Origin: Rhodovulum visakhapatnamense
GTDB lineage: Bacteria; Pseudomonadota; Alphaproteobacteria; Rhodobacterales; Rhodobacteraceae
Length of the DNA: 64,000 nt
Reading direction: 5' to 3'
Assembly (NCBI RefSeq): GCF_004365965.1
Contig: NZ_SOEB01000021.1
Span: 1-64,000, forward strand
The translations under genes were made by a program, and so were the position numbers. Below are positions 1 through 64,000 of the stretch, one piece after another. The notes under the pieces are model-generated. The model was not told the DNA's origin. It did no database searches and saw only the letters and a list, made by a program, of their open reading frames with translations. Each line of letters starts with the position of its first letter. Position 1 is the first letter of the stretch.

Positions 1-84
1 CGGGGCGCGGACGGCGAGTATGAAACCCTCGAAGAACGCCCATTCCTCGTCCGACATAAGATCTCGTGCCAAGCTGGTCTCCAT
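1..84 (-). CDS. IS5-family transposase, N-terminal fragment (runs off window)
   Basis: The minus strand from 84 down to 1 is an open frame of 28 codons with no stop, beginning METSLARDLMSDEEW and continuing AFFEGFILAVRAP. The block MSDEEWAFFE followed by a hydrophobic stretch and AVR is the usual opening of IS5/IS427-group transposases. The rest, including the DDE residues, lies outside the window, so I cannot say whether the element is intact. Either the first ATG or the ATG nine codons later could be the start. The element end probably lies between 85 and 165, just past the stop of the ABC permease gene, but I cannot place the terminal inverted repeat with one end visible. Confidence 0.7.
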   Translation of the reverse strand, partial: METSLARDLMSDEEWAFFEGFILAVRAP

Positions 85-164
85 CGCAGATGCCACCTTG
101 AATCATGCCCTACGCACGAGCGGAATCCCTTTTGTCAACACGACCTAGGCCCGCGCGCCAGGCG

Positions 165-2687
165 CTATTCCCGTGCCCGCAGCACCCGGGCCGGGCGCGC
201 GGCCAGCGGGCGCCAGGCGAAGACGAGCCCCGCGATCAGCGTGGCGAGCGCTCCGCCGAGGACGATGGCCAGAGCCGAGACCGGCTCGAACCGGTAGCTG
301 CCCTCCATCACGAAGCGCATCACCGCCCAGCCGGCGATGCCGCCCGCGAGGATCGCGACCGCTCCCGCTGCCGCGCCCAGCATGGCAGAGCGAAGTGCGA
401 AATAGGCCAGGATCTGGCCCCGGACCGCGCCCACCGTCTTCAGCACCGCGGCCTCGAAGATCCGCGTCCGCTGGCCCGCCGCGGCAGCGCCGATCAGCAC
501 GATCACCCCGGTCACCAGCGTGGCCGAGGCGCCATAGGCGATGGCCGCGGCAAGGCCCGCCAGCACCTCGGCCACCCGGTCGATCGCGTCCTTGACCCGG
601 ATCGCGGTGATGTTGGGATAGGCCGAGGCCAGATCGCGCAGGATCGCCGCCTCGGCCGAGGGATCGGCATAGATCGTGGCGATATGGGTATGCGGCGCGC
701 CCTGCACGGCGGCCGGGTCCATCGTCATCACGAAGCCGATGCCGGCAGTCGAGAAATCGACCTCGCGAAAGCTTGTGACCGTCGCGGTGATGTCGCGGCC
801 CAGGATGTTCACGGTGATCTCGTCGCCGAGCTTCAGACCGATCTCCTCGGCTTCCTCGCGGGCAAAGCTGATCTGCGGCGGCCCGTCATAATCGGAGGGC
901 CACCAGAGCCCGTCGGTGACCACGGTGTTCTCTGGCGGCTCGGCGGCATAGGTCACGCCCCGGTCGCCCGTGACCACCCAGTGATCGCCCGCGACCTCGC
1001 GCGCGGGGCGGCCGTTGATGCGGGTGATGACGCCGCGCATCATCGGCGCGGTCTCGACCCGGCTGACGCCCGGGTCCCGGTTCAGCCGTTGCAGGAAGCC
1101 GTCAAGCTGGCCCGGCTGGATGTCGACGACGAAATAGGACGGCGCGCGGTCGGGCAGGTCCTGCTGGATCGCGCTGCGCAGGTTCCAGTCGATCTGCCCG
1201 ATTGCCGCGAGGATCGAAAGGCCGAGTCCCAGCGACAGCACCACCGATTGGGTCTCGCCCCCCGGGCCGCCGACCGCGCCCATCGCCAGCCGAAGCGCGG
1301 TGCGCCCGCGCAAAGCCCGCGCCCGGGCCGCGCGCCGCGCGATCAGGCGCAGCGCCGCCGCCGCCAGCACCAGAAGGCCCAGCGCGCCCAGAATGCCCGC
1401 CGCCGCCCAGAGCGCCAGCTTCGGCACCCCCGAGAAGGCGGCCGCCACCCCGATCAGCAAAAGCGCCAGCCCCGTCGTTGCCGCCACATAGCGCGGCCGG
1501 GGCCAGGCCCGGACCCGGCCCGAGGCGTCGCGGAACAGCGCCGCCGCCCGCACCTCTTCGGTGCGCGCCAGCGGCCAGAGCGTGAAGAGAAGCGCCGTCA
1601 GCACGCCATAGACGGCGGCCTCGGCCAGCGGGCGGGCATGGACGGTGAAATCGGCCGGGACCGGCAGCCGAGGCTCGATCAGCGGCCCCGCCGCCAGCGG
1701 CAGCACAGCGCCCAGCACAAGCCCCAGCCCGATGCCCAGCCCGGCCAGCACCCCGATCTGCATCAGATAGGCGGCAAGGATCGTGCAGCCCTCGGCGCCC
1801 AGCGTCTTCAGCGTGGCGATGACCTCGGTCTTGCCGTCGATATAGGACCGCACCGCCGCCGAGACGCCGACGCCGCCGACCGCGAGTCCGGCAAGCCCGA
1901 CAAGCACCAGGAAGGACGCCATGCGGTCGACGAAGCGGGTCATGCCGGGCGCGCCGTTCCGGGCGTCGCGCCAGCGCATGCCCCGGTCGGCAAAGCGCGT
2001 CCCGGCCTCGCGCTCCAGCGCCGCGATGTCATGGCCGGGCGGCAGTTTCAGCCGGTACTTGACCTCGTACAGCGTGCCCGGCGCCAGGAGGCCCGAGGGC
2101 TCCAGAGCCGCTGTGCGCAGGATCAGCCGCGGCCCCAGCCCGAAGCCGTCGCCCGCCCCGTCGGGTTCGCGCGCCAGCACCGCCGACAGCGTGTAATCGG
2201 CGGTTCCCAGCCGGAAGCTGTCGCCCGGCTTCAGCCCCAGCCGGTCGGCCAGCACCCGCTCCATCACCGCGCCATTCCCGGCGATGGCCTGATCCAGCGG
2301 CAGCGGCGGGTCGAGCGCGACCGCGCCGTAAAGCGGATAGGCGTCGTCCACCGCCTTGACCTGGGTCAGGCCGCGCTCGGTCTCGCCGTCGCGCACGACC
2401 GCCACCATCGAGCGGAAATCGACCACTTCCGACAGCGCGTCCGACACGCCCTCCATCCAGGCGCGTTCCTCGTCCGAGGCAAAGCGGTAGGTCAGCGTCA
2501 TCTCGGCATCGCCGCCCAGAAGCACCGCGCCCTCGCGCGTCAGCCCGCTCTCGATGCTTTCGCGGACGGACCCGACCGCGGCGATGGCGGCGACCCCCAG
2601 CGCAAGACAGGCGAGAAAGACGTAAAACCCGCGCAGCCCGCCCCGCAGCTCGCGACGGGCGATCCGCGCCGCGACCGGCAGGCTCAT
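165..2687 (-). CDS. ABC transporter permease, FtsX/MacB type (YbbP-like)
   Basis: An 840-residue inner-membrane permease. A first membrane helix at about residues 15-37 is followed by a long periplasmic domain. A cluster of helices, a second periplasmic stretch and three C-terminal helices follow, about ten in all. This is the duplicated FtsX-domain layout of E. coli YbbP and related lipoprotein- or lipid-type exporters. The start ATG overlaps the stop of the upstream ATPase gene by 4 bp (ATGA), so the two are translationally coupled. The divergent TesA-like esterase reproduces the ybbA-ybbP/tesA neighbourhood of many proteobacteria. The substrate is unknown. The gene ends about 80 bp from the IS5 fragment but looks complete. 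Confidence 0.9.
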   Translation of the reverse strand: MSLPVAARIARRELRGGLRGFYVFLACLALGVAAIAAVGSVRESIESGLTREGAVLLGGDAEMTLTYRFASDEERAWMEGVSDALSEVVDFRSMVAVVRDGETERGLTQVKAVDDAYPLYGAVALDPPLPLDQAIAGNGAVMERVLADRLGLKPGDSFRLGTADYTLSAVLAREPDGAGDGFGLGPRLILRTAALEPSGLLAPGTLYEVKYRLKLPPGHDIAALEREAGTRFADRGMRWRDARNGAPGMTRFVDRMASFLVLVGLAGLAVGGVGVSAAVRSYIDGKTEVIATLKTLGAEGCTILAAYLMQIGVLAGLGIGLGLVLGAVLPLAAGPLIEPRLPVPADFTVHARPLAEAAVYGVLTALLFTLWPLARTEEVRAAALFRDASGRVRAWPRPRYVAATTGLALLLIGVAAAFSGVPKLALWAAAGILGALGLLVLAAAALRLIARRAARARALRGRTALRLAMGAVGGPGGETQSVVLSLGLGLSILAAIGQIDWNLRSAIQQDLPDRAPSYFVVDIQPGQLDGFLQRLNRDPGVSRVETAPMMRGVITRINGRPAREVAGDHWVVTGDRGVTYAAEPPENTVVTDGLWWPSDYDGPPQISFAREEAEEIGLKLGDEITVNILGRDITATVTSFREVDFSTAGIGFVMTMDPAAVQGAPHTHIATIYADPSAEAAILRDLASAYPNITAIRVKDAIDRVAEVLAGLAAAIAYGASATLVTGVIVLIGAAAAGQRTRIFEAAVLKTVGAVRGQILAYFALRSAMLGAAAGAVAILAGGIAGWAVMRFVMEGSYRFEPVSALAIVLGGALATLIAGLVFAWRPLAARPARVLRARE

Positions 2688-3379
2688 TCCGCGGCCCTCC
2701 GCGCGGTCTGGCCCGCGATCCGTCCGTCGGCCAGCTCGATTACCCGGTCGCAGCGTGCGGCCAGATCGGGGGCATGGGTCACCAGCACCAGCGTCGCGCC
2801 ATGGCGGTCGCGCAGCCCGAACAGCAGGTCCATGATCGCCGCCCCGTTGGCGCCGTCGAGATTGCCGGTGGGCTCGTCGGCCAGCAGCAGATGCGGGCGC
2901 GGCGCGGCGGCGCGGGCCAGCGCCACGCGCTGCTGCTCGCCGCCCGACATCTGGCTGGGGTAATGGTCCATCCTCGCGCCAAGCCCGACCGTGCGCAATT
3001 CGTCGGCGGCGCGCTCGAAGGCGTCGCGATGACCGGCCAGTTCCAGCGGCGTCGCCACGTTTTCCAACGCGGTCATGGTCGGGATCAGGTGGAAAGACTG
3101 GAAGACCACGCCCATATGTTCCCTGCGGAACCGGGCAAGCTGGTCCTCGTTCATGGCCGTCAGGTCGCGGTCCAGCGCCAGCACGCGGCCCGAGGTCGCC
3201 CGTTCGAGCCCGCCCATCAGCATGAGGAGAGACGACTTGCCCGACCCAGACGGACCGACCAGCCCCAGCGTCTCGCCCGGCGTCACGTCGAGCGAGATGC
3301 CATGCAGGATCTCGACCGGCCCGGCATTGCCGTCGAGCGTCAAGGTGACGTCGCTGAGCGAAAGAATCGGGTCTGCCAT
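2684..3379 (-). CDS. ABC transporter ATP-binding protein (YbbA/LolD type)
   Basis: A 231-residue ATPase that powers the adjoining FtsX-type permease. All nucleotide-binding motifs are present in order: Walker A GPSGSGKSS, Q-loop FQSFHL, signature MSGGEQQRVALARA, Walker B LLLADEPTGNLD and switch histidine in LVTHAPD. The LADEPTGNLD block and the length are typical of the LolD/MacB/YbbA branch. I chose the ATG giving MADPILSLSDVTL because it matches the usual start of the family; a longer open frame extends upstream over the divergent esterase. It overlaps the permease by 4 bp. Export of a lipid-like or lipoprotein substrate is inferred from the family only. Confidence 0.92.
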   Translation of the reverse strand: MADPILSLSDVTLTLDGNAGPVEILHGISLDVTPGETLGLVGPSGSGKSSLLMLMGGLERATSGRVLALDRDLTAMNEDQLARFRREHMGVVFQSFHLIPTMTALENVATPLELAGHRDAFERAADELRTVGLGARMDHYPSQMSGGEQQRVALARAAAPRPHLLLADEPTGNLDGANGAAIMDLLFGLRDRHGATLVLVTHAPDLAARCDRVIELADGRIAGQTARRAAE

Positions 3380-3398
3380 CGAGCGCTGCCTCCGTTGC

Positions 3399-4076
3399 CT
3401 GCCTCTCCTTCGATATGGGGCCGCGCGCCGCACGCTCAAGCTCGCCGCGGCCCTGGTGCTGGCTGGTACAGCCGCCACGGCCCAACCGGTCACCATCGCC
3501 GCCTTGGGCGACAGCCTGACCCAGGGCTACGGGTTGCCGCAGGAGGAGGGCTTCGTGCCCCAGCTTGAAGCCTGGCTGAACGCGCAGGGGGCCGAGGTTA
3601 CGGTGCTGAATGCCGGGGTCTCGGGCGATACCACGGCGGGCGGGCTGTCGCGGATCGGCTGGACGCTGACGCCCGAGGTCGGCGGGCTGATCGTGGCGCT
3701 GGGCGGAAACGATCTCTTGCGCGGCATCGACCCGGCCGCCTCGCGCGCCAATCTGGACGCGATCCTGACCCGGGCGGATGCGGCTCACGTGCCGGTCCTG
3801 CTGGTCGGGCTCGATGCGCCGGGCAATTACGGCCCCGAGTTCAAGGCGGCTTTCGACGCGATGTATCCCGAACTCGCCAAGGCCCATGACGCGCTTTATT
3901 TCCCGAACTTCCTCAAGGGCCTGACCGACCTGCCGGATCGCGGCGCGGCGATGGCGCGCTACATGCAGGCCGATGGCATCCACCCCTCGGCCGAGGGCGT
4001 CGCGCGGGTCGTCGAGGCAATGGGGCCAAGCGTTCTGGAACTGGTCGCGCGCGCCAAGGTCGCGGCGGGAGGCTGA
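3399..4076 (+). CDS. tesA: Arylesterase / TesA-like SGNH hydrolase, start uncertain
   Basis: A periplasmic GDSL/SGNH esterase of the TesA (thioesterase I / lysophospholipase L1) family. The catalytic blocks are visible: GDSLTQGYG with the nucleophile Ser, the block with NAGVSGDTT, GGND, and the Asp/His pair in DGIHPS near the C-terminus. A signal peptide is encoded from about 3411, with RR, a hydrophobic LAAALVLAG core and an Ala-x-Ala cleavage site before QPVTIAALG. The odd point is the start. No in-frame ATG, GTG or TTG lies between the divergent ABC start at 3379 and the signal peptide. The coordinate given is an in-frame CTG; a GTG at 3456 would remove most of the signal peptide. The function is secure, the start is not. 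Confidence 0.85.
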   Translation: MPLLRYGAARRTLKLAAALVLAGTAATAQPVTIAALGDSLTQGYGLPQEEGFVPQLEAWLNAQGAEVTVLNAGVSGDTTAGGLSRIGWTLTPEVGGLIVALGGNDLLRGIDPAASRANLDAILTRADAAHVPVLLVGLDAPGNYGPEFKAAFDAMYPELAKAHDALYFPNFLKGLTDLPDRGAAMARYMQADGIHPSAEGVARVVEAMGPSVLELVARAKVAAGG

Positions 4077-4254
4077 CCCTGCGACGCCCTCCCGAGGGAC
4101 CGGCCCGAAGGCCGGGCCCGAGACAGGGATCTTGCGCCGCAAGGCGCGCCTTTGGAACAGGAATGGTGTCCCCATAGTCCGGCGCCAAGGCCCCAAGCCT
4201 CTGGTCAAGCCTGCCCGCATGGCGTTAGGTGCTTTCCGACTTACGGAGGCACCC

Positions 4255-5673
4255 TTGGACCCGATCCCCCACCTTACCGAGCTTCTCGGCCCCGCCCATG
4301 TGCTGACCGGCGACGACACCCGGCGCTATGCCCATGACTGGACCGGCAAATACGACAGCGCGCCCCGCGCCGTGCTGCGCCCGGCCGACCGCGACCAGCT
4401 GGCCGCCATCGTGACCTTCGCCTCGCAGCACCGGATTCCGGTCGTGCCGGTCGCGGGCAATACCGGGCTTTCGGGTGGCGCCTATGCCGAGGGCGCTCTG
4501 ATGGTCTCGGTCGAGCGGCTGAACCGGATCCGCGAGATCAATCCGCGCGCCCGGACCGCGACGGTCGAGGCGGGGGTGATCCTGTCGCAGTTGCACGACG
4601 CGGCCGCCGCCCAGGACATGGTCTTTCCGCTGACCTTCGGCGCGCGCGGCTCGGCGCGGATCGGCGGGGTGCTGTCGACCAATGCGGGCGGTTCCAACGT
4701 GCTGCGTTACGGCACCACCCGGGCGCTTTGCCTCGGGCTCGAGGCGGTGCTGCCCGACGGCCGGGTGATGGATGTGATGAGCCCGCTTTACAAGGACAAT
4801 ACCGGGCTCGACCTCAAGGATCTGATGATCGGGGCCGAGGGCACGCTGGGGATCATCACCGCCGCGGTGGTGCGGCTTTTTCCCAGGCCGCGCGCCTATG
4901 CCACGGCGATGGCCGCGGTCGAAAGCCTGCCCGCCGCGCTCGATCTGCTGAACCGGCTGCAGGAGACCACCGGCGGCGCCGTCGAGGCCTTCGAATACAT
5001 GCCCGGCAACTTCATGCGCCACCTCTTCCGCTGCCGCCCCGAGCTGCGCCCGCCCTTCGCCGAGCCGCACGAGATCAACATCATGGTCGAGATCGGCGCC
5101 ACCGCGCCCCGCGACGCGACCCCCGGCCCCGATGGCCGCCTGCCGGTCGTGGCGATCCTCGAAGAGGCGCTGGCCGAGGCGATGGAGCGGGGCGAGGTCC
5201 TGGACGCGGTCGTCGCCCAGAACGAGGCCCAGCGGGCCGAGATCTGGCAGCGGCGCGAATTGTCGGCCGAAATCTGCTTTTCGCGCCAGCCGGTCATCGA
5301 CAATGACGTGGCGCTGCCGCTCGATCTGGTGGGGACCTTCCTCGACCGGATGGAGGCGCGGCTGCAGGAGATCGATCCCGGCGCCGAAACGGTCAATGTC
5401 GGCCATCTGGGGGACGGCAACCTGCATTACACCGTCTGGCCCGCGACCGACCGCCCCGAGATGAAAGAGATCATCCGCGAGGCCGTCGAGGACGAGGTCG
5501 CGGCGCTCAGGGGCAGTTTCTCGGCCGAACACGGGATCGGGCTATCGAAGCTTTCGACCATGACCCGCCGCAAGGATCCGGTCGCGCTGGACGTGATGCG
5601 CCGGATCAAGGCCGCGATCGACCCCCAGAACATCATGAACCCCGGCAAGCTGATCCCGCCGGGGCAGGACTGA
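4255..5673 (+). CDS. FAD-linked D-2-hydroxyacid dehydrogenase (GlcD/DLD type)
   Basis: A 472-residue flavoprotein of the PCMH-type FAD-binding fold with the FAD-oxidase C-terminal domain. It oxidises a D-2-hydroxyacid such as D-lactate, glycolate or D-2-hydroxyglutarate. Visible FAD-site motifs are VVPVAGNTGLSGG near residue 65, ARGSARIGGVLSTNAGG near 135 and GAEGTLGIITA near 195. The C-terminal part has GHLGDGNLHYT and SAEHGIGLSK, which carry the metal- and substrate-binding residues of the family. I prefer the TTG at 4255 because an ACGGAGG ribosome site sits 6-7 bases before it and the resulting N-terminus fits the family. An ATG at 4219 is in frame but has no clear site. The exact substrate cannot be read from sequence. 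Confidence 0.88.
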   Translation: MDPIPHLTELLGPAHVLTGDDTRRYAHDWTGKYDSAPRAVLRPADRDQLAAIVTFASQHRIPVVPVAGNTGLSGGAYAEGALMVSVERLNRIREINPRARTATVEAGVILSQLHDAAAAQDMVFPLTFGARGSARIGGVLSTNAGGSNVLRYGTTRALCLGLEAVLPDGRVMDVMSPLYKDNTGLDLKDLMIGAEGTLGIITAAVVRLFPRPRAYATAMAAVESLPAALDLLNRLQETTGGAVEAFEYMPGNFMRHLFRCRPELRPPFAEPHEINIMVEIGATAPRDATPGPDGRLPVVAILEEALAEAMERGEVLDAVVAQNEAQRAEIWQRRELSAEICFSRQPVIDNDVALPLDLVGTFLDRMEARLQEIDPGAETVNVGHLGDGNLHYTVWPATDRPEMKEIIREAVEDEVAALRGSFSAEHGIGLSKLSTMTRRKDPVALDVMRRIKAAIDPQNIMNPGKLIPPGQD

Positions 5674-5730
5674 CCGTCCAAGGGACGACCGGCCGGTCCC
5701 GGACCGGACGCGCACTCTTGAAAACGGAAA

Positions 5731-5752
5731 CGCCCGGCCGAAAGGCCGGGCG
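5731..5752 (-). terminator. Hairpin terminator after hemC
   Basis: A perfect 9-bp GC stem (CGCCCGGCC / GGCCGGGCG) with a GAAA/TTTC tetraloop lies about 60 bases past the hemC stop. Read on the minus strand it is followed by TTTCCGTTTTC, a T-rich tail. It sits between two convergent genes and could also stop the FAD dehydrogenase transcript from the other side. Confidence 0.75.
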
Positions 5753-5809
5753 TCTGACGATTGGTCCCTATGGCTGCGGGTCCGATGAGGGGGATCGTCC
5801 CGGACGGGA

Positions 5810-6754
5810 TCACTCCCAGTCGAAGAAGCCTTCGCCCGCCTGCTCGCGCAGCTTCTTGCCCAGCGCAAAGCCCATCTCGGCCGCGTCCTCGATGGTCGCG
5901 CGATCCTCGCCCGCGATCCGTTCGGACCCGTCGGGGCGCAGGATCTCGCCGCGCAGCCACAGATTGCCGCCTTCGTGCAGCGCAAGCCCGCCAATGGGGG
6001 TTTCGCAAGACCCATCGAGGGCGTCGAGGAAGGCGCGTTCGCAAGCCATCATCTCGCCCGTGGCCTTGTCATGCAGCGCCTCGAGCAGATGCGCGGCCTG
6101 CGCATCGTCGACGCGCCGCTCGATCCCGATGGCGCCCTGCGCCACGGCCGGCAGCATCTCTTCGGGCTCGATGGTCGATTGCGCGACCTCTTCCAGCCCC
6201 AGACGGTTCAGCCCGGCCATGGCCAGGAAGGTTGCCTCGGCCACGCCGTCTTCCAGCTTTTTCAGCCGGGTCTGCACGTTGCCGCGAAATTCGACCACCT
6301 TCAGGTCGGGGCGGTAGTTCAGCAGCTGGGCCCGGCGGCGCAGCGACGAGGTGCCGACCACAGCGCCCTCGGCCAGATCCTTCAGCCCCTTGACGCTTTT
6401 CGAGATGAAGGCGTCACGGTAATTCTCGCGCGGCAGGAAGGTGTCCAGCACCAGCCCCTCGGGCTGCGCGACCGCCATGTCCTTGGTCGAATGGACCGCG
6501 ATGTCGATCTGGCCGCCCAGCATGGCGTCCTCGATCTCCTTGGTGAAGAGACCCTTGCCGCCGATCTCCTTCAGCGCCCGGTCCAGCACCCGGTCGGCGA
6601 TCGTGTTGATGACCACGATCTCGAAGGCATCCTCTGGCAGATCGAACGCTTTCATCAGCCGTTCGCGGGTTTCATGGGCCTGAGCCAGCGCGAGCGGCGA
6701 GCCGCGCGTGCCGATCTTGAGGGGTGAAGCGGGGGAAGGAAGTGTGATAGCCAT
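5810..6754 (-). CDS. hemC: Hydroxymethylbilane synthase (porphobilinogen deaminase)
   Basis: A 314-residue enzyme that joins four porphobilinogens into hydroxymethylbilane in the cytoplasm, the step shared by haem, bacteriochlorophyll and cobalamin. Recognised blocks are KIGTRGSPLALAQA at the N-terminus, ALKEIGGKGLFTKEIE, AVHSTKDM with the catalytic Asp, GTSSLRRRAQL with the cofactor-binding arginines, and GSCETPIGG with the Cys that carries the dipyrromethane cofactor. The length is normal. The start chosen gives MAITLPSPASPLKIGTRG; the open frame runs about 30 codons further upstream but reads as leader. It is divergent from hemE with 104 bp between the starts, so the two tetrapyrrole genes share a control region. 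Confidence 0.97.
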   Translation of the reverse strand: MAITLPSPASPLKIGTRGSPLALAQAHETRERLMKAFDLPEDAFEIVVINTIADRVLDRALKEIGGKGLFTKEIEDAMLGGQIDIAVHSTKDMAVAQPEGLVLDTFLPRENYRDAFISKSVKGLKDLAEGAVVGTSSLRRRAQLLNYRPDLKVVEFRGNVQTRLKKLEDGVAEATFLAMAGLNRLGLEEVAQSTIEPEEMLPAVAQGAIGIERRVDDAQAAHLLEALHDKATGEMMACERAFLDALDGSCETPIGGLALHEGGNLWLRGEILRPDGSERIAGEDRATIEDAAEMGFALGKKLREQAGEGFFDWE

Positions 6755-6858
6755 GCGCCAAACCTCTAATCGCGTCACGTCGTCCTGACAACTCGGCCTG
6801 TCTTGACATGCTGACGCAAGCAGGGGACGACAGGCCGCACACATAAACGGGGACGACG
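6755..6858. promoter_or_regulatory. Divergent hemC/hemE promoter region
   Basis: A 104-bp gap between two divergent starts must hold promoters for both genes. A TTGACA (6803-6808) faces hemE but has no clear -10 at the right distance. On the minus strand a TTGTCA faces hemC with a weak TTAGAG-like element about 16 bases on. I see no good FNR-type TTGAT-N4-ATCAA site and no DnaA-box cluster. A GGGGAC ribosome site precedes the hemE ATG. Confidence 0.4.
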
Positions 6859-7890
6859 ATGGCGGAAACTAAAAAACTGCTGCGGGCACTTTCCGGAGAG
6901 ACGATGGACGTGCCCCCGGTCTGGCTGATGCGGCAAGCGGGGCGATATCTGCCCGAATACAGGGCCACCCGGGCCGAAGCGGGCGACTTTCTGTCGCTCT
7001 GCTACAACTCGGAACTTGCGGCCGAGGTGACGCTGCAGCCGATCCGCCGCTACGGGTTCGACGCCGCCATCCTGTTCGCCGACATCCTGTTGCTGCCCCA
7101 GGCGCTGGGCGCCGAGCTGTGGTTCGAAACGGGCGAAGGCCCGCGCATGTCGACGATCACCGACGCGCAAGGGCTGAAGGCGCTGAAGGGCAAGGACGAC
7201 ATCCACGACCACATGGCGCCGGTCTACGAGACCTGCCGGATCCTGTCGCGCGAGCTGCCGAAGGAAACCACTCTGATCGGCTTCGCGGGCGCCCCCTGGA
7301 CGGTCGCGACCTACATGATCGCCGGTCGCGGCACCAAGGATCAGGCTCCGGCCCATGCGCTGCGCACGGAGGACGAGGCGACCTTTGCCGCGCTGATCGA
7401 CCTCTTGACCGACGCCACCATCGAATACCTGTCGAAACAGGTCGAGGCGGGCTGCGAAGTGGTCAAGATCTTCGACAGCTGGGCCGGGTCGCTGAAGGGC
7501 GAGGCCTTCGACAAATACGCGATGGAACCCGCGAAACGGATCATCGCCGAGATGAAGGCGCGCCATCCGGGCCTGCCCTGCATCGCCTTCCCGCGCGAGG
7601 CGGGCGACAAGTATGTCGGTTTCGCCAAGGCGACCGGCGCCGATTGCGTCGCGCTCGACAATTCGGTCTCGGCCGAATGGGCGGTCGAGAACGTGCAGAA
7701 GGACGGCTGCGTCCAGGGCAACATGGACCCGAAACTGATGGTCACCGGCGGTCAGGCGCTGATCGACGAGACCAGGCGCATCAAGGAGGCCTTCTCGAAA
7801 GGGCCGCATATCTTCAATCTCGGCCATGGCATCACCCCCGATGCCGATCCCGAGAACGTGACGGTGATGCTCGAGGCCCTGCGCGCCTAA
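6859..7890 (+). CDS. hemE: Uroporphyrinogen decarboxylase
   Basis: A 343-residue cytoplasmic enzyme that removes four carboxyl groups from uroporphyrinogen III to give coproporphyrinogen III, the substrate of HemF encoded 800 bp further on. The two family signatures are clear: [17 protein letters not shown] near residue 18, which carries the Arg pocket, and [14 protein letters not shown] near residue 139. The catalytic-region Asp in FADILLLPQ and the C-terminal FNLGHGI with the substrate-binding His are also present. It is full length for the family. The start is fixed by a GGGGACG site and by hemC on the other side. Confidence 0.97.
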
Positions 7891-7920
7891 GGCGCACCCT
7901 TCGGGACGGAACCCGGCAAA

Positions 7921-7952
7921 CGCCCGCGCGGATCGCTTCGCGCGGGCGTTTT
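7921..7952 (+). terminator. Rho-independent terminator after hemE
   Basis: A 10-bp perfect stem, CGCCCGCGCG (7921-7930) and CGCGCGGGCG (7939-7948), with an 8-base loop is followed directly by TTTT. It begins 30 bases after the hemE stop and separates hemE from the TetR gene. Confidence 0.85.
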
Positions 7953-8043
7953 CCCGCCGAGGCCCGCCTTTTGGTCAGGTTGAAGGTGTCCGTTGTGGTC
8001 GCTAGCTATAGTTGAATTTGCCCCATGCCTTGACCGGGACCCC

Positions 8044-8661
8044 ATGGCCCAACCGTCCGAACTCTTTGCTGCGTCCGGCTTTCGCGTCAGGGTCGTGGAT
8101 GCCCTGATCGTGCTGCTGCGCGAGCGCGGAACCGCGCGGTTCACGCTGGGCGAGGTGGCCGAGGCCGCGGGCGTCCCCGAAAGCCGGGTGCGGGCCGCCT
8201 TTCCCGACCGGGATGCGCTGGTCTCGGAATTGCGGCGGGTCTGCTACGACCGGCTCGCGGCCCGGCTGACCGCCCGCTATTTCGACCCGGACGGGCACCC
8301 GCCCACTCGCCTGCGCGAGGGCGGCCGCGCCCATCTTGAGTTCGCCCGGACGAACCCTGCGCTCTATCGCCTTCTTTATTGCGATCCGGGCGATGGCGGG
8401 ATCGCCCATATCATCGACGTCATCGTTCCGCCCGACTCGCTCGAGGCGCTGACCGAGGGCGTTCGGCGCTGTCGTGCGTATCGGGGACGGAGCACCGGCA
8501 AGGCGCGCGAGCTTGCCTTTCTGCTCTGGACCACGATCCATGGCGTCGCGGTTCTGGCGCTGGATGCCGATGGCCCGAACCGGTCGGGCGGCAAATGGGA
8601 CCAGGCCGCGCAGACCCTCGACCTACTGATCGACCTGATCTGCGCGTCCGGCGACGACTGA
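8044..8661 (+). CDS. TetR/AcrR-family transcriptional regulator
   Basis: A 205-residue protein with an N-terminal TetR helix-turn-helix at about residues 15-60 (FTLGEVAEAAGVPESRVRAA followed by the conserved F-D-ALV segment). A helical C-terminal ligand domain includes EFARTNPALYRLLY, a block seen in the TetR_C_33/WHG-type effector domains. It lies between the hemE terminator and the convergent hemF, so it probably has its own promoter in 7953-8043. Its target and inducer are not evident. Control of the neighbouring hem genes is possible but unsupported. An upstream ATG at 7993 is in frame; I chose 8044, where similarity to the family begins. Confidence 0.85.
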   Translation: MAQPSELFAASGFRVRVVDALIVLLRERGTARFTLGEVAEAAGVPESRVRAAFPDRDALVSELRRVCYDRLAARLTARYFDPDGHPPTRLREGGRAHLEFARTNPALYRLLYCDPGDGGIAHIIDVIVPPDSLEALTEGVRRCRAYRGRSTGKARELAFLLWTTIHGVAVLALDADGPNRSGGKWDQAAQTLDLLIDLICASGDD

Positions 8662-8682
8662 AACCCGGCCATTCTCGCGGGC

Positions 8683-9576
8683 TCAGGGCCAGCTGGCCAG
8701 CGGCGGCATGCTCATCAGCACGGCTTCCGGGTCATGCCCGGTCTCAAGCCCGAAGCGCGTGCCGCGGTCGTAAAGGAGGTTGTATTCGGCATAAAGACCG
8801 CGATGCGCCAGCTGTGCTTCGCGGTCGCGCTCGGTCCAGGGGGTGCCTGCGCGCCGTTCGACCAGCGGCAGGAAGGCCGGCAGGAAGGCGCGGCCGACAT
8901 CCTGGGTGAAGGCGAAATCCGCCGGCCAGTCGCCCGAATTCAGATCGTCGAAGAAGATGCCGCCGACGCCCCGGACCCGGCCGCGATGCGGCACATAGAA
9001 ATACTCGTCGGCCCAGGCCTTGAAGCGCGGGTAATGGCTGAGGTCGTGGCGGTCGCAATGGGCCTTCAGCACCGCGTGGAAATCCGCCGTATCTTCGTCA
9101 TGGGGCAGGCAGGGGTTCAGATCGGTGCCGCCGCCGAACCACCAGTCCTGCGGGGTCCAGAACATCCGGGTGTTGAGATGGACGGCGGGCGTGTGCGGAT
9201 TGCGCATGTGGGCGACGAGGCTCAGCCCCGAGGCCCAGAACCGGGGGTCGTCCTTCATCCCCTCCAGCCCCTTGCGCGCGGCCATCGCCGCCTGTGCCCG
9301 CGGGTTCAGCGTACCATAGACGGTCGAGACATTGACGCCCACCTTCTCGAAGATCCGGCCGCCGCGCATCACGCTCATCAGGCCGCCGCCCGCATCCGAT
9401 CCGTCCTCGGACTGGCGACGGGTCTCGGTCACGTTGAACCGCCCGGGCGGCAGCTCGGCCACCGGGGCCGGGGGCGGGGCCTCTTCCAGCGCCTCGAAGG
9501 CGGCCACGATCTCGTCGCGGAGGCGGCGGAACCAGGCCGAAGCCTGCGCCTTTCGGTCGTCGAACATTTCGGTCAT
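8683..9576 (-). CDS. hemF: Oxygen-dependent coproporphyrinogen-III oxidase
   Basis: A 297-residue cytoplasmic enzyme that oxidatively decarboxylates two propionates of coproporphyrinogen III using O2. Conserved segments seen are VMRGGRIFEKVGVNVS, VHLNTRMFWTP, WWFGGGTDLNP with substrate-binding residues, the DDLN block and, near the end, EYNLLYDRGTRFGL. The length is normal. It acts right after HemE, whose gene is in the same neighbourhood. A GGGAGA ribosome site precedes the ATG. Because it needs oxygen, a phototrophic relative would normally also have an anaerobic HemN elsewhere; none is in this window. Confidence 0.97.
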   Translation of the reverse strand: MTEMFDDRKAQASAWFRRLRDEIVAAFEALEEAPPPAPVAELPPGRFNVTETRRQSEDGSDAGGGLMSVMRGGRIFEKVGVNVSTVYGTLNPRAQAAMAARKGLEGMKDDPRFWASGLSLVAHMRNPHTPAVHLNTRMFWTPQDWWFGGGTDLNPCLPHDEDTADFHAVLKAHCDRHDLSHYPRFKAWADEYFYVPHRGRVRGVGGIFFDDLNSGDWPADFAFTQDVGRAFLPAFLPLVERRAGTPWTERDREAQLAHRGLYAEYNLLYDRGTRFGLETGHDPEAVLMSMPPLASWP

Positions 9577-9598
9577 CGCGCGGGTCTCCCTGTTTTGT

Positions 9599-9608
9599 TA
9601 ACCGGTTA
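9599..9608. promoter_or_regulatory. Short palindrome upstream of hemF
   Basis: TAACCGGTTA is a perfect 10-bp palindrome 23 bases before the hemF ATG, at the position where a repressor or activator could act. A palindrome this short can occur by chance; no known regulator motif fits. Confidence 0.3.
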
Positions 9609-9698
9609 TCAGCTTATCTCCGCCCGCGCCACCATGCCGCACGGTTCCGTTGCCGCGCGCCGCGGCGTAGGATGCGCCATCCGACCGGGAGTCCTTCG

Positions 9699-10100
9699 AT
9701 GCGTAAGCTTGCCCTCTTGATGCTTCTGCCGCTTGCCGCCTGTGCCACCCCGCGCCAGTCCTGCGAACGGGCGGCGCTTTACGACCTGCGCGTGCTCGAC
9801 ACTCTGATCCGCGAGTCCGAACAGACGATCGCGCGCGGCTATGGCTATCGCCGCGAACCGTATGAACGCACCCGGTTCGATTTCTGCTACGGGTCACGTT
9901 TCGGGCGCAGCCCGGCGATGGGGTTCACCTTCTGCGACTATCCCGATGTGGGGATCCGCGAGGTGCCGGTGACGGTCGATCTGGCCGCCGAACGGCGCAA
10001 CCTCGCCGAGCTGAAGGCCAAGCGGACCGAGGCCGCGCGGCGCGCCGCGCGCGCGCTGTCCGCCTGCGAGGCACGGTATCCGGGCGACGAAAAGGGATAG
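9699..10100 (+). CDS. Small lipoprotein of unknown function
   Basis: A 133-residue protein that begins MRKLALLMLLPLAAC, a short type II signal peptide with a lipobox LAAC and the acylated Cys at residue 15. The mature part has three further cysteines (in PRQSCERA, FDFCYG and FTFCDY) plus one near the end, and an acidic/basic helical C-terminal segment (AAERRNLAELKAKRTEAARRAA). I do not recognise the family. The start follows a CGGGAG ribosome site; an earlier ATG at 9672 would bury the signal peptide. It is a stand-alone gene, divergent from hemF and convergent with the SDR gene. Confidence 0.8.
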   Translation: MRKLALLMLLPLAACATPRQSCERAALYDLRVLDTLIRESEQTIARGYGYRREPYERTRFDFCYGSRFGRSPAMGFTFCDYPDVGIREVPVTVDLAAERRNLAELKAKRTEAARRAARALSACEARYPGDEKG

Positions 10101-10114
10101 AGCCGGCGGGCGCG

Positions 10115-10924
10115 TCAGTGCGCGGGCGCGGCCACCGGGTCGATCAGGGTACGCCCGCCATCGACAGCCAGGATCTGGCCGGTCATGAACTGCGCCGCGT
10201 CCGACGACAGGAACTGCACCGTCTCGCTGAGTTCCGAGGCCTTGGCGATGCGCCCCAGAGGCGTGTGGGCGCGGATCTCGTTGCGGTAGTCGGGCTGATC
10301 CTTGAGGATGTTCTGCAGGCTCGCCGACATCACCGAGCCGAAGGCCACGCCATTGACCCGGATCCGGTGCGGCGCCAGCGCCACCGCCATAGAGCGGGTC
10401 AGCTGTTCCAGCGCCGCGCAGCTGACCGAATAGGCCAGAAGCTCGCCATGGGTACGGGTCGCGGCGATCGACGAGATGTTGACGATGGCACCCGCCTGTC
10501 CCTCGGTCTGGCCCGCCTCCTCGGCCTGACGGATCATCCGCCGCGACACGATCTGGCTGAGCCGGAGCGAGGTCATCACGTTCTGTTCCATCATCACGTC
10601 GAACCCGTCATTGTCGGGGTCCAGCGGATCGGACAGCACCATCTGGCGGCTGGCATTGACCAGGATGTCGATCCGGTCGAAGGCGTCGATGGTGGCCGAC
10701 AGCAGGTTGGCGATGGTCAGCCGCTCGCGCAAATCGCCCGCGAAGTAGCGCACCGTGCTTTCGGTTTCGGGATTCTTGCCGCATTCGTCGACCAGCCGGG
10801 GCTCGTCCCGGTCGGCGAACATCACATTCGCGCCGCGGTCGCTGAAATGCCGGGCGATGGCCAGTCCCAGCCCGTTGGCCGCGCCGGTGACGATGGCTGT
10901 CTTGCCCTGGATGGAGAAGGACAT
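10115..10924 (-). CDS. SDR-family oxidoreductase lacking the catalytic lysine
   Basis: A 269-residue Rossmann protein of the classical short-chain dehydrogenase type. It has the dinucleotide motif TGAANGLGLA at residues 14-23, a D-rich segment after strand beta-2 (FADRDE, suggesting NAD(H)), VNASR in place of the usual NNAG, the catalytic Ser region IVNISSIAA, and the C-terminal VDGGRTL. The active-site motif normally YxxxK reads AYSVSCAAL, with Cys where Lys is expected, so standard hydride chemistry is doubtful. I recall related Rhodobacteraceae proteins with Thr at this place, which would make it a divergent subfamily rather than a decayed gene. Substrate unknown. Confidence 0.85.
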   Translation of the reverse strand: MSFSIQGKTAIVTGAANGLGLAIARHFSDRGANVMFADRDEPRLVDECGKNPETESTVRYFAGDLRERLTIANLLSATIDAFDRIDILVNASRQMVLSDPLDPDNDGFDVMMEQNVMTSLRLSQIVSRRMIRQAEEAGQTEGQAGAIVNISSIAATRTHGELLAYSVSCAALEQLTRSMAVALAPHRIRVNGVAFGSVMSASLQNILKDQPDYRNEIRAHTPLGRIAKASELSETVQFLSSDAAQFMTGQILAVDGGRTLIDPVAAPAH

Positions 10925-10963
10925 CGAGAAGCCTCCTGATTCGGTTGGTCAGACTATGCGATT

Positions 10964-11965
10964 TCACCGGGGGCGGCGAGACGGCCGCCGCGCCAGCAAA
11001 ATCTTGAACCCCGCATCGCCGCCGATTTCATGGGTTTCCGCGAACAGCGCGGTCAGATCCCGTTCATAGGGCAGGTGCCGGTTGGCAACGATCAGCGCCT
11101 GTCCATGCGGCGCCAGCAGCCGCGCCGCCGCCGCCAGAAAGGCCCGCCCGAGCCCCGGATCGGCGGCGCGCGAGACATGGAAGGGCGGGTTGGTCAGCAC
11201 CGTGTCGAAGCCCCTCTCGGCGGTGAAGGCAATGGCGTCGGCCCAGTGGAACCGGGCGCGCGGGTCGGGGACATTCTCGCGCGCGCAGCTCAGCGCCGCG
11301 TGGTCGGCTTCGATCAGATGCATCTCGGCGATACCGGGATGCGCGGCCAGCGCCTCGGCGGCGACATAGCCCCAACCCGCGCCCAGATCGGCAACCCGGC
11401 CCTTCAGCGGCGTCTGCAGCGCGCCCACCAGAAGCGCCGAGCCGCGATCCACGCCATCGGCCGAGAAGACGCCGGGCAGGGTGCGGTAACGTCCCGCCAC
11501 CATCTCGCCCGCGCCGGGGCGCCAGGCCTCGAAGTCCGCAGGATCGGCCCGGACCGAGAAGGTCTTGCCATGGGCCTTGGCGAACGGGGCCGAGACCTCG
11601 GCGCCGCCCTGGCGCAGCGCCTTCAGCAGGCTGTCGACCCCGTCGGTCTTGGCGCCGTCGACCAGCACCGGCCCGCCGCCGGTCAGCCCCAGCGCCTCGG
11701 CCAGCCGGGCCTGGGCCGCGGCCTTGGCGCGCGGCAGCAGGACAAGTGCGGCCGAGAACGCGCCCGAGGGCGCGACCGCGACGTCCCAGCCGCGCGTGGC
11801 CCAGGCGGCATGATCGGGGGCGAAGCCCTGCACGATCTGCACCCGCTCCTTGGGCAGGGCCGACAGGTCGGCCGCGGCCGGGGCGTCGAAAACGGCGATC
11901 CGCCCCTCGGGCGGCAACGAAACGGCACCGCCTTGCAGCGCCAGGGTCAGTCTGGAAACGGTCAT
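10964..11965 (-). CDS. rsmC: RsmC-like class I methyltransferase (16S rRNA guanine-N2)
   Basis: A 333-residue two-domain protein. The N-terminal half resembles the degenerate MTS_N domain of RsmC. The C-terminal half is a SAM-dependent methyltransferase with motif I VADLGAGWGYVAAEAL, acidic motif II (EMHLIEADHAAL) and the catalytic NPPFH motif that marks nucleic-acid N-methyltransferases. The NPPFH form and the duplication fit RsmC, which methylates G1207 of 16S rRNA. The related RsmD/TrmN6 proteins are shorter. The gene lies 20 bp downstream of clpS on the same strand and probably shares its transcript. The start gives MTVSRLTLALQGG. Confidence 0.85.
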   Translation of the reverse strand: MTVSRLTLALQGGAVSLPPEGRIAVFDAPAAADLSALPKERVQIVQGFAPDHAAWATRGWDVAVAPSGAFSAALVLLPRAKAAAQARLAEALGLTGGGPVLVDGAKTDGVDSLLKALRQGGAEVSAPFAKAHGKTFSVRADPADFEAWRPGAGEMVAGRYRTLPGVFSADGVDRGSALLVGALQTPLKGRVADLGAGWGYVAAEALAAHPGIAEMHLIEADHAALSCARENVPDPRARFHWADAIAFTAERGFDTVLTNPPFHVSRAADPGLGRAFLAAAARLLAPHGQALIVANRHLPYERDLTALFAETHEIGGDAGFKILLARRPSRRPR

Positions 11966-11985
11966 GGACGGGCGGGCCTCGGGCC

Positions 11986-12327
11986 CTACTCCTTTTCCAT
12001 CGTGCATTGCAGGGGGTGCTGGTGGCGGCGGGCGAAATCCATCACCTGGGCGACCTTGGTCTCGGCCACCTCGAAGCTGAACACGCCGACCACGGCGACG
12101 CCCTTCTTGTGCACGACCAGCATGATCTCGAAGGCATGGGCGTGGCTCATGCCGAAGAAACGCTCCAGCACATGCACGACGAATTCCATCGGCGTGTAGT
12201 CGTCGTTCAGCAACAGCACCTTGTAAAGCGGCGGCCGCTGGGTCTTTGGCTTGGTCTTGGTGATGACCCCGGTTTCGCCTTCGGGGTCGCCACTCTTGTC
12301 GGCCATCATGCGAAGGTCGTTCGTCAC
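11986..12327 (-). CDS. clpS: ATP-dependent Clp protease adaptor ClpS
   Basis: A 113-residue adaptor that binds N-degron substrates and hands them to ClpA for ClpAP proteolysis. The core is unmistakable: [20 protein letters not shown] with the substrate-pocket residues, then the histidine-bearing helix and the [16 protein letters not shown] segment, ending in PLQCTMEKE. The first 30 residues are the flexible N-terminal extension. Two starts are possible, the ATG used here and an ATG seven codons later. It is upstream of rsmC and divergent from the HAD gene. Confidence 0.96.
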
Positions 12328-12390
12328 GGGGTCCGGGCTCCGGCGAAGGTGGTGGTGTTCGGTTCAAGTGATCTTATATATGCGAGCGCG

Positions 12391-12420
12391 CCGGTCTGAA
12401 AAGGGCCGGTCTGAAAAGGG
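12391..12420. repeat. Perfect 15-bp tandem duplication
   Basis: CCGGTCTGAAAAGGG occurs twice head to tail with no mismatch, between the divergent clpS and HAD genes and just downstream of a TATATA stretch (about 12375-12381). It may be a slippage duplication in the leader of the HAD gene or a doubled binding site. Confidence 0.7.
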
Positions 12421-12445
12421 CGCAGTGCCGCACGAGGGAACGCGA

Positions 12446-13147
12446 TTGGCCGGACAGCTGACAACCATCGGTTTCGATGCCGACGATACGCTCTGGCAGA
12501 ACGAACGGTTCTTCCGACTGACCCAGGCGCGATTCGCCGAGTTGCTGGCAGATTTCGCTCCGCCCGAGGCGCTGATGGACCGGCTGCTGGAGGCCGAGCG
12601 CCGCAACGTCGGGCATTACGGGTTCGGCATCAAGGGCTTCGTTCTGTCGATGATCGAGACCGCCATCGAGGTCACCGACGAGCGGGTTCCCGCCGCCGTC
12701 ATCCGCGATCTGCTGGCGGCCGGGCAGGAGATGCTGCGTCACCCGATCGAGCTGATGCCCGAGGCCCGGGAGGCCATTCTGGCACTTGCAGGAACGTATC
12801 GCATCCTTCTGATAACAAAGGGAGATCTTCTCGATCAGGAACGCAAGCTGGCGCAGTCGGGGCTGGGCGAGCTGTTCGACGGCGTCGAGATCGTCAGCGA
12901 CAAGACGGCGCCGCGCTACGGCGCCATCTTCGCCCGCCACGGCGACGGTGCCGAGCGCGCGATGATGGTGGGCAACTCTCTGAAATCGGACGTGATTCCC
13001 GCCATCGAGGCGGGCGCCTGGGGGGTCTTCGTGCCGCATGACCTGACCTGGGAACTGGAACATGCCGACCCGCCCCGCGCCCATGCCCGCTTTGCCGAAC
13101 TGCAACACCTTGGCGAATTGCCGGACCTGATCGCGCGGCTGGGCTGA
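12446..13147 (+). CDS. HAD-family hydrolase
   Basis: A 233-residue haloacid-dehalogenase-type phosphohydrolase. Motif I is IGFDADDTLWQNE with the nucleophile Asp, motif II is LLITKG, motif III is the Lys in VSDKTAPRYG, and motif IV is MMVGNSLKSDVIPA. The cap is the helical C1 type, as in phosphoglycolate phosphatase-like enzymes. The DADDTLW variant is typical of a conserved proteobacterial HAD clade of unknown substrate. I chose the TTG at 12446 because a GAGGGA site stands 6 bases before it; a GTG at 12425 is also in frame. Divergent from clpS. Confidence 0.85.
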   Translation: MAGQLTTIGFDADDTLWQNERFFRLTQARFAELLADFAPPEALMDRLLEAERRNVGHYGFGIKGFVLSMIETAIEVTDERVPAAVIRDLLAAGQEMLRHPIELMPEAREAILALAGTYRILLITKGDLLDQERKLAQSGLGELFDGVEIVSDKTAPRYGAIFARHGDGAERAMMVGNSLKSDVIPAIEAGAWGVFVPHDLTWELEHADPPRAHARFAELQHLGELPDLIARLG

Positions 13148-13192
13148 CATGTTGTAGATGTCGCAGGCGTGACCGCGACATGTTGCAATGTC
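13146..13192. promoter_or_regulatory. Two similar palindromic sites, three helical turns apart
   Basis: GACAT-N7-ATGTC (13146-13162) and GACAT-N6-ATGTC (13177-13192) share the same arms and the same GTTG start of the spacer. Their centres are about 30.5 bp apart, three turns of DNA, so a dimeric regulator could bind both on one face. They lie at the end of the HAD gene, about 110 bases before the carboxypeptidase start. Confidence 0.45.
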
Positions 13193-13303
13193 CCAGGATC
13201 GGCCCCAATCCCATTGAAACAGAGCTGTTTTCCCTCATTCCGCAACGTGGTAGGGTGCCGCTGAAACAGACCGCCCGGCACGACAATCGGGTGGCGAGAG
13301 GCA

Positions 13304-14944
13304 GTGAAAAGGCAGGTCCCGGTGAGACGAGCGAGTCTGTGCGTTCGGCACGCGCTTCTATTCGCAATCCTTGCATTTGGCATTTCGATCGCCGCGACCG
13401 GCCTTCGGGCCGCGCCCTCGGCCTCGTTCGTGGTCGATGCCCGGACCGGCGAGGTGCTGCATGCCGAGAACGCCGATACGAGGCTGCACCCGGCCTCCTT
13501 GACCAAGATGATGACGCTGTATCTTGCCTTCGAGGCGATCGAGCATGGCGAGATTTCCCCTGAAACCGTGGTGACCATCTCGGCGCATGCGGCTTCCGAG
13601 CCGCCCTCCAAGCTGGGCCTGCGCGCCGGTCAGAAGATCCGCTTCAAGTATCTGATCCGCGCCGCCGCCATCAAATCGGCCAATGACGCGGCCACCGCCA
13701 TCGGCGAAGCGCTGGAGGGGTCCGAGGCCGCCTTTGCCCGGCGGATGAACCGCACCGCCCGGGCAATGGGCATGAACCGCACCACCTTCCGCAATGCCAA
13801 CGGGCTGACCGAGGAGGGCCATCTGTCGACCGCGCGCGACCTGACCATTCTCGCGCGGCATGTCGTCTACGACTATCCGGGCTATTACAACATTTTCTCG
13901 CGGGTCACCGACGATGCCGGCGGGCGTCAGGTCTACAGCACCAACCGCCGGTTTCTTGGCAGCTATTCCGGCGCCGACGGGATCAAGACCGGCTATACCA
14001 ATGCGGCGGGCTACAACCTCGTGGGCTCTGCCATCCGTGGTCAGGAACGCATCATCGCCACGGTTCTGGGCGGGCGCAGCACGGCCGCGCGCAATGCCGA
14101 GGTCGCCAAGCTCCTGGATCTGGGTTTCCGCAAGGCGCCCAGCCGCGTCGCCCTGCGCAGCCCGCAAAAGCCGCCCTATCTGACCGGAGCCGCCCGCCTT
14201 GCGGCCGTGCCGCCGGTCGAGGCCGCGCCATCCGCGTCTGCGCCTGCGGTGATGGCGCGCTCGATGCGGCCTCGGGCCCGGCCCGGCGCCGCTGCCCCGA
14301 CCGAGGCGCTGATCGCGGCCCTTGCCGCCGATGTCAGCACGTCGGTCAGCGCGGCCAAGGCCGAACTGACCGTTCCCGCGCCCGCCGCGGCGTCCGCGCC
14401 AGAGGCGGAGGTCGCGTCAGCATCGGGTGCGGCGGTCCTCGCGGTCTCGATACCGCCCCGGGCCCGGCCGGCCGGTCTGGCCCCCGAAGCCGTGGCGCCG
14501 GTGACGCCGGCCCCTGTCGCGGACCCTGTGGCGGTCGCCGCAGCGGTCCCGGCAGCCTCCGAACCCGCGGCCACCGATCTTGCCGCCGTTGCGGCCGCGG
14601 CCGCCGCAGCGGCCTCCGCCCCGCCCGCCGCGCCTGATGCGGTCGAACTGGCCCTGGCCGAGGACGAACCCCAGATCGTGTCGCGGATGTCGTCTTCGGG
14701 CGGGCGCTACTGGGGGATCAATGTCGGCAACTACAATTCGCGCTATCAGGCCGAGCGCGTGCTGCTGCGCACCGCCCTGCAGGAAATGGGCATTCTCGAC
14801 AACGCCCTGCGCAAGGTGGTGCAGGGCCGCCGCGGGTTCGAGGCCAATTTCGTCGGCATGACCGAGCTTGAGGCCGACCAGGCCTGTCGCCGCCTGCAAT
14901 CGCACGGCTCGACCTGCAGCACCTTCGGCCAGCCCCCGTCGTGA
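13304..14944 (+). CDS. D-alanyl-D-alanine carboxypeptidase with C-terminal SPOR domain
   Basis: A 546-residue periplasmic penicillin-binding protein of the S11 family, which trims the terminal D-Ala of peptidoglycan stem peptides. After a signal segment (residues about 14-36) come the three active-site motifs: S65-L-T-K68, S125-A-N127 and K228-T-G230. Residues 280-465 are an Ala/Pro-rich low-complexity linker containing repeated RPRARP-type blocks. The last 75 residues form a SPOR-like domain (GINVGNYNSRYQAERVLL onward), which in other proteins binds denuded glycan at the division site. The start is a GTG with GAGAGG just before it. The linker and SPOR tail make it longer than E. coli DacA but are common in Rhodobacteraceae. 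Confidence 0.92.
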   Translation: MKRQVPVRRASLCVRHALLFAILAFGISIAATGLRAAPSASFVVDARTGEVLHAENADTRLHPASLTKMMTLYLAFEAIEHGEISPETVVTISAHAASEPPSKLGLRAGQKIRFKYLIRAAAIKSANDAATAIGEALEGSEAAFARRMNRTARAMGMNRTTFRNANGLTEEGHLSTARDLTILARHVVYDYPGYYNIFSRVTDDAGGRQVYSTNRRFLGSYSGADGIKTGYTNAAGYNLVGSAIRGQERIIATVLGGRSTAARNAEVAKLLDLGFRKAPSRVALRSPQKPPYLTGAARLAAVPPVEAAPSASAPAVMARSMRPRARPGAAAPTEALIAALAADVSTSVSAAKAELTVPAPAAASAPEAEVASASGAAVLAVSIPPRARPAGLAPEAVAPVTPAPVADPVAVAAAVPAASEPAATDLAAVAAAAAAAASAPPAAPDAVELALAEDEPQIVSRMSSSGGRYWGINVGNYNSRYQAERVLLRTALQEMGILDNALRKVVQGRRGFEANFVGMTELEADQACRRLQSHGSTCSTFGQPPS

Positions 14945-14951
14945 TCCGCCG

Positions 14952-15638
14952 ATGACCGCCTACGCCCTGCCGCTTCCGCCTGTCCCCGCGCTGCCCATCG
15001 CCGCAGACACGGCGCGGTTCCCGGTGCGGCGGATCTTCTGCGTCGGCCGGAACTATGCCGAGCATGCCCGCGAGATGGGCGCGGACGACCGCGAGCCGCC
15101 CTTCTTCTTCACCAAGCCCGGCGATGCGCTGGTGACGGACGATGCCGATATCGCCTATCCGCCCGCCACGGCCGATCTGCATCACGAAGCCGAACTGGTG
15201 GTCGCCCTGGGCCGGGGCGGCGCCGACATCGCGGCGGCGGCCGCGCTTGACCATGTCTGGGGCTATGCGGCGGGCAACGATCTGACCCGGCGCGACCTGC
15301 AGGCCGAGGCCAAGGCCGCGCGCCGTCCCTGGGACATGGCCAAGGGCTTCGACGCCTCGGCGATCTGCGGCGCGCTGCGGCCCGCCGCCCGGATCGGCCA
15401 TCCCACCCGGGGCCGGATCGCCTGCCATGTCGACGGCGTGCTGCGGCAGGAGGGCGATCTTGGCGACATGATCTGGTCCGTGCCCGAGATCGTCTCGCAT
15501 CTGTCGCGGCTGGTCGCGCTGGCCCCGGGCGACCTGATCTATACCGGCACCCCGGCGGGCGTGGGCGCGATCGCTTGCGGACAGACCTGTACCGTCGAAA
15601 TCGAGGGCGTCGGCCGGGTCTCGACCCGCGTCCTCTAG
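14952..15638 (+). CDS. Fumarylacetoacetate hydrolase-family protein
   Basis: A 228-residue protein of the FAH superfamily. Seen are the RIFCVGRNYAEHAREMG segment with a catalytic His, FFFTKPGDAL, the metal-site HHEAELVVALGRGG (Glu residues) and the conserved GYAAGNDLTRRDLQ and KGFDASA blocks. The C-terminal IYTGTPAGVG is diagnostic. At this length it resembles fumarylpyruvate hydrolase (NagK type) or acylpyruvase/oxaloacetate tautomerase rather than true FAH. It starts seven bases after the carboxypeptidase gene, so may be co-transcribed, but no functional link is evident. Confidence 0.9.
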   Translation: MTAYALPLPPVPALPIAADTARFPVRRIFCVGRNYAEHAREMGADDREPPFFFTKPGDALVTDDADIAYPPATADLHHEAELVVALGRGGADIAAAAALDHVWGYAAGNDLTRRDLQAEAKAARRPWDMAKGFDASAICGALRPAARIGHPTRGRIACHVDGVLRQEGDLGDMIWSVPEIVSHLSRLVALAPGDLIYTGTPAGVGAIACGQTCTVEIEGVGRVSTRVL

Positions 15639-15785
15639 GCCCAACGGGGGGCTCGCGTGCCGCGCGCCGCGCGCGGGCGGCTGCCCCCGGGCGGCAAAAG
15701 GGATGGCTCCGACAGGTCCACGCCGCCTTGCGGCATGGCGTCCGCAGGGGTATCGGTCTGACCGAACGCCACGCCGGAGCCGCCG

Positions 15786-16925
15786 ATGACCGATCCCGTC
15801 GCCCTCACCGCCGAGCTGATCCGCTGCCGCTCGGTCACGCCCACCGAGGGCGGTGCCCTTGTGCTGCTGGCCGCGCGGCTGTCGGCGGCCGGGTTCGACT
15901 GCCGCCGGGTCGACCGGAACGGCACGTCGAACCTCTTCGCCCGCTGGGGCGGGCGGGGGCATGAGAGGACCTTCGGCTTCAACGGCCATACCGATGTGGT
16001 GCCCGCGGGCGACACCGCCGCCTGGACCGCCGACCCGTTCGGCGCCGAGATTCGCGAGGGCCAGCTGTGGGGCCGGGGCGCCACCGACATGAAATCGGGC
16101 GTCGCGGCCTTCGTGGCTGCCGCCATCGACTTCGTGACCGAGACCCCGCCCGATGGCGCCATCGTGCTGACCCTGACCGGGGACGAGGAGGGCGACGCGA
16201 CCGATGGCACCATCGCACTGCTGGACTGGATGCAGACCGAGGGCGAGCATATGGCGGTCTGTCTGGTCGGCGAGCCCACCTGCCGCGAGGCCATGGGCGA
16301 CATGATGAAGATCGGGCGGCGCGGGTCGATGACGGCCTATTTCACCGCGCGGGGTGTGCAGGGGCATTCGGCCTATCCGCAGCGCGCCCGCAACCCGATC
16401 CCGGCGCTGGCGCGGCTGGTGCAGCGGCTCGATGCCTACAGCCTCGATCAGGGCACCCGGCATTTCGACCCCTCGACGCTGGCCGTGACCACCTTCGATA
16501 CCGGCAATCCGGCAACCAATGTCATCCCGGGCCAGTGCCGCGCCACCGTCAACATCCGCTTCAACGAGGCGCACAGCTCGGAGAGCCTCGCCGACTGGAT
16601 GGCCGCCGAGGCCGCCCGCGTCACCGAAGAGACCGGCATCGAGATCGCGATGGAAATCAAGGTCTCGGGCGAGAGCTTCGTCACGCCCCCTGGCCCGCTT
16701 TCGGCGCTGGTGGCCGATGCGGTCGAGGCCGAGACCGGGCGGCGGCCCGAGTTGTCGACCTCGGGCGGCACGTCGGATGCGCGCTTCGTCAAGGACCTGT
16801 GCCCGGTGGTCGAATTCGGGCTGGTCGGCAAGACCATGCATCAGGTCGACGAACGGGTCGAGACCGCCCAGATCGACGAGCTGAAGCGGATCTACACGCG
16901 CATCCTGAGCGGCTATTTCGGCTGA
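15786..16925 (+). CDS. dapE: Succinyl-diaminopimelate desuccinylase
   Basis: A 379-residue M20-family di-zinc amidohydrolase that releases succinate from N-succinyl-LL-diaminopimelate in lysine and peptidoglycan-precursor synthesis. The metal ligands are in the expected order: [12 protein letters not shown] (His), TDMKSG (bridging Asp), TGDEEGD (catalytic and ligand Glu), LVGEPT (Glu) and near the end GKTMHQVDE (His). The dimerisation domain carries GVQGHSAYP. The length is normal. DapE and the upstream D,D-carboxypeptidase both touch cell-wall metabolism, but a 147-bp gap separates dapE from the FAH gene. Confidence 0.95.
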
Positions 16926-16991
16926 TCTGCCTGGCCCCGGCGCCCGCGCTTTCCGGCTGACGGCGAAAGGGCCGCGTGCTAGGTCTCGGCC

Positions 16992-19247
16992 ATGACCCGC
17001 ATTCCTTCCAAGACCGAGATCCTCGACTGGATCGCCGCCCATCCCGGCCAGACCAACAAGCGCGACATCGCCAAGGCGTTCGGGCTGAAGGGGGCCGACC
17101 GGATCGACCTCAAGCGCCTGCTGAAGGAACTTGAGGACGAGGGTCATCTGGAAAAGCGCAAGCGCACCTACCGCGACCCCGAAAAGCTGCCGCCGGTGAC
17201 CGTTCTCTCGATCCTCGCGCCCAATGCCGATGGCGATCTTTTTGCCCGGCCGCTGGAATGGCATGGCGAGGGCGCGGCGCCGAAGGTGCTGTTCCTGCCC
17301 CGGCAAAGCGACGCCGCGCTTGGCGAGGGGGACCGGATCCTGGCCAAGCTGCAGGAGGTCCGCGCCGAGGATCACCAATACGAGGCGCGGCTGATCCGCA
17401 AGATCGGCTCGAACCCGAAACGCATTCTGGGGATCTTCCGCAAGGCCACCGAGGGCGGGCGGATCGTGCCCATCGACAAGGGCGCCGACAAGGAATGGAC
17501 GGTCGCCGCCAGCCTGACCCATGGCGCGAAGGATGGCGAACTGGTCGAGGCCGAACTGGCGGGGCCGCGCGGCCGGATGGGGCTGCCGAAGGCCCGCATT
17601 GTCGAGCGGCTGGGCGATCCGACCGCGCCGAGGGCGGTCAGCCTGATCGCCATCCACCAGCATGGCATTCCCGACGACTTCCCCGACGAGGTGATCGCCG
17701 AGGCCGACCGCGCCAAGCCCGCGGGGCTGGGCAACCGCGAGGATCTGCGGGCGCTGCCGCTGGTCACCATCGACCCCGCGGACGCGCGCGACCGCGACGA
17801 CGCGGTGCTGGCAATACCCGATGACGATCCCGCGAATCCGGGCGGGCATGTCCTTTGGGTCGCCATCGCCGATGTCGCCCATTACGTGACCCCGGGCTCG
17901 CGGCTCGACCGCGAGGCGCGGCGGCGGGGCAATTCCACCTATTTCCCCGACCGGGTGGTGCCGATGTTGCCCGACCGGCTGTCGGGCGATCTGTGCTCGC
18001 TGCACGAAGGCGTCCCGCGGGCCTGCATCGCGGTCCGGATGACCATCGACGCCGAGGGCCGCAAGATCGCGCACCGCTTCACCCGCGGGCTGATGCAATC
18101 GGCCGGGGCCTTCGCCTATGAAGAGGTGCAGTCGGCCGAGGAGGGCAAGCCCTCGGACCGCATCGCGCCGCTGCTCGACGAGGTGATCCACCCGCTTTAC
18201 GCCGCCTATCGCGCTCTGATCCGGGCGCGCGAGGCGCGCCAGCCGCTCGATCTCGATCTGCCCGAGCGGCGGATCGAGCTGTCCGACGAGGGCAAGGTGG
18301 CCTCGGTCAGGTTCCGCGACCGGCTGGACGCGCACCGGCTGATCGAGGAGTTCATGGTGCTGGCTAATGTCGCCGCCGCCGAGGAGCTGACCCGGCTGCA
18401 ACGCCCGCTGCTGTTCCGCGTCCATGAAGAGCCGAGCCCCGAAAAGCTTGACGCGCTGCGCGAGGTGGCTGGCGCCTCGGGGTTCACACTGGCCAAGGGC
18501 CAGGTGCTGCATACGCGCCAGCTGAACGACCTGCTCGATCAGGCGATGGGGACCGAGTTTTCAGAACTCATCAATCTTTCCACCCTGCGCTCGATGACCC
18601 AGGCCTATTACTTCCCCGAGAATTTCGGCCATTTCGGTCTGGCACTGAAATCCTATGCGCATTTCACCTCGCCGATCCGGCGCTATGCCGACCTGATCGT
18701 GCACCGGGCGCTGATCTCGGCCCATGGCTGGGGCAAGGACGGGCTCGGCCCCGAGGATGTCGACGAACTGGAAGCCACCGCCAAGCATATCAGCGAGACC
18801 GAGCGCCGCTCGATGGCGGCCGAGCGCGACACCACCGACCGCTACCTTGCCGCCTATCTGTCGGAACGGGTCGGCAACGAATTCGGCGGCCGGATCTCGG
18901 GGATCGCGCGGTTCGGCGTCTTCGTCTCGCTCGACGAGACCGGGGCCGACGGGCTCATTCCGATCCGCGAGCTCGGGAACGAGTATTTCCACCACGACCG
19001 CGATGCCCAGACCCTGATGGGGTCCAATAGCGGGCTGGTGATCGGCATCGGCCAGCGGGTGACGGTACGGCTTGCCGAGGCGGTGCCGGTGACCGGCGGG
19101 CTGACCTTCGAGCTTCTGTCGATCGAGGACCGGGCGGTGCCGCGCGGGGCCGTGCGCGGGCGGGGCAAGCCGGTGCGGCGCAAGGTGGTCCGCGCCAAGG
19201 CAAAATCGGACAAGGTCAAGGGCAAGGTCAAGCGGACCCGGCGCTAG
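16992..19247 (+). CDS. rnr: Ribonuclease R
   Basis: A 751-residue 3'-5' exoribonuclease of the RNB family that degrades structured RNA, rRNA and tmRNA targets. It has an N-terminal helix-turn-helix (residues 1-65), cold-shock/OB domains, the RNB catalytic domain with the Asp cluster in DPADARDRDDAVL near residue 260, the block SRLDREARRRGNSTYFPDRVVPM split across the active centre, and a C-terminal S1 domain (GRISGIARFGVFVSLDE). A basic Lys/Arg tail ends the protein, as is usual for RNase R and not for RNase II. DRDD in place of the more common DFDD at the catalytic cluster keeps all aspartates. Confidence 0.95.
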   Translation: MTRIPSKTEILDWIAAHPGQTNKRDIAKAFGLKGADRIDLKRLLKELEDEGHLEKRKRTYRDPEKLPPVTVLSILAPNADGDLFARPLEWHGEGAAPKVLFLPRQSDAALGEGDRILAKLQEVRAEDHQYEARLIRKIGSNPKRILGIFRKATEGGRIVPIDKGADKEWTVAASLTHGAKDGELVEAELAGPRGRMGLPKARIVERLGDPTAPRAVSLIAIHQHGIPDDFPDEVIAEADRAKPAGLGNREDLRALPLVTIDPADARDRDDAVLAIPDDDPANPGGHVLWVAIADVAHYVTPGSRLDREARRRGNSTYFPDRVVPMLPDRLSGDLCSLHEGVPRACIAVRMTIDAEGRKIAHRFTRGLMQSAGAFAYEEVQSAEEGKPSDRIAPLLDEVIHPLYAAYRALIRAREARQPLDLDLPERRIELSDEGKVASVRFRDRLDAHRLIEEFMVLANVAAAEELTRLQRPLLFRVHEEPSPEKLDALREVAGASGFTLAKGQVLHTRQLNDLLDQAMGTEFSELINLSTLRSMTQAYYFPENFGHFGLALKSYAHFTSPIRRYADLIVHRALISAHGWGKDGLGPEDVDELEATAKHISETERRSMAAERDTTDRYLAAYLSERVGNEFGGRISGIARFGVFVSLDETGADGLIPIRELGNEYFHHDRDAQTLMGSNSGLVIGIGQRVTVRLAEAVPVTGGLTFELLSIEDRAVPRGAVRGRGKPVRRKVVRAKAKSDKVKGKVKRTRR

Positions 19248-19270
19248 GCGATGCGCGGTCCGGCGCCTGC

Positions 19271-19293
19271 GGGCGGCCGGGCGAAAGCCGCCC
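19271..19293 (+). terminator. GC hairpin after rnr
   Basis: GGGCGGC and GCCGCCC form a 7-bp perfect stem around a 9-base loop, 24 bases past the rnr stop. There is no following T-run, so termination efficiency is uncertain. Confidence 0.45.
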
Positions 19294-19364
19294 CCGAAAC
19301 CCCGCTTTGCGGTTGAACGGACCTGCGCTACACTGGCTCAAAGCCTGATAAAAGGTGCGAGCAG

Positions 19365-20711
19365 ATGACCCGACACAGATCCTTGGCCCCCGGCCTCGGG
19401 GTTGCCCTTGGGGTTGCCCTTGGCCTGGGCAGTCCCGCCGATGCGGTTCTCGACCGCGCGCCCCGTCCCTTGCCCCGTCCGGAGACGCCGGAAATGAGCC
19501 GGAGCCTGCGCCCCGAAACCCGCCCGGACCTGCGGCCCGCCGTCGCCGCCGCCCTGGCCGAGGCGGTCGCGGCCGATACCATCGCCGACGAGGCGCGGGG
19601 CTTTCCGGGCTGGATCGCGGGCTTTCGCGGGCGGGCGCTGGCGCAGGGCATTGCGCCGGGCGTCTTCGACCTTGCCTTCGAGGGCGTGACCTTCCAGGCC
19701 GACGTGATCCGGCGCGACCGCAACCAGTCGGAATTCGTCAAGCCGATCTGGGACTATCTCGACAGCGCAGTGTCCGAGACCCGGGTGCAGAACGGCCGTG
19801 CGGCGCTGGCGCAATACGGCGCGGTGCTGACCCGGATCGAGGCGCGCTATGGCGTCGACAAGGAAATTGTCGCCGCGATCTGGGGCATGGAGACCTCTTA
19901 CGGCAGCTATCGCGGTTCGGCCCCGATCGTCGATTCGCTGGCGACCTTGGCCTATGACGGCCGCCGCGCCGCGTTCTTCGAGACCCAGCTGGTCGATGCG
20001 CTGAAGATCATTCAGGCGGGCGATACCGATGCCCGGCACATGACCGGAAGCTGGGCCGGGGCGATGGGCCATACTCAGTTCATGCCAAGCTCTTACCTCG
20101 CGCATGCGGTCGATTTCACCGGCGACGGGCGGCGCGACATCTGGTCGGACGATCCGACCGACGCGCTGGCCTCGACCGCGGCCTATCTGGCGCATTTCGG
20201 CTGGACCAGGGGGCAGCCCTGGGGCGTCGAGGTGCAGCTGCCGCGGGGCTTCGATCACCGGCTGGCCGACCGGTCGGTCACGCATCTTCCCTCGGACTGG
20301 GCCCGGATGGGGGTACGCGACATGAACGGCCGGGCGGTGCGCGACTATGGCCGCGCGGCGATCCTGCTGCCCGCGGGCGCGCGGGGCACGGCCTTCATGA
20401 TCTTCGACAATTTCCGGGTGATCGAACGCTACAACCCCGCCGATGCCTATGTGATCGGGGTCGGGCATCTGGCCGACCGGCTGAAGGGCGGCGGGCCGAT
20501 CCTCGGGGGCTGGCCGCGCGACGATCAGGTGCTGGCCTCGGCCGAACGCAAGGAGTTGCAGGAACGCCTGACCCGCGCCGGATACGACACCAAGGGCGTC
20601 GACGGACGGATCGGACCCGACACGGTCTCGGCACTTCGGGCCTATCAAAGCGCGGTCGGGCTGGTCCCCGACGGCTATGCCAGCATGGCGGTGCTGCGGC
20701 GGCTGAGATAA
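19365..20711 (+). CDS. Lytic murein transglycosylase, MltB type, with peptidoglycan-binding domain
   Basis: A 448-residue secreted lytic transglycosylase (GH103, SLT_2 domain), which cleaves glycan strands with formation of 1,6-anhydro-MurNAc. A signal-like N-terminus precedes a Pro/Arg-rich stretch. The catalytic domain spans about residues 80-370 with the Glu in WGMETSYGSYRG and the substrate-groove segment MGHTQFMPSSYL. The last 60 residues are a PG_binding_1 domain (RLTRAGYDTKGVDGRIGPDT, then RAYQ). This domain order is usual for alphaproteobacterial MltB-like enzymes. It stands alone, convergent with the orphan gene downstream. Confidence 0.93.
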   Translation: MTRHRSLAPGLGVALGVALGLGSPADAVLDRAPRPLPRPETPEMSRSLRPETRPDLRPAVAAALAEAVAADTIADEARGFPGWIAGFRGRALAQGIAPGVFDLAFEGVTFQADVIRRDRNQSEFVKPIWDYLDSAVSETRVQNGRAALAQYGAVLTRIEARYGVDKEIVAAIWGMETSYGSYRGSAPIVDSLATLAYDGRRAAFFETQLVDALKIIQAGDTDARHMTGSWAGAMGHTQFMPSSYLAHAVDFTGDGRRDIWSDDPTDALASTAAYLAHFGWTRGQPWGVEVQLPRGFDHRLADRSVTHLPSDWARMGVRDMNGRAVRDYGRAAILLPAGARGTAFMIFDNFRVIERYNPADAYVIGVGHLADRLKGGGPILGGWPRDDQVLASAERKELQERLTRAGYDTKGVDGRIGPDTVSALRAYQSAVGLVPDGYASMAVLRRLR

Positions 20712-20726
20712 GGCCGCCGGGTCCGT

Positions 20727-21608
20727 TCAGGCGCCGTAGTGGAAGATGTTGCCGCTGTCCTTGTCGACGCGAACGCTTACCTGCGCCTGACGTTTGGCGA
20801 TCGCGTTGATCTGGGCCAGCGTGGTCACCGCCGGGTTGTTGGCGACCGGGGTTGCGCCGATCTGACTGAAATTTCCCGTGACCCAGGCGGCCTGCCCGGC
20901 CTCGGCCGCGGCGGTTCGCGCCGCGTTGATCGCCTCGACGAGCCGTTTGCGATAGTCCCGGCGCCGGTCTTTCTTGGTGCCGGGAGGATAGGCGCCGATC
21001 TGCGCGACGGCATTGGCCACTTCCTGCTGGGTCGCGTCGGTCACCGCCGTCACGACGCCGTTTGCCACCGTGAAGCGATCGGCATCGGCACCGGTGGTCG
21101 CGGGCGGCAGCAGAGCGGCATTTCCGGGAAAGCTGCCATTGAACGGGCCCGGGGCCTTGGTCGTGTCCTGCAGGGTCACGTTTCCGGCCGTCGTGACACG
21201 CCAGGCATTGCCCAGGTCGGCCCAGGCACCAGCCGCAAGGCCGGTCTTGAGGGCGTGCGCATCCATGATGACCGTGTTGGTCTGCGGCGGCGGATTGCGC
21301 GCGGCATGGGTGCGGACGGCGGCGAGATTGTCGTGCCCGTTCAGCGCGATGTGATGGCCGAAGAAGCCTATGGTCATATTGGCGGCGTAGCCGCCATTCA
21401 GGAATTCGCCGCTGACCGTCTGCCGGCTTTTCAGTTGAAGCGGGGCGGTTGTGCCGCTTTGGGCGGCGCCTTGAGCCTTGGTCTGCAGCGTCCGGAGCGC
21501 CCGTGTGGCCGGACTGGCATCGGCGGCGTCCTGCAGGGCCGAGACGGGGCGTGTCGCGGCGGGCGAGGGCGTTTGCCTGACGGCGCGGGAAGGTGCCTTG
21601 CGGATCAT
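20727..21608 (-). CDS. Orphan protein with eCIS-cargo-like N-terminal motif
   Basis: A 293-residue protein I do not recognise as a whole. An AGGGAGA ribosome site 6 bases before the ATG fixes the start. The N-terminus is basic and Ala/Pro-rich with no signal peptide. Residues 20-60 hold the pattern ALQDAADASPATRALRTLQ followed by TKAQGAAQSG and PLQL, which resembles the S-x-x-V-x-x-L-x-x-L-Q segments found in proteins linked to extracellular contractile injection systems and DUF4157 proteins. The remainder is hydrophilic and mixed alpha/beta. No contractile-system gene is in the window. It starts about 48 bp after the truncated dnaE2 and may have arrived with the event that shortened that gene. 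Confidence 0.7.
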   Translation of the reverse strand: MIRKAPSRAVRQTPSPAATRPVSALQDAADASPATRALRTLQTKAQGAAQSGTTAPLQLKSRQTVSGEFLNGGYAANMTIGFFGHHIALNGHDNLAAVRTHAARNPPPQTNTVIMDAHALKTGLAAGAWADLGNAWRVTTAGNVTLQDTTKAPGPFNGSFPGNAALLPPATTGADADRFTVANGVVTAVTDATQQEVANAVAQIGAYPPGTKKDRRRDYRKRLVEAINAARTAAAEAGQAAWVTGNFSQIGATPVANNPAVTTLAQINAIAKRQAQVSVRVDKDSGNIFHYGA

Positions 21609-21655
21609 GGCCAGTCTCCCTCGACGACCGTTAAGCACGAAACGGCGAAACCGTT

Positions 21656-24520
21656 TCAATCTGGGGGTATTCTAGCAACCGGAAAGTCGGGTGTCAGTCG
21701 CTTTCTGAGGAAGGCCACCGGATGGGCGCGAAGCGTCAGGTGCAGGGCCAGATAGTCTTCGACGACCTCTTCGCCCTCGGTCATGGCGGGCAGGGCGACG
21801 GTCGGTTCGGCGCGGCCCTCGCCGTCGAGGTCGCGGGCGAAAAGCGGCAAGGGGGAGGCGATGCGTTCGGGGCCGCCCAGCGCCCGGGCCGCCCACAGCG
21901 CCTCGCGCCGGGACAGCCCCAGCGCGGCGAAGGCGTCGGCCTCGGCCAGCACCGTCAGCAGCCCGGGGCCAAGCCCGGCCCGGCGCCAGAGATCCTCGAC
22001 CGAGGCATAGCCGTTGCCGCGCGCGGCCGCGATCCAGGCGGCGTCGTCCTCGGGCAGGCCGCGCACCTGGCGAAAGCCCAGCCGCAGCGCCAGCCCGCCG
22101 CGGCCGTCGGGTTCCAGCGCGTTGTCCCAGCGGCTGGCATTGACGCAGACCGGGCGCAGCTCGACCCCATGCGCGCGGGCGTCGCGCACGATCTGGGCGG
22201 GGGCGTAGAACCCCATCGGCTGGGAATTCAGCAGCGCGCAGGCAAAGACCGCCGGGTGGTGGCGCTTGATCCAGGCCGAGGCATAGACCAGAAGCGCGAA
22301 GCTGGCGGCATGGCTTTCGGGAAAGCCGTAGCTGCCGAAGCCCTCGATCTGGGAAAAGCAGCGTTCGGCGAACTCGGCCTCATAGCCGTTCGCCGCCATT
22401 CCGGCGAGAAACCGGTCGCGGAATTCGCTGACACTGCCGTGTTTCTTGAAGGTGGCAAGCGAGCGGCGCAGCCGGTCGGCCTCTTCGGGCGAGAAGTTCG
22501 CGCCGATGATGGCGATCTGCATCGCCTGTTCCTGGAACAGCGGCACGCCCAGGGTCTTGCCCAGCACCTGGCCCAGCGCGTCCGAGGGAAAGCGCACCTC
22601 TTCCTCGCGGTTGCGTCGGCGCAGATAGGGGTGGACCATGTCGCCCTGGATCGGCCCGGGCCGGATGATCGCGACCTGGATCACCAGATCGTAGAAGCTG
22701 CGCGGCCGCATCCGGGGCAGAAAGTTCATCTGCGCCCGGCTTTCGACCTGAAACACGCCAAGGCTGTCTGCCTTGCAGAGCATGTCATAGGTGGCCGGGT
22801 CCTCGGCGGGCAGGGTGGCGAGGTCGAAGCGCCTGCCATGGTGGCCGTCGATCAGATCGAAGGCCTTGCGCAGGCAGGTCAGCATCCCCAGCGCCAGCAC
22901 GTCGACCTTGAGAATGCCCAGCGCGTCGATGTCGTCCTTGTCCCAGCAGATGACGGTGCGGCCTTCCATGGTGGCGTTCTCGAGCGGCACCAGCTCGTCA
23001 AGCCGGCCTTCGGTGATGACGAAGCCGCCCACATGCTGCGAGAGGTGGCGCGGAAAGCCCTGGATTTCCTCGATCAGCTCGAGGGTGCGGCGGAGCCGCG
23101 GGTCGGCGGGGTCGAGCCCGATCTCGGCCAGCCGCTCGGGCGCGATCCGGCCCGAGCCCCAGCCCCAGACCTGGCTGGACAGGGCGGCCAGCGTGTCCTC
23201 GCTGAGCCCCATGGCGCGGCCGACCTCGCGGATCGCGCGCTTGCCGCGGTAATGGATGACGGTGGCGCAAAGCCCGGCGCGGTGGCGGCCGTAGCGGTCG
23301 TAGATGTGCTGGATCACCTCTTCGCGGCGCTCGTGTTCGAAATCGACGTCGATGTCGGGGGGCTCGTCCCGGGCCTCGGAGACGAAGCGTTCGAAGACCA
23401 TGGTGCCGATCTCGGGCGAGACCGAGGTGATGCCGAGCGCATAGCAGGTGACCGAATTGGCGGCCGAGCCGCGGCCCTGGCAGAGAATGCCGCGGGCGCG
23501 GGCGAAGGCCACGATGTCGTTGACGGTCAGGAAATAGGGCTCATAGCCGAGCTTGCCGATCAGCGCGAGTTCGTGATCCATCATCGCCCGGACCTTGGCG
23601 GGGGCGCCCTGCGGATAGCGCCAGGCCAGCCCGGCCTCGGCCAGCCGAGCGAGGCGCCGCGCGGCGGTTTCGCCATCGCCGCATTCCGAGGGATACTCGT
23701 AGCGCAACTCGTCGAGCGAGAAGCCGCAGCGCCGGGCGATTTCGCCTGCGCGGTGGACGGCGGCCTCGTGGCCGCGGAACAGCCGCAGCATCTCTGGCTC
23801 GCTGCGCAGGCGGCATTCGGCATTGGCCAGCGCCGCCCGGCCCAGCGCGTCGACCCGGGTGCCGGTTCGGATCGCGGTCAGCACATCGGCCAGCCTGCGG
23901 CGGCGGCCGTGATGCAGGATCGGGCTGGCGGTGGCGACGGGGTCGAGCCCCAGATCGGCGGCGAGCGCGGCCAGGCGGTCGAAGCGGGCGGCGTCGTCGC
24001 CGTCATAGGCCGGGGCCATCGCAAGCGCGACGGCGCCGGGGAAGCGGCGCGTCAGCCGGTCCGCCTGTGGCCGCCATGCGCCCGCGCCGCCCTGCAGGCG
24101 TTGCGCCTGTGGCGGGTGGAGCAGGATTTCGGCGCCGTCGCCCCAGTCCATGAGGTCGTCGAGGCCGAGCTGGCAGGCGCCCTTGGCGGCCCGGAGCCGC
24201 CCGGTCGAGAGCATCCGGCAAAGCCGCCCCCAGGCGGCGCGGTCGCGCGGCAGCAGGGTGAGGTCGAGCCCGTCGGTCAGCACCAGCCGCGTGGCCGGAA
24301 TCAGCCGGGGCAGGGCTGTGGGCGCGGCCTCGCCCCGGTCCGCGGCCCGGGCGATCTCGCGCGCGGCGACATGGGCGCGGACGATGCCCGCCACCGTGTT
24401 CTCGTCGGCGATGGCCAGGGCCGCAAGCCCCAGCTCGGCGGCGCGCGCCATGTATTCCTCGGGATGGGAGGCCCCGGTGAGGAAGGTGAAATTCGAGGTG
24501 GCGTCGAGTTCGGCGAACAT
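21656..24520 (-). CDS. dnaE2: Error-prone DNA polymerase DnaE2, C-terminally shortened
   Basis: A 954-residue C-family polymerase of the damage-tolerance type. The N-terminal PHP domain opens with [20 protein letters not shown]. The three catalytic aspartates are present in [13 protein letters not shown] and [10 protein letters not shown]. The fingers and helix-hairpin-helix regions follow. DnaE2 proteins normally run past 1,050 residues and end in an OB-fold. Here similarity stops at [13 protein letters not shown] and the frame closes ten or so residues later, so roughly the last 110-130 residues are missing. The usual imuA and imuB partners are not upstream. A LexA-like box precedes the start. 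Whether the shortened enzyme works is unclear. Confidence 0.9.
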
Positions 24521-24536
24521 GGCGAGTCGGGAGTAT

Positions 24537-24551
24537 ATTCCCGTTTTGTTC
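24537..24551 (-). promoter_or_regulatory. LexA-like SOS box in front of dnaE2
   Basis: The minus strand reads GAAC-N7-GAAT, one base from the alphaproteobacterial LexA site GAAC-N7-GAAC (plus strand ATTC-N7-GTTC). It ends 16 bases before the dnaE2 ATG, where bound LexA would block transcription. dnaE2 is a classic SOS gene, which supports the call. Confidence 0.6.
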
Positions 24552-24577
24552 CATCCGGGAGTCCGCTTCGGCCCCGG

Positions 24578-25465
24578 CTAGTCGGGGCGGCTGGCCGCGA
24601 TCTCCAGCCAGGCGCGGGCGGCCTGGGGCAGATAGGCGCCGCGCCGCCAGAGCGTGGCCATCACCCAGTCGGTCGAGGGTTCGTCCAGCGGCACCTGCGC
24701 CACCGGCACATGCACCCGCGCCCGGGCGATCAGCCGGGGCAGGAAGGCCACGCCCAGCCCGGCGGCCGCGAGCCGGATGATGAAGTCGATCTGGCTCGAC
24801 CGCGCCGTCACCTCGGGCTCGAAGCCGTGCCGGGCGCAGGCCGCGCGGATGATCCGGTTCAGCGCAAAGCCGCTGTCGAAGAGGATGAAGGGCATGGCGC
24901 GCAGATCGGCCAGGGTGACCGGCCCCGCGCTTTGCGCCAGCGGCGCGTCGGGGGCCATCAGCGCGACCAGCGGGTCGCGATGCACCGGCCGCCAGTCGAA
25001 TTCGTCCGACACCGGCAGCAGGGACGCGGCCAGGTCGATCTCGCTGGCCCGCAGCAGTTCTTCGAGCCGGTCGCTGCCATGTTCGACCAGCGTGATGTCG
25101 ACCCCGGGATAGCGCTGGCGGTAAAGCGTGAAGACCGGCGCGAAAAGCTCGCTTGACCCGATCGGCGGCAGGCCGATCCGCAGGAGCCCGCGCTTGAGAC
25201 CGGCCAGTTCCTGCAACTCGGTCATCAGCGTCTCGCGGTCGGCCAGCAGGGCCTGGCCGCGCTGGAACACGATCCGGCCCGCGGCGGTGAGGGTGACGCC
25301 CGCCGGGCCGCGATTGAGCAGCGGCACCCCGATCTCGTCCTCGAGCTGGCGCACCGCCTTGCTGATGGTCGACTGGGTCGCATGCACACGCCCGGAGGCG
25401 GCCGAAAACCCGCCCGCGCGCACGACCTCGACAAAGACCCGGAGCGTCCTGAATTCCATCTCCAT
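24578..25465 (-). CDS. LysR-family regulator divergent from cidAB
   Basis: A 295-residue LysR-type regulator. The winged helix-turn-helix is at residues 3-62, with FVEVVRAGGFSAASGRVHAT and QSTISKAVRQLEDEIGV as the recognition region. The ligand-binding domain begins near residue 90 (LLRIGLPPIGSSELFAPVF). It is transcribed away from a cidA/cidB pair with 113 bp between the starts, the same arrangement as CidR of Bacillus/Staphylococcus, so it probably controls that pair. Two adjacent ATGs (25465 and 25459) are possible. The inducer is unknown; CidR-type regulators respond to acetate or pyruvate metabolism. Confidence 0.88.
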   Translation of the reverse strand: MEMEFRTLRVFVEVVRAGGFSAASGRVHATQSTISKAVRQLEDEIGVPLLNRGPAGVTLTAAGRIVFQRGQALLADRETLMTELQELAGLKRGLLRIGLPPIGSSELFAPVFTLYRQRYPGVDITLVEHGSDRLEELLRASEIDLAASLLPVSDEFDWRPVHRDPLVALMAPDAPLAQSAGPVTLADLRAMPFILFDSGFALNRIIRAACARHGFEPEVTARSSQIDFIIRLAAAGLGVAFLPRLIARARVHVPVAQVPLDEPSTDWVMATLWRRGAYLPQAARAWLEIAASRPD

Positions 25466-25473
25466 TCCAATAG

Positions 25474-25499
25474 TGACTTGAGGCCAGTCAAACAAGTCA
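25474..25499. promoter_or_regulatory. Candidate LysR operator between lysR and cidA
   Basis: TGACTTG and CAAGTCA form a 7-bp inverted repeat with 12 bases between. Nested inside is TGACT-N7-AGTCA (25474-25490). The sites begin 9 bases before the lysR ATG and suit an autorepressing LysR that also activates the divergent cidA. Confidence 0.5.
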
Positions 25500-25578
25500 T
25501 TTGAAGAATGCGGCATCTTGCCCACATCAAGCCCTTGCGGGGCGTCCTCCCCCCCCGCGGACCTTCAGGAGCCCGACC

Positions 25579-26001
25579 GTGACCGCGCATACCCTTTTCC
25601 GACGGCTTCGCATCGCCCTGCGCCGGAGCCGTCTGGTGCAGGTCGGCCTTCTGGTCGGGTTCTGGCTGGCGGGCGAGGGGGCGGTCCGTCTGACCGGGCT
25701 GCCGCTTCCTGGCGGGCTGGTCGGGATGGCGGCGGCGCTGGGGCTGTTGGGATCGGGGCTGATCCGCGCGGGCACGCTGCGGCGGGGCGCGAACTGGTTT
25801 CTGGCCGAGATGCTGCTGTTTTTCGTGCCGGCCGTTCTGGCGGTGCTGAACCACCGCGAGTTTCTGGGGCTGCTGGGGCTTCAGATCCTGCTGATCATCG
25901 TTCTGGGCACGCTCGCGGTGATGGCGGTGACCGCGCTGACGGTCGAGCTGTGCTGCCGCTGGGGGATCGGGGCCGATGGACAGCCTTCTGCACTGGATTG
26001 A
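25579..26001 (+). CDS. cidA: CidA/LrgA-family holin-like membrane protein
   Basis: A 140-residue integral membrane protein with four predicted helices, starting near LVQVGLLVGFWLAGEGAV. The family motif LPLPGGLVGMAAALGLL and FLAEMLLFFVPAVLAVL are clear. Members behave like holins or as small-metabolite carriers affecting murein hydrolase activity and overflow metabolism. A GTG start is supported by AGGAG seven bases before it. The 3' end overlaps the next gene by 26 bp, so CidA and CidB are coupled. Confidence 0.88.
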   Translation: MTAHTLFRRLRIALRRSRLVQVGLLVGFWLAGEGAVRLTGLPLPGGLVGMAAALGLLGSGLIRAGTLRRGANWFLAEMLLFFVPAVLAVLNHREFLGLLGLQILLIIVLGTLAVMAVTALTVELCCRWGIGADGQPSALD

Positions 26002-26698
26002 CCAGCTTGCGCCGGTTGCCGGATGGACGGCGCTGACGGTCGGGTTCTACCTGCTGGCCAAGCGGGTCTACCGGCGCTGGCCGCGCTGGTGGCTGATGCC
26101 GCTGGCGGTGGCCCCCGCTCTGTTGATGATCGCGGTGCTGGCGCTGCATGAAAGCTATCGCGACTATATCCGGGGTGCGGGCTGGCTGATGCTGATGCTG
26201 GGCCCCGCGACCGTGGCCTTCGCGGTGCCGATCTACGAACAGCGCGCCCTGATCCGGCGCACCTGGCCGGTGCTGCTGGTCGGAATGGTGGCGGGCAGCG
26301 CGACGGCGGTGGCGGTCAGCTGGGGGCTGGCGAGCCTTTTCGGGCTGGACCAAAGCCTGAGGCTGAGCCTGCTGCCCCGGTCGATCAGCACGCCCTTCGC
26401 GATGGAGGTCTCGGCCGATATCGGCGGATTGCCCGACCTGACGGCTGTCTTCGTGGTGGTGACCGGCGTTCTGGGCGCGGCGCTGGGCGACGTGGTGCTG
26501 GCCTGGCTACCGGTACGCTCGGCACTGGCGCGGGGCGCGTTTCTGGGGGTCGCCGCCCATGGCGCGGGCACTGCCCGGGCGCATCGGATCGGCCGGGTCG
26601 AGGGGGCGGTCGCGGGGCTTGTCATGGTGCTGGTCGGTCTGCTGAATGTCTGCCTCGCGCCGCTGCTGGTCTCGGCCGCCCGTCTTGCCGCCGGATAA
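25976..26698 (+). CDS. cidB: CidB/LrgB-family membrane protein
   Basis: A 240-residue inner-membrane protein with about seven helices, partner of the CidA-type protein. LrgB-family signatures include LGPATVAFAVPIYEQ, SLLPRSISTPFAMEVS (the most conserved block) and FLGVAAHGAGTARAH. The last motif is shared by plastid and bacterial LrgB proteins implicated in glycolate, pyruvate or lactate movement. The start codon lies inside the end of cidA. Probably expressed under the divergent LysR regulator. Confidence 0.9.
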   Translation: MDSLLHWIDQLAPVAGWTALTVGFYLLAKRVYRRWPRWWLMPLAVAPALLMIAVLALHESYRDYIRGAGWLMLMLGPATVAFAVPIYEQRALIRRTWPVLLVGMVAGSATAVAVSWGLASLFGLDQSLRLSLLPRSISTPFAMEVSADIGGLPDLTAVFVVVTGVLGAALGDVVLAWLPVRSALARGAFLGVAAHGAGTARAHRIGRVEGAVAGLVMVLVGLLNVCLAPLLVSAARLAAG

Positions 26699-27193
26699 GC
26701 GGGACGCACCGAACCGATAGATGCTTAGTGTCGGGTATGGTTTGTAGGGCGAATGAAAAACCGGAGATGCAGGCCCTTGGCGGGCGCGCGACGGGGGCGG
26801 GGGACGGGGGTAAGGGGGGGCGAAATCGTGGATCGAGCAGCCCGACGCCAGCCGGAATGGCCTTTTTTTCCGTTAAAGAAAGGCAGGGGTGGCTCGATTG
26901 GCCAAATGGCGCAAAAATCGGTCGCGGCGCATATTTCCTGTGCGAAGCGAATGAAATCGCCTTCGATCTCGGCCCGCGCTGATGCTGCGATGCGGCGTAT
27001 ACTTGATTTGGCGAAGTAATGGCATAGCTTTGGCTTGCGCGTATCGCAACGCTTGCGCCCCGTATCCTTCCCGTATCGCAACGGCATCGATAGGGCGGCC
27101 GCGCGATGGCGGACCGCGGGCCGGCCCGGATGCGCCTCTGCGTCACTTTCCCGGGCCCGTCCTTCCGACAGGTGGCAGGGAGCCCGACTCGAG
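26699..27193. other. 495-bp region without a convincing gene, upstream of gpsA
   Basis: This stretch is visibly less GC-rich than its surroundings and I find no frame with coding character. It holds a seven-T run (26863-26869) after a weak GCCA/TGGC stem, which might end the cidAB transcript or a small RNA, and direct repeats near the gpsA side described separately. The promoter of the glucosylglycerol operon should be here. Confidence 0.5.
27040..27083 (+). repeat. 12-bp direct repeat upstream of gpsA
   Basis: CGTATCGCAACG occurs at 27040-27051 and again at 27072-27083, exactly 32 bp apart. A partial copy CGTATC lies between them at 27061. The spacing of three helical turns suggests binding sites for an activator of the downstream operon. 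Confidence 0.5.
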
Positions 27194-28318
27194 ATGAAAG
27201 ATATCGCAGCCGCAGACCGGCAATCCTCTCCGTTCGGGACGGTCGCCGTGCTGGGCGCCGGGTCCTGGGGCACGGCGCTGGCGCGTGTGCTGTCCCGGAA
27301 CGGCCGGGCGGTGCGGCTTTGGGCGCGGCGGCAGGCGCTGGCGCAGGAGATCGCCGCCACCGGGCAGAATTCGCAATACCTGCCGGGTATCGAGCTTGGC
27401 GAGACGCTGCGCGCGACCGCGTCGCTGGCCGAGGCTCTGGAGGGGGCCGAGGCGGTGCTGATGGTCACGCCGTCGGCGACCCTGCGCGAGATGTGCCGGG
27501 CCGCGGCGCCGCATATGCCGCCGGGCATCCCGATCGCGCTTTGCGCCAAGGGCATCGAGCTTGGCTCGGGGCTTCTGCTGTCCGAGGTCGCGGCCGAGGA
27601 ATTGCCGGGCCACCCGATCGGCGCGATTTCGGGGCCGACCTTTGCGCGCGAGACCGCGCTGGGTCACCCGACCGCGGCGACCGTGGCCTTTCCCTTCACC
27701 TATGCCGACCGGCTGGCGCCCCACGCGAGCGCGGCCGCCCGGATGGCGATGTCGGTGGGCGGCCACGGCTTCCGGCCCTATGTCTCGGACGATCTGGTCG
27801 GCGTCGAGGTCGGCGGCGCGGTCAAGAACGTGATCGCCATTGCCTGCGGGATGATGTCAGGCGCTGGTTTCGCCGAAAATACCCGCGCGGCCCTGATCGC
27901 CCGCGGCGTCGACGAGATGAAGGTGCTGGCCGAGTCGCTGGGCGGGCAGCGCGAGACCGTGACCGGGCTTTCGGGCGCGGGCGACCTGACGCTGACCTGT
28001 TCCTCGACCACCTCGCGCAACATGGCGCTCGGCACCCAGCTGGGTCAGGGCATCGCGCGTACCGACTGTTTCGGCGGCCGCCCGGTCGTCGTCGAGGGCG
28101 AGGTCAATGCCCGCTCGGTCGTCGATCTGGCCCGCCGGATCGGGGTGCCGATGCCGATCTGCGAGACCGTCAATGCCGTGCTGCACGAGGGCGCCGATCT
28201 CGAAAGCAGCTTCTCGGCGCTCTGGACCCGGCCGATCGAGGCCGAGCCGCGCGCGCTGATGCTGTCGCTCGACCATCCCGCCCCGACCGTTCCCCTGCCT
28301 TTCGGAGTGTCCTCATGA
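27194..28318 (+). CDS. gpsA: NAD(P)-dependent glycerol-3-phosphate dehydrogenase
   Basis: A 374-residue cytoplasmic enzyme reducing dihydroxyacetone phosphate to sn-glycerol 3-phosphate. The Rossmann motif VAVLGAGSWGTALA is at residues 17-30. Other family blocks are ISGPTFARE, VGGAVKNVIAIACGM with the catalytic Lys, GLSGAGDLTLTC and NARSVVDLARRIGV. It is about 40 residues longer than usual, with a short N-terminal extension and a C-terminal tail ending PTVPLPFGVSS. Its stop overlaps the next start (ATGA). In this operon its product is the acceptor for glucosylglycerol-phosphate synthase, so it is likely a dedicated copy rather than the one for phospholipid synthesis; that is inference. Confidence 0.93.
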   Translation: MKDIAAADRQSSPFGTVAVLGAGSWGTALARVLSRNGRAVRLWARRQALAQEIAATGQNSQYLPGIELGETLRATASLAEALEGAEAVLMVTPSATLREMCRAAAPHMPPGIPIALCAKGIELGSGLLLSEVAAEELPGHPIGAISGPTFARETALGHPTAATVAFPFTYADRLAPHASAAARMAMSVGGHGFRPYVSDDLVGVEVGGAVKNVIAIACGMMSGAGFAENTRAALIARGVDEMKVLAESLGGQRETVTGLSGAGDLTLTCSSTTSRNMALGTQLGQGIARTDCFGGRPVVVEGEVNARSVVDLARRIGVPMPICETVNAVLHEGADLESSFSALWTRPIEAEPRALMLSLDHPAPTVPLPFGVSS

Positions 28319-29097
28319 ACCTTGCCACCGCCCCCCACCCGCCGCTGTCGGACCGCCGCTTCGTGCTGGCAACCGATCTGGACGGCACCTTCCTTGGCGG
28401 GACCGAGGCCGAGCGGCAGCGCCTTTACGACTGGATCGAGGCCAACCGCGCCAGCGTGGGGCTGATCTTCGTCACCGGGCGCGACCCGGAATTCATCATG
28501 GAGATGTGCGCCGAGAACGGCCTGCCCTGGCCCGAATACGTGGTCGGCGATGTCGGCACCTCGATTGCCGAGGTCCATCCCGGCGAGGCGATCCGGCCGA
28601 TCCCGGGGCTGGAAGAGGATATCTCGCGGCGCTGGGGCGACAGCGGCGCGCGGGTGCGGGCGGCGCTTGACGGCCATCCGGGGCTGACGCTGCAACCCAC
28701 CGAGTTCCGCTACCGCGTCAGCTTCGACATGGACCCCGAGACCTACGATCCCTCGGCCGAGGCGAAGGTCGAGGCGATGGGGCTCGACTGGCTGATCTCG
28801 GCCGACTGCTATTTCGACGTGCTGCCCAAGGGCGTGTCCAAGGGGCCGTCCCTGCGCCGGCTGGTCGCGCATCTGGCCATCCCCGAGGGCCGGGTGCTGG
28901 CCGCGGGCGATACGCTGAACGACCTGTCGATGCTGGAATGCGGTCTCAACGCCGTTGCCGTCGGCAATTCCGAACCCGCCCTGGTCGAGCGGGTCCGCGA
29001 TCTCGACCATCTGCACATCGCCCGGGCGCATGGCGCCGCGGGCATCATGGAGGCCATCGCCGCTTTCGATCTTCACACTTTGCCCAAAGGAGCCTGA
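28315..29097 (+). CDS. HAD-IIB phosphatase, probable glucosylglycerol-phosphate phosphatase
   Basis: A 260-residue HAD phosphatase of the Cof/sucrose-phosphatase branch. Motif I is ATDLDGTFLGG with Asp21 and Asp23, motif II LIFVTGRD, motif III includes LPKGVSKGPSL (Lys) and motif IV AAGDTLNDLSML. The C2 cap between motifs II and III is the sugar-phosphatase type. Position between gpsA (4-bp overlap) and ggpS (3-bp gap) makes dephosphorylation of glucosylglycerol phosphate the best guess, the role of GgpP in cyanobacteria, although that enzyme is from a different sequence group. Trehalose- or sucrose-phosphatase activity is an alternative. Confidence 0.85.
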   Translation: MNLATAPHPPLSDRRFVLATDLDGTFLGGTEAERQRLYDWIEANRASVGLIFVTGRDPEFIMEMCAENGLPWPEYVVGDVGTSIAEVHPGEAIRPIPGLEEDISRRWGDSGARVRAALDGHPGLTLQPTEFRYRVSFDMDPETYDPSAEAKVEAMGLDWLISADCYFDVLPKGVSKGPSLRRLVAHLAIPEGRVLAAGDTLNDLSMLECGLNAVAVGNSEPALVERVRDLDHLHIARAHGAAGIMEAIAAFDLHTLPKGA

Positions 29098-29100
29098 CAC

Positions 29101-30603
29101 ATGCCTTCGGATCTGGTCATCGTCTATCACCGCCAGCCCTACGAGGAGGTGGAGGAAGACGGAAAGATCGTCCTGCGAGAAAACAAGAGCCCGAATGGCA
29201 TCGTGCCGACCCTGAAGAGCTTCTTCGGCAGGTTCGAGAAAGGCGCCTGGATCGCCTGGAAACAGGCCGAGGACCCGGCCAGTCCCGATTTCGAGCGGGT
29301 GATCGAGGTCGACGACGCTTTCGGCAAGTACACGGTCTCGCGGCTGCCGCTGACCGCCGACCAGGTCAAGAGCTTCTACCACGTCACCTCGAAAGAGGCG
29401 TTCTGGCCGATCCTGCATTCCTTCAAGGAACGCTACAATTACGACCCCGTCGACTGGCCGACCTTTCGCGAGGTGAACTGGGCCTTTGCCGAGGCCGCCG
29501 CCGCCGAGGCCGCCGAAGGGGCCGTCGTCTGGGTGCATGACTACAATCTCTGGCTGGTGCCGGGCTACCTGCGGACCCTGCGCCCCGATGTGAAGATCAG
29601 CTTCTTCCACCACACGCCCTTCCCGGCGGCCGACATGTTCAACGTGCTGCCCTGGCGCAAGGAGATCCTGCAAAGCCTTCTGGCCTGCGACGTGGTGGGC
29701 TTTCACATCCCGCGCTATGTGTCGAATTTCGTCTCGGCCGCGCGCAGCCTTCTCGATGTCGAGGTGACGGCGCGCCAGAAGGTCGAGCCGGAATTCGCCG
29801 CCGAGGTGACCGCGCTTTCCGAACGCAGCGTGCCGACCGAACTGGTCTATGAAGACCGGCGGGTTGCGGTGCAGGCCTCGCCGGTGGGGGTGGATGCCGA
29901 TTATATCGACGCGGTCGCGCGGCGCGAGGAAACCGCCCGCCGCGCCGAAGAGATCCGCACGGAAATGGGCGGCGCCAAGTTGCTGCTGTCGGTCGGGCGT
30001 ACCGATTACACCAAGGGCGGGATCGACCAGTTGCTGAGCTACGAGCGGCTGCTGGAGGCACAGCCCGATTTGCGCGGCCAGGTCCGGCTGATGCATGTCT
30101 CGGTGCCCGCGAACCGCAACATGACGGTTTACGAGAACATCCAGAACGAGCTGGAACAGATGGCGGGGCGGATCAACGGCCGTTTCGGCAGCCTCGACTG
30201 GCAGCCCATCGTGCTGATTTCGCGCGCGATCCCGTTCGAGGATCTGGTCGCCTATTACCGCGCCGCCGATGTCGCCTGGATCACGCCGCTGGCAGACGGG
30301 ATGAACCTGGTCTGCAAGGAGTTTTGCGCCGCACGGGTGGATGGAGACGGGGTGCTGGTCTTGTCGGAATTCGCGGGCGCCGCGGTCGAGATGGGGGCGG
30401 CGCTGCTGACCAACCCGTTCTCGCACCGCTCGATGGACAGCGCCATCGCCCAGGCGCTGGACATGCCGGCGGCCGAACGCCGCGACCGCATGGCGGCGCT
30501 TCGCGATGTGGTGCATCGCCACGACGTCCGGTTCTGGGCCAACCATCAGATGGAGGCGCTGTCCGGTCCGACGCTGGGCGCGGCCGCCTTGCCCGCCGCG
30601 TAG
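29101..30603 (+). CDS. ggpS: Glucosylglycerol-phosphate synthase (GT20)
   Basis: A 500-residue GT20 glycosyltransferase that joins glucose from ADP-glucose to sn-glycerol 3-phosphate. The N-terminal half has VWVHDYNLWLVPGYLR and SFFHHTPFPAADMFNVLPWR; FNVLPWR distinguishes GgpS from trehalose-6-phosphate synthase. The C-terminal half has GRTDYTKGG, then VSVPANRNMTVYENIQNEL, ISRAIPFEDLVAYYRAADV and LADGMNLVCKEF with donor-site residues. It is full length for GgpS. With the two upstream genes it completes synthesis of the compatible solute glucosylglycerol. Trehalose-phosphate synthase is the main alternative and is less likely given gpsA in the operon. Confidence 0.93.
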   Translation: MPSDLVIVYHRQPYEEVEEDGKIVLRENKSPNGIVPTLKSFFGRFEKGAWIAWKQAEDPASPDFERVIEVDDAFGKYTVSRLPLTADQVKSFYHVTSKEAFWPILHSFKERYNYDPVDWPTFREVNWAFAEAAAAEAAEGAVVWVHDYNLWLVPGYLRTLRPDVKISFFHHTPFPAADMFNVLPWRKEILQSLLACDVVGFHIPRYVSNFVSAARSLLDVEVTARQKVEPEFAAEVTALSERSVPTELVYEDRRVAVQASPVGVDADYIDAVARREETARRAEEIRTEMGGAKLLLSVGRTDYTKGGIDQLLSYERLLEAQPDLRGQVRLMHVSVPANRNMTVYENIQNELEQMAGRINGRFGSLDWQPIVLISRAIPFEDLVAYYRAADVAWITPLADGMNLVCKEFCAARVDGDGVLVLSEFAGAAVEMGAALLTNPFSHRSMDSAIAQALDMPAAERRDRMAALRDVVHRHDVRFWANHQMEALSGPTLGAAALPAA

Positions 30604-30628
30604 TCTTTTCCTGACGCAGCGGAACCTT

Positions 30629-30650
30629 GCGGGGCGACAGGGCGCCCCGC
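30629..30650 (+). terminator. GC hairpin after ggpS
   Basis: GCGGGGCG and CGCCCCGC make an 8-bp stem with a 6-base loop, 25 bases after the ggpS stop. No T-run follows, so it may be a terminator or a pause. It separates the solute operon from the nadD-lar operon. Confidence 0.5.
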
Positions 30651-30700
30651 CTCTGCTAGCATGAGCCTGCGGAAGACGGGCTTTCGGTGGGGAGGGTACG

Positions 30701-31306
30701 GTGCGCGTCGCTTTGTTCGGCGGAAGCTTCGATCCGGTTCACGACGGGCATCTGGCGGCGGCGGTGCTGGCGCGGCAGGCCCTTGACCTAGACCGTGTCA
30801 TCCTGATCCCGGCAAACTCGACCGCCGCGCGGCCCGGTCCCAAGGCGCAGGCCGTCGCCTCGGCGGCGCATCGGCTTGCGATGCTGCGGTGCCTTTGCGA
30901 AGGCCGCCCCTGGCTTGAGGTCAGCAATGTCGAATGCCGTCCCGGCGCGTCGCCCTTCGCCGTCGACACGCTGGCCGTATTTCGCGAAACGCTGCCGCCC
31001 GGCACCGAGATCGTTCTGCTGATCGGCAGCGACAAGCTGGCGCTGTTGCCACGTTGGCGCGGCATCGACGAGATCCGTGCCGGTGCGCGTATCGTTGCGC
31101 TGGCCCGGCCCGGTCATCCGCTCGACGCGGCGCCGCCCTGGGTCGGGCGGCTTAATGGACCCTTGCCTGACCTCTCCTCGACCCAGATCCGCGCGCGTCT
31201 GGCGGCAGGCGCGCCGCTCGACGGACTCTGCCCTCCGGCGGTGATCTCCTATCTGATGACAGAGCAGCCCTATGCCCGGCCCGGCCCCGCAGCCCGCTTT
31301 GCCTGA
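30701..31306 (+). CDS. nadD: NadD-family nicotinate-nucleotide adenylyltransferase, first gene of the lar operon
   Basis: A 201-residue nucleotidyltransferase. The GGSFDPVHDGH block with the HxGH motif opens the protein and SSTQIRARL near residue 163 is the ISSTxIR motif. Enzymes of this family adenylate nicotinate mononucleotide to nicotinate adenine dinucleotide. That dinucleotide is the substrate of LarB, encoded two genes on, so this looks like a dedicated supply enzyme rather than the housekeeping NadD, which in relatives usually sits beside rsfS. A GTG start follows a strong GGGGAGGG site. The end overlaps larE by 35 bp. Confidence 0.85.
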   Translation: MRVALFGGSFDPVHDGHLAAAVLARQALDLDRVILIPANSTAARPGPKAQAVASAAHRLAMLRCLCEGRPWLEVSNVECRPGASPFAVDTLAVFRETLPPGTEIVLLIGSDKLALLPRWRGIDEIRAGARIVALARPGHPLDAAPPWVGRLNGPLPDLSSTQIRARLAAGAPLDGLCPPAVISYLMTEQPYARPGPAARFA

Positions 31307-32099
31307 GCGGCTTGGCGCCGTGCTGGCAGGACTGCCCTTGCGGGCGGTGGCCTGCAGCGGCGGGATCGACAGCCTGCTTCTGGCGACACTCGCTCATCGG
31401 CAGGCGCCGGACGCCACGCGCGTCGTTCATGCCGTCAGCCCCGCCGTCCCGGCCGCCGCCACAGCACGGGTTCGTGCGCAGGCCAGCGCCGAGGGCTGGG
31501 CGCTCGATCTGGTCGATGCGGGCGAGTTTTCCGACCCCGACTATCTGGCCAACCCGGTCGACCGCTGTTTCTTCTGCAAGCAGCGGCTTTATTCCACCCT
31601 TCGGCAGGTGACGGCCGCGCTCGACGGGCCGGTCGCGATCCTTTCGGGCACCAATGCCGACGATCTGGGCGAGTATCGCCCGGGCCTTCGCGCCGCCGAG
31701 GCGCTGGGCGTGCGGCATCCCTATGTCGAGGCGGGGATCGGCAAGGCCGATATCCGGGCGCTGGCCCGGGTGCTGGGCCTCGCTTTCGCCGATCTGCCCG
31801 CCTCGCCCTGCCTGGCAAGCCGCCTTTACACCGGGCTTGCCGTCACGCCCGAACGGCTGCGCGCGGTCGAGCGGGCCGAGGACCGGCTGCGGGCCGAGAC
31901 CGGGCTTTCGGTGCTGCGTTGCCGCCGCCGGGGCGATCTGATGCTGATCGAGGTCGAGGCGGGCGAGGGCGCGCGGATCGGACCCGGGCTGATCGCCCGC
32001 GTCGCCGCCGAGGCCCGCGCCATCGATCCGGGCATCCGTGACCTCAGGCTCGACCCGCGCCCCTATGCGCCGGGCCGGGCGTTTCGCGGGGCGCGATGA
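31272..32099 (+). CDS. larE: Nickel-pincer cofactor sulfur transferase LarE
   Basis: A 275-residue PP-loop ATPase. The pyrophosphate loop is VACSGGIDSLLLATL near residue 27. The family-specific DRCFFCKQRLY, ILSGTNADDLGEYRPG and SPCLASRLYTG follow; the last holds the cysteine that, in single-Cys LarE enzymes, is sacrificed to give sulfur to the carboxylated pyridine ring. LarE acts after LarB to make the bis-thiocarboxylate of the nickel-pincer nucleotide. The gene overlaps nadD by 35 bp and larB by 4 bp. No extra C-terminal cysteine cluster of the 4Fe-4S type is evident, so the sacrificial form is more likely. Confidence 0.93.
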   Translation: MPGPAPQPALPERLGAVLAGLPLRAVACSGGIDSLLLATLAHRQAPDATRVVHAVSPAVPAAATARVRAQASAEGWALDLVDAGEFSDPDYLANPVDRCFFCKQRLYSTLRQVTAALDGPVAILSGTNADDLGEYRPGLRAAEALGVRHPYVEAGIGKADIRALARVLGLAFADLPASPCLASRLYTGLAVTPERLRAVERAEDRLRAETGLSVLRCRRRGDLMLIEVEAGEGARIGPGLIARVAAEARAIDPGIRDLRLDPRPYAPGRAFRGAR

Positions 32100-32731
32100 G
32101 GGTGCGGCTCGATCACGACCGGCCGCGCCGGATCGGCCAGCCCGAGGCGATCCTTTGCGAGGGCAAGGCGCTGGCCGATCTCGACGCGATCCTCGAGGCG
32201 CTGCAGGGTCGGCCCGCACTGCTGACGCGTCTGGCGCCCGAGCGCCATGCCGCGCTGGCCGCCCCGCCCGAGGATTACGACCCCGCCTCGCGCACTGCCA
32301 TCGTCAATGGCTGTCTGCCCGCGCGGACGGGCATTGTGCGGGTGGTGACGGCGGGCACCGCCGATCTGCCGGTGGCGATCGAGGCGCTGCGCACGCTTCG
32401 TTTTGGCGGACTCTCGCCGGACCTGATCGCCGATATCGGCGTGGCCGGGCTCTGGCGGCTGGAAGAGCAGATCGAGACGATCCGGGACAGCGATGCGGTG
32501 ATCGCGGTGGCGGGCATGGACGGGGCACTGGTGTCGGTGATCGGCGGGCTGGTGGGCGTGCCGGTGATCGGGGTGCCCACGTCGGTCGGGTATGGCGCGG
32601 CCGAGGGCGGGCGCACGGCGCTGAACGCGATGCTGGCCAGCTGTGCCCAAGGGGTCCTGGTCTGCAATATCGACAACGGCTTCGGCGCGGCCTCGGCGGC
32701 GCTGCGGATCCTTGCGGGGCGGGCGCGGTGA
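32096..32731 (+). CDS. larB: Nickel-pincer cofactor carboxylase/hydrolase LarB
   Basis: A 211-residue protein with the PurE-like (AIR carboxylase) C-terminal fold of LarB, which carboxylates C5 of the pyridinium of nicotinate adenine dinucleotide and hydrolyses the phosphoanhydride. Recognised are VVTAGTADLPVAIEA, GVAGLWRLEEQ, VAGMDGALVSVIGGLVG, GVPTSVGYGA and the C-terminal NIDNGFGAA. The Cys in LASCAQG, 28 residues before the end, is at the place of the substrate-binding Cys of LarB. It is about 35 residues shorter at the N-terminus than the Lactobacillus enzyme. Overlaps larE by 4 bp and larC by 4 bp. Confidence 0.93.
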   Translation: MRVRLDHDRPRRIGQPEAILCEGKALADLDAILEALQGRPALLTRLAPERHAALAAPPEDYDPASRTAIVNGCLPARTGIVRVVTAGTADLPVAIEALRTLRFGGLSPDLIADIGVAGLWRLEEQIETIRDSDAVIAVAGMDGALVSVIGGLVGVPVIGVPTSVGYGAAEGGRTALNAMLASCAQGVLVCNIDNGFGAASAALRILAGRAR

Positions 32732-33513
32732 GCGGCGTTCTGGTGATCCGGACGCCGTCGGGGCTCAGCGGCGACATGCTGCTGGCGGGGCTTGCGGTGA
32801 TGGCGGGTGAGGCGGCCGATATCGGCTCGGTTCTGGCCGCGACCGGTCTGCCCTTGCCCCCCGATGCGGTCGAGATCCGGCCGCATGCCTTGCAGGGCAT
32901 CTCGGGCTGGCAGGCGCGGGTCCGGCTGCCGCATGAACATGCCCACCGCCGCCTCGGCGATATTCTGGCGCTGATCGAGGCCAGCCACCTGTCCGCCCCG
33001 GCGAAGACGGTCGCGGCGCGGGCCTTCACCCTGCTGGCCGAGGCCGAGGGCGCGGTTCATGGCCGCCCGCCCGGGGAAATCGCCTTTCACGAGGTCGGCG
33101 CGCTTGACTCGATCCTCGACACCTGTGTCGCGGCCGAGCTGCTGGCCCGGATTGCGCCCGACCGGCTGGTCTGCAGCCCGCTGCCGCTATGCGACGGGAC
33201 GGTCCGCTGTGCCCATGGCCCGCTGCCGACGCCCGCGCCTGCGGTGCAGGAGCTTCTGCGCGGGGTGCCGGTCCGCGGTCTTGCCTCGACCGGCGAAACC
33301 GTGACCCCGACCGCCATCGCCTTCCTGCGCGCAGCCGGGTTCGCCTTCGGATACTGGCCCGAAATGGTGATTCGACAGACCGCCCGGATCTATGGCGGGC
33401 GGGTGCTGCCGGAGGTGCCGAACGGGGCGCTTTTCGCGCTGGGCGATGCGGGGTTGGCCCCAGTGGAACAGCGGCCCAAGGGCTTGACAGAGCCAGGCAG
33501 TGAGTCCACTTGA
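32728..33513 (+). CDS. larC: Nickel insertion protein LarC, N-terminal (LarC1) part only
   Basis: A 261-residue protein matching the first domain of LarC, the CTP-dependent nickel insertase (cyclometallase) that completes the pincer cofactor. The opening GLSGDMLLAGLA corresponds to the conserved G-I-S-G-D-M of LarC. The His-rich stretch is short here (HEHAHRRLGDI). HEVGALDSILD and a GETVTPTAIAFL block follow. Normal LarC is about 400 residues; its C-terminal CTP-binding LarC2 domain is absent. The frame ends at GLTEPGSEST and the following bases are a promoter, so no frameshifted remainder exists. The GTG start overlaps the larB stop. Either nickel insertion works without LarC2, or another protein supplies it. 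Confidence 0.88.
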   Translation: MSGVLVIRTPSGLSGDMLLAGLAVMAGEAADIGSVLAATGLPLPPDAVEIRPHALQGISGWQARVRLPHEHAHRRLGDILALIEASHLSAPAKTVAARAFTLLAEAEGAVHGRPPGEIAFHEVGALDSILDTCVAAELLARIAPDRLVCSPLPLCDGTVRCAHGPLPTPAPAVQELLRGVPVRGLASTGETVTPTAIAFLRAAGFAFGYWPEMVIRQTARIYGGRVLPEVPNGALFALGDAGLAPVEQRPKGLTEPGSEST

Positions 33514-33538
33514 CTTAACGTTAACTTGCGCAGATAAT
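33510..33538 (+). promoter_or_regulatory. Near-consensus sigma-70 promoter for the radical SAM unit
   Basis: TTGACT (33510-33515), a 17-base spacer and GATAAT (33533-33538) each differ from consensus by one base. The -35 overlaps the larC stop codon. The palindrome TTAACGTTAA (33515-33524) lies across the -35 edge and spacer, a good place for a repressor. Transcription would start near 33545, giving a leader of about 98 bases. Strong promoters of this kind are uncommon in this GC-rich DNA. Confidence 0.7.
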
Positions 33539-33642
33539 AATGAAATTAAAGGCAATTTGTTTCCGTTCTCTGCGTTTGCCGAGCCTGGCGGCGCGTGCCG
33601 AGTGGCGTTTGTTCCCGAAAGTCATTGACCGCGAGGTGTGCG

Positions 33643-35058
33643 ATGCCCGTGACCGCCACGACTGTGCCCGCGTCCGCGGGCGAAAGCCGCAAGACCCCCT
33701 CTGCAGCGCCGGTTTACCAGACAGACTACCTTATGCCGGTCGAGGTGCATGTCTTTGCCCGCGACGGCCAGCACTACGCCTTCGACTGCCGGTCATACGC
33801 GATCTTCAAGCTTGACCGAGGGGCGGCTCTGGTTCTGGACCGTGCCGCGCGCATGAGCCTGCCCGAAATCGTCGAGGATCTGGCGGGCGAGTTGTCCGAG
33901 GCCGAGATCCGCGCCCACTACCTGCGCTTTCTCGAAATGCTGGTGGCGGGCGAGCTGTCCTGCGAACCGGTACCGCGGCCCGGCCGACCGCCCTTCAAGA
34001 ACCTCGTCCTGATGCTGGCGGGCGGCTGCAACATGGGCTGCAGTTACTGTTTCGAGAAGGACGTGCCGATCTATCAGAAGCCCAATGTCATGACCCGCGA
34101 GCGGGCCGACGAGGTGCTCGAGTGGTTCTTCCGCCATCAGGAAGGGCCGAAGGCGCATGTGCAGCTTTACGGCGGCGAGCCGCTGCTGAACTGGGAGGTG
34201 CTGACCCATGTCGTCGAGCGGATCGACGCCTGGGCCGCGCGCGAGGGCAAGGACCTGAGCAAGTACCTGATCACCAACGGCACGCTGCTGAACGAAGAGA
34301 GGGTGGGCTTTCTGGTCGATCACGGGGTGACGGTGCAGGTCAGCGTCGATGGCGACCGCCGGACCCATGACCGCTTTCGCACCTTCAAGAACGGCCGTCC
34401 GACCATGCCCGCGATCCTGCCCAATATCAAAAGGCTGGCCGAGAAGGGCGCCGATTTCAACCTGCGCGCGGTGCTGACCCGTGCCAACAAGGACCCCGAT
34501 GCCGTGACCCGCGGGCTGAGCGCGCTGGGCGGCGAGAGGGTCTCGTTCGAGGTGGTGGCGACCGACGCCCGCGAGGCGCAGTTCGACGAGGCCGACTGGG
34601 AAGAATTTCTGGCCCATTACGACCGCTATCTGGGCCGCGCCTTCGAGACCTGGACCGGCCTGCCCGACGAAATGAAGGGCACGATCCTCAAGATCCTGCG
34701 CCAGCAGCGCGTGGTCTATGGCTGCGGCGCGGGCGTGTCCGAGGTGACGGTGGCGCCCGATGGCAACATCTATGAATGCCAGCGGATCTATCGCGATCCC
34801 TATTCCAGCATCGCCGAGGACAAGGGGCCGACCGAGCTTGACAGCCGCTTCCTGACCATGGTCGACGACCGTCCGGTCTGCCAAGACTGCTGGGCGCGGT
34901 ATCTCTGCGGCGGCGGCTGCTTGCATCAGTCGCAGACCGGGCACGGCTCGGACGACCCGCTGCCGCAATATTGCCGGATGAAACATGCGCTGGTCGAGGC
35001 GGCCATCGTGCGGATCGACGAGATCCGCAGCGTCGCGGCCCGGGCCGTCGAGGCCTGA
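33643..35058 (+). CDS. Radical SAM/SPASM peptide maturase
   Basis: A 471-residue radical SAM enzyme. The SAM-binding cluster motif is C129-NMG-C133-SY-C136, with GGEP at 178-181. The C-terminal SPASM domain has the seven-cysteine pattern C361, C379, C413-xx-C416, C422-xxx-C426 and C444, which binds two auxiliary 4Fe-4S clusters. The first 120 residues look like the leader-recognition region of peptide maturases such as CteB or QhpD. I chose the ATG at 33643 because GAGG stands 6 bases before it. The enzyme is likely to modify the Cys-Gly-Thr repeat protein encoded two genes on, for example by Cys-to-Thr thioether bonds as in SCIFF peptides; this is inference from family and context. Confidence 0.88.
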   Translation: MPVTATTVPASAGESRKTPSAAPVYQTDYLMPVEVHVFARDGQHYAFDCRSYAIFKLDRGAALVLDRAARMSLPEIVEDLAGELSEAEIRAHYLRFLEMLVAGELSCEPVPRPGRPPFKNLVLMLAGGCNMGCSYCFEKDVPIYQKPNVMTRERADEVLEWFFRHQEGPKAHVQLYGGEPLLNWEVLTHVVERIDAWAAREGKDLSKYLITNGTLLNEERVGFLVDHGVTVQVSVDGDRRTHDRFRTFKNGRPTMPAILPNIKRLAEKGADFNLRAVLTRANKDPDAVTRGLSALGGERVSFEVVATDAREAQFDEADWEEFLAHYDRYLGRAFETWTGLPDEMKGTILKILRQQRVVYGCGAGVSEVTVAPDGNIYECQRIYRDPYSSIAEDKGPTELDSRFLTMVDDRPVCQDCWARYLCGGGCLHQSQTGHGSDDPLPQYCRMKHALVEAAIVRIDEIRSVAARAVEA

Positions 35059-35062
35059 GGCC

Positions 35063-36220
35063 ATGGCGCTGGCTCTCGACAGACGCCCGCTGGGCAAGAC
35101 CGGGATCGAGGTCTCGGCGATGGGGATCGGGTCGAGCCCGTTCCGCCACGGGGCCGCGGCCGACTGGGCCGGGCTGCTGGCAGAGGCCTATGACTGCGGC
35201 ATCACCTATTACGACACCGCGCGCAGCTATGTGAACGGCGAGGCGGTGATCGCCCATCTGCCGCCCCGCGTGCGCGACGGGCTGACCATCGCCACCAAGA
35301 CCGGCGCGCGGGGCGGGCCGCATTGCCTGCGCGATCTGCAGACCTCGCTTCGGGCCATGGGCCGGGACCATATCGATCTGTGGATGACGCACATGGTCGA
35401 GACGATGCGCGAGTATGAGCTTTGCACCGAACTGGGCGGGTTCTGCGATGTCGCGGTCGCGGCCCGGACGGCGGGGTTGGTGCGTGCGACCGGCGCCTCG
35501 TTCCATGCCCCGACCGAGGTCATCCTGCGCGCCATCGAGGAGCGCGCCTTCGATGTGGTGATGTTTCCTTTCAACGTGCTTGGCCGCGAGACGGTGTTCG
35601 GCGCGCCCATTTCCGACTATCGCGACCGGCTGTTGCCCGCGGCGCGCGCAAACGGTGTCGGCGTCGTGGTGATGAAGGTGCTGGCGGGCGGCGAGATGAA
35701 ACATGGCGCGCCGCGGCTTGGGTTTCTGGCCGATCCCGCCACCGGTCAGGACACGCTGTCGGGGGCGATCCGCTATGCGCTGATGCAGCCCGGTATCGCG
35801 ACCGCCGTGCTTGGCATGGCCAGCCGGACCGAGCTGCGCCGGAACCTGGCCGCAGGGATCGGCGTCGGGCCGGACCCCGGGGCCTGCCAGAGGCTTGAGG
35901 CCCGGGTGGCGGCGGCCTCTCCCGGCGAATGCACCCGTTGCGCCGCCTGTCTGGGCGTCTGCCCCGAGGGGATCGAAATTCCCAAGGTGTTTCGCCTGCT
36001 CGATCAGGACCGCTTTTTCGGCATGACCGGGATCGCTCGGTTCAAATATGCCCGGATGCAGCCCGATGCCTCGGCCTGCGCGCGCTGCGGAAAATGCGCC
36101 GAGGTCTGCCCCGAGGATTTCGATATCGCCCGCCTGCTGCATCGTGCGCATGCGCGGTTGACCCAAGCCACCCGTCCAGCCGGTTCCAGACAGACAGAGG
36201 AGGAAAATACGCATGGCTGA
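35063..36220 (+). CDS. Aldo/keto reductase fused to a two-cluster ferredoxin domain
   Basis: A 385-residue protein. Residues 1-280 are an aldo/keto-reductase barrel with the usual tetrad in place: Asp51, Tyr56, Lys79 (IATKTG) and His110 (WMTHM). Residues 288-352 carry two CxxCxxCxxxCP motifs (C290, C293, C296, C300 and C339, C342, C345, C349), enough for two 4Fe-4S clusters. Such proteins may pass electrons rather than reduce free carbonyls. It starts four bases after the maturase gene and overlaps the peptide gene by 8 bp. It may supply electrons to the radical SAM enzyme or reduce a product on the peptide; nothing in the sequence decides this. Confidence 0.88.
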   Translation: MALALDRRPLGKTGIEVSAMGIGSSPFRHGAAADWAGLLAEAYDCGITYYDTARSYVNGEAVIAHLPPRVRDGLTIATKTGARGGPHCLRDLQTSLRAMGRDHIDLWMTHMVETMREYELCTELGGFCDVAVAARTAGLVRATGASFHAPTEVILRAIEERAFDVVMFPFNVLGRETVFGAPISDYRDRLLPAARANGVGVVVMKVLAGGEMKHGAPRLGFLADPATGQDTLSGAIRYALMQPGIATAVLGMASRTELRRNLAAGIGVGPDPGACQRLEARVAAASPGECTRCAACLGVCPEGIEIPKVFRLLDQDRFFGMTGIARFKYARMQPDASACARCGKCAEVCPEDFDIARLLHRAHARLTQATRPAGSRQTEEENTHG

Positions 36221-36626
36221 CGAAGTCCAGGGCTTCAAGAAGGTGACTGCCGAGCAGTTGCCCGAGGAGCAGAAGAAGAAGCTCCGCAACGCGCTCCAGC
36301 AGGAGCTGGCGGAGGCGATGATCAAGGTCATCCGCGCCGAGCCGCCGCAGGTGGATCTGAGCGAGATCGAAGTGATCCTCAAACCCGGGCAACGGATCGA
36401 GGAATGGGATGTGCTCGCCAGTTGCGGAACCTGTGGCACCTGCGGCACTTGCGGGACCTGCGGCACGTGCGGGACGGCGGCGCTGACCGATGACATCCCG
36501 ATCAACATCGCCCGCGAGCTTGGGGTGCTGCTGCCCAAGCCGCAGGTCGATCTGCTGCGGCTCCATTCCGACATGGAAAAGATGAACTCGATGATCCTGA
36601 CGCTGGCCAATCGTCGGCAGAAATAG
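36213..36626 (+). CDS. Cys-Gly-Thr hexarepeat protein, candidate modified-peptide precursor
   Basis: A 137-residue cytoplasmic protein with no signal peptide. Residues 1-70 are a charged helical leader (PEEQKKKLRNALQQELAEAM). Residues 71-88 are six perfect Cys-Gly-Thr units, giving cysteines at 71, 74, 77, 80, 83 and 86, the only cysteines in the protein. Residues 89-137 form a helical tail. An AGGAGG-type ribosome site, the best in the neighbourhood, precedes the ATG. It overlaps the reductase gene, downstream of the radical SAM/SPASM maturase. Best guess: substrate of that maturase (RiPP-like). Alternatives are a metal-binding carrier, perhaps for nickel given the lar genes, or a sulfur carrier. 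I know no described family with this repeat. Confidence 0.85.
   Translation: MADEVQGFKKVTAEQLPEEQKKKLRNALQQELAEAMIKVIRAEPPQVDLSEIEVILKPGQRIEEWDVLASCGTCGTCGTCGTCGTCGTAALTDDIPINIARELGVLLPKPQVDLLRLHSDMEKMNSMILTLANRRQK
36423..36476 (+). repeat. Six 9-bp codon repeats encoding Cys-Gly-Thr
   Basis: Six nonanucleotides of the form TGY-GGN-ACN stand in tandem inside the peptide gene. All six differ at synonymous positions (GGA-ACC, GGC-ACC with TGT, GGC-ACT, GGG-ACC, GGC-ACG, GGG-ACG), so the amino-acid repeat is held by selection, not by recent slippage. Confidence 0.9.
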
Positions 36627-36635
36627 CGGCGCGGA

Positions 36636-37862
36636 TCAGTCGAACGAGGCGAGCGCCGCGTCCAGAACCGGATCGCGGCCCTCGCGCAGATCGACGGCCC
36701 CGGGCGCGGCCTCGATGTCGGGGACGAGCCCCGCGCCCTCGATCGGTGTATCGGTGCCGGGCCGCGCATAGCGGGCAACCGGCACGAAAACCCCCAGAAG
36801 CGACCGCGGCAGGCGGAACTCGACCGGATCGCCCACGGCGCCGCCGCTTGGGCTGCCGACCAGGGCCGCGCCGGGCAGGGCGGCAAGGGCCGCGGCACAG
36901 ATCTCGGCGGTCGAGGCGGTGCCCGCGTCGATCAGCAGCCGCAGCCCGGAGGGCTGGGGCGTGGCTTTGGGCGTAAGGATCAGATCCTCGAACCGCCCGA
37001 GCTCTCCGCCATAGGGGGCGGGATGGGCATGGCGCATCCAGACCAGCGGCGCACCGGTCAGCCTTGTTGCCAGCATGCGGGCCTGTTCGTCGCGCCCGCC
37101 CCCATTGCCGCGCAGGTCGATTGCCAGCCGGTCGCACCCCTCAAGCCCGGCAAGGGCGGCGTCAAGCTGGCGCGCCATCTCGGCATCGCTGATCTGACCC
37201 GTCCGGTCGCGACAGGCAAAGCTGCGCACCGTGATCAGCCCGGTCCGGTCGCCAATCCGCCGGGCGCGCACCGCAGGCGGCGGCGGGGCGGCGGGGTCCT
37301 GCGTGCGCCACTCGGGCGCAAGCGTCAGATCGTGCCCCCGCGCATCGGTCAGGGTCAGGCATCGGGGCAGGGGGGGCTCGCCCGGCAGGCAGTCGCGGTG
37401 CGAGAGGCTTTGCAGGGCAAAGAGGTGCCTCTGCCGGGGCGTCGAGCCGGGGCGCAGCCGGAGGGATGCCAGGACCTTTTCGGCCGGAACGCCGTCGATG
37501 GCGGTCAGGAGATCGCCGACCGAGGCCGCCCGATAGGCCGAAATCGCAGGATCGGCCCAGAGAAGCGCCGGGCCTTCGGGCGTGGGCGCGAAGGCCAGCC
37601 CCGACTGCCAGCCGGTCTCTGCCCCCATCACGCTGGGTGCCAGTCTCAGGTGACAATCGCCCAGCGCCCAAAGCCCGCCGCGAAGCGCCCGTGCCCCGGC
37701 CCAGAGATCGCCCGCAGGCTCGACCGCGCGCAACGCCGAAAACACGGCTCCCGGATCGGTGCCGTCAAGTTCGGCATGACGCGCCCGACCGGCCCACCAG
37801 AGCGCGACCGCCCCTTCGAGAAAGTCCAGATCGGCCAGCCAGTCGGATCGCTGATAGGACAC
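36636..37862 (-). CDS. S41-family peptidase without signal peptide
   Basis: A 408-residue protein with the tail-specific-protease (S41) fold. The nucleophile region is DAGTASTAEICAAAL near residue 315, followed by ALVGSPSGGAVGDP. LAIDLRGNGGGRDEQ is the oxyanion-side block. The Lys expected about 25 residues after the Ser in CtpA is missing. An early GDCHLRL resembles the GDGHT site of the Ser-His (tricorn core/IRBP) branch. There is no signal sequence, so it probably acts in the cytoplasm. It converges on the Cys-Gly-Thr gene with 9 bp between stops. It could be the leader peptidase of that system, but opposite orientation leaves this open. The GTG start fits the domain boundary. Confidence 0.82.
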   Translation of the reverse strand: MSYQRSDWLADLDFLEGAVALWWAGRARHAELDGTDPGAVFSALRAVEPAGDLWAGARALRGGLWALGDCHLRLAPSVMGAETGWQSGLAFAPTPEGPALLWADPAISAYRAASVGDLLTAIDGVPAEKVLASLRLRPGSTPRQRHLFALQSLSHRDCLPGEPPLPRCLTLTDARGHDLTLAPEWRTQDPAAPPPPAVRARRIGDRTGLITVRSFACRDRTGQISDAEMARQLDAALAGLEGCDRLAIDLRGNGGGRDEQARMLATRLTGAPLVWMRHAHPAPYGGELGRFEDLILTPKATPQPSGLRLLIDAGTASTAEICAAALAALPGAALVGSPSGGAVGDPVEFRLPRSLLGVFVPVARYARPGTDTPIEGAGLVPDIEAAPGAVDLREGRDPVLDAALASFD

Positions 37863-38090
37863 GTTCGGCCCCTCCTGCCCGAACGGCGTTTGCTTGATGA
37901 TGCGGCGCCCGGCCGATCCGGTCCAGCCGAAATGCTGTAACCCTCCTTTCGGTGCCGCCGGGGGGCGGCGAGTGCGAAAGGGGGCCCGCGGTTGACAGGG
38001 CGGGATCGGGGCGCGCCACTTGATCCGACTGGCCGGCGGTATCGAGGCGGACAGACCGCGCGCCCCGACCCTGCGAGCAGAGGACCGACG

Positions 38091-38498
38091 ATGCTGCCCC
38101 GTGCCTCTTCCTTGCCGCTGCCCTTGCGCCCCTCACGCCACCTGCTGCCGCGCTTGACACTTGCGAGGCGCCGGACCGAGGCCTTCCGGTCCCTGGCGGC
38201 GCGCACGATTTTCGAGGCGATGGCCTACCGGGGCAGAGACGCTGCCCGCGCTGAACTGACCCGGATCGCGCTGATCTTCGAGCCCGAAGACGATGCCGAC
38301 GCCCTGGCCGAAGCCCGAAACCGCGCATGTCACCGAGACCGGGGCCTCTTCTGCGTCGGGCCGTACGGGAGGATGCGGCTGATGGTTCCCGACGAGGGGC
38401 CCGCTGCCTGCACTCTGCCGGGCGGGCGGACGCTGACCTGTCAGGGCGTGGTGGCGACCGTCGCCAATCCCGATGCCTTCACCTGCTCGCCTGGCTAG
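38091..38498 (+). CDS. Hypothetical protein with cysteine-bearing C-terminus
   Basis: A 135-residue protein I do not recognise. The N-terminal third is Leu/Arg/Pro-rich (LPLPLRPSRHLLPRL), the middle is an acidic helix (ALIFEPEDDADALAEA), and the second half carries five cysteines in short beta-like segments (CHRDRGLFCVG, AACTLPGGRTLTC, FTCSPG). An AGAGGA ribosome site precedes the ATG. It lies between the divergent S41 peptidase and the convergent gyrB with its own 228-bp upstream region. Codon use looks like that of real genes here, but it could be a chance frame. Confidence 0.5.
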   Translation: MLPRASSLPLPLRPSRHLLPRLTLARRRTEAFRSLAARTIFEAMAYRGRDAARAELTRIALIFEPEDDADALAEARNRACHRDRGLFCVGPYGRMRLMVPDEGPAACTLPGGRTLTCQGVVATVANPDAFTCSPG

Positions 38499-38522
38499 GG
38501 CCCCGGGTCCGACGCAACGGCC

Positions 38523-41018
<2,496 letters not shown>

Positions 41019-41639
41019 TCAGGCGAAAGGAATGACCAGCCCCACCGCAATCAGCATGCCGCCCGCGATCCGGTTGACCCGCCGCAGCGTCCGGGGCTCG
41101 TCCAGTAGCCGCCGCGCGCGGTCGATGAACAGCGCAAGCGTCAGGTTGCCCAGAAACGGCACCAGCACCGAGATCGCCACGATGGCGGCAATGTCGGGAC
41201 CCTGCAGGCGGTCGATATCGAAGAAGCCCGGCAGGACGCCCATGTAGAACAGGATCGCCTTTGGGTTGCCGAGGATCGCGGCCATCCCCGCCAGGAATCC
41301 TGCGATCCGGCCTGGCCGGGTCAGGCGGCTGTCAGCAACGATTCCGCGCCCGGCCTGCAGGATCAGCATGAGCCCCATGGTCAGGAACAGCGCCGAGGCC
41401 AGAAGCCGCAGGATCGCCAGCAGTCCTCCGAAGGCCGACACCGCCCAGCCCAGCCCGAAGATGGCAAGCGGCGGCCAGAGTGCGTCGCCCACCATCACGC
41501 CTGCCGCCAGTGGCCAGGCGGCGGCGAACCCGCCCGACAGCGCCCGCGCGGTCAGCGCCAGCCAGACCGGCCCCGGCGTCAGAAAGAGGATCAGCACCGC
41601 GCCCGCGTATAGCGTCAGGTCGGCGGCGCTGGCTGTCAT
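41019..41639 (-). CDS. LysE/RhtB-family amino-acid exporter
   Basis: A 206-residue inner-membrane protein with about six hydrophobic segments. The N-terminal LILFLTPGPVWLALTARAL is the LysE-family signature region, and ILGNPKAILFYMGVLPGFF is the second conserved block. Members export lysine, homoserine, threonine or other small amino acids; the substrate here cannot be told. Its start overlaps the stop of the VOC gene by 4 bp, so it is translated from the same message as recF and its neighbours. Confidence 0.9.
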   Translation of the reverse strand: MTASAADLTLYAGAVLILFLTPGPVWLALTARALSGGFAAAWPLAAGVMVGDALWPPLAIFGLGWAVSAFGGLLAILRLLASALFLTMGLMLILQAGRGIVADSRLTRPGRIAGFLAGMAAILGNPKAILFYMGVLPGFFDIDRLQGPDIAAIVAISVLVPFLGNLTLALFIDRARRLLDEPRTLRRVNRIAGGMLIAVGLVIPFA

Positions 41640-42076
41640 GATGCGGGCGGGGAGGGGGGCACGGTCAGCCGTCCCTCGGCGTCGAGCGGCCAGAACGGGT
41701 TATGCGCCAGCTCCCAGACATGCCCGTCGGGGTCGGCGAAATAGCCCGAATAGCCGCCCCAGAACACCTCTCGGGGCGACTTCAGCGGCTGGGCCCCGGC
41801 CGACAGCGCGGCCTCCCAGGCCAAGTCGACCCCGGCGCGGTCGGGAAAGTTCTGCGCCAGCGTCATCGCCCCGGTGCCCAGCTCCGCCTCGGGGCGCCCC
41901 TGATCGGCAGCCAGCGCCGCCCGTCCGAAAAGCCCCAGCGCCATTCCATGGAGCTGAAAGACCACGATCCCCGCTTCGGCCTCGGCGGGCCGCCACCCGA
42001 GCGCCTCGTAGAACGCGCGGGCGCGGTCAAGATCGTCCACGCCCAGCGTGATCAGGGTGACGCGCTGCGGGGTCAC
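41636..42076 (-). CDS. VOC (glyoxalase/bleomycin resistance) family protein
   Basis: A 146-residue single vicinal-oxygen-chelate unit pair. RVTLITLGVDDLDRARAFYEALGW starts the first beta-alpha-beta-beta-beta module, and GYSGYFADPDGHVWELAHNP ends the second with the conserved DPDG and metal-site Glu. It lies between recF (4-bp overlap) and the LysE exporter gene (4-bp overlap). This class includes isomerases, dioxygenases and resistance proteins; I cannot assign a substrate. Confidence 0.9.
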   Translation of the reverse strand: MTPQRVTLITLGVDDLDRARAFYEALGWRPAEAEAGIVVFQLHGMALGLFGRAALAADQGRPEAELGTGAMTLAQNFPDRAGVDLAWEAALSAGAQPLKSPREVFWGGYSGYFADPDGHVWELAHNPFWPLDAEGRLTVPPSPPAS

Positions 42077-43185
42077 GGGCTGTCCCTCCTCTCGATCCGG
42101 CTGGTGCCGCCGGTTTCGGCCACCTCAAGATACTGCGCCCGGCCCCCCAGGTCGGAAAAAAGCTCCGCCCCGGTGCCGGTCATCCAGGCCTGAGCCCCCA
42201 GGGCGCAGATTTCGTCGAACAGCGCGGCCCGCCGTCCGGCATCCAGATGCGCCGCCACCTCGTCCAGCAGCAAAAGCGGCGGTGCGCCGAAATCCTGCGC
42301 CAGCGCCCGCGCATTGGCAAGGATCAGCGCGATCAGCAACGCCTTCTGTTCGCCCGTCGAACAGTGCCGCGCCGCGACCCCCTTGGTGGTGAAGACCGCC
42401 TCGAGATCGGCGCGGTGCGGCCCGGCCAGCGTCCGCCCCGCCGCCATGTCGCGGCCCCGACCCGCGGCCAGCGCCCCGGCCAGGGATTCGGGGTCTTCGG
42501 GGTCGGCGCCCTCGGGACCCGCCAGTGCCAGCGCCGCGGCGGGAAAGGCGGTTTCGGCCTCGGCCTGCGCGGCGTCGAGCCGGGCCAGCGCCGCCCGCCG
42601 GTTGGCGCCCAGCACCGCCCCGGCCTCGGCCATCTGCGCCTCGAGCGCGCCGAACCAGTGGGGGTCGCGCACCTCGTCCTTCAGCAGGCGGTTGCGCTCG
42701 CGCATCGCCTTTTCATAAGCCAGCGCCGCCTCGGCATGGCCGGGTTCGAAGCTTAGCGCGATCCGGTCCAGAAACCGCCGCCGCCCCTCGGCCCCCTCGA
42801 TCCAGAGCCGGTCCATCGACGGCACCAGCCACAGGATTCGCGCGATCCGCGCCAGGGCCACCTGCGCGGCCGCCTTGCCGTCAAGCCGTACCTGCCGCGT
42901 GCCGCCCGGCTCGGCCCAGGTCTCGATCTCGTGAACCGCCACCGGTCCGGCCAGCACCGCCCCGACCTTCCAGCCAAGCTGCCCCGGTGCCCGTGCCAGA
43001 TCTTCGGCCCCGGCCCGGCGCAGGCCCCGGCCGGGCGACATCAGCGATACTGCTTCCAGAAGATTGGTCTTGCCCGCCCCGTTCGCGCCAAAGACGGCGA
43101 TCGGCCGCCCGTCAAGCGCCAGACGCGTCCGCTCATGCGAGCGGAACTGCGAAAGGGTCAGCTCTGTCAGCGAGAGCCCGGGCAC
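42073..43185 (-). CDS. recF: DNA replication and repair protein RecF
   Basis: A 370-residue SMC-like ATPase that loads RecA at gaps through RecOR. Walker A is VFGANGAGKTNLLEAV near residue 30. STGEQKALLIALILA is the ABC-type signature and LLLLDEVAAHLD is Walker B. SLMSPGRGLRRA, shortly after Walker A, is typical of RecF. The GTG start is supported by GAAGGGC six bases before it and by the family N-terminus (LSLTELTLSQFRSHE). It lies 80 bp after dnaN, in the standard dnaA-dnaN-recF order, and overlaps the VOC gene. Confidence 0.96.
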   Translation of the reverse strand: MPGLSLTELTLSQFRSHERTRLALDGRPIAVFGANGAGKTNLLEAVSLMSPGRGLRRAGAEDLARAPGQLGWKVGAVLAGPVAVHEIETWAEPGGTRQVRLDGKAAAQVALARIARILWLVPSMDRLWIEGAEGRRRFLDRIALSFEPGHAEAALAYEKAMRERNRLLKDEVRDPHWFGALEAQMAEAGAVLGANRRAALARLDAAQAEAETAFPAAALALAGPEGADPEDPESLAGALAAGRGRDMAAGRTLAGPHRADLEAVFTTKGVAARHCSTGEQKALLIALILANARALAQDFGAPPLLLLDEVAAHLDAGRRAALFDEICALGAQAWMTGTGAELFSDLGGRAQYLEVAETGGTSRIERRDSP

Positions 43186-43265
43186 GGCTTGCCCTTCTTG
43201 TTGGCGAAAATACCCGCGCCGCAGGCCGCCCGGCATCTGCCGGGCTCCGCTTCGCTCACCGGGTC

Positions 43266-44384
43266 TCAGACCCGCATCGGCATAACGACATAGACCGCCG
43301 AGGCATCGTCGCCCTCGCGCATCAGGGTCGGATCGCCGGACGAGTTGAACAGGAAGACCGCATTCTCGCGATCGACCTGACCGGCAATTTCCAGCAGGTA
43401 TTTCGCGTTGAACCCGATCTCGAGCCGCTCGTCGCCATAGGCCACGGCCAGCTCTTCCTCGGCGGCGCCGCTGTCGGGCGAGGTGACCGACAGCGTCAGC
43501 CGGTCTTCTTCCAGCGCCAGCTTGACCGCGCGCGAGCGTTCGGAACTGACCGTCGCCACCCGGTCGACCGCCTGGGCGAATTCGGCCGCGTCGACCTCGA
43601 GCCGCCGGGCATTGTTCATCGGGATCACCCGCGAGTAATCCGGGAAGGTGCCGTCGATGACCTTCGAGGTCAGGGTAATTTCGGGCGTGGCAAAGCGCAC
43701 CTTGGTTTCGCTGACCGAGACCGCGATGTCGATGTCGTCATCGTCCAGAAGCTTGCGCAACTCGCCCACGGTCTTGCGCGGGACGATCACGCCGGGCATG
43801 GTTTCGGCGCCCGCGGGCAGGGCAGCGTCGATCCGCGCGAGCCTGTGGCCGTCGGTTGCGACGCAGCGCAGCACCTGCCCGTCCTCGCCGGTCGCCACAT
43901 GCATGTAGATGCCGTTCAGGTAATAGCGGGTCTCTTCGGTCGAGATCGCGAATTTCGACTTGTCGAACAGCCGGCGCAGCACCGGCGCCTTGGCGGTGAA
44001 GTTCGAGCTGTATTCCGACGAGGCCATCACCGGGAAATCCTCGCGCGGCAGCGTCGCCAGATTGAAATGGGACTTGCCGGCATTGACCGTCAGCCGCCCC
44101 GAGGCGCCGTCATCCGACAGCTCGACCAGCGCGCCATCGGGCAACTTGCGGACGATTTCGTGCAGCGTGACCGCAGGCACGGTGGTCGCGCCCGCGCGTT
44201 CGACCGTCGCCGGGGCCTTGTCCACGACCTCGATATCGAGATCGGTGGCGCGGAAGCTGACGCTTGCCCCCTCGGCTTCGATCAGGACGTTGGCGAGGAT
44301 CGGAATGGTGTTGCGCCGCTCGACCACCGACTGCGCCTGGCCCACCGCCTTGAGAAGTGTGCCGCGTTCGATGCTGAATTTCAT
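43266..44384 (-). CDS. dnaN: DNA polymerase III sliding clamp (beta subunit)
   Basis: A 372-residue ring-forming clamp with three repeated domains. MKFSIERGTLLKAVGQAQSVVERR is split by the family pattern V-x-R-R-N-T-I-P-I-L-A-N, and the C-terminal end carries YVVMPMRV, the universal ending. The hydrophobic cleft residues for clamp-binding peptides are in the third domain. The length is normal. It follows dnaA with a 123-bp gap and precedes recF. In this window DnaE2 and RecF-linked repair would both depend on it. Confidence 0.98.
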   Translation of the reverse strand: MKFSIERGTLLKAVGQAQSVVERRNTIPILANVLIEAEGASVSFRATDLDIEVVDKAPATVERAGATTVPAVTLHEIVRKLPDGALVELSDDGASGRLTVNAGKSHFNLATLPREDFPVMASSEYSSNFTAKAPVLRRLFDKSKFAISTEETRYYLNGIYMHVATGEDGQVLRCVATDGHRLARIDAALPAGAETMPGVIVPRKTVGELRKLLDDDDIDIAVSVSETKVRFATPEITLTSKVIDGTFPDYSRVIPMNNARRLEVDAAEFAQAVDRVATVSSERSRAVKLALEEDRLTLSVTSPDSGAAEEELAVAYGDERLEIGFNAKYLLEIAGQVDRENAVFLFNSSGDPTLMREGDDASAVYVVMPMRV

Positions 44385-44507
44385 GCCCCTCGCTCCTCTT
44401 GCGCCCGGGAGGCGAACCCTAACGGTTTCGCCCCCCCGCTCAAGCGTTTTGTTGGACTGTCCGAGACTTTCACAAGGGCGTCAAGGGGCGCCCTGGGCCG
44501 GGGCCGA

Positions 44508-45863
44508 TCAGGCCTCCAGCATGCGGCGCAAAAGCTCCAGATCCTCTTCGATCTGGCTGTCCTTTCCGCGCAGCTCCTCGATGCGCTTGACCGCATGCAT
44601 GACCGTGGTGTGGTCGCGCCCGCCAAAGCGGCGCCCGATTTCAGGCAGGCTGCGCTGGGTCAGCTGCTTGGAGAGATACATCGCGATCTGGCGCGGACGG
44701 GCGATGGTGCGGTGCCGCTTGGGGCCGACCATGTCGCTGAGCCGCATGTTGTAATGCTCGCTGACCTTGCGCTGGATCTCCTCGATGGTGACCTTGCGGT
44801 CCGAGGCGCGCAGGATGTCGGCCAGGCAATCCTGGGCCAGATCCAGCGTGATCTCCTTGCCGACCAGCGAGGCAAAGGCGAAAAGCCGGGTCAGCGCGCC
44901 TTCCAGCACACGGACATTGGTGGTGATCCGGTGGGCGAGAAATTCCAGCACGCCGCCCGCGATCACCAGACCCGGATATTGCATCCGGTACAGCTCGACC
45001 TTCTGCTGCAGGATGCCGAGGCGCAATTCGTAGTCGGTCGGGTGCAGGTCGACCACCAGCCCGCATTGCAGGCGGCTGCGGATCCGGTCTTCCAGATCCT
45101 TGATCTCGCCCGGCGCACGGTCGGCCGAAATCACGATCTGCTTGTTCTGGTCCACGAGCGCGTTGAAGGTGTGGAAGAACTCTTCCTGGGTGCTGTCCTT
45201 GCCGGCGATGAACTGGACGTCATCGACCATCAGCACGTCGACCGAGCGGAACAGCGACTTGAAGCCCATCATGTCGCGTTCGCGCAGCGCCTGCACGAAG
45301 CGGTACATGAACTGTTCGGCCGACAGATAGACCACCTTCTTTTCCGGCGCCCGGTGCAGCAGATCCCAGGCGATGGCATGCATCAGGTGGGTCTTGCCCA
45401 GACCCACGCCGCCGTAAAGGAACAGCGGGTTGAACGCGACCGGACCGCCCTCGGCCACGCGGCGCGCGGCGGCATGGGCCAACTCGTTCGGCTTGCCGGT
45501 GACGAAGCTGTCGAAGGTGAAGCGCGCGTCCAGCGGCGCGCCCGGCATGTCGTCCTCGTCGCGCCGCTCGGCCGCGGCGGCGCGGCGCGGTTGCGCCGCT
45601 GGGGCGGGCTCTGCCGGTTTCTGGGCCGCGACCGCGAATTCCAGCCGGTCCACATCGACACCGCTGCGGGTCAGATGTTCGAGGATCTTGTCGCCGAAGT
45701 TACGGTTGACCCAGTCGCCGACAAAGCTGGTGGGGACACCGAACCGCGCCACCCCGTCTTCGAGGGCGCGGAATTCCAAGGGAGCGATCCAGGTTACGAA
45801 GTTGTTCTTGCCGATCGATTTCTCCAGATCATCTCGAATGCGTCCCCAGGTGTCGTCTGTCAT
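44508..45863 (-). CDS. dnaA: Chromosomal replication initiator DnaA
   Basis: A 451-residue AAA+ initiator. Domain I (residues 1-80) interacts with helicase. An Ala/Pro/Arg-rich domain II linker follows. The AAA+ domain has Walker A YGGVGLGKTHLMHAI and Walker B VLMVDDVQFIAGK. Domain IV carries the DnaA-box-binding signature GRDHTTVMHAVKRIEEL. The start gives MTDDTWGRIRDDLEKSIG, the usual alphaproteobacterial N-terminus; the open frame continues upstream without family similarity. A 589-bp non-coding region lies before it. Confidence 0.98.
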   Translation of the reverse strand: MTDDTWGRIRDDLEKSIGKNNFVTWIAPLEFRALEDGVARFGVPTSFVGDWVNRNFGDKILEHLTRSGVDVDRLEFAVAAQKPAEPAPAAQPRRAAAAERRDEDDMPGAPLDARFTFDSFVTGKPNELAHAAARRVAEGGPVAFNPLFLYGGVGLGKTHLMHAIAWDLLHRAPEKKVVYLSAEQFMYRFVQALRERDMMGFKSLFRSVDVLMVDDVQFIAGKDSTQEEFFHTFNALVDQNKQIVISADRAPGEIKDLEDRIRSRLQCGLVVDLHPTDYELRLGILQQKVELYRMQYPGLVIAGGVLEFLAHRITTNVRVLEGALTRLFAFASLVGKEITLDLAQDCLADILRASDRKVTIEEIQRKVSEHYNMRLSDMVGPKRHRTIARPRQIAMYLSKQLTQRSLPEIGRRFGGRDHTTVMHAVKRIEELRGKDSQIEEDLELLRRMLEA

Positions 45864-46452
45864 CTTCTCTTGCCCGCTCTTAGCCGATCCCGCAAAACCG
45901 GACAGCCCGAGAGACGCTCCGTCATGGAGCGGCCGTCGGAACCCCGGTGCGCATCGAAACGGGAGAAGACCCTTTCGGCAAAAGCGACACTTCCATTGCC
46001 GGGCTCCGCCATCGCGGCACCCGGGTGTCCCCAAGTCGCTTTGCCTCTCACGGTCCTTTGGACATGACACAAAACCCTACGGACAGAGCCAGGCTCCGTC
46101 AGGCTCGCAGCAGCGTTCGGTCAGAGCGCATCCCCTGAATATACGCCCTGTCCGGCAAGCCCCCCCTCGATCGTCTCTCATGCCGGCTCTGGCCGGATAA
46201 AAAGCAGATCGTGGCGCGGGTCTTTCCGCGTCATGCCCCCCCAAGTCGATGTGAATCGCCTAGAGACGGTAGACCGGGGGTCGTGAGGGGTGCAACAGAA
46301 CTTCGGCCTTGACGGCGAGCATGCGCGGAACGAATCCAGAGCGTGTTGCCGCAGGCCCATAGAGGCCGGGGAGGGAGCCCAAATAGCGAAGGGCGCAGCC
46401 TTGCGACCGCGCCCTTCGGAGCCCTTGTTTTTATGGCGGAATCAGCCCCGGA
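45864..46452. other. 589-bp gap between rpsT and dnaA
   Basis: No convincing gene. It should hold the dnaA promoter. I see an inverted repeat GCTCC-N5-GGAGC (45916-45930). There is one TTATCC core on the minus strand in GGATAAAAAG, with the last three positions unlike a DnaA box. There is no cluster of TTATCCACA-type boxes and no AT-rich unwinding stretch, so it does not look like oriC. A hairpin near the rpsT end is listed separately. Confidence 0.6.
46387..46418. terminator. Hairpin between rpsT and dnaA
   Basis: CGAAGGGCGC (46387-46396) and GCGCCCTTCG (46409-46418) form a perfect 10-bp stem with a 12-base loop, 35 bases past the rpsT stop. The T-rich tail (TTGTTTTTAT) is on the plus-strand side; on the minus strand only CTATTTGG follows. 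It is probably the rpsT terminator, possibly working both ways. Confidence 0.6.
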
Positions 46453-46719
46453 TCAGGCGTTCAGCGCCTTCACCCGCGAGGCCAGTCGCGACATTTTCCG
46501 GGCCGCCGTGTTCTTGTGAACGACGCCCTTCGTGACGCCGCGCATCAGCTCGGGTTGGGCCTGACGAAGGGCGGCCGCAGCGGCATCCTGATCGCCCGAG
46601 GCGATGGCCTCTTCGACCTTCCGCAGGAAAGTGCGGATGCGCGAGCGACGCGCCTTGTTCACGGCATAGCGGCGCTCGTTCTGGCGGGCGCGCTTCTTGG
46701 CTTGGGGCGAATTGGCCAT
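46453..46719 (-). CDS. rpsT: 30S ribosomal protein S20
   Basis: An 88-residue basic helical protein that binds the 5' and 3' minor domains of 16S r[20 protein letters not shown], then [15 protein letters not shown], and the C-terminal [19 protein letters not shown] are the family blocks. The length and the start are standard. Its place just before dnaA is conserved in Rhodobacteraceae. A hairpin lies downstream. Confidence 0.98.
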
Positions 46720-46901
46720 GTGGTCCTTTTCCCTTTTCCGGGTCTCGTGGTCAAAATCTCTCGCGCAACGAGTCCCCGGCCGGGTTTCGATGCCACCGGC
46801 TGATTCCGGCCAAAGCGGGCCTCACACGCATGTAAGGCGCGGCTTATAGTCGGGCTTGCCGGAAAAGGAAACCGGAAAATGCGCAGGCCCGGCGCCGCGC
46901 G

Positions 46902-47678
46902 TCACTTGTCGCGGAACTGGGGCTCGCGCTTCTCGACGAAGGCCTGCATGCCCTCGGCCCGGTCCTCGGTCGCGAACATCATGTGGAACATCCGCCGCTC
47001 GAACAGCAGCCCCTCGCGGAGCGTCGTCTCGAAGCTGCGGTTGACGCATTCCTTGACCGCCATCGTGGTCAGCGCCGATTTCTCGGCGATCTTCTGCGCC
47101 GCGGCCATCGCCTCTTCGATCAGCTTCTTGGCAGGGACGACGCGGCTGACGAGCCCCGCGCGCTCGGCCTCTTCGGCATCCATGAAGCGGCCCGTGAGGT
47201 GCATGTCCATCGCCTTAGACTTGCCGACGGCGCGGGTCAGGCGCTGGGTGCCGCCGATCCCGGCAACAACGCCGAGGTTAATCTCTGGCTGTCCGAATTT
47301 AGCGGTGTCGGCGGCAATGATGAAGTCGCACAGCATCGCCAGTTCGCAGCCGCCGCCCAGAGCATAGCCCGCCACGGCCGCGATGATCGGCTTGCGGCAG
47401 GCCAGCAGGCGTTCCGTCTCGGGGGTGAAGAGGTCGCCCGCGAAGACGTCGACGAAGCTCTTCTCGCTCATCTCCCGGACGTCGGCACCGGCGGCGAAGG
47501 CCTTTTCGGACCCCGTCAGAACGATGCAGCGGACCTTTTCATTGGCATTGGCCTCGCTTACCGCGTCGGCCAGCTCGCCCATCAGCTCGCCGTTCAGCGC
47601 GTTCAGCGCCTCGGGCCGGTTCAGGCGGACCAGTGCTACGTGGTCCTCGATCTCGACGATCAGCGTCTTGTAAGCCAT
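46902..47678 (-). CDS. Enoyl-CoA hydratase
   Basis: A 258-residue crotonase-fold enzyme hydrating trans-2-enoyl-CoA in beta-oxidation. The oxyanion-hole segments are [12 protein letters not shown] and [19 protein letters not shown]. Both catalytic glutamates fit: one in GGGCELAML and one in [21 protein letters not shown]. The length matches short-chain enoyl-CoA hydratase (EchA/PaaF type). The gene lies between mutM and rpsT on the same strand, a constant neighbourhood in this family, with no evident functional link. Confidence 0.95.
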
Positions 47679-47740
47679 GGACTGTCGGCCTCCGTTCGGT
47701 TCGAGCCCGAGTCCTTAACAGTCTCGGGCCTGCGATCAAG

Positions 47741-48592
47741 CTATCTTTGGCATTGCGGACAGTAGAATGTCGACCGCCCCGACTGGACGACTCGGCGAAT
47801 GGTGCCGGGGCATCCGGGGGTGGGGCAGGGCTTGCCCTCGCGTCCATAGACGCGGAAATTGTGCTGGAAGTAGCCCAGTTCGCCATCGGCCTGGCGATAG
47901 TCCCGAAGGCTCGAGCCACCCGCCTCGATGGCTTCGGCCAGAACCGTCCGGGTCGCCGGAACAAGGATCGCCAGCCGGGCTGCGGCAATTCGGCCCGCCT
48001 GACGCAAGGGCAAAATCCCGGCCCGGTGCAGCGCCTCGCAGACATAGATATTGCCAAGCCCCGCGACCACACGCTGATCGAGCAGCGCAGCCTTGATCGG
48101 CGTTTGCCGCCCGCCGAGCCGCCCGATCAGGTAAAGCTCATGAAAGCCGTTGCCCAGCGGTTCGGGGCCAAGTCCGGCCAGCAGCCGGTGACAATCCAGC
48201 GCGGTGGTGGCGGTCAAATCCATGGCGCCGAAGCGGCGGGGGTCGTTGAAGGTGATCCGTGCGCCGCCCTCGATCTCGAACACGACATGATCGTGCTTCT
48301 GCGGCGCCGGATGGTCATGGACAAAGTGGCCCAGCGTGACCCCCGAGACCAGGATCCGGCCCGACATGCCCAGATGCACGATCAGCGTCTCGCCGGTCGA
48401 AAGCTCGGCAAGCAGGTATTTCGAGCGCCGCCCGAGCCGCAGCACCCGTGCCCCGGTCAGCCGCTCGGCCATGCGCTCGGGCAGGGGCCAGCGCAGGTCG
48501 GGGCGGTTGAGATGCGTCGCGAGGATGGTGCGACCTTCCAGCACGGGGACCAGGCCGCGACGCACTGTCTCTACCTCTGGCAATTCCGGCAT
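47741..48592 (-). CDS. mutM: Formamidopyrimidine-DNA glycosylase
   Basis: A 283-residue base-excision enzyme that removes 8-oxoguanine and formamidopyrimidines. The N-terminus [13 protein letters not shown] carries the catalytic Pro2 and Glu3. [15 protein letters not shown] and [22 protein letters not shown] (the helix-two-turn-helix) are conserved. The C-terminal zinc finger has the four cysteines CPTPGC and YCPQC. Divergent from ubiE with 85 bp between the starts. Full length. Confidence 0.97.
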
Positions 48593-48677
48593 CGGACCTT
48601 CACTTCATGGCAGAACGGATTGTAGTCCCCGCAGAGCGCCCTATAAGAAGGGCCGGACAAATGAACGGCAAGGCCCC

Positions 48678-49430
48678 ATGACCGAGAGTGCCCAGAAAAC
48701 CACCCATTTCGGGTTCCAGACCGTCGCCGAAGAAGAAAAGGCGGGGCTCGTGCACGGGGTCTTCACCCGCGTCGCCTCGCGTTACGACCTGATGAACGAC
48801 CTGATGTCGGGCGGCATCCACCGGGTCTGGAAGGACGCGATGATGGACTGGCTCGCGCCGCAGCCGCATCAGCGGCTTCTGGACGTGGCGGGCGGCACCG
48901 GCGACATCGCCTTCCGGTTCCTCGGCCGCGCGCCCGGCGCGACGGCGGTAGTCTGCGACATGACGGAATCGATGCTGGTCGAGGGCCGCAAGCGGGCCGA
49001 GGCCGACAACCTCGCCGCCAGTCTCGACTGGGTGGTGGGCGACGGCATGGCGCTGCCCTTCGCCGATAACAGCTTCGATGTCTTCACCAATTCCTTCGGC
49101 ACGCGGAACATCACCCGCATTCAGGATGCGCTGAACGAGGCCTACCGGGTGCTGAAACCCGGCGGGCGGATGATGATCCTCGAGTTCAGCCAGATGCCGA
49201 ACCCGCTGCTGCAATGGGCCTATGACCGGTATTCGTTCAACGTGATCCCGCCGCTGGGCCAGTTCGTGGTCAATGACCGCGACAGCTATCAGTACCTGGT
49301 GGAATCGATCCGCAAGTTCCCCGATCAGGAAACCTTCGCCGGGATGATCCGGACCGCCGGGTTCGAGCAGGTAAGCTACCGCAACCTGTCGATGGGCATC
49401 GCGGCGCTGCATTCGGGCTGGAAGATCTAG
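48678..49430 (+). CDS. ubiE: Ubiquinone/menaquinone C-methyltransferase UbiE
   Basis: A 250-residue SAM-dependent methyltransferase that methylates the ring carbon of the demethoxy-quinone precursor. [12 protein letters not shown], then [21 protein letters not shown], the SAM motif [14 protein letters not shown], and [10 protein letters not shown] are all diagnostic. The start is the ATG of [13 protein letters not shown]. The stop directly abuts the GTG of ubiB, so the two quinone genes form one unit. Confidence 0.97.
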
Positions 49431-50966
49431 GTGCGCGGGCCTCACAACATCTGGCGGCTGGTGCAGACACTGGCCACCATGGAGCGCACCGGTGCGAACC
49501 GCTTTGTGCTGGAGCAACTTGGGGCGCCCGCCAGTGTCCGCGCCGCGGCGCGGGTCATGGGCTGGCCGTTCAAGGTGCTGGGCGAGAAGGGCGATCCGGC
49601 GCTGCCGCCCGCGACCCGGGCGATCACCGCGCTGGGCCCGGCCTATATCAAGTTCGGCCAGATCCTCTCGACCCGGCCGGATGTGGTGGGCGACGAACTG
49701 GCGGTGCAGCTTCGGGTCCTGCAGGACAAGCTGCCGCCCTTCCCGACAGAGATCGCCAAGGAAACCATCGCCCAAGAGTTGGGCCAGCCTGCCGACGAGC
49801 TGTTCTCGGAATTCTCCGAGCCGATCGCTGCCGCGTCTATCGCCCAGGTGCACCGGGCGCGGATCGCCCGGACCGGCGAGCTGGTGGCGGTCAAGGTGCT
49901 GCGGCCCGGGGTCGAGCGTAACTTCCGCAAGGATATCGACGCCTTCTATTTCGCCGCCTCGACCATCGAACTGTTGGCGCCGTTCTCGCGTCGGCTGCGC
50001 CCGACCGATGTGATCGCCCATTTCGACGGGGTGGTGACGGGCGAGCTGGACCTGCGGATCGAGACTGCCCAGGCGGCCGAATTCGCCGCCAATACCGAGA
50101 ACGACAAGGGCTTTACCGTGCCCCGGGTGATCTGGCCGCTGTCCTCGAAGCGGGTCATGACCATGTCCTGGTGCGAGGGCGTGCCGATCGGCGACAACGC
50201 CGCTCTGGACGCTGCGGGTCATGACCGCCGAGTGATTGGGGAGCGCGTGCTGTCGATGTTCCTGCGCCATGCGCTGCGCGACGGCTATTTCCATGCCGAC
50301 ATGCACCAGGGCAACATGAAGGTCGGTGCGAACGGCGACATCCAGTGCTTCGATTTCGGCATCATGGGCCGGATCGACGAATATACCCGCCGGGTCTATG
50401 CCGAGATCCTGTACGGGTTCATCCGCCGCGATTACCGCCGGGTGGCCGAGGTGCATTTCGAGGCGGGCTACGTGCCCGCCGACCGCGAGATCGACGAATT
50501 CGCCCAAGCCCTGCGGTCGGTCGGCGAGCCGATCTTCGGCATGGACGCGACCCATATCTCGATGGCGAAGCTCCTGGCCTATCTGTTCGAGGTGACCGAG
50601 CGGTTCGGCATGGCGACCCGGACCGAGCTGATCCTGTTGCAGCGGACCATGGTCGTGGTCGAGGGCGTGGCGCGCTCGCTCAACCCGTCGATCAACATCT
50701 GGGAAGTCGCCCGGCCGATCGTCGAGGAATACATCAAGGAGAACATCGGGCCAAAGGCGGTGGTCCGCGATCTCAGCCGCACCGTGCGGGTGTTGTCGCG
50801 CTTCGGGCCTCGGCTGCCGGAACTGGCCGAAGCCGCGCTGATCCGCCAGTCGCAGTCCGAGGCTGCGCGACCGCCGCGTCCCTGGCTGCAGCCACTGCTA
50901 TGGATGGGCGCCGGCGCCGCGCTGACCTGGATCGGCGCCGGATTGGCCCTGCTGCTGCTGTCCTGA
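49431..50966 (+). CDS. ubiB: Ubiquinone biosynthesis ATPase-like kinase UbiB
   Basis: A 511-residue atypical protein-kinase-like (ADCK/UbiB) membrane protein needed for ubiquinone synthesis. The KxGQ motif is seen in IKFGQILSTRPD and the Ala-rich loop in AAASIAQVHRA. ELDLRIETAQAAEFA and the active-site HADMHQGNMKV and DFGIMGR follow. Two hydrophobic segments end the protein (LLWMGAGAALTWIGAGLAL). The GTG start follows the ubiE stop without a gap. A hairpin downstream separates it from the convergent flgD. Confidence 0.96.
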   Translation: MRGPHNIWRLVQTLATMERTGANRFVLEQLGAPASVRAAARVMGWPFKVLGEKGDPALPPATRAITALGPAYIKFGQILSTRPDVVGDELAVQLRVLQDKLPPFPTEIAKETIAQELGQPADELFSEFSEPIAAASIAQVHRARIARTGELVAVKVLRPGVERNFRKDIDAFYFAASTIELLAPFSRRLRPTDVIAHFDGVVTGELDLRIETAQAAEFAANTENDKGFTVPRVIWPLSSKRVMTMSWCEGVPIGDNAALDAAGHDRRVIGERVLSMFLRHALRDGYFHADMHQGNMKVGANGDIQCFDFGIMGRIDEYTRRVYAEILYGFIRRDYRRVAEVHFEAGYVPADREIDEFAQALRSVGEPIFGMDATHISMAKLLAYLFEVTERFGMATRTELILLQRTMVVVEGVARSLNPSINIWEVARPIVEEYIKENIGPKAVVRDLSRTVRVLSRFGPRLPELAEAALIRQSQSEAARPPRPWLQPLLWMGAGAALTWIGAGLALLLLS

Positions 50967-50974
50967 AACCCGTC

Positions 50975-50996
50975 AGGCGGCCCGTGAGGGCCGCCT
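50975..50996. terminator. Hairpin between convergent ubiB and flgD
   Basis: AGGCGGCCC and GGGCCGCCT pair perfectly over 9 bp with a GTGA loop, a few bases past the ubiB stop and just before the flgD stop. There is no T-run on either side; likely a two-way terminator. Confidence 0.5.
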
Positions 50997-51005
50997 TCGC
51001 GGCGA

Positions 51006-51671
51006 TCAGACCGGATCGCGCAGTGCCGAAACCTCCGACGCCTTGACGATGGTGCCGCTGTCGAAGACGATGCTGATCTCACCCTCGTTGGTGCGGACTT
51101 CCGCGATCTGGGCATAGATCCGGGCCTGGGCCTCTGACAGTTTGCTGCCATCCTCGGCATAGCTTTCCACGATGAAATCGTAGAGCCCTGCCTCGTGGTC
51201 CTCGCCGCCGGACCAGAGTATGGTCTTGGTGTCGGGGGGGATGGGCTCGGACTGCACGATGGCGCCGGTGTCATCGCGCACCACAAGCTTGGCAGTCGAA
51301 GCGTCCTTGTCGATCTCCGGGAAAACCGTGACGGGCGTCACTCCGTCATAGTTCGCGGGAACAGCGGCCTGGCCTTCCATTCCGACCCAGGATCCGTATT
51401 GGGACAGGCCACCGCCGCCCAGATTGGCCGAGAGGGCCTTGAGCAATTCGTTGGTCTGCACCTGCTGTTCGACCCCCGAGAAGGTCGCGATCTGCAGCGC
51501 ATAATCCGACGATTCCATCGGGTTCAGAGGGTCCTGATTCTCGAGTTGCGTGGTCAGCATGCGCAGGAAGGTTTCGAAGTCGCTGCTGATCATCGTCTTC
51601 GAGTTGCCGCTGGTCGAAGCGGAGGACGAGTTCGTGGCGGCGCTGGCGGCGGAGGAGACGCTGTCAACCAT
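51006..51671 (-). CDS. flgD: Flagellar hook-capping protein FlgD
   Basis: A 221-residue scaffold that caps the growing hook. The N-terminal secretion and capping region is Ser/Thr-rich, followed by the FlgD signature FLRMLTTQLENQDPLNPMESSDYALQIA in two overlapping blocks and the conserved QVQTNELL. The C-terminal part carries the FLG-type beta domain (SYAEDGSKLSEAQARIYAQI). It starts 12 bases after the fliK stop, so fliK-flgD is a small minus-strand operon, opposite to the rest of the flagellar genes. Confidence 0.93.
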   Translation of the reverse strand: MVDSVSSAASAATNSSSASTSGNSKTMISSDFETFLRMLTTQLENQDPLNPMESSDYALQIATFSGVEQQVQTNELLKALSANLGGGGLSQYGSWVGMEGQAAVPANYDGVTPVTVFPEIDKDASTAKLVVRDDTGAIVQSEPIPPDTKTILWSGGEDHEAGLYDFIVESYAEDGSKLSEAQARIYAQIAEVRTNEGEISIVFDSGTIVKASEVSALRDPV

Positions 51672-51683
51672 GGTAAATTCCCT

Positions 51684-53405
51684 TCAAAGACGAAGATCGA
51701 GGCCACCGCCCGACGTGCGGGCAGAGGTACTGTTCGTGGCAAGCGGGCCCGTGTCGGCCCCGTCTTCACCCGGCGTGAGCCCGGCGGCGGCAAAACCGCG
51801 CGCCTGGCCCTGATTGCTGCGCTGCTGCCCGGCGAAATCGAGGACGACCTCGCCATAGCCCAGATCCCGCATCGCGCTGGCCAGCATGTCGCCATGGCGC
51901 CGCATCAGGTCGAGCGTATCGCCGCGATCGGCCAGAATGCTGACCGTGATGCCGTGATCGCTTGGGGTCAGGGTCAACCGCACGCGGCCAAGCTCTTCCG
52001 GGCTGAGCGTCAGATGGACCGACCCGTCCGCGGCGCGGTGAAGCGATTCGGCCATCTGGCGCATCGCCGTGCGCGGCGCATCGGCCAGTTGGGGAGAAGC
52101 CGACGCAGAGCGTGCGGCCTCGGAAGACCGCGCCTGGTCGGATCCGGCGCGATCTGACAGGCCGCCTTCGGTCGCCGCAGCCGGATCGGCGCGGCCACCG
52201 TCGGCGACCGCCGACCCATCGGACCCGGCGCCCGCCAATTGGGGGGCGGCCGCGCCATCCGCCTGCGCCAGCGCCGCCGGAGCGGAGGCCGTCTGCGGTC
52301 CCGTGGCAGGGGCCGCGGCCTCCTGCCGGAGCGAGTCGCGGCCCCGATGCTCGCCGCGCCCCTCCGACCTGCCGCCAGAGGCCGATGCCGCACTGGCCTG
52401 AGCCGCAGCGGCCTGCAGGGTGTCGCGGGGCGTCTGGGCGGCGGGATCGACGGTCGCCTGGGTCTGTTGCTGCGTTGCCGAAGCTTTCGCCTGTGAGGGC
52501 TCGGGCGACGGGGCCGATGCGGTTTCGGTTCCCTTGCCGGTTCGGAGTTCGGTCTTCTGGCTTTCTACGTGCAAATCGGCCGCCGAGGCCGATTGCGCCT
52601 GGACACCTTCCGCCGGGGATTGCGGTGCGCCTTGATCGGTCGCCGTTGGCTGCGGTTTGGTGGTCGCCCTGATCGCAGCCTGTGCGGCGGTGTCGACGGA
52701 AGCGGCGTCGCCAGCCTGCGGGTCTTTGGCATCAGGGACGATGGTCCCAGGCACGGCGGGCGCCGTTGCGGTCTCTGCTGCGGTTTTGGGGAGGGTCGTC
52801 GCCGACGGGAGCGTCGCATTTTCCGTGAGCGTGCCTCCCGGGGCGGGGGCCGTCGTAGGCGTTCGTCCCGCAGGGTCGGAGGGGAGGACGGTTTCGGCCG
52901 TGGCCGCGCGCGCCGTTTCGACGGCTCCCACCGGAGTCGGCCGGGCTGCGGGTTCGGCCGCCGCGACATCCGGTGTGGCGGCAGCCGACGACGGCACGGC
53001 CAAGGAGGGCGGAACCGAGGGCGCAAGGTCCAGGGATGCAAGCTGCGCCGCGCCCTCGGACGCCGCCGGGCCGTCGCTGGCGGTGCCCGCCTCAGCTTCG
53101 GATCCGGGCGCTTCTTTGCCTTCGGCCTCGGTCACCGGCGCTTTGGCGGTCTCTGCCGGGCCGGTCTTGGCCGACGCGGCATCTTCGGGGGCCGGGGGGG
53201 GGGCGTCGCGTCGCGGCGGGGCCTCGGACGCCTTGTCCCTGGCCTTGGCGCGAGCGGGCGGCTCGGTCCGGTCCGGGGGCGTCGACTCGTCGAAGACCGA
53301 GCGGAAATCCGACCCCTCCGTGTTGGAAGGCCGGGAACTGCCCGGTGCGTCGAATCGGGAAGGCCCGGAGGGGCCGAGCGTATCGAAGGGGAAAGGAACC
53401 TGCAT
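51684..53405 (-). CDS. fliK: Flagellar hook-length control protein FliK
   Basis: A 573-residue protein whose first 430 residues are Ala/Pro/Thr-rich and low in complexity, the flexible ruler. The last 130 residues hold the Flg_hook domain: SLHRAADGSVHLTLSPEELG, then VRLTLTPSDHGITVSILADR and the segment to VVLDFAGQQ. FliK senses hook length and switches export specificity. The ruler sequence is poorly conserved, as usual. A TTAC-N7-TTAC motif lies 50 bases upstream, in the region shared with flgJ. Confidence 0.9.
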   Translation of the reverse strand: MQVPFPFDTLGPSGPSRFDAPGSSRPSNTEGSDFRSVFDESTPPDRTEPPARAKARDKASEAPPRRDAPPPAPEDAASAKTGPAETAKAPVTEAEGKEAPGSEAEAGTASDGPAASEGAAQLASLDLAPSVPPSLAVPSSAAATPDVAAAEPAARPTPVGAVETARAATAETVLPSDPAGRTPTTAPAPGGTLTENATLPSATTLPKTAAETATAPAVPGTIVPDAKDPQAGDAASVDTAAQAAIRATTKPQPTATDQGAPQSPAEGVQAQSASAADLHVESQKTELRTGKGTETASAPSPEPSQAKASATQQQTQATVDPAAQTPRDTLQAAAAQASAASASGGRSEGRGEHRGRDSLRQEAAAPATGPQTASAPAALAQADGAAAPQLAGAGSDGSAVADGGRADPAAATEGGLSDRAGSDQARSSEAARSASASPQLADAPRTAMRQMAESLHRAADGSVHLTLSPEELGRVRLTLTPSDHGITVSILADRGDTLDLMRRHGDMLASAMRDLGYGEVVLDFAGQQRSNQGQARGFAAAGLTPGEDGADTGPLATNSTSARTSGGGLDLRL

Positions 53406-53456
53406 GCGTATCGCCAGACTTCTGTCGGAGTTGGCCGCAGATTGGACCGGGATCGG

Positions 53457-53471
53457 TTACCGGTCCTTTAC
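53457..53471. promoter_or_regulatory. CtrA-like box between fliK and flgJ
   Basis: TTAC-N7-TTAC, two bases from the CtrA consensus TTAA-N7-TTAA but symmetric, lies in the 116-bp region between divergent fliK and flgJ. Weaker than the other two CtrA-like sites in this cluster. Confidence 0.35.
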
Positions 53472-53521
53472 CGGATTCCCCCAATAACGGAAAAAACGAC
53501 TCGCAGTTTAGGAGTTCCGCC

Positions 53522-53830
53522 ATGCTGCCTCCCACCCTGCCTCCGACCGGCGCGACCGGCGCCACCGATCGCGAGGCCCGTCTGGCCCAACTCCGTGCCG
53601 CCGCCGAGAAGCTCGAGGCCCAGTTCCTGTCCGAGATGCTCGAATCGGCCGGTCTGGGCGACCTGTCCGGCGAATTGTCCAGCGGTGCGTTCAGTGGCGG
53701 CATCGGGGAATCCCAGTTCAACTCTTTCCTCCGCGACGCCCAGGCCACGGAAATGGCGCGCGCGGGGGGTATCGGCCTTGCCGAAAGCATCTTCGAATCA
53801 CTCAAGGAGCGGATGGATGACCTCGATTGA
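53522..53830 (+). CDS. flgJ: Rod-binding protein FlgJ, short form
   Basis: A 102-residue protein matching only the N-terminal rod-binding domain of FlgJ: KLEAQFLSEMLESAG, then GGIGESQFNSFLRDAQATEMARAG. Alphaproteobacterial FlgJ commonly lacks the muramidase half, so this is complete; a separate lytic enzyme is needed to let the rod through the wall. AGGAG precedes the ATG. Its end overlaps the next gene by 14 bp. Confidence 0.88.
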   Translation: MLPPTLPPTGATGATDREARLAQLRAAAEKLEAQFLSEMLESAGLGDLSGELSSGAFSGGIGESQFNSFLRDAQATEMARAGGIGLAESIFESLKERMDDLD

Positions 53831-54155
53831 CACGATCGCCGACCTTCTCGAGCGCGAGTATCAGGCGCTCCGGGACAGCGACTTCACGGCGCTGCGCGCA
53901 TTGACCGACGAGAAGGAACAACTGGTCGCCCGGTTACAGATGCCTTCCGAGGCCGACCGAGACGCGCTGGACCGGCTGCGCAGCAAGGCGCGGCGAAACG
54001 ATCGCCTGCTGGCGGCGGTCGAGAAAGGGCTCGACTCCGCCCGCGCCTCGCTGAAGCGGCTGCGCGAACCGGCGGCGGCGCTGGACACCTACACGCAGCG
54101 CGGCGAGCGCACCCGTATCGGTGCCACCCCTTCGGCGCTCACGCGCCGCGCCTGA
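53817..54155 (+). CDS. flgN: FlgN-like flagellar export chaperone
   Basis: A 112-residue helical protein starting MTSIDTIADLLEREYQAL. The pattern of a first helix with LLEREYQALRDSDFTALRAL, then ALTDEKEQLVARL and a long coiled-coil-like helix fits the FlgN family, which guards the hook-junction proteins FlgK and FlgL. An AAGGAG site lies inside the end of flgJ, which the gene overlaps. Similarity in this family is low, so the name is probable rather than certain. Confidence 0.75.
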   Translation: MTSIDTIADLLEREYQALRDSDFTALRALTDEKEQLVARLQMPSEADRDALDRLRSKARRNDRLLAAVEKGLDSARASLKRLREPAAALDTYTQRGERTRIGATPSALTRRA

Positions 54156-54196
54156 GCCCTATTTTAGCCAAATCCGACGATTACAACCTTCCCCAG

Positions 54197-54211
54197 TTAG
54201 TCGTCCCTTAA
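54197..54211 (+). promoter_or_regulatory. CtrA-like box upstream of flagellin
   Basis: TTAG-N7-TTAA, one base from the CtrA consensus, lies about 155 bases before the flagellin ATG. The element CTTAACCCC recurs at 54207-54215 and 54317-54325. A GGCGC-AAA-GCGCC hairpin in the leader and an AAGGA ribosome site follow. I found no good sigma-54 site. Confidence 0.5.
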
Positions 54212-54364
54212 CCCCGGACTGAAAGGTTCGGGGCGCACCCTGAGACGGGTGGCACGGCACGGGGAAACTCCGCAGCCGTATGGGTCAGAACGCCTTCAAT
54301 TGCCGCTTATACGCGGCTTAACCCCTTGGGCGCAAAGCGCCTTGTACTTGGAAGGACCATACCC

Positions 54365-55603
54365 ATGACCAGCATTCTGACGAACGCCAGCTCGATGGTT
54401 GCGCTGCAGACCCTTCGCAGCATCAACTCGAACCTCAATCAAACCCAGGCTCAGATCTCCACCGGCAAGGCGGTCGCGAGCGCCAAGGACAACTCGGCCG
54501 TCTGGGCCATCTCGAAAGTGATGGAATCGGACGTGTCGGGCTTCAGCGGCATCGCTGACAGCCTTGCCACCGGTCAGGCGATGGTCGGCGTGGCCCGGAC
54601 CGCGACCGAATCGATCACCGATCTGCTGAGACAGGTCAAGGACAAGGTCGTGGCGGCTCAGGACCCCTCTGCCGATACCGCCAAGCTGCAGAACGAGGCT
54701 GACCAGCTGATCGGCCAGGTCGAATCGATCATCGGGGCTGCCCAGTTCAACGGGGTGAACCTGATCAAGAGCGGCGCTGCGAACGAGACTGTCCTGTCGT
54801 CTCTTGACCGTTCCGGAAACCGCGTGTCGGCCTCGACCATTGCCGTTGACGCCATCGACCTGTCGACCACGGCCGCCGCCGCGACCGGTGCGGTCGCCGC
54901 GGGCTCGACCAATGGGACTTCCTTTGTCGCCGGTGGCGCCAACGTGATCAGCGGCACAATTACGGATAGCAGCACTGCAAGCGTGGCCTTGTCTGGCCTT
55001 GACGTTGGCGATACCGTCACCGTCACGATCGACAACAAGAACTACAGCTATTCCGTGACCGCCGACGACGTGAATGGTTCCAACACGGCCTCGGATCTTG
55101 TGGCGGTCAAACTGGCCGACATGATCAACGCTGCTGGCGTTGGCAAGACTTTCGATGCGGCCGGAAACGTCACGAACTACGGGATCACGGGCGAGTACGA
55201 CTCGGGCACCCCTGGCGACCTGGTCTTCAGCAACGGCAAGGGCGACGGCAGTGACATGGCCGTGACGGTTCGTGTCGAAGGTGCGGGCACCGGCGGTCTT
55301 GGGGCGCTGAACGGGTTCAGCATCACCGGCGCCACGGCCATTGCGGACGTCGAAACCATGATCAACGCTTCGATCGATGCTGCGGCGCAATTCGGTGCGA
55401 TCGAGTCGCGTCTCGAAATCCAGTCGGAATTCGTCAAGAACCTGACCGACTCGCTGAAAACCGGTATCGGCGCTCTCGTCGACGCCGACATGGAGGAAGC
55501 TTCGGCCCGCCTCCAGGCGCTGCAGGTGCAGCAGCAGCTGGGCACCCAGGCGCTGTCGATTGCCAACCAGGGGCCGCAGAACCTTCTGTCGCTCTTCCGT
55601 TAA
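54365..55603 (+). CDS. fliC: Flagellin
   Basis: A 412-residue filament protein. The N-terminal D0/D1 helices (SSMVALQTLRSINSNL, TQAQISTGKAVASAKDNSA) and the C-terminal helix ending QALSIANQGPQNLLSLFR are highly conserved. The middle third, rich in Thr, Ser, Gly and Asp, forms the exposed domains. It is secreted through the flagellar export apparatus without a cleaved signal. The 5' leader is about 200 bases. The following flaF and flbT genes are the usual flagellin regulators of alphaproteobacteria, acting on flagellin message stability and secretion. Confidence 0.96.
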   Translation: MTSILTNASSMVALQTLRSINSNLNQTQAQISTGKAVASAKDNSAVWAISKVMESDVSGFSGIADSLATGQAMVGVARTATESITDLLRQVKDKVVAAQDPSADTAKLQNEADQLIGQVESIIGAAQFNGVNLIKSGAANETVLSSLDRSGNRVSASTIAVDAIDLSTTAAAATGAVAAGSTNGTSFVAGGANVISGTITDSSTASVALSGLDVGDTVTVTIDNKNYSYSVTADDVNGSNTASDLVAVKLADMINAAGVGKTFDAAGNVTNYGITGEYDSGTPGDLVFSNGKGDGSDMAVTVRVEGAGTGGLGALNGFSITGATAIADVETMINASIDAAAQFGAIESRLEIQSEFVKNLTDSLKTGIGALVDADMEEASARLQALQVQQQLGTQALSIANQGPQNLLSLFR

Positions 55604-55683
55604 GGAGGGCTGGCCGGGGCCGAAGCGCCCCGGCCTTCTCCGCCTGAGAGCTGAAAGCTACGATAGGAATGGAAGGACAGAAC

Positions 55684-56067
55684 GTGAATGCACTTCAGAT
55701 GGCCCGAACGGCCTATTCTGCGCCGAACCAGAACAAGACCCGCAGCCCCCGCGCCACCGAGTACGCCGCCTTCGGCAGGGTCACAAGTCTGATCAAGCAA
55801 GCCCACGATTCGGGCAAACTCGCCTTTCCCGCGTTGGCTGCCGCGCTGCACCAAAACCGCAAGCTGTGGCGAATTCTCGCGGCAGACGTCGCAGACAAGG
55901 ACAATGGACTTCCCACGGACCTGCGCGCCCGGATCTTCTATCTCTACGAATTCACTGATCACCATACCGGTGAGGTCTTGGCCGGTCGTGCAACGGCATT
56001 GCCTCTGATCGAGATCAATACGGCAATCATGCGCGGTCTCGCCGTCCGGGTGGAGGCCTCATCATGA
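55684..56067 (+). CDS. flaF: Flagellar biosynthesis regulator FlaF
   Basis: A 127-residue cytoplasmic protein that works with FlbT in flagellin synthesis and secretion. MNALQMARTAYS, TEYAAFGRVTSLIKQA, LHQNRKLWRILAADVAD and the tail LIEINTAIMRGL are family blocks. The GTG at 55684 is chosen because GAAGGA stands exactly six bases before it; an ATG five codons upstream overlaps that site. It follows fliC by 80 bp and overlaps flbT by 4 bp. Confidence 0.93.
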   Translation: MNALQMARTAYSAPNQNKTRSPRATEYAAFGRVTSLIKQAHDSGKLAFPALAAALHQNRKLWRILAADVADKDNGLPTDLRARIFYLYEFTDHHTGEVLAGRATALPLIEINTAIMRGLAVRVEASS

Positions 56068-56474
56068 GTGGCGGCCTCGTTCTTAAACTCGGTCCGAAAG
56101 AACGTGTTCTGGTGAATGGCGCGGTGATCGAAAATGGCGACCGGCGCACCCGGCTTTCGATCAAGACCCCGAATGCCAACATCTTGCGTCTGCGCGATGC
56201 GATCCACCCCGAAGAGGTCAACACTCCGGTCCGCCGCGTCTGCTATTTGGCCCAGCTGGTGCTCTCCGGCGACTCGACGCCGACCGAGGCGCGTCCGCAA
56301 CTTCTGCGCGGGATCGAGCAACTGAGCCAGGCGTTGACCGATCCGGACAGCCGCGCGCAGCTTGCCGCGGCCACCGATGCAGTCCTGCAGGACCAGTACT
56401 ACCAGGCGCTCAAGGCATTGCGCGGCCTTCTTCCGCGCGAAGAGCGTCTTCTTGCGGGGCTTCGGGACCAATGA
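56064..56474 (+). CDS. flbT: Flagellar biosynthesis repressor FlbT
   Basis: A 136-residue post-transcriptional regulator which in Caulobacter binds the flagellin mRNA leader and limits translation until the hook is built. Diagnostic are LVLKLGPKERVLVNGAVIENG and the NANILRLRDAI block. Its likely target here is the 5' leader of fliC (54200-54364), which includes a small hairpin. Overlaps flaF and the DUF1217 gene by 4 bp each, so the three are co-translated. Confidence 0.95.
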   Translation: MSGGLVLKLGPKERVLVNGAVIENGDRRTRLSIKTPNANILRLRDAIHPEEVNTPVRRVCYLAQLVLSGDSTPTEARPQLLRGIEQLSQALTDPDSRAQLAAATDAVLQDQYYQALKALRGLLPREERLLAGLRDQ

Positions 56475-57802
56475 GTTTCCAGCCGGTTCTCCCTCTGACG
56501 GGTTATGCCGGCTGGCGCTTCCTCGAACGCTCGATGGAGCGCCAGCAGGATGCTTTCAACAAGAGCCCGACGACACAGAAGGAACTCGACTACTTTGCCA
56601 AGAACATCGGCAAGGTGACGTCGGCGGACGATCTGGTATCAGACTATCGTCTGCTGAAGGTCGCGTTGGGGGCCTTTGGTCTGCAGGATGAAATCGGCAA
56701 CAAGTTTTTCATCAAGAAGGTCCTGACCGAGGGGGTCGACGCTGAGGGCGCTCTGGCCAACAAGCTGGCCGACAAGAGCTACTACAAGCTTGCCGAGGCC
56801 TTCAGGTTCGTTTCCTCGGGCGCAGCCGCCGCGGCGGCCAAAGACGATTTCGCCAACGATTTGAGCCTCAAGATCGAGGGCGCGGGATATCTCGCGGTTA
56901 CGACTCCTTCTGGCGAAGTCGCCTATACCCGAAATGCCAGCCTGAAGCGCAACGCAGACGGTCAGATCGTTACCGCCGAGGGCTACACCGTCGCCTCCTC
57001 CCGCGATGCGAAACTGTTGCCGGGCGCAGGCAATGGGACCGATACGGGCGGTAAGGAAACGGCCTTCTCTGGTATCACTATTCCTGACTTCGTCGAGACT
57101 TTAACTGTCAATGACAAGGGGGAGGTCTACGGTCACTTCGAAGGGGGCAGGCAAGGCCTTCTGCTAGGTCGACTTATCCTGACCAGTTTCTCCGACGAAG
57201 ACGCCCTTGCCGTGCTTGGAGCCGACACGACAGAGGAAATCAAGGACCAGAACGCCACGCCCGCCGATCATGAGACGGCCTACTTCGTTGTAACCCAAGA
57301 GTCGGGCGATCCGATCTCGGGGCGTGCGCTTGAGGACGGGTTCGGCAGTTTCAAGCGGGGTGAGGCAGTCGAGGCGCAGGAGACCTTCGATGCCGCGTCG
57401 ATCACTGCAGCCTTCCTGACCCGCAGCTTCGAAGTTGCTGTCGGTGAACAGAACGAGGACATGCGTCTGGCGCTCAATATCGACCGGGAGCTCGTCACGC
57501 TTGCCGCCGACGACATGTCGGAGGACGCCAAGTGGTTCTCGATCATGGGGTCGGGGCCGATGCGGTCGGTCTTCGATATGGCTTTCGGCCTGCCTGACTC
57601 CTTCGCGGCGCTCGATCTCGACCGGCAGCTCGATGTCTACAAGGCTAAGGCCAAGGCGATGTTCGGCGATGCCAGCGTCTCGCAATTCTCGGGCGACGAG
57701 ATGCGCGACAAGCTCATCAAGATGTACATGATCCGGTCCGAAGCCAGTACCGGTGCCGGGTTCAGTTCAGGGCAGATCGCGCTGAGGCTTCTGGGCGGCT
57801 GA
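56471..57802 (+). CDS. DUF1217 flagellar protein interrupted by a FlgG-like rod/hook domain
   Basis: A 443-residue protein. Residues 1-113 (GYAGWRFLERSMERQQDAF, ENIGK-type block, LKVALGAFGLQDEIGNKFF) and 308-443 (RSFEVAVGEQNEDMRLALN, WFSIMGSGPMRSVFD, LDLDRQLDVY) are the two halves of a DUF1217 protein, normally about 260 residues and found in alphaproteobacterial flagellar clusters. Between them, residues about 118-303 match the middle of FlgG: LSLKIEGAGYLAVTTPSG, AYTRNASLKRNADGQIV, GITIPDF and an EVYGHFEGG segment. The same blocks occur in FlgG encoded at 61427. This domain insertion is unusual. It overlaps flbT by 4 bp. Confidence 0.88.
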   Translation: MSFQPVLPLTGYAGWRFLERSMERQQDAFNKSPTTQKELDYFAKNIGKVTSADDLVSDYRLLKVALGAFGLQDEIGNKFFIKKVLTEGVDAEGALANKLADKSYYKLAEAFRFVSSGAAAAAAKDDFANDLSLKIEGAGYLAVTTPSGEVAYTRNASLKRNADGQIVTAEGYTVASSRDAKLLPGAGNGTDTGGKETAFSGITIPDFVETLTVNDKGEVYGHFEGGRQGLLLGRLILTSFSDEDALAVLGADTTEEIKDQNATPADHETAYFVVTQESGDPISGRALEDGFGSFKRGEAVEAQETFDAASITAAFLTRSFEVAVGEQNEDMRLALNIDRELVTLAADDMSEDAKWFSIMGSGPMRSVFDMAFGLPDSFAALDLDRQLDVYKAKAKAMFGDASVSQFSGDEMRDKLIKMYMIRSEASTGAGFSSGQIALRLLGG

Positions 57803-57823
57803 TTGCGCACTCCAATTTCCGGG

Positions 57824-57839
57824 GCGGGACCGGTCCCGC
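57824..57839. terminator. Palindrome between DUF1217 gene and fliI
   Basis: GCGGGACCGGTCCCGC is a perfect 16-bp palindrome in the 56-bp gap between two convergent genes. It could act as a terminator for both, though no T-run follows. Confidence 0.4.
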
Positions 57840-57858
57840 TCCGGCTCGGTGGGCGCGC

Positions 57859-59220
57859 TTAGCCCCGGATCGTGCGAAGCCCCGGTTTGACCGGCGCGGG
57901 CTTTGCGGTTTCGAGAATTCCGGCAAGGCGCGCAAAGCTCTCGGCGACGCCGCCAGGAGCGTCTTCGGACAGGAACGCATCAAGCGCGGGCCAGACCGCG
58001 ATGGCTGCGTCGATTTCCGGGTCGGATCCGGCGGCATAAAGCCCGGCCTGGATCATCATCTCGGCCCGGTCATAGGCGCCGAGCATCCGGCGTGCCCTTG
58101 CAATAAGCGCGTTCTCATCGCCGGTCGCCGCTCGCGGCAAACTGCGCGATACTGATCGAAGGAGGTCGATCGCCGGGAACCTCCCGCGCTCGGCGATGCG
58201 GCGGTCGAGGACGATGTGCCCGTCCAGAACCCCGCGCAGGATGTCCGCCACGGGTTCTTCCATATCCGACCCCGCGACCAGGACCGAGAACACCGCGGTG
58301 ATGTCGCCGCTGCCCGCGACCCCGGGACCGGCGCGTTCGGCAAGGGCCATGATCGCCTGGGCGGTGGAGGGCGGATAGCCGCGCAGCGCAGCCGGTTCGT
58401 GGGCGGCCAGCGCCAGCTCGCGATGTGCTTCGGCGAAGCGGGTCACCGAGTCGGCCAGAAAGAGAACGTGGTTGCCCTGGTCACGGAAATGCTCGGCGAC
58501 GGCCATCGCCGCCCAGGCCGCGCGGCGGCGCACCATCGGAGACTGGTCCGAGGTCGCGGCCACGACCACCGCGCGCGCCATGCCGTCCGGCCCCAGGATC
58601 TGGCTGACGAATTCGCCGACCTCGCGACCGCGTTCACCCACCAGCGCGATGACGGCCATGTCGGCTTCGACCCCGCGCGCGAATTTGGACAAGAGCGATG
58701 ACTTGCCCACGCCCGATCCGGCAAAAAGCCCGATCCGCTGCCCGCGCACGATCGGCAGCAGGGTGTCGAATGCGGCAAGCCCCGTGCCGAGGCGCCCGCC
58801 AAGCGGACGGCGTTCGGTCGCGGGCGGCGGTGCGGCGCGCAGCGGGCGCGGCGCGGGACCGGGCATCAGCGGCCGACCGTCAAGCGGCTGGCCGAAGGGA
58901 TCGACGACCCGGCCCAGCCAGGAACTGTGCGGCGCGATTTCGCCCGGTCCCAGCAGGATCGCCCGGTCACCGACCGACAGGCCCTCGGGCGTGCCATCGG
59001 GCAACACCGTGACGGTGCCTTCGGCCAGCGCCAGAACCTCGCCGCGCCGCCTGGGGCCGCGGCCATGCCGGATCTCGACCAGATCGCCAAGCCCGGCACT
59101 GTCGGAGAGGCCCGCCACCGTGACAGTCCCGCTGCCTGCGGCCACGACTCGCCCGACCGTCCGGACCGGAGTCAGGGCGGAAATGCGGGCGATCAGGGAT
59201 GAGAACGGGTTCTGTGGCAT
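57859..59220 (-). CDS. fliI: Flagellum-specific ATPase FliI
   Basis: A 453-residue hexameric ATPase that drives or unloads substrates at the flagellar export gate. Walker A is GLFAGSGVGKSSLLSKF, followed by ALVGERGREVGEF, Walker B VLFLADSVTRFAEAHREL and the PPSTAQAIMALAERAG block of F1-beta-like export ATPases. The N-terminal beta barrel is present; the length is normal. The start gives MPQNPFSSLIARIS. The gene is on the minus strand between two plus-strand flagellar blocks, divergent from flgB. Confidence 0.95.
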   Translation of the reverse strand: MPQNPFSSLIARISALTPVRTVGRVVAAGSGTVTVAGLSDSAGLGDLVEIRHGRGPRRRGEVLALAEGTVTVLPDGTPEGLSVGDRAILLGPGEIAPHSSWLGRVVDPFGQPLDGRPLMPGPAPRPLRAAPPPATERRPLGGRLGTGLAAFDTLLPIVRGQRIGLFAGSGVGKSSLLSKFARGVEADMAVIALVGERGREVGEFVSQILGPDGMARAVVVAATSDQSPMVRRRAAWAAMAVAEHFRDQGNHVLFLADSVTRFAEAHRELALAAHEPAALRGYPPSTAQAIMALAERAGPGVAGSGDITAVFSVLVAGSDMEEPVADILRGVLDGHIVLDRRIAERGRFPAIDLLRSVSRSLPRAATGDENALIARARRMLGAYDRAEMMIQAGLYAAGSDPEIDAAIAVWPALDAFLSEDAPGGVAESFARLAGILETAKPAPVKPGLRTIRG

Positions 59221-59270
59221 GAAGATTCTCCCGAGGCGATCATGACTTACGGTTTCTAAAGGAATCAAGC

Positions 59271-59285
59271 TTAAGCATCGTTTGA
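59271..59285 (+). promoter_or_regulatory. CtrA-like box between fliI and flgB
   Basis: TTAA-N7-TTGA, one base from the CtrA consensus TTAA-N7-TTAA, ends 19 bases before the flgB ATG and about 50 bases before fliI on the other side. It could control both directions. Confidence 0.5.
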
Positions 59286-59304
59286 GACCGAGGGAGAAAC
59301 CCCG

Positions 59305-59694
59305 ATGTTCGAGAAGCTTGAAATCTTCCGGATGGCGTCCGGGCTGGCTGAACATGCCGGAACGCGCCAGACCGTCATAGCGCGAAATATCGCGAACTCC
59401 GACACGCCCGGCTATCGGGCGCAGGATGTCGCGGATTTTGCCAAGACCTATCGCAGGTCCGACACGGGCGCGCTCATGCGCGCCACGCGCCCCGGCCATC
59501 TGGCCGGGAGCGAGACCGCCTATGCCACCCAGCGCGCCGATGCCTCCGATCCGGAAGAGCCGAACGGCAACTCCGTCTCGGTCGAGGATCAGATGCTGAA
59601 GGCGGTCGAGACAAAGCGTCAGCACGATCTCGCGCTGGCCGTGTACCGAAGCTCGCTCGGGATCCTGAGAACCAGTCTCGGGCGGCAACGATGA
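59305..59694 (+). CDS. flgB: Flagellar basal-body rod protein FlgB
   Basis: A 129-residue proximal rod subunit, exported through the flagellar apparatus. The N-terminal rod signature is TVIARNIANSDTPGYRAQD. The C-terminal helix has VSVEDQMLKAVETKRQHDLA. It begins the plus-strand operon flgB-flgC-fliE-fliQ-flgF-flgG-flgA-flgH-fliL, behind a CtrA-like box and a GAGGGAG ribosome site. Confidence 0.95.
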   Translation: MFEKLEIFRMASGLAEHAGTRQTVIARNIANSDTPGYRAQDVADFAKTYRRSDTGALMRATRPGHLAGSETAYATQRADASDPEEPNGNSVSVEDQMLKAVETKRQHDLALAVYRSSLGILRTSLGRQR

Positions 59695-59715
59695 CCAGAA
59701 TGGTAGGAGCCTGAG

Positions 59716-60108
59716 ATGAATGATCTTAGCCAGAGTTTCGGCCTTTCGGCCAGCGGGCTGAAAGCCCAGGCGACGCGGCTTCGGCTGGTGTCCGAGAACA
59801 TCGCCAACGCCGACACGCCCGGCTATCGCCGCAAATTGACAACCTTCGAAACCCAGCTGACCTCGGACGGTCCGACCGGCGAGGTGCAGACCGGCCGGGT
59901 GAAGCTCGATCAGTCGGATCTGAGCATGATCCATGACCCGTCGCATCCTTTGGCCGATGCCGAGGGCAACTATAGCGGGTCCAACGTGGATCTGGTTGTC
60001 GAGATCGCCGACGCGCGCGAGGCGCAGCGCAGTTACGAGGCGAACCTGAAAATGTTCGACCAGGCGCGGCAGATGTCCCGCGGTCTGCTCGACCTGCTGC
60101 GCCGATAG
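59716..60108 (+). CDS. flgC: Flagellar basal-body rod protein FlgC
   Basis: A 130-residue rod subunit. LRLVSENIANADTPGYRRKL is the rod-family N-terminal helix. YSGSNVDLVVEIADAREAQRSYEAN is split over the conserved C-terminal region, ending MSRGLLDLLRR. Begins 21 bp after flgB and precedes fliE by 11 bp, the conserved flgBC-fliE order. Confidence 0.95.
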   Translation: MNDLSQSFGLSASGLKAQATRLRLVSENIANADTPGYRRKLTTFETQLTSDGPTGEVQTGRVKLDQSDLSMIHDPSHPLADAEGNYSGSNVDLVVEIADAREAQRSYEANLKMFDQARQMSRGLLDLLRR

Positions 60109-60119
60109 GAGAGACGGAG

Positions 60120-60410
60120 ATGGACATGAAATCCAGCGCCGCTGCCCTTGGTTACGCCACGGCGCGCCCGGCCACCCAACCCCAGCATGGCGAAGACAGC
60201 GCCGAGAACACCTTCGCATCGGCGGCCCAGGGACTTTCGGACACGATCCGGAACGCCGAACAGACCGCGATGTCGTCGATGACCGGCGGCGCCGATCCGC
60301 ACGCTCTCGTGCAGGCGCTGGCGCAGACCGAACTGGCGGTCGAGACCGCGGTGACGATCCGCGACAAGGTCGTCGAGGCCTATCAGGAAATCCTGAGGAT
60401 GCCGGTCTAG
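60120..60410 (+). CDS. fliE: Flagellar hook-basal body complex protein FliE
   Basis: A 96-residue helical protein joining the MS ring and export gate to the rod. The C-terminal region with DPHALVQALAQTELAVETAV, then TIRDKVVEAYQEILRMPV, is the family signature. The N-terminus is Ala/Gln-rich and variable. Lies between flgC and fliQ; the fliQ start follows after 4 bp. Confidence 0.93.
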   Translation: MDMKSSAAALGYATARPATQPQHGEDSAENTFASAAQGLSDTIRNAEQTAMSSMTGGADPHALVQALAQTELAVETAVTIRDKVVEAYQEILRMPV

Positions 60411-60414
60411 TGCC

Positions 60415-60681
60415 ATGAATGAGCTCATCTTCTACGACACCCTGCGTCAGGGCCTCTGGATCTCTGTCGTGATCTCGATGCCGATTCTGACGGCCGCGCT
60501 GGTGACCGGCGTGGCGATCGGCCTGTTTCAGGCCCTGACTTCGGTACAGGAGATGACGCTCACCTTCGTACCCAAACTTGCGGCGATCCTGATCGTGTTC
60601 TGGGTCTCGATGGCGTTCATGACCGAAACGCTGATCGGGTTCTTCACCGACCGGATCGTCCCCATGATCGCGGGGATCTGA
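60415..60681 (+). CDS. fliQ: Flagellar export gate protein FliQ
   Basis: An 88-residue inner-membrane protein with two long hydrophobic helices (ISVVISMPILTAALVTGVAI and KLAAILIVFWVSMAFM), part of the FliPQR export gate. The loop LFQALTSVQEMTLTFVPK is highly conserved. FliP and FliR are not in the window. Gap to flgF is 3 bp. Confidence 0.95.
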   Translation: MNELIFYDTLRQGLWISVVISMPILTAALVTGVAIGLFQALTSVQEMTLTFVPKLAAILIVFWVSMAFMTETLIGFFTDRIVPMIAGI

Positions 60682-60684
60682 CCG

Positions 60685-61407
60685 ATGGACAGCACCGGCT
60701 ACACCACACTCACCCGGCAATCGGGCCTGATGCGCGAGATGCAGAGCATCGCCAACAACATCGCCAACAGTTCCACGATCGGCTATCGCCGCGAGGGGCT
60801 GATCTTCTCGGAATACATCGCCGATGTCGACGGGCCGGGCGGGTCCCTGTCGATGGCCGAGGCCAATGTGCGCGTCACCGATCTGGGACAGGCGCCGCTG
60901 ACGCAGACCGGAGGCACTTTCGATTTCGCCATCGAGGGCGAAGGGTTCTTCCTGCTCAATACGCCTCAGGGGCAGCGCTTGACGCGCGCCGGAAGTTTCA
61001 CGCCCGATGCGGCCGGCAACCTGGTGTCGCCCGACGGGTACCAGCTGCTCGATGCCGGCGGCACCCCGGTCTTCGCGCCGCCGGATGCGACCTCGTTCGC
61101 GGTTGCTGCCGATGGAACGGTCAGTGCAGACGGCACCCCCCTGACCCAGATCGGCATCTATCTTCCCGCCGATCCGAACGCGATGACCCATGTCGCCGGG
61201 ACGCTTTTCGATCCGGGCGGGGCGCCCCAGCCGGTGGAAGATACCAGCATTCTGCAGGGCTATGTCGAACAATCGAACGTTCAGCCGGTGACCGAGATTA
61301 CCCGGATGATCGAGGTCCAGCACGCCTATGAGCTTGGCCAGAAATTCCTTGACCGCGAGGATGAGCGCGTCCGCGACATCATCCGGACCCTCGGGTCCAG
61401 CAGCTGA
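60685..61407 (+). CDS. flgF: Flagellar basal-body rod protein FlgF
   Basis: A 240-residue rod subunit. The N-terminus TTLTRQSGLMREMQSIANNI and NSSTIGYRREG is the rod-protein signature. The central domain has FDFAIEGEGFFLLNTPQG, and the C-terminus VQPVTEITRMIEVQHAYELG is the shared terminal helix. It is shorter and more divergent than FlgG, as expected. Follows fliQ by 3 bp; flgG follows after 19 bp. Confidence 0.93.
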   Translation: MDSTGYTTLTRQSGLMREMQSIANNIANSSTIGYRREGLIFSEYIADVDGPGGSLSMAEANVRVTDLGQAPLTQTGGTFDFAIEGEGFFLLNTPQGQRLTRAGSFTPDAAGNLVSPDGYQLLDAGGTPVFAPPDATSFAVAADGTVSADGTPLTQIGIYLPADPNAMTHVAGTLFDPGGAPQPVEDTSILQGYVEQSNVQPVTEITRMIEVQHAYELGQKFLDREDERVRDIIRTLGSSS

Positions 61408-61426
61408 TTCAGAAAGGACGAATCCC

Positions 61427-62212
61427 ATGCGCGCCCTCCAGATCGCCGCCACCGGCATGTCGGCCCAGCAGATGCGGGTCGAGGTCATCTCGAACAACCT
61501 CGCGAACATGAGCACGACGGGGTACAACGCCCGCCGCGCCGATTTCGCCGATCTTCACTACCAGCAGGCCACCCGTCCCGGGACCATCAATGCCAACGAC
61601 GGTACGGTCTTGCCGACCGGCGTGCAGCTGGGTCTGGGCGTGCGTCCGGCGTCGGTGTCGGTGGTTCTGTCGCAGGGGTCGCTGTCGCAGACCAATGGCG
61701 ATCTCGATCTGGCTGTCGACGGCCGCGGCTATCTTGAGGTGACGCTGCCATCCGGCCAGTCCGCCTATACCCGGGACGGTGCGCTCAAGCGCACCGGCGA
61801 TGGGCTGATCGTCACCTCGGACGGCTACACGGTGGTTCCGGGCATCACCATTCCTGACGATGCCCGCAGTCTCTCGATCAACTCCGAGGGCGAGGTCTAC
61901 GCCTATTTCGACGGCGAGGTTGCGGCGCAGCTTCTGGGCCAGTTCAACCTGAGCATGTTCTCCAACGACAAAGGACTCGAGGCCATCGGGTCGAACCTTT
62001 TCGTTGAGACCGAGGCCTCGGGCGCGCCCATCGCGGGTACTCCCGGCGTCGACGGCTTCGGCACCCTGCGTCAGGGCTATCTCGAGGACAGCTCGGTCGA
62101 TGCGGTGCGCGAGATCACCGAACTGATCGAGGCGCAGCGCGGCTACGAACTGAACGCCAAGGTCATCACTGCCGCCGACCAGATGATGAGCGCAACGACA
62201 CAGGTGCGCTGA
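61427..62212 (+). CDS. flgG: Flagellar distal rod protein FlgG
   Basis: A 261-residue distal rod protein, full length. MRALQIAATGMSAQQ, VISNNLANMSTTGYNARRAD, the D1 region LDLAVDGRGYLEVTLPSGQ with AYTRDGALKRTGDGLIV, and the C-terminal ITELIEAQRGYELNAKVI are all standard. Its central domain is closely matched by the insert in the DUF1217 protein at 56471. AAAGGA precedes the ATG; the stop overlaps flgA by one base. Confidence 0.96.
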   Translation: MRALQIAATGMSAQQMRVEVISNNLANMSTTGYNARRADFADLHYQQATRPGTINANDGTVLPTGVQLGLGVRPASVSVVLSQGSLSQTNGDLDLAVDGRGYLEVTLPSGQSAYTRDGALKRTGDGLIVTSDGYTVVPGITIPDDARSLSINSEGEVYAYFDGEVAAQLLGQFNLSMFSNDKGLEAIGSNLFVETEASGAPIAGTPGVDGFGTLRQGYLEDSSVDAVREITELIEAQRGYELNAKVITAADQMMSATTQVR

Positions 62213-62649
62213 TGCGAACGCTTGCCCTCCTTGCTGCCCTGGCCGCCGGGTTACCGGTGCCCGCAGGTGCCGACATCCTGGTTGCGACCCGGTCGGTGCG
62301 GGGGCAGACGATCCTCGGTCCGGGCGATGTCGCCGTCATCGAAGGCGATGTCGCGGGGACGCTGATCGCACCCGAAGAGGCCATCGGTCAGGAAGCGCGC
62401 GTCAATCTTTATGCGGGACGCCCGATCCGCGTCACCGATGTCGGTCCGCCGGCGATCATCGAGCGCAACCAGATCGTGACCCTGCGCTTCCGAAGCGGGG
62501 GACTTGTCATCGCCGCCGACGCCCGGGCGCTCGACCGCGCCGGGGTGGGCGATGCGCTGCGGGTGATGAACCTCGCCTCGCGCAATACCGTCACCGGATT
62601 TGTCGCGCCCGACGGCAGTGTGGTCGTCGGCGCCAGCATGAAACCCTGA
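62212..62649 (+). CDS. flgA: Flagellar P-ring assembly chaperone FlgA
   Basis: A 145-residue periplasmic chaperone for the P ring protein FlgI. A signal peptide MRTLALLAALAAGLPVPAGA ends near residue 20. The SAF-like domain follows, with VNLYAGRPIRVTDVG, AIIERNQIVTLRFR and the tail NLASRNTVTGFVAPDGSVVV. It is the short, single-domain form usual in alphaproteobacteria. FlgI is not in the window. Confidence 0.93.
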   Translation: MRTLALLAALAAGLPVPAGADILVATRSVRGQTILGPGDVAVIEGDVAGTLIAPEEAIGQEARVNLYAGRPIRVTDVGPPAIIERNQIVTLRFRSGGLVIAADARALDRAGVGDALRVMNLASRNTVTGFVAPDGSVVVGASMKP

Positions 62650-62664
62650 GGAGCCTTTCCGTCC

Positions 62665-63402
62665 ATGAGACCCCTTGTCATTGCCTTTTGCGCTACGGCG
62701 CTGCTTGTTCCGGCCGCGTGCGACCGGCTGAAGGAGGTGGGGCGTCCCCCGTCCTTCAAGCCGGTCGAGGGCTCCAACGCCTATTATGCGATGACCGATG
62801 GCGAGACGCTGCCGATGCAGGTCGAGCGGCGCAGCCCGCTGGAGAGCTCGTCGCTCTGGTCCCATGGCCGTCAGTCGCTTTTGGGCGATCACCGGGCCGG
62901 GCGGCGCGGCGACATCCTGACCGTGGTGATCGAGATCGACGAAAAGGCCGAAATCTCGAACAGCACCTCGCGCAGCCGCAGCGGTGCAACCTCGATGGGC
63001 ATCCCGCAGATGCTGGGCATTCCGCAGCGGATCAACAAGGCGCTGCCTGATGGGGTGACCATGGACAACGCCGTCGAGGCGGATTCCAGTTCAAGCCACA
63101 GCGGGGACGGGTCGGTCAAGCGCAAGGAAAAGCTGACGCTCAGGATCGCGGCCACCGTCACCGACGTACTGAACAACGGCGTCATGAAGATCGAGGGCTC
63201 GCAGGAGGTCCGCGTCAACTACGAGATGCGCGAGCTTCTGGTCAGCGGCTATGTCCGCCCAGAGGACATCTCGCGCCAGAACGAGATCACCTATGACAAG
63301 ATTGCGGCGGCCCGGATCTCTTATGGTGGCCGTGGTCAGATCATGGACGTGCAACAGCCCCGTATCGGCCATCAGATTGCCGATATTGTGCTGCCATTCT
63401 GA
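62665..63402 (+). CDS. flgH: Flagellar L-ring lipoprotein FlgH
   Basis: A 245-residue outer-membrane L-ring protein. The signal peptide ends in the lipobox VPAAC with Cys19. SLWSHGRQSLLGDHRAGRRGD, then LTVVIEIDEKAEISNST, GEGS-like SGDGSVKRKEKLTLRIA and the C-terminal GGRGQIMDVQQPRIG are conserved. Follows flgA by 15 bp and precedes fliL by 8 bp. Confidence 0.95.
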   Translation: MRPLVIAFCATALLVPAACDRLKEVGRPPSFKPVEGSNAYYAMTDGETLPMQVERRSPLESSSLWSHGRQSLLGDHRAGRRGDILTVVIEIDEKAEISNSTSRSRSGATSMGIPQMLGIPQRINKALPDGVTMDNAVEADSSSSHSGDGSVKRKEKLTLRIAATVTDVLNNGVMKIEGSQEVRVNYEMRELLVSGYVRPEDISRQNEITYDKIAAARISYGGRGQIMDVQQPRIGHQIADIVLPF

Positions 63403-63410
63403 GACCTGAA

Positions 63411-63968
63411 ATGGGCAAGCTTTTACCAGTCATCATCGCGGTCGTCGGTCTCGCAGTCGGAGGCGGGGCAGGATTCCTGTTGAAACCTGCGCCCCCCCCT
63501 CCGGCTGAAACCGATCACGCTGCGGCCGAGGGGGCTTCGGAGGACGGCGCGCATGCGTCGGCCGCCGAAGCTCATGGCGACGCCGCATCCTCGACCGCCG
63601 GACATGGCGCGTCGGGCGGCGGCCAGGGCGACGACGGGGCGGCAGGACCCGAATATGCCAAGCTGAACAACCAGTTCGTCGTTCCGGTCATCCGGTCGGG
63701 TAAGGTGGCGGCTCTGGTCGTGATGTCGATCAGCCTCGAAGTTCCTTCGGGAAGCAGCGAATTCGTCTTCGAGCGAGAGCCCCGGCTGCGCGATGCCTTT
63801 CTTCAGGTTCTGTTCGATCACGCCAATGCCGGTGGTTTCGACGGCGCCTTTACTGAAAGCGGCAACCTGACACTGCTGCGCCGGGCGCTTCTGGAATCGT
63901 CGCAAAGCGTGCTTGGCCGCATCGTCTCCGATATCCTGATTACTGATCTGGTTCGCCAGGACGCCTGA
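63411..63968 (+). CDS. fliL: Flagellar basal-body-associated FliL-like protein
   Basis: A 185-residue protein with one N-terminal membrane helix (VIIAVVGLAVGGGAGFLL), an Ala/Gly/His-rich periplasmic linker with repeated AHG and GHGA units (residues 35-78), and a C-terminal domain with the FliL-like pattern (NNQFVVPVIRSGKVAALVVM, EPRLRDAFLQVLFDHA). The end VSDILITDLVRQDA fits the family. FliL stabilises stators around the motor. The last flagellar gene seen; the operon may continue beyond 64000. Confidence 0.85.
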   Translation: MGKLLPVIIAVVGLAVGGGAGFLLKPAPPPPAETDHAAAEGASEDGAHASAAEAHGDAASSTAGHGASGGGQGDDGAAGPEYAKLNNQFVVPVIRSGKVAALVVMSISLEVPSGSSEFVFEREPRLRDAFLQVLFDHANAGGFDGAFTESGNLTLLRRALLESSQSVLGRIVSDILITDLVRQDA

Positions 63969-64000
63969 TCCCGCAGGACGGACGCGCCTCAGCGGCGGCG

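Follow-up and report, generated by a model that had tools for sequence, protein, structure and literature searches.

A candidate three-gene protein-maturation cassette built on a Cys-x-Thr array in Rhodovulum and Nocardioides

Examination of a 64,000-nucleotide stretch of Rhodovulum visakhapatnamense DNA (the window) revealed three genes, encoding a SPASM radical SAM enzyme (rSAM), an aldo/keto reductase (AKR) and a repeat protein, that are on balance best explained as a horizontally spread protein-maturation cassette in which rSAM would probably cross-link a (Cys-x-Thr)n array within the repeat protein. The resulting ladder would be a structure for which no description was found in the literature searched. 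On this reading, Cys-x-Thr cross-links would recur along an array, AKR would act as a partner and the product might stay a modified protein. The system is compact, at three genes, and a copy is carried by the culture-collection strain Rhodovulum kholense DSM 19783. The features considered are listed in Table 1.

Table 1. Features of the cassette and its surroundings in the window.
Feature	Position	Strand	Details
NadD, nicotinate-nucleotide adenylyltransferase	30701..31306	+	TIGR00482, 132 bits (cut-off 112.45); same place in the second Rhodovulum genome
LarE	31272..32099	+	TIGR00268, 235 bits (cut-off 150)
LarB	32096..32731	+	NF033503, 234.8 bits (cut-off 175)
LarC, N-terminal part only	32728..33513	+	261 aa from GTG 32728; TIGR00299, 154.5 bits when scanned from 32719 (cut-off 90)
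Sigma-70-like promoter match	33510..33538	+	TTGACT-17-GATAAT; sole match in 30550-38560; the leader after it is conserved with R. kholense
rSAM, radical SAM/SPASM enzyme	33643..35058	+	471 aa from ATG 33643 (487 aa from an alternative in-frame GTG at 33595); PF04055, 62.8 bits
AKR fused to two 4Fe-4S motifs	35063..36220	+	385 aa from ATG 35063; PF00248, 66.9 bits; several Fer4 models
Repeat protein	36213..36626	+	137 aa; N-terminal segment conserved, then (CGT)6 (residues 71-88) and a C-terminal segment
(Cys-Gly-Thr)6 array DNA	36423..36476	+	Six different 9-mers
S41-family peptidase	36636..37862	-	Convergent with the repeat protein gene; PF03572, 73.3 bits

An earlier note on this DNA had described three tightly packed ORFs at 33643-36626, encoding a seven-cysteine SPASM maturase, an AKR bearing two 4Fe-4S motifs and a protein with all of its cysteines in a Cys-Gly-Thr repeat, and this description was borne out. 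rSAM contains both the CxxxCxxC motif (C129, C133 and C136) and the seven cysteines (C361, C379, C413, C416, C422, C426 and C444) that mark a SPASM radical SAM enzyme, with all ten being invariant in the three aligned members. Residues 48-102 are weakly PqqD/RRE-like (17.3 bits, as compared to a Pfam cut-off of 23.4; two of three members at E 0.5). In AKR, the cysteines of the two 4Fe-4S motifs (C290/293/296/300 and C339/342/345/349) are likewise invariant in the aligned members, as are the intact residues D51, Y56, K79 and H110, which we take to be the AKR catalytic tetrad. The ORF of the repeat protein, the start of which overlaps the AKR stop and is preceded by a Shine-Dalgarno sequence (GAGGAGGA), encodes exactly six cysteines, every one within the (CGT)6 run; the protein had no Pfam match and scored above cut-off with nothing in NCBIfam. 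The cassette may have a promoter of its own at the sigma-70-like match, weak evidence when taken alone, since the single match in 30550-38560 compares with 0.4 +/- 0.6 in shuffled sequences. No Rfam model reached its gathering threshold in 30000-39000.

The earlier claim that the repeat is selected, made from its varied synonymous codons, was likewise upheld. The units differ at the DNA level, with five different 9-mers being found in R. kholense as well, ruling out low-complexity DNA, and across the 18 repeat codons the two species are separated by 7 synonymous and no non-synonymous changes. The repeat protein is under purifying selection, with a dN/dS between the two Rhodovulum species of 0.032, close to that of gyrB (0.022); the values for rSAM and AKR are 0.107 and 0.109, respectively. 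The same genes are present in the same order in Nocardioides sp., a member of another phylum (61% identity for rSAM, 62% for AKR and 45% for the small protein), where the cassette ends with two tandem repeat proteins. Repeat number is six in Rhodovulum and in Nocardioides copy 1, and nine in copy 2. The copy 1 array reads CST-CST-CGT-CST-CST-CGT, such that relative to the window, Cys and Thr are kept at 12 of 12 positions and the middle residue is changed in four of six units. In copy 2, the nine CxT units (x = G/A/N) are interrupted by GGG and CSG, and the C-terminal segment has diverged; that segment is conserved in R. kholense and Nocardioides copy 1. Because orthologous genes in another phylum contain a like array, the repeat is more than a chance occurrence, an explanation also ruled out by the family HMM scores given below and by the low dN/dS.

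Across the members, the array consensus is Cys-x-Thr (x = G/S/A/N), in which the middle residue varies and both Cys and Thr are constant. Six evenly spaced thiols between conserved flanks, encoded in Rhodovulum downstream of nickel-pincer genes, could instead bind metal or clusters as free thiolates arranged in a ladder, with rSAM and AKR modifying another residue or protein and the repeat protein being a carrier or chaperone. This is, however, considered unlikely, given that Thr is kept as strictly as Cys in 27 of 27 CxT units, something thiolate binding does not require, and that such a ladder would have no need of a dedicated SPASM enzyme.

The cassette, known from three genomes in only two lineages, is apparently rare and horizontally spread. 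In all three genomes that contain the repeat protein, the genes for rSAM, AKR and the repeat protein lie next to one another in an unchanged order, and so form one unit; among these three genomes, admittedly a very small sample, no homologue of the repeat protein was met without the maturase. A genome scan that took three CGT units followed by Cys as its seed, a pattern that members lacking CGT runs escape and by which no run in Nocardioides copy 1 is selectable, returned at least 117 stretches, of which, among the matches listed, only two belong to the family. Members scored 192-257 bits against the family HMM, scores that include the rows used to build it, as compared to no more than 38.9 bits for the other genome stretches and 44.2 bits for one viral stretch. 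By HMM score, the other 115 genome stretches, together with 49 viral stretches, were set aside as chance or unrelated. A class-level search gave three weak matches (20.7-22.7 bits), two with internal stops. Fourteen congeners lack the cassette, with the gyrB stretch being retrieved for seven of these. An origin in phages or plasmids was rejected, since neither yielded a relative of the repeat protein and rSAM matches there were distant: plasmids contained 45 records at E 1e-20, all under 60% identical (32% for the best listed), and viral contigs contained only three distant rSAMs (27-28%) and no relative of AKR or of the repeat protein. The plasmid search for AKR, conducted with the Nocardioides protein at E 1e-40, found no relative.

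In the proposed mechanism, rSAM would recognize the repeat protein, the presumed substrate, by its conserved N-terminal segment and would most likely link the sulfur of each Cys to the Thr at position i+2, generating a C-gamma or C-beta thioether, chemistry that would resemble that of the SCIFF (Cys-x-Thr) and freyrasin (Cys-x3-Asp) maturases. AKR, with its two 4Fe-4S clusters, would be a dedicated partner that either acts on an oxidized intermediate of the array or serves the redox cycle of the maturase. In terms of family, rSAM scored below cut-off with all NCBIfam models considered (nif11, 192 bits; QhpD, 185; PapB, 185; SCIFF, 163; sulfatase_rSAM, 108.5), while its closest solved chain by sequence is CteB (5wgg; E 8.5e-34). 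In a 14-row tree, the rSAM members form their own clade (100/100) on a long branch, with a protein that is a QhpD by score sharing its unresolved fork; the comparison of this clade with PapB and SCIFF enzymes was by score. The three other class-level rSAM matches are QhpD. As such, the maturase was not seen to cluster with enzymes of known, unrelated substrate, again in a very small sample, and a known family name was rejected, given that rSAM reached the cut-off of no named peptide-maturase model and the repeat proteins reached none at all.

Anaerobic sulfatase maturases oxidize Ser or Cys, and one of these (4k37; E 1.3e-10) is among the solved relatives of rSAM. It is conceivable, albeit improbable, that rSAM oxidizes Thr (or Cys) in the array to carbonyls that AKR then reduces, the pair epimerizing or editing side chains. 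Such a scheme would supply an obvious substrate for AKR, the tetrad of which is intact, and would fit with the sulfatase_rSAM score; against this, the thioether-forming families score higher (163-185 bits), and the scheme would leave unexplained why every unit pairs a Cys with a Thr.

The earlier note had read the cassette as a candidate peptide-maturation system of the RiPP type. The three genes were supported as one unit, whereas a RiPP in the strict sense drew no such support: the array is internal rather than a C-terminal core, is followed by a conserved segment, and no exporter or peptidase common to the Rhodovulum and Nocardioides loci was found. Among the 16 genomes of the genus, the S41 peptidase was detected (E 1e-20) only in the two that contain the cassette, and it had no tblastn match in the 20 kb around the Nocardioides cassette. 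The window has a LysE-type translocator on the far side of gyrB, and in Nocardioides the repeat genes are followed by a TadA-type secretion ATPase; neither is common to both loci. Because both flanks of the array are conserved and the two loci share no exporter, the end product would probably remain a modified protein and not be released as a peptide.

The Rhodovulum cassette lies within an island of ~7.9 kb that also contains nadD-larE-larB-larC and is common to both cassette-bearing genomes. Neither this island with its lar genes nor the missing LarA had figured in the earlier note. The product of NadD, NaAD, feeds the LarB pathway. The lar genes are directly upstream of the cassette on the same strand and are under purifying selection (dN/dS 0.13-0.25), and no Lar_N (PF09861) match indicative of LarA was detected at E 0.001 in the two cassette-bearing Rhodovulum genomes and six congeners (controls were positive in 2 of 14). 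The available text of PMC11796402 postulates non-LarA acceptors, because ~15% of the genomes studied there have larB/C/E without larA. The cassette could thus belong to the nickel-pincer pathway, with nadD-larE-larB-larC making the cofactor or a precursor and the repeat protein or AKR being a non-LarA acceptor, although this is considered quite improbable. The link is possible but weak, because LarC lacks its C-terminal part (two relatives have 399 and 443 aa, as compared to 261 here), transcription of the cassette may start from a promoter of its own, itself a weak argument, and no lar genes accompany the Nocardioides cassette. Indeed, the Nocardioides genome has a Lar_N gene, yet neither nadD nor larE, larB or larC was found in 20 kb around the cassette or around that gene, such that the lar genes as a fixed cassette partner are unsupported by this locus. 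Moreover, of four alphaproteobacterial plasmid lar regions (from 78 LarB-matching records), two contain larA and none an annotated cassette. More speculative still is the idea that a ladder of Cys-Thr thioether rings would be a new cofactor scaffold, accepting in Rhodovulum, in place of LarA, the nickel-pincer cofactor or, since LarC is truncated, its nickel-free dithio precursor. The LarA-less lar genes nonetheless make the cassette a specific, albeit unlikely, candidate for the user of the nickel-pincer cofactor in genomes without LarA.

Neither a Cys-Gly-Thr array nor such a maturase with an AKR was found described among the papers listed by the literature searches, from which subscription journals were mostly absent. 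We know of no AKR in thioether-forming systems. A radical SAM protein and an aldo/keto reductase are both named in Ferroplasma genomic islands, where they are tied to lipids and quorum sensing and, in the available text, to no peptide (PMC12350378). The best NCBIfam score of rSAM, that for nif11-like peptide maturases (TIGR04064), compares with a cut-off of 518.7 bits, and the repeat proteins matched no leader model above cut-off. As described in the accessible part of PMC8326336, QhpD forms Cys-Asp and Cys-Glu thioethers in an enzyme subunit rather than in a RiPP. The cassette would share such chemistry on a protein, and the next-ranked alphaproteobacterial rSAM matches are QhpD; rSAM nonetheless scores 185.1 bits as compared to a TIGR03906 cut-off of 453, belongs to a separate clade, and has no quinohemoprotein genes among the neighboring ORFs, as judged by eye. 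Freyrasin, with six Cys-Asp thioethers (PMC8326336, accessible part), has in common with the cassette six regularly spaced Cys units, those of freyrasin being cross-linked to a nearby residue, and its maturase, PapB, accepts Cys-Xn-Asp, n = 0-6, in line and nested, according to the available text of PMC9413430. By contrast, the motif here is CxT and not Cys-X3-Asp/Glu, a conserved segment follows the array, and rSAM scores 184.8 bits as compared to an NF047865 cut-off of 340. With the SCIFF/ranthipeptide pair CteB/CteA, the cassette shares a SPASM rSAM, for which CteB is the best PDB sequence match. Yet rSAM scores 163.5 bits as compared to a TIGR03974 cut-off of 425, the candidate substrate, 137 aa long, has a perfect internal CxT array that confines its six Cys to 16 residues (71-86), rather than having six in forty-five as in SCIFF precursors, and the cassette includes an AKR and lies outside Clostridia. 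The Cys-to-Thr thioether invoked as a SCIFF precedent in the earlier note is nevertheless on record, with CteB linking Cys32 to Thr34 of CteA, i to i+2, through a C-gamma thioether (PMC8326336, accessible part).

The three genes and the repeat that an earlier note had described from the sequence, and had taken as a candidate peptide-maturation system built on a (Cys-Gly-Thr)6 protein, were upheld, the ORFs being present and both enzymes, namely, a radical SAM/SPASM enzyme and an aldo/keto reductase, being confirmed by Pfam. The repeat protein matched no Pfam family, nor any NCBIfam model above cut-off. The six repeat units are, as claimed, all different as DNA in the window, with five different units being found in Rhodovulum kholense.

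Features of the cassette and its surroundings in the window
Feature	Position	Strand	Remarks
nadD-larE-larB-larC	30701-33513		NadD, LarE, LarB and LarC each above a cut-off
Leader upstream of the radical SAM gene	33540-33643		about 100 nt; few changes in R. kholense
Radical SAM/SPASM enzyme	33643-35058	+	confirmed by Pfam
Aldo/keto reductase	35063-36220	+	two C-terminal 4Fe-4S motifs; confirmed by Pfam
Repeat protein	36213-36626	+	137 residues; six cysteines, all within (Cys-Gly-Thr)6, residues 71-88
S41 peptidase	36636-37862		convergent with the repeat gene
S41-gyrB gap	37894-38498		660 bp separating the two genes
Possible ORF in this gap	37992-38498		by eye like the corresponding R. kholense stretch

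The cassette is real, rare and patchy in its distribution. The repeat protein is encoded in two of 101 genomes (own and relatives), namely, the own genome and that of R. kholense, while its profile detected one of 249 genomes of the window's phylum, again the own genome. At the class level, 4 of 385 genomes gave a match, i.e., the own genome and three of 20.7-22.7 bits; these three were not accepted as members. A degenerate (CGT)3-Cys pattern matched at least 117 stretches in genome_contigs, with two among the 117 matches listed belonging to the cassette family, namely, R. kholense DSM 19783 and Nocardioides sp. URHA0032. In the latter, the genes are ordered radical SAM enzyme, reductase, repeat protein 1 and repeat protein 2, sharing 61, 62, 45 and 39% identity, respectively, with their window counterparts. 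At E 1e-50, radical SAM orthologs were found in one of 396 genomes of the Nocardioides phylum, one of 198 in the Nocardioides family and one of 131 in the window's order, each time in a genome already known. No ortholog was found in 10 genomes reached via other repeat matches, one of which gave a 116-bit match. All of these genome samples overlap. Because the best radical SAM enzyme outside the family scored 167 bits, as compared to 914 bits for the Nocardioides ortholog (with an HMM that itself includes this sequence), the family is sharply bounded among the stretches fetched.

Across the four arrays, Cys and Thr are constant and the middle residue is variable. All six middle residues are Gly in both Rhodovulum proteins; those of Nocardioides copy 1 read S, S, G, S, S, G, while copy 2 comprises four CGT, a GGG, and then CAT, CAT, CAT, CNT, CAT and CSG. 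By hand count, this totals 27 CxT units, with two off-pattern triplets, both in copy 2. As it was copy 2 that the pattern scan picked up, copy 1 is independent of that search. The array is internal. All four proteins keep the N-terminal segment before it, which closes with DLSxxxxxLxPGQ...W, and the two Rhodovulum proteins and Nocardioides copy 1 also keep a C-terminal segment that includes AR-x-LG...PQVD. Between the window and R. kholense, the repeat protein had a dN/dS of 0.032 and gyrB one of 0.022; the values were 0.107 for the radical SAM enzyme, 0.109 for the reductase, 0.13-0.25 for the lar genes and nadD, and 0.32 for the S41 peptidase.

Nocardioides repeat protein 2 (stretch L178, 9365-9787; nine CxT units) lacks a near ATG or GTG start, and its translation may begin at a CTG that overlaps the stop codon before it. 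After the repeat genes (L178, 4694-9197) come apparent Tad pilus genes and a secretion ATPase of the TadA type, which exceeded the cut-off of Pfam T2SSE and fell short of that of TIGR03819 (257 bits; cut-off 373).

In congeners G001 and G015, otsA and gyrB lie about 250-270 bp apart; in the window and R. kholense, this gap is filled by an island of ~7.9 kb containing nadD, larE, larB, larC, the three cassette genes and the convergent S41 peptidase gene. The gyrB stretches of five further congeners gave no tblastn match to island genes or otsA (the G010 stretch being only 6 kb), the comparison covering seven of the 14 congeners that lack the cassette. At E 1e-20, the S41 gene was found in 2 of 16 genus genomes, the same two as the cassette; by eye, its product has no obvious signal peptide. 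The one sigma-70-like match in the island (0.4 expected by shuffling) lies between larC and the radical SAM gene and is followed by a leader conserved in R. kholense, suggesting that the cassette may be transcribed separately. The R. kholense promoter-like site contains a TTGAC-N5-GTCAA inverted repeat, less perfect in the window.

No Lar_N domain (PF09861), the LarA domain, was found in the own genome, R. kholense or six congeners; the Nocardioides genome contains one. LarB matches were present in 78 plasmid records, four of which were viewed; larA was present in two of these and not seen in the other two, incompletely annotated, stretches. PMC11796402 reports larB/C/E without larA in ~15% of genomes examined, and states a non-LarA acceptor as likely. 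LarC stops after its N-terminal part in the window and R. kholense alike, and the remaining ~160 residues of a Phyllobacterium LarC homologue had no significant match in the window. The shortened LarC still shows a dN/dS of about 0.25. A nickel-pincer link to the cassette is kept as a testable, low-probability reading.

Against NCBIfam models, the radical SAM enzyme scored below cut-off for the nif11 maturase (192 bits; cut-off 518.7), QhpD (185; 453), PapB (185; 340) and SCIFF maturase (163; 425), the PapB and SCIFF enzymes being compared by score alone, outside the tree; the Nocardioides enzyme gave the same picture. The next-ranking alphaproteobacterial matches (L007, L008, L009 and L220) are QhpD (665-745 bits). 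The three cassette enzymes group together (100/100) in a 14-row tree, their clade having a long branch and standing apart from a QhpD group of five rows and from a group linked to a halogenase. Beside this clade, at an unresolved fork, lie the nif11 enzyme and L220, the program flagging long branches; the clade is firm, its sister group is not. QhpD-related Bradyrhizobium plasmid enzymes L221 and L226 adjoin a tryptophan 7-halogenase gene, and L179, a relative from a Polyangia MAG, groups with them.

The closest PDB sequence is 5wgg (E 8.5e-34), i.e., CteB, a SCIFF maturase (PMC8326336). In that source, recombinant CteB is reported to link CteA Cys32 to Thr34 via C-gamma, the earlier assignment having been Cys32-Thr37, and freyrasin is described as containing six Cys-Asp thioethers; PapB reportedly tolerates Cys-Xn-Asp, with n = 0-6 (PMC9413430). 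An i-to-i+2 thioether enzyme of the CteB/PapB kind would need (Cys-x-Thr)n with constant Cys and Thr, and we infer that the array would fit such a maturase. A PqqD-like (RRE) match at the N-terminus of the radical SAM enzyme fell below cut-off. Because its catalytic residues are retained, the reductase could possibly perform a carbonyl step. On the best reading, the cassette represents a new variation on the thioether-type SPASM maturation systems, its chemistry being predicted; both its substrate architecture and its reductase partner are unusual.
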